A DNA stretch of 20,257 nucleotides from a virus, in the IMG/VR virus record IMGVR_UViG_3300030099_002365, positions 5,771 through 26,027 of that record; one strand, 5' to 3'. The position numbers and the translations under genes were made by a program. Shown in pieces: positions 1-20,257 of the stretch. Every line of letters starts with the position of its first letter. Position 1 is the stretch's first letter. The notes beneath the pieces were generated by a model, which was given only the letters and a program-made list of their open reading frames with translations, made no database searches and was not told the origin of the DNA.

Positions 1-1
1 T

Positions 2-139
2 TTAATCTATAACTCAACTGAAGCTAACAAAGCAGTTTGTGTTTTAGATTTTGGTGCAGATAAAACTGCAACTTCTGGAACTTTTACAATACAATTTCCA
101 AACTTTACATCGAGTGCCGCTATATTAAGAATCGCATAA
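2..139 (+). CDS. 3' end of an unidentified, probably structural gene (partial)
   Basis: Only the last 45 codons are in the window. They read without a stop from the left edge to TAA at 137-139. The visible part includes VCVLDFGADKTATSGTFTIQ and ends FTSSAAILRIA. It is rich in Thr, Ser and small residues with alternating hydrophobic positions, as in beta-rich tail or fibre proteins. The next gene starts 17 bases downstream behind its own Shine-Dalgarno site. Codon choice (AT-ending codons, AGA for Arg) matches the neighbouring virion genes. A structural role is inferred from composition and position; no specific family was recognised. Confidence 0.72.
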   Translation, partial: LIYNSTEANKAVCVLDFGADKTATSGTFTIQFPNFTSSAAILRIA

Positions 140-156
140 TTTAGGAGCCCGATGCT

Positions 157-1620
157 ATGGCAGAATTAACTTATACAGTTACCGTAGCGTCGGGAAGCCT
201 TTATGGTGGAGGCACTGGCAATGTCTTTTATTTAGATGGTGTTAGAAACTCTACAGGTCCTGGAACCGTAAGTTGGGTAAGAGGTGGTACTTTAAGATTT
301 AATCAAAGTGATGCCTCAAATAATTTTCACCCATTAATATTTTCTACTACAACCAGTCGAGATCAATATCTAACCTCTAATGTAACTTATTATTTAGATG
401 GAGCTGTTACTTATTCACAATACACCAATACCACTACATTCAATGCAGCTACAACTCGATATGTAGAAGTAACTCCCTCATCAGAAACAGATTTTTATTA
501 TTTATGTTATGTCCATGGAATTGGAATGGGCGGTATTTTTGATATTACACAAACTACATGGGGAGCAAATGCATGGAATATAAATTCTTGGGGTAACCAA
601 GATGAAGCCTTTGTTTTTCCATCAGGTGCTTCTGCTACATTGAGTGTAAACTCAGTTGCTGCTTTTCCTGAGCAAGGTTGGGGATCAGATACATGGGGTT
701 TTGAAAATTGGGGTGAATCCGCAATAGATGTTACTCTTACAGGATTAGATTTAACAGTTGGTTTTGGTGAAGAAAATACTTGGGGACAAAATACTTGGGG
801 TGATTCTTTTGTAAAATGGGGAGGAGCTTTTACTCCTATAGCAAGAATTGGACAACAAGTTGCAGAGACAGGAGAACAGTTAGCTTCAACCACAGGAACT
901 ATAAGTGTACAAACAGCTACAGAGATATTTCTAATAAATAACCCTTTAAATGCATTAAATGTCACTACAGGAACTGTAGCTGATCGGACTAGTGTTTTTC
1001 CTACAGGACAACAGTTATCTGCAAGTCTTGGCACAGCTATTGGGCAAAACGAACAAGGTTGGGGAAGAGATGCTTGGGGTGATGAAGTTTGGGGAGCAGA
1101 GGGTATTTGGGCATTTGTTGATGTTACTGCTGTAACAGCTACTACAAGTATAGGTAATGAAGACATAGATAATTCCGTAACTGTTGAGTTAAACGCATCA
1201 AGTAATCCAGGATGGGGAGCTGTTATTGGTTGGGGTGAACAATCTTGGGGTTCAGCAACAATTAACATGGGCATGTCAATGTCTCAAGGTACTGTCGATC
1301 CTGCACCAGATGTGGCTCTTACAGGAAATACGATTAATTCAACAACAGGTACAATATCAGTTACAGCTGATTCTAATTTAACACTTTCTGGACAACAAGT
1401 AAGTTTACTTTTAGGAAATGAAGGTTCTGAGGCAGTCACAATAGCTAGTCCTACAGGTATTCAATTAGGTCCTATTATAATAGGTGATTTCTTGGCTGGT
1501 ATAAGTGATATTGCATTGCCAACAGGAGTGACAAGTACGACATCAACAGGTATAATAGGATTAAATGCATGGGCTTTAGTAGACCCAGGAGTAGCACCAA
1601 CTTGGAAATTAGTAGCATAG
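157..1620 (+). CDS. WG-repeat virion protein with cupredoxin-like N-terminal domain
   Basis: A 487-residue protein starting at ATG 157, with AGGAG at 143-147 nine bases upstream. Residues 1-130 look like a small beta-barrel of the cupredoxin type. His58 lies in NNFHPL, followed by Cys117, His120 and Met124 in FYYLCYVHGIGMGG, which is the His...Cys-x2-His-x3-4-Met order of blue-copper ligands. Residues 135-366 carry 14 Trp-Gly dipeptides, mostly in WG-x3-WG-x3-WG groups (W175/W180/W185, W302/W307/W312), separated by Thr/Ser/Val-rich beta segments with repeated TTGTIS and TGQQ phrases. The C-terminus ends APTWKLVA. Similar WG-repeat proteins are, from memory, common in uncultured marine phages. 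No signal peptide is seen. The role is probably as a tail or baseplate-associated structural protein. Copper binding is only inferred from ligand spacing. The long open frame on the opposite strand (507-1274) is a by-product of repeat composition. Confidence 0.9.
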   Translation: MAELTYTVTVASGSLYGGGTGNVFYLDGVRNSTGPGTVSWVRGGTLRFNQSDASNNFHPLIFSTTTSRDQYLTSNVTYYLDGAVTYSQYTNTTTFNAATTRYVEVTPSSETDFYYLCYVHGIGMGGIFDITQTTWGANAWNINSWGNQDEAFVFPSGASATLSVNSVAAFPEQGWGSDTWGFENWGESAIDVTLTGLDLTVGFGEENTWGQNTWGDSFVKWGGAFTPIARIGQQVAETGEQLASTTGTISVQTATEIFLINNPLNALNVTTGTVADRTSVFPTGQQLSASLGTAIGQNEQGWGRDAWGDEVWGAEGIWAFVDVTAVTATTSIGNEDIDNSVTVELNASSNPGWGAVIGWGEQSWGSATINMGMSMSQGTVDPAPDVALTGNTINSTTGTISVTADSNLTLSGQQVSLLLGNEGSEAVTIASPTGIQLGPIIIGDFLAGISDIALPTGVTSTTSTGIIGLNAWALVDPGVAPTWKLVA

Positions 1621-1649
1621 TTGACAAGGAAGTGTAATAGAAATAAAAT
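1621..1649 (+). promoter_or_regulatory. Near-consensus sigma70 promoter before the fibre-like gene
   Basis: TTGACA at 1621-1626 is a perfect -35 box. After a 17-base spacer comes TAAAAT at 1644-1649, five of six matches to the -10 consensus. It begins on the first base after the stop codon of the WG-repeat gene. Initiation would fall near 1656, leaving a leader of about 20 bases that carries the AAAGGA ribosome site (1663-1667) of the gene at 1676. Box identity is seen directly; activity is inferred. Confidence 0.62.
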
Positions 1650-1675
1650 TAGGTATTTAATAAAGGATTAAAATT

Positions 1676-2746
1676 ATGGCATCAAGTTATTCTACAGATT
1701 TAAAATTAGAACTAATGGTAACAGGGGAAAACGCTGGTACATGGGGTGATAAAACAAATACAAATTTAAACTTAGTACAACAAGCAGTAGCAGGTTTCGA
1801 ATCTATTGATTGTGCATCATCTGATGTTACTTTAGCAATGACCAATGGAACGCTATCAAATGCAAGAAATGCTGTACTTAAATTAACAGGAACTTTAGCA
1901 GGAACAAGACAAGTTTTAGTTCCAAATGGAATTGAAAAAACTTACATAGTTCAAGACAGCACAACTAGATCTGGAAACACATTAACTTTTAAAACAGTAA
2001 GTGGTACAGGTGTAACTTTAGTTGCTGGAAAAACTCATGTAATCTATGTTGATGGCACTAACGCAGTTGATGTCTTTTTCTTAAAAGATGTTGTAGAAGA
2101 CACTACACCACAGCTTGGTGGAAATCTTGATACTAATTCTCACAACATTGACATTGATGATGCCCATGGAATTAGAGATGAGAACGGAAACGAACAAATT
2201 ATTTTTCAAACAACAGGTTCTGCAGTTAACCAAATTGATGTAACAAATGCAGCAACAGGAAATGCACCTAGCATTACTGCTACAGGTGGTGATACAAATG
2301 TTGATTTAAGTTTTGCAGGAAAAGGATTAGGAAGAGTATCTTTAGGTGCTGCAAAAATTCAACAAACTGCTGAAAAAGTTACAACTGAAGCAACGGCTGC
2401 TACAGGGACAATTAATTATGATGTTATTACACAAGCGGTATGGAATTTTACTACAAACGCTTCAGGTAACTGGACTCTAAACATTAGAGGAGATGGTTCA
2501 AATTCGCTAAACAATATTATGGACGTTGGTGAATCAATAACTATAGCACATATTGTTAAACAAGGCGGAACTGCATATTACAACAATGCTGTACAAATTG
2601 ATGGTTCATCAGTAACACCTGAATATCAAGGTGGATCTGCACCAACAGCTGGAAACACTAATTCTCTTGATGTTTATACATACACTGTTATAAAAACTGC
2701 TAATGCAACTTTTACAGTTTTAGCGGCTTTAACACAATACGCATAA
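1676..2746 (+). CDS. Tail fibre-like structural protein
   Basis: A 356-residue protein starting at ATG 1676, preceded by AAAGGA about eight bases upstream and by its own promoter candidate. The N-terminus (SSYSTDLKLELMVTGENAGT followed by WGDKTNTNLN, residues 3-32) is a phrase I associate with virion proteins of marine phages. Residues 143-162 (TTPQLGGNLDTNSHNID) resemble the linker found at the start of many phage fibre repeat regions. The rest is Thr/Asn/Gly/Ala-rich beta-structure, and the C-terminus is TFTVLAALTQYA. There are no transmembrane or enzymatic motifs. It lies between the WG-repeat protein and the glycine-rich adhesin, so a tail fibre or fibre-associated role is likely. The exact structural part cannot be assigned from sequence alone. 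Confidence 0.88.
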   Translation: MASSYSTDLKLELMVTGENAGTWGDKTNTNLNLVQQAVAGFESIDCASSDVTLAMTNGTLSNARNAVLKLTGTLAGTRQVLVPNGIEKTYIVQDSTTRSGNTLTFKTVSGTGVTLVAGKTHVIYVDGTNAVDVFFLKDVVEDTTPQLGGNLDTNSHNIDIDDAHGIRDENGNEQIIFQTTGSAVNQIDVTNAATGNAPSITATGGDTNVDLSFAGKGLGRVSLGAAKIQQTAEKVTTEATAATGTINYDVITQAVWNFTTNASGNWTLNIRGDGSNSLNNIMDVGESITIAHIVKQGGTAYYNNAVQIDGSSVTPEYQGGSAPTAGNTNSLDVYTYTVIKTANATFTVLAALTQYA

Positions 2747-2763
2747 TAGGAGGATTTTAAAAT

Positions 2764-3690
2764 ATGCCACTTATAGGAAGCTTCGGATCAGCTGCTGCTC
2801 AAGGTTTTGGCCAAAGAGTAGGAGGTAAAAATTTAATTCCTTTTGGTTATTTAATTATTGCTGGCGGAGGAACTGGTGGAGCTAACTACGGCGGTGGCGG
2901 TGGCGGCGGAGGAATGAGAGAATTCTCAATCCCCCAAGGTCAACAAGAAGTCGAAACAGGAACTTACACAATTACAGTTGGAGCAGGAGGCTCAGGATCT
3001 GCAGGCCCTCCAGGAGACGCTGCTGATGGAAATGATTCGTCAGTATTTACAGGTTCATCATTTGCAGTTGCTTCCACAGGAGGTGGAGGTGGCGGAGCAC
3101 AAGGTGGTCCATCTGATAAAACTCTCGGAAGACCAGGAGGAGCTGGAGGTGGCGGAGGCCCTGGAGCTTACACACCTAACCCTGGAGCTGGAGGATCAGG
3201 AAATGCTGGAGGCTACAGTCCCCCTGAAGGAGCAAATGGTGGTACAACACCTGCCAACCTAGATGCACCTTCTTACGGAGCTGGAGGTGGCGGAGGCGGA
3301 GGAAACTCTGGATCTTTAGGTAACTACGCTAACACAGGAGGTCCTGGAGGTCCTGGAACTTCAACTACATTTATTTCACCAAGTGCACAAACATTCTCAG
3401 GTGGAGGTGGTGGAGGATATGGAAATTCAGGCGGAGGATCGTCTGGAGGATCAGGCGGTGGAGCACCATCGGGATCCGCAGCTTCGGCAAATACCGGAGG
3501 AGGTGGCGGAGGCGGAGGCCCTGTCCAAGGAGTTACAAGACACAACGGTGGTTCTGGAAGAGTTCATTTAAGATGTCCTACTGATTTAGTACCACTTGTT
3601 ACAGTAAGTCCTGAGGGTTCAATAACAACTTCTCAAGATGGAAGTGCAATAATTACTTTTTTATCTACTGGTACTTTAACCATCGAATAA
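2764..3690 (+). CDS. Glycine-rich adhesin-like tail protein
   Basis: A 308-residue protein starting at ATG 2764 behind a strong AGGAGG at 2749-2754. Residues 1-35 are ordinary (MPLIGSFGSAAAQGFGQRVG, then FGYLIIAGGG). Residues 33-265 are dominated by glycine in runs of up to eight, interspersed with Ser, Pro, Ala and Asn. Residues 270-308 form a compact beta tail (PLVTVSPEGSITTS to TLTIE). Glycine-rich proteins of this layout occur in phage tail tips; the gp38 adhesin of Salmonella phage S16 folds its glycine-rich part as packed polyglycine II helices, which is a plausible model here. Residues 81-84 read GPPG, a collagen-like triplet context, and GGPGGPG occurs at 192-198. GGN codons make the gene locally GC-rich and create meaningless open frames in other phases. 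Receptor binding is inferred. Confidence 0.87.
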   Translation: MPLIGSFGSAAAQGFGQRVGGKNLIPFGYLIIAGGGTGGANYGGGGGGGGMREFSIPQGQQEVETGTYTITVGAGGSGSAGPPGDAADGNDSSVFTGSSFAVASTGGGGGGAQGGPSDKTLGRPGGAGGGGGPGAYTPNPGAGGSGNAGGYSPPEGANGGTTPANLDAPSYGAGGGGGGGNSGSLGNYANTGGPGGPGTSTTFISPSAQTFSGGGGGGYGNSGGGSSGGSGGGAPSGSAASANTGGGGGGGGPVQGVTRHNGGSGRVHLRCPTDLVPLVTVSPEGSITTSQDGSAIITFLSTGTLTIE

Positions 3691-3694
3691 TAAT

Positions 3695-3722
3695 TTGATT
3701 TTCCAAAGATTTATTATATAAC
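3695..3722 (+). promoter_or_regulatory. Weak promoter candidate before the oxygenase cassette
   Basis: TTGATT at 3695-3700, a 16-base spacer, and TATAAC at 3717-3722 lie in the only gap (3691-3733) before the oxygenase cassette. The start site would be about 3729, so the leader before ATG 3734 would be only a few bases, with no Shine-Dalgarno site. The region is very AT-rich, so chance matches are common. Confidence 0.35.
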
Positions 3723-3733
3723 CTTAAGTGGTT

Positions 3734-4276
3734 ATGAAAGACATTGTAGTCAAACCAAGTATATGCTTTGAGAAGAAAATACAAAAACATATATTTTATT
3801 ATGAATCTATCTTGAAAAATGTTAACACTAAACATTTTATAAAAGGTATTGATGCAGGAATTAATTTAGATAATAACATGAACTATAGAACAAATGTTCA
3901 TGGAAAGATGACTTCTTGGACATATTTTAATAAAAATGAACATTTAAATGATATTCTATCAAAATGTTTAGATGTGTTTGATTTAGATTTTAAATTACCA
4001 TCTTCTTTTTTAGCTGAATCTTGGGGGATAAAAATGAATAAAAATGCTTTTACAAAAGAGCATGATCACGCAGCCTGTTCTATGTCAGGTGTGCTTTACC
4101 TTAACACTTTAAAAAATTGTTTTTTAGAGTTTCCTGAATTAAACTATAAAACAGAAATAATAAAAAATAAAATTATTTTATTTAGTAGTTCCTTGCTACA
4201 CAAAACAAAAAGAATATCAAGCAATTACCCGAAATATGCAGTGGCTTTTAATTTTAAAAGAAAAAGGGATTGGTAA
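3734..4276 (+). CDS. 2OG-Fe(II) oxygenase-like protein 1 (HxH type)
   Basis: A 180-residue protein if started at ATG 3734; an in-frame GTG at 3728 would add two residues. Neither has a clear ribosome site. The C-terminal half fits the small 2-oxoglutarate/Fe(II) oxygenase fold: FLAESWGIKMNKNAFTKEHD, then a short strand SGVLYLN, then KIILFSSSLLHKTKR and KYAVAFNF. Candidate ligands are His110 and His112 (HDH) with distal His156. The position usually held by the 2-oxoglutarate-binding Arg is Lys167. The layout is that of the family I know as 2OG-FeII_Oxy_5, frequent in marine phages, but the match is divergent. The distal part, glycine-poor compared with its relatives, could mean altered activity. 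First gene of an eight-gene cassette; its stop overlaps the next start (TAATG). The substrate is unknown. Confidence 0.78.
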   Translation: MKDIVVKPSICFEKKIQKHIFYYESILKNVNTKHFIKGIDAGINLDNNMNYRTNVHGKMTSWTYFNKNEHLNDILSKCLDVFDLDFKLPSSFLAESWGIKMNKNAFTKEHDHAACSMSGVLYLNTLKNCFLEFPELNYKTEIIKNKIILFSSSLLHKTKRISSNYPKYAVAFNFKRKRDW

Positions 4277-4971
4277 TGACAAAAATAGGATGGGTACCAT
4301 TTAAAAAAAGTTATTCAGATCCATATCATTTATTAGATTTTTTAGATTTAGTAATAGAAGAACCAAAGAAATTATCTGGGTTTTATAAAAACACAAAATC
4401 TTCTTTCATTAAATGTCCTGCTAATGCTGCTTTCTTAAAAAATTTATTTGTAGTTAGATCACCATTTGATTTAGAAATAAAATATTTTAGAGATCAAAGA
4501 AGAATTTGGGTAAGTCAAAAACAACTTTTTGTTGAACATATGGTTTTGCCTAGATTTGGTGATTACACTCCAGCTGATAAAGCATTATGTAGTCTGTTAA
4601 TTTCTTATATGTTTTTTGCAGACAAACCAGTTTGGATAGAAATTTATCCTCCTTTTTTACATGGAGAAGTTAAAAACACTAGATTAATAAGTGGGACTTT
4701 TGATATTTATAATTGGCATAGACCTGTAGATTTTAGTTTTGAAATATTAGATGACACAAAACCTATAAAAATAAAAGAAGGTCAACCTTTGTATTATATT
4801 AAATTTATAAGTAATAAACTTAATGATGATTTTGAATTACAAAGATTAGAATGGAATGACGAATTAAATAAAGCACACAATAGGTGTAGACCACAAAGTT
4901 ATTTAGTTAATATGGCTTGGAGAATAATGAAATTAGGAAATAAACTTAGACCAAAAAAATTTATAAAATAA
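4276..4971 (+). CDS. Unrecognised protein inside the oxygenase cassette
   Basis: A 231-residue protein starting at ATG 4276, whose A is the last base of the preceding stop (TAATG). A TTG six bases upstream is less likely. It does not show the His-x-Asp/His ... His ... Arg pattern of its neighbours. Visible features are PVWIEIYPPFLH (residues 118-129), SGTFDIYNWHRPVDFSFEI (139-157) and IKEGQPLYYIKF (167-178), which suggest a beta-sandwich, followed by a basic helical C-terminus (QSYLVNMAWRIMKLGNKLRP). I recall similar PPFLH and GTFDIxxWxRP proteins of unknown function in cyanophages, without an assigned activity. There are no transmembrane segments. Embedded between oxygenases and translationally coupled on both sides, it may supply substrate binding or another step of the same modification. 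This is inference from position only. Confidence 0.85.
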   Translation: MTKIGWVPFKKSYSDPYHLLDFLDLVIEEPKKLSGFYKNTKSSFIKCPANAAFLKNLFVVRSPFDLEIKYFRDQRRIWVSQKQLFVEHMVLPRFGDYTPADKALCSLLISYMFFADKPVWIEIYPPFLHGEVKNTRLISGTFDIYNWHRPVDFSFEILDDTKPIKIKEGQPLYYIKFISNKLNDDFELQRLEWNDELNKAHNRCRPQSYLVNMAWRIMKLGNKLRPKKFIK

Positions 4972-5606
4972 TGCTAGATTACATAAAAGGAACTCATAAA
5001 AACGCTGGTATTGAATATAAAAATTATAAAGATATCTTAATTACACCATTATTTAATGAGTCTTTTTGTAAAGAACTTTGTAAGATTGGAGATAGATTTA
5101 AAAATAAATTTGATTATTGGCATCAAGGAAATGCAAAAAGAAGTAAAGATTCTACTTTATATTTTAACATATTAAAGTTTAGATATTTTGCAGGTCAAAA
5201 GTTTTTTGAAGATTTTACACTTCATTATGCACGCACTATTTTACCAATGATTAAAAAAGAATGGTTAGGAACTCAAATAGTAGGTTGGTTTGATCCATTT
5301 ATTGTAAGGTACGATGGAAACAAAAAGGAAGAACTTACAATGCATAATGATGTAAGTCATATTACAATGGTAGTAAAATTAAACGATACTTTTGAGGGAG
5401 GTATTTTAAAATTACCTAGACAAAATTTTAATAATAAAAAAATACCAGTAGGCCATGCATTAATATGGCCTAGTCAAGTTACACATCCTCATCTTGTAAC
5501 ACCTGTAACAAAAGGTGTTAAATACTCAATGACAAGTTGGACTTGGCCTGTATTTTGGAATCAAGATGGAATTATTTTTAATAATGATATACATGATAAA
5601 AAATGA
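4971..5606 (+). CDS. 2OG-Fe(II) oxygenase 2 (prolyl/lysyl hydroxylase-like)
   Basis: A 211-residue protein starting at ATG 4971 in a TAATG overlap with the preceding gene. The C-terminal catalytic core is clear: FIVRYDGN (residues 110-117), His125-Asn-Asp127 in MHNDVSH, then FEGGILKLP (141-149), the strand GHALIWPSQ and the distal histidine in THPHLVTPVTKGVKYSMTSW. Aligning H-x-V-x-P-V-x2-G-x-R of the family puts the distal ligand at His174 and the 2-oxoglutarate anchor at Lys184 instead of Arg; collagen prolyl 4-hydroxylases also use Lys. All three iron ligands are present, so it is probably active. Family members hydroxylate protein side chains such as proline or lysine using O2 and 2-oxoglutarate. 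The substrate here is unknown. The next gene overlaps it by four bases (ATGA). Confidence 0.87.
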   Translation: MLDYIKGTHKNAGIEYKNYKDILITPLFNESFCKELCKIGDRFKNKFDYWHQGNAKRSKDSTLYFNILKFRYFAGQKFFEDFTLHYARTILPMIKKEWLGTQIVGWFDPFIVRYDGNKKEELTMHNDVSHITMVVKLNDTFEGGILKLPRQNFNNKKIPVGHALIWPSQVTHPHLVTPVTKGVKYSMTSWTWPVFWNQDGIIFNNDIHDKK

Positions 5607-6211
5607 ATTTAAAAAATAAATATTATTATTGGCAAAAAGAACTGTCACCAAAAATTTGTGACGATATTATAAAACTAGGATTATCAAAAGATAAAAAAAA
5701 GGGAACTATATTTAACCCTAAAATAAAAGGTTACAGATTAAAAAAATTAAGAGATTCAAATGTAGTTTTTTTGGACGAGCATTGGTTGTTTAAATTAATT
5801 TTTCATTATGTAAAAACAGCTAACGAAATGGCAGGTTGGAATTTTGATATTGACTATACTGAAAATATGCAATTTACTATTTATAATAAAAATCAACACT
5901 ATGGTTGGCATTGTGACTCCAGTGAAATCCCTTATGATTGTCCACATGATATTAAAAAACATGGAAAGATAAGAAAACTTTCTGTTACAGTTTCCTTAAC
6001 AGATCCAAAAGAATTTAAAGGTGGCGATTTTGAATTTGATTTTAGAACTTATAACGATATTAAAAAAACAAAATTTTTTAAACCTAAAGAAATAAAACCC
6101 AAAGGAAGTATTTTAGTATTTCCTTCTCATACATGGCATAGAGTTTTACCTGTTACAACTGGTACAAGATACTCTTTAGTTGCTTGGGTTTGTGGTAAAC
6201 CTTTTAAATAA
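5603..6211 (+). CDS. 2OG-Fe(II) oxygenase 3 (PKHD/PiuC-like hydroxylase)
   Basis: A 202-residue protein starting at ATG 5603 (ATGA overlap with the preceding stop). It is the most canonical oxygenase of the cassette. After an N-terminal part beginning YYYWQKELSPKICDDIIK, the core reads FTIYNKNQHYGWHCD with His103 and Asp105, then RKLSVTVSLTD (residues 124-134), GGDFEF (140-145), GSILVFPSHTWHRVLPVTTG with His179, and TRYSLVAW with Arg189. The His-x-Asp ... His-x10-Arg pattern and the ending CGKPFK closely match the PKHD hydroxylase group that includes PiuC/YbiX (about 225 residues). All catalytic residues are intact, so activity with iron, O2 and 2-oxoglutarate is expected. No ribosome site precedes it; translation is probably coupled to the upstream gene. 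Substrate unknown. Confidence 0.92.
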   Translation: MNLKNKYYYWQKELSPKICDDIIKLGLSKDKKKGTIFNPKIKGYRLKKLRDSNVVFLDEHWLFKLIFHYVKTANEMAGWNFDIDYTENMQFTIYNKNQHYGWHCDSSEIPYDCPHDIKKHGKIRKLSVTVSLTDPKEFKGGDFEFDFRTYNDIKKTKFFKPKEIKPKGSILVFPSHTWHRVLPVTTGTRYSLVAWVCGKPFK

Positions 6212-6212
6212 T

Positions 6213-6779
6213 ATGAATTATTCTGTTTTTCCAACATTGATAACAGAAATAGAAAACTTCATTACAGATGATGAATTAAAAAAAATAAAGAATGTAATAA
6301 ATAAAAATAAAAACTTATTACAAAAACACGAAACTTTTGGTGACAATGCAAAATCTACACATCAAGATGACAGTCGTTTTTTAGATTCTATACCATTTAT
6401 TAAACCTAAAATATCAAATGTTGTTGCAGAATACACAGATGTTTGTGGTTTTCAAACTGATCACGAATTAACCAATTCATGGTTTAACATACAAAAGAAA
6501 GATAGTATTTTAGATAAGCACACACATCCAGGAGCAATTATTTCTGGAGCCTTATTTATAAGGGCTGATTCAAAAAGTAGTAAATTATTTTTTCATAATC
6601 CTAATCCGATGATTTATTTTACATCAATGAAAAAGCGCAATATGTATAATTATGAATGGATTTATTTTAATCCCAAACCAAAAACTTTAATATTGTTTCC
6701 AGCTTGGTTGCAGCATGGAGCAAATGGTACATTAAATAAAAGTAAAGATAGGACTGTAGTTTCTTTTAACTATTCATAA
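6213..6779 (+). CDS. 2OG-Fe(II) oxygenase-like protein 4 (2OG-FeII_Oxy_5 type)
   Basis: A 188-residue protein. ATG 6213, two bases after the preceding stop, is preferred to an upstream TTG (6180) because the protein then begins MNYSVFPTLITEIENFI, the usual start of this family. Core: SWFNIQKKDSILDKHTHPGA (residues 89-108) with His103 and His105, then SGALFI, KLFFHNPNP (124-132), a bridge rich in aromatic residues, and PKTLILFPAWLQHGANGT with His168, followed by DRTVVSFNY with Arg180. This is the standard layout of the 2OG-FeII_Oxy_5 group found in many marine phages and bacteria, where HxHP occupies the place of the usual HxD. Function of the family is largely unknown. It is the best-preserved HxH-type member here, and sits between two other oxygenase-like genes with a single-base gap downstream. 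Confidence 0.9.
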   Translation: MNYSVFPTLITEIENFITDDELKKIKNVINKNKNLLQKHETFGDNAKSTHQDDSRFLDSIPFIKPKISNVVAEYTDVCGFQTDHELTNSWFNIQKKDSILDKHTHPGAIISGALFIRADSKSSKLFFHNPNPMIYFTSMKKRNMYNYEWIYFNPKPKTLILFPAWLQHGANGTLNKSKDRTVVSFNYS

Positions 6780-6780
6780 T

Positions 6781-7299
6781 ATGATAATAAATATAGATAA
6801 TGATTTGTTTATAAGAGAGCATAATATTCTGAATAAATCTGACATCATTAAAATTAAAAAAGATTGTGACCATGAATTAAAAATTAATTTGTGTAAAAAT
6901 GTACCTCTATATCAAACACATAGTAATTTAGTTCCTAGAAATATTTCAAAAATTCATTGGAAAAAATTATATGATAAAGTCTTTTTATGTATTAAAATGA
7001 CTCAATGTTGGGAAAGCAATAAAAAAATAAAATTAGTTGAATCATGGGTCAACAAATCATTATCAAATAATAATTTTAAATTTCATAATCACCCTAACGA
7101 TCTTACTTGTGTATATATATTAAAAAATAAATATCCTGAATATGGAACTAAACTAAGTAATGATATTATAATCGAAGCTAAAGAAAACTCTTTACTTATA
7201 TTCAATGGTAAAATAACACATAGTATAACTAATATGCCTAAAATATTAGCTAATAAAAACCCAAGGTATTCTATAGTAATGGATTTTAATTATGAGTAA
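6781..7299 (+). CDS. 2OG-Fe(II) oxygenase-like protein 5 (divergent HxH type)
   Basis: A 172-residue protein starting at ATG 6781, one base after the preceding stop and without a ribosome site. The second half resembles a reduced version of the preceding gene: VESWVNKSLSNNNFKFHNHP (residues 86-105) with His102 and His104, a strand CVYILKN, then NSLLIFNGKITHSITNMP with His147, and PRYSIVMDFNY with Arg162. The segment between the histidine pair and the distal histidine is short. The spacing from distal His to Arg is 15 residues instead of the usual 10-12. The Lys/Asn/Ile-rich composition is extreme, reflecting very AT-rich DNA. It is probably an oxygenase-fold protein related to its neighbour by old duplication or by recruitment of the same family; whether it is catalytically active is uncertain. 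Confidence 0.8.
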   Translation: MIINIDNDLFIREHNILNKSDIIKIKKDCDHELKINLCKNVPLYQTHSNLVPRNISKIHWKKLYDKVFLCIKMTQCWESNKKIKLVESWVNKSLSNNNFKFHNHPNDLTCVYILKNKYPEYGTKLSNDIIIEAKENSLLIFNGKITHSITNMPKILANKNPRYSIVMDFNYE

Positions 7300-7804
7300 T
7301 TTAAAAGTTTTTGATAATTTTTTAAAAAAAGAAGATTTTGAAAAAATTTTTTATACAATGAGTGGAGATAATTTTCCATGGTATTATAATGATTATGTTA
7401 ATGATAAAAATGATAATAGGGATTTTTTTCAATTTATACATGGCTTTTATGATAAAGTAATAAATTCAGATTTTTTTCCTCTCGTAGAACCTTTGCTGCG
7501 TAAACTTGAAGTAACTGCCATAGCTAGAATAAAAGCTAATTTACTTTTAAAAACAGATAGACCAGTGGTTCATAATTACCATACAGATTATGATTGGAAA
7601 TATAAGTGGTGGACAGCTATTTACTATGTTAATTGCAATAATGGCAGAACCATCTTTCAAAAAGATAAAAAAAGTGTATATTGTGAGGCAAACAGATTAG
7701 TGTTATTTGATGGAAGATTACCTCATTGTAGTGTAACTTCAACAGATACAAAAAAAAGAATAGTAATAAATTTGAATTTTTTTAATAAAGAACTGGAGGA
7801 TTGA
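7292..7804 (+). CDS. 2OG-Fe(II) oxygenase-like protein 6 (HTD type)
   Basis: A 170-residue protein starting at ATG 7292, overlapping the preceding gene by eight bases. It matches a cyanophage/pelagiphage oxygenase type I recall: DNFPWYYND (residues 26-34), HGFYDKV, then TAIARIKANLLLKT (75-88), His97-Thr-Asp99 in NYHTDY, WTAIYYVNCNNGRTIF (107-122), the strand NRLVLFDGRLPH with His145, and TDTKKRIVINLNF with Arg156. The His-x-Asp, distal His and Arg (+11) are all present, so this member is likely active. Its short length and strongly conserved aromatic/NNG segment distinguish it from the PKHD-like gene upstream. Its stop overlaps the following start (TGATG). Substrate unknown. Confidence 0.87.
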   Translation: MSNLKVFDNFLKKEDFEKIFYTMSGDNFPWYYNDYVNDKNDNRDFFQFIHGFYDKVINSDFFPLVEPLLRKLEVTAIARIKANLLLKTDRPVVHNYHTDYDWKYKWWTAIYYVNCNNGRTIFQKDKKSVYCEANRLVLFDGRLPHCSVTSTDTKKRIVINLNFFNKELED

Positions 7805-8454
7805 TGTCATTTAAAAAAAATAAATATATGGTTGTAAAAAATGTTCTTGATAAAAAATTGTGTAAATTTCTTTTTGATTATTTTGTAAATAAAAGATTTG
7901 TTACTTATACTTTAATGAATGAAAAGTATATTAACCAAAGTGAAAATATGCATGGATATTGGGATGATCCACAAGCACCAGGCACATACTCGATATACTC
8001 TGATATTGCTTTTGAAACTCTACTACAAGACTTAAAACCTCAAATAGAAAAAGCTACTAAATTAAAATTAGTTTCAACATATTCTTATGCAAGGCTTTAT
8101 AAAAAGGGAGATGTATTAAGGAGACATGTAGACAGAAATGAATGTAAAGTTTCTGCAACTTTAAATTTAGGGGGAGATCCTTGGCCTATCTATGTGGACT
8201 CAAAAGGTAAAGGCATCAATACTGAGATTGGATATAGACCACTTGGAAATAAAGGTATTAAATTTGATTTGAAACCAGGTGATATTTTATTATACTCAGG
8301 ATGTGAATTAGAACATTGGAGAAATGAATTTAAGGGTAATGATTGTGCTCAAGTCTTCCTACATTATAATGAAAAGAAAGGTAAAAATACCAATAAATTT
8401 GACGGTAGACCCATGCTAGGTTTGCCTGATTATTTTAGAAAAAATAACGTATAG
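7804..8454 (+). CDS. 2OG-Fe(II) oxygenase-like protein 7
   Basis: A 216-residue protein. ATG 7804 overlaps the TGA of the preceding gene and is preceded by GGAGG at 7795-7799, the only clear Shine-Dalgarno site inside the cassette; a TTG at 7801 is less likely. N-terminal MVVKNVLDKKLCKFLFDYF is typical of oxygenase N-termini. The core has YSYARLYKKGDVLRRHVDRN with His108 and Asp110, SATLNLGGDPWPIYV (residues 117-131), a KPGDILLYSG strand (157-166) and CELEHWRNEFKGNDCAQVFL with His171. The Arg normally found about ten residues after the distal His is absent at that position (Cys181), so 2-oxoglutarate may be held differently, for example by Arg173, as I recall for this phage subgroup (HWR...QVFLHY). 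Last gene of the cassette. Substrate unknown. Confidence 0.87.
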   Translation: MSFKKNKYMVVKNVLDKKLCKFLFDYFVNKRFVTYTLMNEKYINQSENMHGYWDDPQAPGTYSIYSDIAFETLLQDLKPQIEKATKLKLVSTYSYARLYKKGDVLRRHVDRNECKVSATLNLGGDPWPIYVDSKGKGINTEIGYRPLGNKGIKFDLKPGDILLYSGCELEHWRNEFKGNDCAQVFLHYNEKKGKNTNKFDGRPMLGLPDYFRKNNV

Positions 8455-8463
8455 ATTAGAGCA

Positions 8464-8492
8464 TTTACACAAGACCTTAAAAAAGGTATAAT
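8464..8492 (+). promoter_or_regulatory. Near-consensus sigma70 promoter with a dyad in its spacer
   Basis: TTTACA at 8464-8469 (five of six), exactly 17 bases, then a perfect TATAAT at 8487-8492. Initiation near 8499 leaves a short leader holding the AGGAG site of the next gene. The spacer contains an inverted repeat, ACCTT-AAAA-AAGGT (8474-8487), whose right arm touches the -10 box, a possible operator. It lies between the oxygenase cassette and the following structural genes, so it would restart transcription after the cassette. Confidence 0.62.
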
Positions 8493-8512
8493 CAAATTAT
8501 TTAGGAGAATTT

Positions 8513-9067
8513 ATGGCACATTTCGCAAGAATCAAACAACAAGCTAACCCATTTACAAATGAGCTTGAGTGGACAGTACAGGAAGTAATTGTAGCAAGTA
8601 ACGATATACAAACTGCTAGCGGTCCTTTAGGTGATAATGACATGCATGAAGATGGTGAAGCTTATGTAAAAAATATGTTTAAGCATATGTATCCAGAAAA
8701 CGAAAATAATTGGAAACAAACATCTTACAATAATAATTTTAGAAATATATTTGCTGGGAGAGGCTGTGTATATTTAGAAACCGCAGACAGATTTATTGGT
8801 GCACAACCTTTTGCATCTTGGCATTTAAATAATCAAGATGAATGGACAGCTCCTATAGCAACACCTACAGTAGAAACCTACCCAAATCCAAACGCAGGAC
8901 AAGAGGGTGAGCCTGAAACATTAAGATACTTAATGCATTGGGATGAAAATGCTTATGAGGCTGATAACACTAAGGGTTGGAAAGCTATGGATGAAAGTTC
9001 TTCTGTTAATAGAAATACTTATGAGTGGGATGCAACTAACCTACAATGGGTTGCTATCGCTGAATAA
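8513..9067 (+). CDS. Conserved phage protein of the MAHFA type, probably virion-associated
   Basis: A 184-residue protein starting at ATG 8513 behind AGGAG at 8503-8507. The start MAHFARI, the central WKQTSYNNNFRNIFAGRG (residues 67-84), the segment DRFIGAQPFASWHLN (92-106) and the closing WDATNLQWV recall a small protein widely found in marine myo- and podoviruses (MAHFAKV ... WKQTSYN ... PQPFPSW), of unproven function. It is rich in Trp, Asn and acidic residues, with no transmembrane segment. Here the region before WKQTSYN and the region after SWHLN are longer than in the versions I remember. It follows a good promoter candidate and precedes a large structural protein. A structural or fibre-accessory role is inferred from genomic context only. 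Confidence 0.85.
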   Translation: MAHFARIKQQANPFTNELEWTVQEVIVASNDIQTASGPLGDNDMHEDGEAYVKNMFKHMYPENENNWKQTSYNNNFRNIFAGRGCVYLETADRFIGAQPFASWHLNNQDEWTAPIATPTVETYPNPNAGQEGEPETLRYLMHWDENAYEADNTKGWKAMDESSSVNRNTYEWDATNLQWVAIAE

Positions 9068-9108
9068 TAGTCACAATCTCTAATCTTTATTACTTCGAGT
9101 CATTGGTG

Positions 9109-9114
9109 TATAAT
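9109..9114 (+). promoter_or_regulatory. TATAAT box positioned for a leaderless transcript
   Basis: A perfect TATAAT lies in the 53-base gap before the gene at 9121. Seven bases downstream of its last base is the A of the ATG, so transcription would begin at or next to the start codon. No Shine-Dalgarno sequence precedes this ATG. The possible -35 box (TTTATT, 9086-9091, spacer 17) is poor, which limits confidence. Confidence 0.45.
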
Positions 9115-9120
9115 ATTTTT

Positions 9121-11034
9121 ATGCCATTAACAAAAGTACAATTTGCACCAGGATTTAATAAACAAGCATCTGCTTCAGGAGCTGAAAACCAATGGGTAGA
9201 TGGTGATTTCGTTAGATTTAGATACGCAATGCCTGAAAAAATAGGTGGTTGGTCTGAAATTATGGACAAACAATTAATAGGTGCTGCAAGAGCTTCACAT
9301 AGTTGGGCTGATTTAGATGGTAGAAGATATATAGCAATAGGAACAAATAAAATTTTATATATTTATGATGGAGACGACTTTTACGATATTACACCTTTTA
9401 ATGCATCCCTAGCACAATCAGGCTGTAACATTACTACGACTAATGGATCTGATATTGTAACAATAACATGTTCAGGAATCCACAACCTCGAACCAGGTGA
9501 CATCGTAACATTTGAAAATGCAGGTTCATTTAATGCTTCACAAACAGGATATGTTGCAGCAGACTTTGATAACATTTTATTTGAAGTACAGTTAGCACCA
9601 ACGACTACTACTTTTACAATTAAAATGTCTGCTAATGAATCAGGTTCGGGTACCACAAACAACGGAACACTTGATTTAAAAGCATACTATCAAGTAGGGC
9701 CATTACAACAGGCTTTTGGTTTTGGTTGGGGTACAGCTTTATGGGGAGGCTCAACTTGGGGTACACCTAGAACGACTTCAGCTGCAGTGTTAGATCCTGG
9801 AGCATGGTCATTAGATAATTATGGTGAATTATTAATTGCAACTATTAAAAACGGATCAACTTTTTCTTGGAATCCAAACACAGGAGTTGCAACAAGAGCC
9901 ACATTAGTATCAGGAGCACCTACAAAATCTGTTATGAGTTTAGTCTCTGACAGAGATAGACATTTAATTATATTAGGCACTGAAACGACAATCGGTTCCT
10001 CAACCTCACAAGATAAAATGTTTATAAGATTTTCTGATCAAGAAACTTTGACTGATTACACAGCAACTTCTACAAATACTGCAGGTTCATTTAGAATTGA
10101 TAGCGGTACAAAAATTGTTGGTGCAGCTAAAGCTAAAGATTATGTTTTAATTCTTACAGATACTTCTGCATATTTGATGCAATTTGTAGGGCCACCTTTT
10201 ACTTTTAGTATAAGACAAGTTGGATCTAATTGTGGGTGTATGGGACAAAAATCAATTGTTTATGCAAATGGTGCTGTATATTGGATGTCAGACTCAGGTG
10301 GATTTTTTGTATTTGATGGTACCGTAAAAGCTTTACCTTGTTTAGTGGAAGATTTTGTTTTTCAAACAAATGATAATGCACCAGGATTTAATGTTATAAA
10401 TGGTTCAGAACTTACTAGTGCTGGTCACAATGGTCTATACTCTGAAATTACTTGGTTTTATGCAACTAGTAATTCAAATTTTATTGATCGATCGGTCACT
10501 TATAATTATGCTGAACAAACTTGGACAACAGCCTCTTTAGCAAGAACGACATATGAGGACATACATGTATTTGAAGATCCTATAGCAACAGAATTTACAA
10601 ACACTCTTGCTCCTACAACTCCAACAGTTCAAGGAGTATCTAATGGAGCTTCAAGAGTATTTAATCACGAAGTAGGGACTAATGAAGTTTTAGCAAATGG
10701 TACAACTAATGCTATAAACGCATTTATTAAATCAGGAGATTTTGATTTAGACGCCCAAGGGGATGGAGAATTCTTTATAAAGGTTAGAAGATTCATACCT
10801 GACTTTAAGTATATAAATGGAAATGCAAAAATAACTTTAGAGTTAAGAGACTATCCTGCAAATGTCCAACAAGGTTCTCCTTTGGGGCCATTTACAATTA
10901 ACTCAACTACAGATAAAGTAGACACAAGAGCAAGAGCTAGATTAGCTGCTGTAAAAATAGAAAATGATAGCACAAATGAAAGTTGGAGATTTGGTCAATT
11001 CAGATTTGATATACAACCTGATGGTAGAAGATAA
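9121..11034 (+). CDS. Large virion structural protein, possibly tail nozzle/hub
   Basis: A 637-residue protein when started at ATG 9121; an in-frame TTG at 9103 is rejected because it lies upstream of the TATAAT box and adds only VYNIF-like residues. The N-terminus (MPLTKVQFAPGFNKQASASG) and GDFVRFRYAMPEKIGGW (residues 28-44) recall a marine phage structural family. The body alternates beta-strands such as YIAIGTNKILYIYDGDDFYD, suggestive of blade repeats as in beta-propeller nozzle or hub proteins (T7 gp12, P22 gp10). A WG-x3-WG-x3-WG triad occurs at W203/W208/W213, as in the WG-repeat protein near the left edge. The C-terminus (KVRRFIPDFKYINGNAKITL, WRFGQFRFDIQPDGRR) is beta-rich. Its stop overlaps the next start. 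A tail nozzle role is a guess from size and order; a virion role is likely. Confidence 0.87.
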   Translation: MPLTKVQFAPGFNKQASASGAENQWVDGDFVRFRYAMPEKIGGWSEIMDKQLIGAARASHSWADLDGRRYIAIGTNKILYIYDGDDFYDITPFNASLAQSGCNITTTNGSDIVTITCSGIHNLEPGDIVTFENAGSFNASQTGYVAADFDNILFEVQLAPTTTTFTIKMSANESGSGTTNNGTLDLKAYYQVGPLQQAFGFGWGTALWGGSTWGTPRTTSAAVLDPGAWSLDNYGELLIATIKNGSTFSWNPNTGVATRATLVSGAPTKSVMSLVSDRDRHLIILGTETTIGSSTSQDKMFIRFSDQETLTDYTATSTNTAGSFRIDSGTKIVGAAKAKDYVLILTDTSAYLMQFVGPPFTFSIRQVGSNCGCMGQKSIVYANGAVYWMSDSGGFFVFDGTVKALPCLVEDFVFQTNDNAPGFNVINGSELTSAGHNGLYSEITWFYATSNSNFIDRSVTYNYAEQTWTTASLARTTYEDIHVFEDPIATEFTNTLAPTTPTVQGVSNGASRVFNHEVGTNEVLANGTTNAINAFIKSGDFDLDAQGDGEFFIKVRRFIPDFKYINGNAKITLELRDYPANVQQGSPLGPFTINSTTDKVDTRARARLAAVKIENDSTNESWRFGQFRFDIQPDGRR

Positions 11035-11198
11035 TGGCTAAAGTACAAGTATTTTTACCAGAGCCACCAAAAGAATTTAATACTGATTCTTTTAGACAAA
11101 TTAATTTAGCTTTAGAAACTTTACAAAATCAATTAAATACTTCATACCAACAAGATCAAAAAAACGATAACGAAACTTTTAATTATTTTTTATCATGA
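11034..11198 (+). CDS. Small conserved-looking protein, 54 residues
   Basis: A short gene starting at ATG 11034, which shares one base with the preceding stop (TAATG), and ending at TGA 11196-11198, which overlaps the next ATG (ATGA). The protein begins MAKVQVFLPEPPKEFNTDSF and ends ETFNYFLS; residues 19-46 are predicted helical (FRQINLALETLQNQL). Small proteins with this LPxxPKxFNTDSFRQ phrase occur, from memory, at the same place in uncultured marine phages. The perfect start/stop coupling on both sides supports it as real despite its size. It could be a small tail or connector accessory; function unknown. Confidence 0.78.
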   Translation: MAKVQVFLPEPPKEFNTDSFRQINLALETLQNQLNTSYQQDQKNDNETFNYFLS

Positions 11199-11545
11199 CT
11201 ATACAATATAAAAATCAGGGCTATAAACAAACTGGTACAACAAAAACAACAGCACTAACATGCCCTTCAAACGCAACAATAATAATTAAAAGCGTTTACT
11301 GTGCAAACAATGATGCTTCCTCAGCGATTTTAGTAAACATGAATATGGTTGATTCATCTGACTCAAGCACTGAATACGAATTTTTTAGAGATGATGTAGC
11401 CGCTAAATCACAAGTAAACGCTACACCACAAACTTTAAATCTAGAGGCAGGTGATTCCATAACAGTGCAAGCTGCTACAGGAAGTGGTAAGATTCAAGGT
11501 GCTATATCTTACGCATTAATAGATAGATCACAGGAAAATGGCTAA
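11195..11545 (+). CDS. Small beta-rich phage protein, probably virion-associated
   Basis: A 116-residue protein starting at ATG 11195 in a four-base overlap with the preceding stop. It is made of short beta-strands rich in Thr, Ser, Ala and Val: TTKTTALTCPSNATIIIKSV (residues 15-34), AILVNMNMVDSS (44-55), and LNLEAGDSITVQAATGSGKI (81-100), ending ISYALIDRSQENG. This is the composition of small virion decoration or tail-accessory beta-sandwich proteins. The GDSITVQA phrase is common in such proteins in podoviruses of many hosts. No catalytic motif. Coupled to small genes on both sides, including an eight-base overlap with the following gene. Confidence 0.85.
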   Translation: MTIQYKNQGYKQTGTTKTTALTCPSNATIIIKSVYCANNDASSAILVNMNMVDSSDSSTEYEFFRDDVAAKSQVNATPQTLNLEAGDSITVQAATGSGKIQGAISYALIDRSQENG

Positions 11546-11666
11546 GCGTAAATTTGTAAATTTTGTCCCAAGACCAAAACCTCGTAAACGACCGAGACGT
11601 CATAAGAAGAGATTGAATAAAAGTGAAAAACGTAGTATAAAGAAATATAACAGACAAGGTAGATAA
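11538..11666 (+). CDS. Very basic 42-residue protein
   Basis: A 42-residue gene from ATG 11538 to TAA 11664-11666, overlapping the previous gene by eight bases and the next by one (TAATG). The sequence starts MAKRKFVNFVPRPKPRKRPR and continues RHKKRLNKSEKRSIKKYNRQ, with about half of all residues Arg or Lys and no acidic residue except one Glu. I recall closely similar small basic proteins at this point in marine phage genomes. Five of its ten Arg codons are CGT or CGA, whereas neighbouring genes use AGA almost only. Binding to nucleic acid or to an acidic virion surface is suggested by charge alone. Confidence 0.8.
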   Translation: MAKRKFVNFVPRPKPRKRPRRHKKRLNKSEKRSIKKYNRQGR

Positions 11667-11890
11667 TGACACAAAAGACAGTCATAATTAATGGAGAAGA
11701 AGTACCAGTAGTACCAGCTAAAGCTGAGGAAGAAGTTTTAAACAAAAGAACTGGCAAAAAATATGATAGCAAAGCTCATTTTGATTCTGATGTTGCTGAT
11801 CCCAGTAATGATACTACTTCTGATGATCTACAAATTAACCAAAAAATAACAGTTGCATCTCTTGAAGTATTTGGTAAAACCAAATCATAA
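11666..11890 (+). CDS. Small conserved phage protein, 74 residues
   Basis: Starts at ATG 11666, sharing its A with the preceding stop, and ends at TAA 11888-11890, which shares its last base with the next start. The protein begins MTQKTVIINGEEVPV, has a central NKRTGKKYDSKAHFDSDVAD (residues 26-45), an acidic Ser/Thr/Asp linker, and ends ITVASLEVFGKTKS. The pattern of NKxTGxxYDS, followed by VADPxxxTTxxDL and SLEVFGKTK, matches a small phage protein I recall from many marine podoviruses, without known function. It is mildly acidic, next to a very basic protein, so the two may interact; that is only a suggestion. Confidence 0.85.
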   Translation: MTQKTVIINGEEVPVVPAKAEEEVLNKRTGKKYDSKAHFDSDVADPSNDTTSDDLQINQKITVASLEVFGKTKS

Positions 11891-12834
11891 TGCAACCTGC
11901 AGGTGGAACTGAATTACAATTAGCTTATCTAAAAAAATATGTGAATCAAGGTATGCTTGATTCTGTTCAAATAACTACATCTGTACCAGAAAAAGAACCT
12001 TTAGATCCAATCAAAGCGAATATACTTTGGTTGAAAAATTCTTATGATCAACCTAATCTAGCTCCTTGGTTTCAAAATAAAGAAAACCATTCTAAATATG
12101 ATTGGTATGTTTTTAATAGTCATTGGAGTTATGAAAAATATCGTATGTTTTTTAAAATTCCAGAAGAAAAATGCACCGTTATAAAAAACGGAATAGATTA
12201 TGACGAATTACAATTGAAAACAGATTTTACTCCCAAGAAAAAATTAAAAATGTGTTACATCTCTACGCCATGGCGAGGTTTAGAAGTAGCTTTAACAGCT
12301 ATGGAATCTTTGGTTGATAGAGATCCAGATATTACTTTAGATGTTTACTCAAGCACAATTATTTATGGTAAACAATTTAAGGATCATAATGATAGTCAAT
12401 ATGAAGAACTTTATCAAAAGGCAAAAGATTTACCAAATGTAAATTACATGGGTTACTGTGATCACAAAACTTTAATGAGTAAACTTAAAGAATATGATGT
12501 GAATTGTTTCCCTAGTATTTGGGAAGAAACATTTTGCATATCAGCAATGGAATCATTAGCTTCAGGTCAATTACTCATAACCACAGATCTTGGTGCATTG
12601 TTTGAAACTTGTGCAGAGTTTCCTATTTATATACCCTTTACAAAAAACAAAGCAAAATTAGCACAACAAGTAGCAGAGTGTTGTATAGAAGCAAAAAAAA
12701 TTTTACAAAATGATTTAACTAATGTATTTAGATTTCAACAAGAATATTATAAGAGATTTTATAATTGGCGAAACATTGGTAGAAATTGGGAAGGTTTTTT
12801 AAAAGGAGTAATTCATGTCCAACGAAATAAATAA
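11890..12834 (+). CDS. GT4-like glycosyltransferase
   Basis: A 314-residue protein starting at ATG 11890. The frame is closed by TAA at 11875-11877, so no longer start exists. The start MQPAGGTELQLAYLKKY places the nucleotide-proximal GGTE loop at residues 5-8, so the usual first beta-strand of the N-terminal Rossmann domain is missing or very reduced compared with typical members (350-400 residues). The C-terminal domain is standard: VIKNGIDYDEL (residues 97-107), ISTPWRGLEVAL (124-135), VNYMGYCDH and EETFCISAMESLASGQLLIT, which contains the E-x7-E motif (Glu213, Glu221), followed by TDLGALFET. Members transfer a sugar from a nucleotide sugar with retention. It overlaps the following glycosyltransferase by 20 bases. 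Likely targets are phage structural proteins or host surface glycans; not determinable here. Confidence 0.9.
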   Translation: MQPAGGTELQLAYLKKYVNQGMLDSVQITTSVPEKEPLDPIKANILWLKNSYDQPNLAPWFQNKENHSKYDWYVFNSHWSYEKYRMFFKIPEEKCTVIKNGIDYDELQLKTDFTPKKKLKMCYISTPWRGLEVALTAMESLVDRDPDITLDVYSSTIIYGKQFKDHNDSQYEELYQKAKDLPNVNYMGYCDHKTLMSKLKEYDVNCFPSIWEETFCISAMESLASGQLLITTDLGALFETCAEFPIYIPFTKNKAKLAQQVAECCIEAKKILQNDLTNVFRFQQEYYKRFYNWRNIGRNWEGFLKGVIHVQRNK

Positions 12835-13573
12835 AAATCATTTAATGGTATGCACTCCTGTGCATTCTGAAGTTTCAATACATTATATGAAAGCTTGTTT
12901 AGATTTACAAAAAGAATGTATTTTAAATAAAACAAAAATTACATTTCAACTTATGAAATCTTCTTTAGTTACACAGGGCAGAAATTTATGTGCTTCTGCA
13001 TTTATGAATTCAGATGCTGCTCAAATGTTATTTATAGACTCTGATATTGAATTTAGCACACGCTCAGTTTTTAGACTTTTTAAATCAAATTATGAAGTAT
13101 CTTTAATACCTTACCCAATGAAACAAAAAACAGATGCTAAATTTAGAAAAGATTTTGAAACAAGACCTGATAATAGTATTCATAGTATGGGACATTTATT
13201 TCCAATAGAAATACCAGACACTAACGACATAAGACCACAAGATGGTTTTATTGAAGTGAACAAAGGCCCGACAGGTATGATGATGATAAAAAGGTCAGCA
13301 TTTGATAAGTTAAAAGAGCATTACAAAGAACTTACTATAAGTCAAAAGACATTAGTAAATGGCGAACTTATAGAAAGACCAAATTATTATAATTTTTTTG
13401 ACACTTATTGGAGTCCAAAAAACAAAACTTACATGGGGGAAGACTTTTATTTTTGTAAGTTATGGACATCAATTGGTGGTAAAATTCATGCTTTATGTGA
13501 TGAAGAAATAACCCATATAGGTGAATATAAGTATTCAGGCAAAGTCAAGGACGAATTCTATAAAGTTGACTGA
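12815..13573 (+). CDS. GT-A type glycosyltransferase-like protein
   Basis: A 252-residue protein starting at ATG 12815 behind AAGGAG at 12803-12808, inside the end of the preceding glycosyltransferase gene. N-terminal HLMVCTPVHSEVSIHYMKA (residues 9-27) is a GT-A Rossmann start. SLVTQGRNLCASAFMNSDAA (50-69) is followed by MLFIDSDIEF, whose Asp75-Ser-Asp77 is the DxD metal site that binds the nucleotide sugar. GPTGMMMIKRSAFDKL (151-166), MGEDFYFCKLW with Glu209-Asp210, and ITHIGEY with His234 complete the usual acceptor and metal elements. I recall similar proteins in cyanophages annotated as glycosyltransferases. With the GT4-like partner it may add a two-step glycan. No membrane anchor is visible, so it should act in the host cytoplasm. 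Confidence 0.87.
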   Translation: MSNEINKNHLMVCTPVHSEVSIHYMKACLDLQKECILNKTKITFQLMKSSLVTQGRNLCASAFMNSDAAQMLFIDSDIEFSTRSVFRLFKSNYEVSLIPYPMKQKTDAKFRKDFETRPDNSIHSMGHLFPIEIPDTNDIRPQDGFIEVNKGPTGMMMIKRSAFDKLKEHYKELTISQKTLVNGELIERPNYYNFFDTYWSPKNKTYMGEDFYFCKLWTSIGGKIHALCDEEITHIGEYKYSGKVKDEFYKVD

Positions 13574-13575
13574 TA

Positions 13576-13604
13576 TTGAAGAATAGCTCTATATAAGATA
13601 AAAT
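13576..13604 (+). promoter_or_regulatory. Sigma70-like promoter candidate before the internal virion module
   Basis: TTGAAG at 13576-13581 (four of six), 17 bases, TAAAAT at 13599-13604 (five of six), in the 59-base gap after the glycosyltransferase pair. Initiation near 13611 leaves about 22 bases before ATG 13633, without a Shine-Dalgarno site. The gap is AT-rich, so chance matching is possible. Confidence 0.45.
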
Positions 13605-13632
13605 ACCGTAATAACTAGTTAAAATTATTATT

Positions 13633-14562
13633 ATGGATCCATTTACAATAGCACTTGCAACCTTTGGTATACAAAAACTAAGAGGTAAATCAACAAAACG
13701 ATCATTAAGAGATGCTGCCATAGCAGGTGGTATAGGTCAGTTGGGTGGTATGGCAGGAGTGCCTGGTATGCAGGCTTTTGGTCAAACATCAATACCCGGT
13801 ATGACAGGAAACTTTATACAAGGAGCAGGCACCACGCTCCCAGGCCAAGCGACAACTATTGGTTCACAAGTAAAAGCAATTCCACAAAATATGTCTAGTG
13901 GTATTGGAAGATTAATTGGAGAGAAAGATGTATTTAATCCCAAAACAGGTGAGATGATAAAACAAGGTTCAGGTTTTATGGGGCTTGGTACAGGTGAAAA
14001 ATTAGGACTCACGCTCGGTGCTGCAAGTTTATTAGGTGAAGATGAAGAAGTAGAAATGCCAGAAGGTACAAGACCTGAAGACTACAAAGCTGCAAAAGAA
14101 AAAGCAGATAAACAATTAGCAAATATTTTAGATACTTATGATTATGAAGGAGAAGCTGCAGGTATATCACCTTACTCATATCAACAAGGTAATTCATTAT
14201 TTACTTTTAGTAAAGGTGGTATTGCTGAAGTAAAAAAATTTAATGAAGGTGGGATAAACTATTTACCTTCAAAATCAGATCATGACGAAAAAGATTATAA
14301 TAATTATATAAGAGCAGAGGGATATGTAGAAGATGGTTCAGGTAATGGAGACAAAGATGAAGACACAATGTTAGCTCAACTAGCTGATGGTGAATTTGTT
14401 TCAAGAGCTGATGCTATTTTAGGTGCTGGAATTATGGAAGGTGCTAACCCGAGTAGTTACAAAGATATGAGAAAAAAAGGAGCCGCTTTCTTTTATGGTC
14501 AGCAAGCAAAATTTAAAAGAATATTTGATTTATTAGATGCAGCTAGAAAAGAAAAGAATTAA
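13633..14562 (+). CDS. Putative virion protein with ADGEFVSRADA motif
   Basis: A 309-residue protein starting at ATG 13633. Residues 1-135 are Gly/Met/Ala-rich and hydrophobic (AAIAGGIGQLGGMAGVPGMQ; TGEKLGLTLGAASLLG) and may form membrane-interacting or flexible segments. Residues 136-170 are an acidic to charged helix. The C-terminal third holds FSKGGIAEVKKFNEGG (192-207) and MLAQLADGEFVSRADAILGA (246-265), then MRKKGAAFFYGQQAKFKRIF. The ADGEFVSRADA phrase with nearby FxxGG is, from memory, a hallmark of a structural protein just upstream of internal virion genes in SAR11 phages and uncultured marine phages. It begins the last module and overlaps the next gene by 26 bases. A role in the internal core or head-tail junction is inferred. 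Confidence 0.87.
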   Translation: MDPFTIALATFGIQKLRGKSTKRSLRDAAIAGGIGQLGGMAGVPGMQAFGQTSIPGMTGNFIQGAGTTLPGQATTIGSQVKAIPQNMSSGIGRLIGEKDVFNPKTGEMIKQGSGFMGLGTGEKLGLTLGAASLLGEDEEVEMPEGTRPEDYKAAKEKADKQLANILDTYDYEGEAAGISPYSYQQGNSLFTFSKGGIAEVKKFNEGGINYLPSKSDHDEKDYNNYIRAEGYVEDGSGNGDKDEDTMLAQLADGEFVSRADAILGAGIMEGANPSSYKDMRKKGAAFFYGQQAKFKRIFDLLDAARKEKN

Positions 14563-14998
14563 AAAAGAGGTAGGTGTATTATACATCGAACCAAAAAAAC
14601 TTGATGAGTACTGGAGTCTTGTTGAGTTTATGTTAAGGGAGGGTTTACGATATGATGGTGATCCCATGAGTATCGAAGATCTTCAAATAGGAATTAAAAA
14701 AGGAGCCTTTCAATTATTTATAATGTTTGGTTCTGATGACGGAATAAAGTACAAAGTATTTGGTGTCTTTGTTACAAGAGTAGTAGAGCTACCAAACTTT
14801 AAACAATGTGAAGTCATACTATTAAAAGGAGAGAGACGAGAGCTATGGCAGGACGAAGCAGCAGAAACTATAGAGAATGTTGCAATACAAAACGATTGCA
14901 AAAGAATAGCAGTGCATGCAAGACCTGGATGGCAAAAGTTTTTAGAAGGTAAGCAATGGAAAGTAAAAAGATATTTATATACAAAGGAGTTAATGTAA
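14537..14998 (+). CDS. T7 gp13-like / GNAT-fold-like virion protein
   Basis: A 153-residue protein starting at ATG 14537, inside the end of the previous gene; no alternative start is visible downstream near the previous stop. Mixed alpha/beta sequence: LDEYWSLVEFMLREGLRYDG (residues 22-41), FQLFIMFG and KVFGVFVTRVVELPNFKQCE (73-92), and KRIAVHARPGWQKFLEGKQW (122-141) followed by KVKRYLY. The last part recalls the acetyltransferase-like (GNAT) fold seen in many small podovirus proteins, including the position equivalent to T7 internal virion protein gp13 (138 residues). Acetyl-CoA loop residues (RxxGxG/A) are not evident, so activity is doubtful. Size and place directly before a gp14-like gene support the gp13-like reading. 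Confidence 0.83.
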   Translation: MQLEKKRIKKEVGVLYIEPKKLDEYWSLVEFMLREGLRYDGDPMSIEDLQIGIKKGAFQLFIMFGSDDGIKYKVFGVFVTRVVELPNFKQCEVILLKGERRELWQDEAAETIENVAIQNDCKRIAVHARPGWQKFLEGKQWKVKRYLYTKELM

Positions 14999-14999
14999 T

Positions 15000-15848
15000 A
15001 TGAGTTTTATTTTTGGAGGCAGTAGTGGCGGCGGCGGAGGTGGTTCTACTTCGGGAACACAAGTATCGATAGCTAGGGAAGCACCAGAAGTAGAAAGCCG
15101 AAAACTCGCACTCTATGATCAAGCTGCTAAACTTGCAGAAAAGCCTGTAGGTATACCTGCGTTTCAAGTAGCTGGACCTAGTGGTTTAGAACAAACAGGA
15201 TTTCAACAAGCAGGAACAACTGGTGTAGGTCAAACAGCAACTACTGCAGGTATTGGAAGTGTTCTTGGATCTATGCAAGGACCTAACATAAATCAATTTT
15301 TAAATCCTTTTCAATCATATGTTACTGATGAAATTGCTAGACAAGGTCAGATGGCACAAAATCAATTATCTGCACAAGCTGTTGGAGCAGGTGCGTTTGG
15401 TGGTGCAAGAGAAGGTATACAAAGAGCAGAATTACAAAGAGCAACACAAGCAAATATTGGTCAAGCATTAGCAGGTGGGTTTCAAAGTGCTGCAGGTTTA
15501 GCTGCTCAACAACAAGGTATTCAACAAGCTGGTGGACAACTTCTTGGTGCTTTAGGTGGTCAGCAACAAGCAATGCAACAAGCTGACATTGCAAGTTTAT
15601 TACAAGCAGGTGGTGTGCAAAGAGCATTAGGTCAACAAGCTTTAGATGCGCAAAGGCAAACCCAATTAGCTAGAGAGTATGAACCTTATCAAAGATTAGA
15701 ATTCTTAAAGGGTATCATGACTAACTTACCAACATCACAATCAGCCGTTACAGCAACCACGGCACCAGGAACTAATCCAATGGCACAAGCTGCAGGAACT
15801 GGAATTGGTGCTTACGCTGCTTATAATATGGCGAATAGGAGGTTCTAA
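15000..15848 (+). CDS. gp14-like internal virion (DNA ejection) protein
   Basis: A 282-residue protein starting at ATG 15000 behind AAAGGAG at 14983-14989. A Gly/Ser-rich start (residues 6-20) precedes the segment FLNPFQSYVTDEIARQGQMA (100-119) and NQLSAQAVGAGAFGGAREGI (121-140), a phrase recurring in podovirus internal or DNA-transfer proteins. Residues 115-225 are Gln/Ala/Gly-rich and probably form long amphipathic helices (AAQQQGIQQAGGQLLGALGG), as expected for a protein that inserts into the outer membrane during ejection. The C-terminus is a short hydrophobic GTGIGAYAAYNMA. T7 gp14 is 196 residues; this is longer. It is followed four bases later by the next gene behind its own AGGAGG. 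Confidence 0.87.
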   Translation: MSFIFGGSSGGGGGGSTSGTQVSIAREAPEVESRKLALYDQAAKLAEKPVGIPAFQVAGPSGLEQTGFQQAGTTGVGQTATTAGIGSVLGSMQGPNINQFLNPFQSYVTDEIARQGQMAQNQLSAQAVGAGAFGGAREGIQRAELQRATQANIGQALAGGFQSAAGLAAQQQGIQQAGGQLLGALGGQQQAMQQADIASLLQAGGVQRALGQQALDAQRQTQLAREYEPYQRLEFLKGIMTNLPTSQSAVTATTAPGTNPMAQAAGTGIGAYAAYNMANRRF

Positions 15849-15851
15849 ATA

Positions 15852-17999
15852 ATGCCACTAATGTTTGGAATTCCTTTATTAGGTACTTTAGCAAATTTAG
15901 GTCGTGCAGGTATGGCAGGTTATCGTACGCTTAGAGGAATAAGAGCGGCCAGAGCAGCCCAAGGTATGCCTATGGGTTATCAAAAAGCATTAGGTGCTGC
16001 AGGAACAGGATTAGGAAAAGGTACTTCAGGTACAGGTCTTCAAGGATTAATGGCTAGAGGAGCTAAAAAATTTCCAGGTGCAACAGGAAGTACTGAACTA
16101 GGAACGGGTTTATTACTTGGTGGTGAAGGTGTTGGAGATATCATGCAAGGTGTAAAAGAAGGAGATGTAGGTCAGACTGCAATGGGTATTGGAAGTTTAG
16201 CTCTTGGTACTCCTTTAGTATCAAAAGGATTGAGACTTACAGGAGCACAAAGAACTTTAAAGAAAAAATTTCCTGAAACATCTAAAGCGATGCAAGCAAC
16301 AGGTAAAGAATTTACAAAAAGAATTCCCAAAGGAACGACAGCAGTTGGTCTTGGTGGAATAGGAACAGGTTTGTTAATTGGTGACAAACCTGCAGAAGGA
16401 GAACAAGTTTTAGGAGAACCAGTAGAGTTTAAAGTAAAAGATGTTTTAAATGCTGTTGAAGCAGACAAAGCAAACATTGGTAAAGTAACAATTCTTGATG
16501 GTAAAGAAGTTGTAATAGGTTCAGAAGATTATAAAAAGATTGCTCAACAAAAATTAGACGAAGCTTACAAATCAGAACAAGCAGCAGGAACAACTCCTAC
16601 AGCTACAATCGATCAAATAGCTGATGTATTTAAGTTTGACAATACAATCACGGGAGGAGCTAATGTTACAAATGATGCAGCTCTACCGAAAGTAAATAAG
16701 GAAACAGATTTAAATGAAGGTGAAATTCAATTCTTAGCTGATAAACAACAAAAGGAAGCAGATTCTGGTGCTGGAATTAAAAAGAAAATGGCTAACAGTA
16801 AAGAAGCTGATGAATTTAATGCATTTTATGATAGAATTACAAATCTTACAGGTGGTAATGATCAAACAAGTAATCTACTTTTATTTAAATTTGCAACAGG
16901 TTTGATGTCAGGTAAATCTGCACAAAGTGGTGTGAGAGGCTTCTTAGATGTTGCAGGTCAAGCAGGTTCAGGCGTAGCTGATACAGCTCTAGCTTTATTC
17001 TCTAAAGAACAAGATAGAAGAAAAGATTTAGCTGTTGCTTTTTTAAAAGCAAAAGAAAAACAAAAAAATTTAGGTATTATTAAAGCCGATAAAGATAGAA
17101 GAACAGTTGTTGTCAGAGATCCAAATCTTCCATTCGGTGCTAGAACTGTACAAATTGGTACTGATAAAGAAAGAGGCACAGATATAATGTTTGTGCCAAC
17201 ACCAGATGGTACAGGGACTATGGCTGTACCTATGAAGTATACTGAATACACACCTGTAAAAATTTCACCAGCAAGACTAGATAAAATGAGAAAACAATTA
17301 TCTAGTATTGAACAAGGGTACAAGTTTACACAAATTGTAAACCAATTACCAAGTTCGGCTTTTGGTACGACTGCTAAAGCTAAATTAGGTTTTGAAAAAT
17401 TAACAGGTTTAATTGGAGACCTTGGAGAACTTATAGGTATTGGTGACATTGGATCAGCTAGCTCAAATGCAGACGCAGAAATTATAGATTTAATTACAGC
17501 AGATAAAATAGATGATGCAGGTAACATTGTTGCAAGCACAGAGGCCGAAAGAAAAGAATCAGAAAAATTAGTTGCAGATTATAAAAAAGAAATACGTTCA
17601 ATCACTGATGGTATAGATATAACAAAAGATGAATTAGATAATATAACAAGAGCAAGATTGATTGAAGTTAGAATGAAATATATTCTTGCAAATGCTAACA
17701 AATCAGAGGACAGATTAACAAGAGCAGACGTACAAGATGCAGAACAAGCAACAAGAATTCTTGGATTTACAACAGGTGAACGTGAAGTAAAATCATCTTA
17801 TAAAAATTTAGCAGCTGACCTTGAAGCACAATTTTTAAGATTATCTAAAAATTATATTGAGGCAGGTGGAAATGAAGATTTCTTATTAAGTTTTACTCAA
17901 ATGCCTTATATTAGAAAAATATATGCAGATAGAGCAAACCAAAATTTACAAACTAATATAGCTCAAAATCAAGCACAGATATTGGGAACAATAGAATAA
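15852..17999 (+). CDS. gp15-like internal virion protein
   Basis: A 715-residue protein starting at ATG 15852 behind AGGAGG at 15837-15842. Residues 1-180 are Gly/Ala-rich with hydrophobic stretches (FGIPLLGTLANLGRAGMAGY; TTAVGLGGIGTGLLIG), while the rest is soluble and charged. Central landmarks are LLLFKFATGLMSGKSAQSGV (from about residue 341) leading into FLDVAGQAGSGVADTALALF and a Lys-rich helix, then a beta segment, and a long helical C-terminus (LEAQFLRLSKNYIEAGGNED; LQTNIAQNQAQILGTIE). The length is close to T7 gp15 (747 residues), and its place between gp14-like and a very large gene fits the periplasmic part of an ejection channel. No enzymatic motif is seen. Sequence similarity to T7 itself is not evident by eye. 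Confidence 0.87.
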   Translation: MPLMFGIPLLGTLANLGRAGMAGYRTLRGIRAARAAQGMPMGYQKALGAAGTGLGKGTSGTGLQGLMARGAKKFPGATGSTELGTGLLLGGEGVGDIMQGVKEGDVGQTAMGIGSLALGTPLVSKGLRLTGAQRTLKKKFPETSKAMQATGKEFTKRIPKGTTAVGLGGIGTGLLIGDKPAEGEQVLGEPVEFKVKDVLNAVEADKANIGKVTILDGKEVVIGSEDYKKIAQQKLDEAYKSEQAAGTTPTATIDQIADVFKFDNTITGGANVTNDAALPKVNKETDLNEGEIQFLADKQQKEADSGAGIKKKMANSKEADEFNAFYDRITNLTGGNDQTSNLLLFKFATGLMSGKSAQSGVRGFLDVAGQAGSGVADTALALFSKEQDRRKDLAVAFLKAKEKQKNLGIIKADKDRRTVVVRDPNLPFGARTVQIGTDKERGTDIMFVPTPDGTGTMAVPMKYTEYTPVKISPARLDKMRKQLSSIEQGYKFTQIVNQLPSSAFGTTAKAKLGFEKLTGLIGDLGELIGIGDIGSASSNADAEIIDLITADKIDDAGNIVASTEAERKESEKLVADYKKEIRSITDGIDITKDELDNITRARLIEVRMKYILANANKSEDRLTRADVQDAEQATRILGFTTGEREVKSSYKNLAADLEAQFLRLSKNYIEAGGNEDFLLSFTQMPYIRKIYADRANQNLQTNIAQNQAQILGTIE

Positions 18000-18003
18000 T
18001 GAT

Positions 18004-20257
18004 ATGGCTACAATTGCAGAATTACAATCAAGATTAGATAATAAAACCTTTGACCCATCAAAATTAAATGATGATCAACGAGCTGCTGTTGATTTAGCAT
18101 TTCAATCAGGTCAACTTAAAGGATATAGTTCCGTAGCTGAAGTAGAAAAAGAAAGAAACATTGGAGCAGCGTTAGTTGCTAAAGAAAAAGAAAAGAAAGC
18201 AGATCCTTTTAAAACAGCAACTGAAGGTATATTCCCATTTACAGGTGAAGGTGTAGAGAGATCAGACTTAGAATTAGCTGGTGACGTCACAGGTATGGCG
18301 GCTGTCTATATGAAAGATATGCCAAAAATTATAAGTGAATTTAATAGGAACCCACAAGCGACATTAGCTCAAGATAAATACAGAGCCGCAGCGATGAATT
18401 TTAACAAGTTGGAACAAGCTTACCAAAGATTACCAGTAATTCGTAACGTTAAATTATTAAGAAAAACAGCAAGAGCTGTTGGTAAAATTTTTGATGGTTT
18501 TAGACAATTATCTAAAGCACCTACTCAAATTGCTATAACTACAGTTAAAGGAGATTTAGCTGGAGCTGTTGGAGCTGGCGCAGGTTCTATATTATATGAT
18601 GCAGCCAATGTTGCTACGGACTTTGCAACCGCAGCCAATAATGATTTAGGGGATGTGTCAAACAATGATATAAAAAAATTACCTTATTCTCAACAAGTAT
18701 TAGTGCATTCTGCAGAGGCTATGCGTAATGCTGTTTTTTTTAACTTAGGAGGTTCCTCTTTAGGTCCAATTCTTTCTCATACACTTAGAGGTATGAAAGG
18801 TATTTTAGGTTTGGGTAAAGAGTCTAAAGAACTTACAGAAGCCGCAGCTCAAAGAAATATTAAATTAAGTGCATCTACAGTTGCACAAACAGAAAAGTTT
18901 GGTGGTAAGGTTGTTCAAGGTTTTGAGAAAACATTTGGAGTATTTCCCTTTGCAAACTTTTTTGCAAAAAGACAAAGAAGAGCAGTAGAAAAGCAGTTGT
19001 TTAGTAGATTTTTAGATGAGGTAATAACAAAAGCACCATTAGAACAAGTTGGTATGCTTCAATATCAATTCTTACCAGCTATGCAAAGAAACTTTTTAGA
19101 CTTTAATAAAACAATACAAACACAATTTAAAACTTTGGATAACATCATTGATACAATGAATAATCCAAGATTTATTCCTACACAAAGTGTTAAACAAGTT
19201 GCAGAAGATTTTATGAAGAGAATGGAAGCAACATTACCTGATCAATTTTTAGGTAAAACCGTACCTGATTCTGGAGTGCCTGAATTTGCGGCACAAAGAA
19301 TGAAGGACTCTGGTTTTGATGACACATTAATTGATGTAATTAATAAAATAAGAACTATTGGTGATCAAATAACCCCAAGTGAATACCAAGGAATAATGAG
19401 AGTATTAACTAGATCATTAGCTACAACTAAGATGAGAGATCCATCTCAAATTGCTTTTTCATTGAGAACTGCTTTTAAGGAGGATTTTAACAAAGTAGCA
19501 AATCCAGATAATATTCAAGGATACCTAGCTAGTTCAAACTTTAAACAACAATATGATGATATCTTAAATTCAACAGGAAAAGAAGCGGCAGATGAATTTG
19601 CACAAAAAACTATAGTCAAGATGAATGATTTTGGTGAACAATTAGAAACTGCAAATAGATACTTCAGCACAATTGTCGGTAAGTTTGATACACCTACAGC
19701 TAAAAGAATTATTAATGGTTCAGCAAATATTTTTTCTGTAAAAGGTATGTTAAATAACTTGCCAGTTAAAGTAACAGGTGACCAAATGTGGAGCAGAGTA
19801 TTACACCAAGAATTTTCAAAAGGATCTGCAGACGGTATCAAAGAATTAAGATATTTATTTGGCACTGAAAATCCTAATTTTAAAGAAGGTGTTGAATTAT
19901 TTAACAGAGCTAGATCAAGATATCTTTGGGATGCTTTTTTAAAATCATTTGAAAAGCAACCTAACCTTGCAGGTAAAACTATTGCAGATAGATTAGCAGA
20001 TGCAGAAAGATTAGGAGCTGTTCAATATAAAGGTTATGAAGAAATATTTGATGCTGCAGGAACTAAATCATTAGAACAAGTAACAAGAGTGGATCCTGTT
20101 ATGGCACAAAGATATAAAATCGGAGAAGTAGACGCAAGAGATCTCATGATGAAAGCGGGTGAAGCAGGTAACTTTAATATTAAAAAATTTAGAGAAGCTA
20201 TGGGATACACAGACGAAGCATCAAAAGAAGCTTCAATGGCCAAGTGGACTGAAATGT
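18004..20257 (+). CDS. Very large internal virion protein, gp16-like position (partial, 3' end missing)
   Basis: The frame opened by ATG 18004 runs without a stop to the right edge, giving 751 complete codons. It starts MATIAELQSRLDNKTFDPSK, four bases after the preceding stop and without a clear ribosome site. Residues 57-110 are charged. Residues 178-215 contain a Gly/Ala-rich hydrophobic stretch (GDLAGAVGAGAGSILYDAAN) that could contact a membrane, and another lies around 243-270 (AVFFNLGGSSLGPILSHTLR). The remainder is mostly helical with many Gln, Lys and Asp residues. T7 gp16 (1318 residues) begins with a lytic transglycosylase domain; I see no such catalytic signature in the visible part, so a lytic domain may be C-terminal or carried elsewhere. 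The assignment rests on order, size and composition. Confidence 0.85.
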   Translation, partial: MATIAELQSRLDNKTFDPSKLNDDQRAAVDLAFQSGQLKGYSSVAEVEKERNIGAALVAKEKEKKADPFKTATEGIFPFTGEGVERSDLELAGDVTGMAAVYMKDMPKIISEFNRNPQATLAQDKYRAAAMNFNKLEQAYQRLPVIRNVKLLRKTARAVGKIFDGFRQLSKAPTQIAITTVKGDLAGAVGAGAGSILYDAANVATDFATAANNDLGDVSNNDIKKLPYSQQVLVHSAEAMRNAVFFNLGGSSLGPILSHTLRGMKGILGLGKESKELTEAAAQRNIKLSASTVAQTEKFGGKVVQGFEKTFGVFPFANFFAKRQRRAVEKQLFSRFLDEVITKAPLEQVGMLQYQFLPAMQRNFLDFNKTIQTQFKTLDNIIDTMNNPRFIPTQSVKQVAEDFMKRMEATLPDQFLGKTVPDSGVPEFAAQRMKDSGFDDTLIDVINKIRTIGDQITPSEYQGIMRVLTRSLATTKMRDPSQIAFSLRTAFKEDFNKVANPDNIQGYLASSNFKQQYDDILNSTGKEAADEFAQKTIVKMNDFGEQLETANRYFSTIVGKFDTPTAKRIINGSANIFSVKGMLNNLPVKVTGDQMWSRVLHQEFSKGSADGIKELRYLFGTENPNFKEGVELFNRARSRYLWDAFLKSFEKQPNLAGKTIADRLADAERLGAVQYKGYEEIFDAAGTKSLEQVTRVDPVMAQRYKIGEVDARDLMMKAGEAGNFNIKKFREAMGYTDEASKEASMAKWTEM

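What the first reader, a model, noticed from the sequence alone, without database searches (positions are those of the whole stretch)
3734..8454. Cassette of seven 2OG-Fe(II) oxygenase-like genes plus one unknown inside a phage tail region
Eight consecutive same-strand genes lie between the glycine-rich adhesin and the next structural protein. Seven carry an oxygenase-like histidine/acid pattern with a distal His (and usually Arg or Lys). They are not simple recent duplicates: motifs are HDH, HND, HCD, HTHP, HNHP, HTD and HVD, with different lengths and spacings. One or two such genes are common in marine phages; seven in a row suggests a multi-step hydroxylation or oxidation system acting on one class of substrate, or a diversifying toolbox. 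The tight start-stop coupling implies co-expression in set ratios.
Basis: partly seen in the sequence, partly recalled or inferred. Interest (0 to 1): 0.82.

Follow-up and report, generated by a model that had tools for sequence, protein, structure and literature searches.

The report
Seven oxygenase genes in phage tail

Summary
Window 3734-8454 carries eight tightly coupled genes, and seven belong to the Fe(II)/2-oxoglutarate oxygenase superfamily. Four pass Pfam cut-offs. Three are linked by profiles, and a confident model of the eighth gene has the double-stranded beta-helix fold. Metal-ligand residues are invariant in all seven families (HxD...H in four, HxH...H in three). g2 is unrelated to them, perhaps with a dUTPase-like fold.

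The cassette is not exceptional. Its order is kept in about 20 related contigs, and other marine phages carry runs of 4 to 10. Clusters of this kind are published (Sullivan 2010; Wittmers 2022).

Best explanation: hydroxylation of the phage's own tail or adhesin proteins. This is inferred, not shown; the window has no collagen-like substrate, and some homologues sit near replication genes in other phages.

The parts
2764..3690 (+). Gly-rich tail/adhesin-like protein (308 aa, 33% Gly) immediately upstream; candidate substrate
   Evidence: PF21722 Gly_rich_2 2.7e-14; a Gly-rich ORF is also directly upstream of the oxygenase run in about 20 contigs, in HTVC033P and in S-MbCM6
3734..4276 (+). g1: oxygenase, PF13759-type; H110, H112, H156, K167 invariant
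   Evidence: PF13759 4e-8, phrog_81 1.1e-13, alignment A8
4276..4971 (+). g2: non-oxygenase, phrog_17480 family; possible dUTPase-like beta fold
   Evidence: phrog_17480 8e-18; AF2 pLDDT 70; Foldseek dUTPases E about 6e-3 and viral homologues 1e-13; distant homologues also lie inside oxygenase clusters L049, L051
4971..5606 (+). g3: procollagen-lysyl-hydroxylase-like oxygenase; H125, D127, H172, K184 invariant
   Evidence: PF13640 5e-10; PDB profile: mimivirus lysyl hydroxylase 6ax6 5.6e-13 and human LH3 8.7e-13; single sequence LH3 1.7e-9; tree
5603..6211 (+). g4: P4H/PKHD-type oxygenase; H103, D105, H179, R189 invariant
   Evidence: PF13640 1.3e-15; PDB 3dkq 1.2e-9, PiuC 6e-9, P4H 5c5t 6e-7
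6213..6779 (+). g5: TIGR02466/PF13759 oxygenase; H103, H105, H168, R180 invariant
   Evidence: PF13759 5e-18, TIGR02466 above cut-off, PDB 3bvc 5.7e-25 and 2rg4 9.7e-24
6781..7299 (+). g6: divergent PF13759-like oxygenase; H102, H104, H147, R162 invariant
   Evidence: phrog_81 1.5e-11; hhalign to the g5 family prob 92, E 5e-7; A9
7292..7804 (+). g7: phrog_274 family oxygenase (named 'DNA endonuclease V' in databases); H97, D99, H145, R156
   Evidence: phrog_274 2e-49, phrog_81 8.5e-5; PADLOC 2OG 1.3e-5; A5
7804..8454 (+). g8: phrog_2954 family oxygenase (named 'ferrochelatase'); H108, D110, H171 invariant, Q183 where Arg/Lys is expected
   Evidence: A1; AF2 pLDDT 87, pTM 0.85; Foldseek PDB, 613 matches with E<=1e-3, top 4j25 prolyl-4-hydroxylase 2e-8
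8513..9067 (+). 'MAHFAR' protein, phrog_7759; constant downstream neighbour in window-type contigs
   Evidence: phrog_7759 7e-22; directly downstream of the run in window-type contigs
9103..11034 (+). virion structural (stabilisation-type) protein; places the phage near HTVC023P/HTVC027P
   Evidence: phrog_3287 5e-86; HTVC023P 54.5% identity
11890..12834 (+). GT4-type glycosyltransferase in the same structural block
   Evidence: PF00534 1.5e-12
12815..13573 (+). phrog_1574 protein of unknown function; by eye glycosyltransferase-like
   Evidence: phrog_1574 2e-28; no PDB sequence match

Best explanation
This is a conserved cassette, inside the structural gene block and therefore probably late-expressed, of seven anciently diverged Fe(II)/2-oxoglutarate-dependent oxygenases plus one non-oxygenase partner. 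Most likely they hydroxylate side chains of the phage's own tail or adhesin proteins, such as the Gly-rich protein encoded next door, each enzyme taking a different residue or site. Some hydroxyls may be glycosylated by the glycosyltransferase encoded downstream. Swapping oxygenases in and out would then tune virion stability or receptor binding. Shown: homology, fold of g8, conserved metal ligands, purifying selection, conserved gene order. Inferred: catalysis, substrates and purpose.
For: Fold and triads. Conserved position between a Gly-rich tail protein and structural genes in about 20 contigs, and Gly-rich upstream proteins in unrelated phages such as HTVC033P and S-MbCM6. g3 is specifically lysyl-hydroxylase-like, not a generic oxygenase. 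The closest phage relatives of g3 are C-terminal domains of 589-643-aa proteins with GT25, GT_PLOD and lysyl hydroxylase domains, encoded 0.4-1.6 kb from tail fibres with 55-99 Gly-X-Y triplets in which Lys occurs only at Y (22-26 Lys at Y, 0 at X). Across 24 records, 4/4 complete genomes with the fusion and 0/20 without it have at least 10 Lys-collagen hits (Fisher 9e-5, not phylogenetically independent). Precedent: a chlorovirus prolyl 4-hydroxylase and 4-hydroxyproline in viral proteins (Eriksson 1999, cited in PMC9301287).
Against: The window has no collagen-like Gly-X-Y run, so g3 would need another substrate. In cyanophages, homologues of g7 and g8 also lie near clamp-loader, methyltransferase, thymidylate synthase or psbA genes. 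Three of the four fusion genomes are related Kyanoviridae. g1, g5 and g6 have HxH rather than HxD, and g8 lacks the basic 2OG ligand, so chemistry may differ. No virion mass spectrometry of these residues was found in the papers read.
Confidence: 0.5

Rival explanations
1. Host-protein modification: the oxygenases hydroxylate host targets (translation factors, ribosomal proteins, regulators) to steer the infected cell.
For: The best structural match of g8 is a bacterial prolyl-4-hydroxylase also solved in complex with EF-Tu (4j25, 4iw3). Some homologues lie outside tail regions.
Against: Placement in the structural block beside Gly-rich or collagen-like tail genes is unexplained; Foldseek also matches many small-molecule enzymes about equally well.
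Confidence: 0.14
2. Surface-glycan or small-molecule modification: hydroxylation of host envelope glycans, lipids or metabolites, for example against superinfection.
For: Nearby glycosyltransferase; carbamoyltransferase-like or tryptophan halogenase genes in some clusters; Foldseek matches HygX, SnoN and MysH.
Against: No complete sugar or lipid pathway was recognised in this contig; g3 and g4 resemble protein hydroxylases by sequence.
Confidence: 0.13
3. Nucleic-acid modification or repair (TET/JBP- or AlkB-like), as proposed for cyanophage oxygenases.
For: Published proposals (PMC2984593; PMC9146016); g8 homologues near replication genes in some cyanophages.
Against: No Tet_JBP or AlkB model matched any of the eight proteins at E<=1; tail-region placement.
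Confidence: 0.09
4. Metabolic role: draining or sensing 2-oxoglutarate to alter nitrogen status, or iron/heme metabolism with a 'ferrochelatase' partner.
For: Sullivan 2010 proposal (PMC3037559); Wittmers 2022 partner-AMG idea (PMC9599517).
Against: The partner has an oxygenase fold, not a ferrochelatase, and seven diverged families with separate conserved sites are not needed to consume 2OG.
Confidence: 0.06

Closest known systems
2OG-Fe(II) oxygenase clusters of HTVC023P-type pelagiphages (Wittmers et al. 2022, PMC9599517)
   Same: Same phage group by the 643-aa structural protein; several non-orthologous oxygenases with an adjacent 'ferrochelatase' in HTVC023P
   Different: The paper describes the genes as nearby but not adjacent and reads the partner as ferrochelatase; here seven are contiguous and the partner itself has an oxygenase fold
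Oxygenase-rich tail-fibre regions of T4-like cyanophages (S-SM1, Syn9) and pelagimyophages (Mosig, HTVC008M)
   Same: Homologous families clustered near tail-fibre and neck genes
   Different: Different order and content; some with tryptophan halogenases
Procollagen lysyl hydroxylases (PLOD/LH3; mimivirus L230) and phage GT25-GT_PLOD-LH fusions (S-CAM9 gp218, CRP-6 gp58)
   Same: g3 matches the lysyl hydroxylase domain along most of its length
   Different: g3 stands alone without glycosyltransferase domains; Lys184 where PLOD has Arg; no collagen-like protein in the window

Membership tests
Fe(II)/2OG oxygenase superfamily | Double-stranded beta-helix fold | tested here: met
   g8 by AF2 and Foldseek; the others only by sequence profiles
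Fe(II)/2OG oxygenase superfamily | HxD/E...H metal triad | tested here: inconclusive
   Met and invariant in g3, g4, g7, g8; g1, g5, g6 have invariant HxH...H, as have the solved relatives of g5, 3bvc/2rg4
Fe(II)/2OG oxygenase superfamily | Basic residue (Arg/Lys) after the distal His for 2OG binding | tested here: inconclusive
   Present in six; in g8 the corresponding residue is invariant Gln183
Fe(II)/2OG oxygenase superfamily | 2OG- and Fe(II)-dependent catalysis | not testable with these tools
   Needs enzyme assays
Procollagen lysyl hydroxylase (PLOD-LH) - g3 | Sequence similarity to LH domains above other oxygenases | tested here: met
   LH3 1.7e-9 against PiuC 0.011 by single sequence; tree separates from g4/PKHD with support 100
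Procollagen lysyl hydroxylase (PLOD-LH) - g3 | Associated GT domains and collagen-like substrate | tested here: not met
   g3 is 211 aa; no Gly-X-Y run in the window. Met in the phage fusions, not here
Ferrochelatase - g8 | Ferrochelatase sequence or fold | tested here: not met
   No Pfam match; the 50 listed structural matches are dominated by Fe(II)/2OG oxygenases and include no ferrochelatase
DNA endonuclease V (denV) - g7 | Sequence similarity to T4 endonuclease V | tested here: not met
   No such Pfam match; oxygenase profiles match and HxD...H is invariant
TET/JBP or AlkB nucleic-acid oxygenases | Match to Tet_JBP or AlkB-type models | tested here: not met
   None among Pfam hits at E<=1

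The most novel reading that the evidence does not exclude
Marine phages carry virion-protein hydroxylation systems encoded beside their tail genes. In some, a phage-encoded analogue of the whole collagen lysine pathway (hydroxylation, then two sugar transfers) decorates collagen-like tail fibres. The window's cassette is an expanded version, without fused glycosyltransferases, acting on a Gly-rich adhesin.
Probability: 0.4. Interest if true: 0.85.

Novelty: new variant of a known kind. Interest (0 to 1): 0.62.

Why it matters
Phage 2OG oxygenases are very common in marine phages and have been read as nitrogen, DNA-repair or heme genes. If they hydroxylate tail proteins, a large class of 'auxiliary metabolic genes' is really virion post-translational modification, which can be tested directly by mass spectrometry of existing isolates. 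The correction of 'ferrochelatase' removes the basis of a published heme/iron interpretation.

Tried and rejected
Seven in a row as a unique feature: rejected, other loci have runs up to 10. Recent tandem duplication: rejected, families are deeply diverged and have separate orthologues elsewhere. g8 as ferrochelatase and g7 as endonuclease V: rejected. Direct hhalign of g8 or g7 families against g4 was uninformative (prob 3 and 4), and g8 (A1) and g7 (A5) profiles found no meaningful PDB sequence match, so g8 rests on the structure model and g7 on phage profiles. g2 against g4 gave nothing. A genome-contig scan with the g3 family found no bacterial relative. PADLOC gave only a generic 2OG model. 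The collagen search in window-type contigs was negative. HTVC027P transcriptome: the passages read do not state the timing class of its oxygenase gp73.
Full report
WHAT IS THERE. The window lies in a 26,027-base IMG/VR virus record. Its 643-aa structural protein is 53-55% identical to those of pelagiphages HTVC023P and HTVC027P, so a SAR11 host is likely (inference). Eight + strand genes fill 3734-8454. They overlap by 1-8 nt or are 1 nt apart; flanking gaps are 43 and 58 nt. GC is 26% against 36% for the flanks, and the same contrast is seen in relatives. dN/dS against up to four relatives is 0.06-0.53 for every gene, so all are under purifying selection, g1 least.

ARE THEY OXYGENASES. g1, g3, g4 and g5 exceed Pfam thresholds. 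g5 also exceeds TIGR02466 and matches solved structures 3bvc and 2rg4. g6 is joined to the g5 family (hhalign prob 92) and to phrog_81. g7 belongs to phrog_274, named endonuclease V, but also matches 2OG profiles. g8 belongs to phrog_2954, named ferrochelatase. Its AF2 model (pLDDT 87, pTM 0.85) matches 613 PDB chains at E<=1e-3, led by Pseudomonas putida prolyl-4-hydroxylase, MysH, SnoN and HygX; no ferrochelatase is among the 50 listed. Iterated profiles from the other oxygenases recover most of the seven and never g2, and reversed sequences give no hit. These iterations ran on a small database rich in oxygenases, so their E-values are optimistic.

ACTIVE SITES. Within each family the ligand residues are invariant: HxD...H in g3, g4, g7, g8, and HxH...H in g1, g5, g6. 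A basic residue follows the distal His in six; g8 has invariant Gln183. The HxH group and g8 may therefore differ in metal or cosubstrate chemistry. The g6 alignment holds only three close sequences, so invariance there says little.

g2. Profile comparison with g4 shows no relation to the oxygenases. The model is only moderately confident (pLDDT 70). It resembles dUTPases weakly (E about 6e-3) and uncharacterised phage proteins more strongly (1e-13). Distant homologues lie inside other oxygenase clusters (L049, L051), but also elsewhere in S-H38, S-T4 and CRP-6, so the link is partial.

CONSERVATION AND FREQUENCY. In window-type contigs the order Gly-rich protein, g1, g2, (extra oxygenase), g3, g4, (g5), (g6), g7, g8, MAHFAR protein is kept, with g5 sometimes one gene further down. 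Among non-duplicate loci, longest runs were 6 in fifteen, 7 in three and 10 in one. These loci were fetched because they hold relatives, so the counts are not a survey. Clusters are published for T4-like cyanophages (PMC3037559; PMC9146016) and for HTVC023P-type pelagiphages with an adjacent 'ferrochelatase' (PMC9599517).

THE LYSYL HYDROXYLASE LEAD. The g3 family matches procollagen lysyl hydroxylases of mimivirus and human at 1e-12 to 1e-13. g3 alone matches LH3 at 1.7e-9, against 0.011 for the next family. A tree puts g3, phage fusion proteins and PLOD on one side of a branch with support 100 and g4/PKHD on the other. The fusion proteins, found by searching phages with g3, have GT25, GT_PLOD and lysyl hydroxylase domains. 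Each of the four complete genomes with the fusion has a tail-fibre gene 0.4-1.6 kb away with 55-99 Gly-X-Y triplets, Lys only at Y. A whole-record pattern scan gave 21-24 hits in those four and 0, 1 or 2 hits in 20 other phages (Fisher 9e-5). Three of the four are related cyanophages and CRP-6 infects a roseobacter, so there are at most about two independent cases. The controls were chosen from oxygenase-bearing phages, not at random. A fifth, fragmentary record (8.4 kb) has the fusion without a fibre in view. No paper in the held library combined cyanophage and procollagen; most subscription papers are not held.

MECHANISM. From these facts the most likely function is hydroxylation of the phage's own tail or adhesin proteins, with probability about one half. 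The window supplies a Gly-rich neighbour and a glycosyltransferase but no collagen-like protein, so the substrate of g3 here is unknown. Homologues of g7 and g8 near replication or photosystem genes in other phages argue that not every member is tied to tails.

VERDICT. The rarity claim is wrong. The substrate idea is partly supported by evidence outside the window. The cassette is a new variant of a known kind; the most interesting outcome is the collagen-pathway-like fusion next to collagen-like fibres, which makes the tail-modification hypothesis testable.

Noticed in passing
L089:6612-8453 (S-CAM9 gp218), L088:4735-6504 (CRP-6 gp58), L090:9001-10845, L091:9001-10866, L092:1835-3766: Phage proteins with GT25, GT_PLOD and lysyl hydroxylase domains beside collagen-like tail fibres with Lys only at Y in all four complete genomes; annotated hypothetical or 2OG oxygenase.
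   Followed up: partly
window 7804-8454; phrog_2954 and phrog_3531: Database name 'ferrochelatase' for this family is contradicted by an oxygenase-fold model and HxD...H; L024 has this domain fused to a second PF13640 oxygenase domain.
   Followed up: yes
window 7292-7804; phrog_274: Database name 'DNA endonuclease V' is attached to an oxygenase-like family common in cyanophages (257 phage records with a match).
   Followed up: partly
L023:6703-8658: Tryptophan halogenase domain fused to a C-terminal g8-type oxygenase domain; halogenases also adjoin oxygenase clusters in Syn9 and S-RIM44.
   Followed up: no
window 4276-4971; L049:8183-8965; L051:3711-4469: g2 family, possibly dUTPase-like fold without known function, recurs inside unrelated oxygenase clusters.
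   Followed up: partly
window 8513-9067; L021:295-822: 'MAHFA' protein (phrog_7759 in the window) is a constant neighbour of the cassette; function unknown. The L021 protein is grouped with it by eye only.
   Followed up: no
window 3734-4276, 6213-6779, 6781-7299: HxH instead of HxD at the metal site in the PF13759-type members, also in solved 3bvc/2rg4: a possible non-canonical metal site.
   Followed up: no
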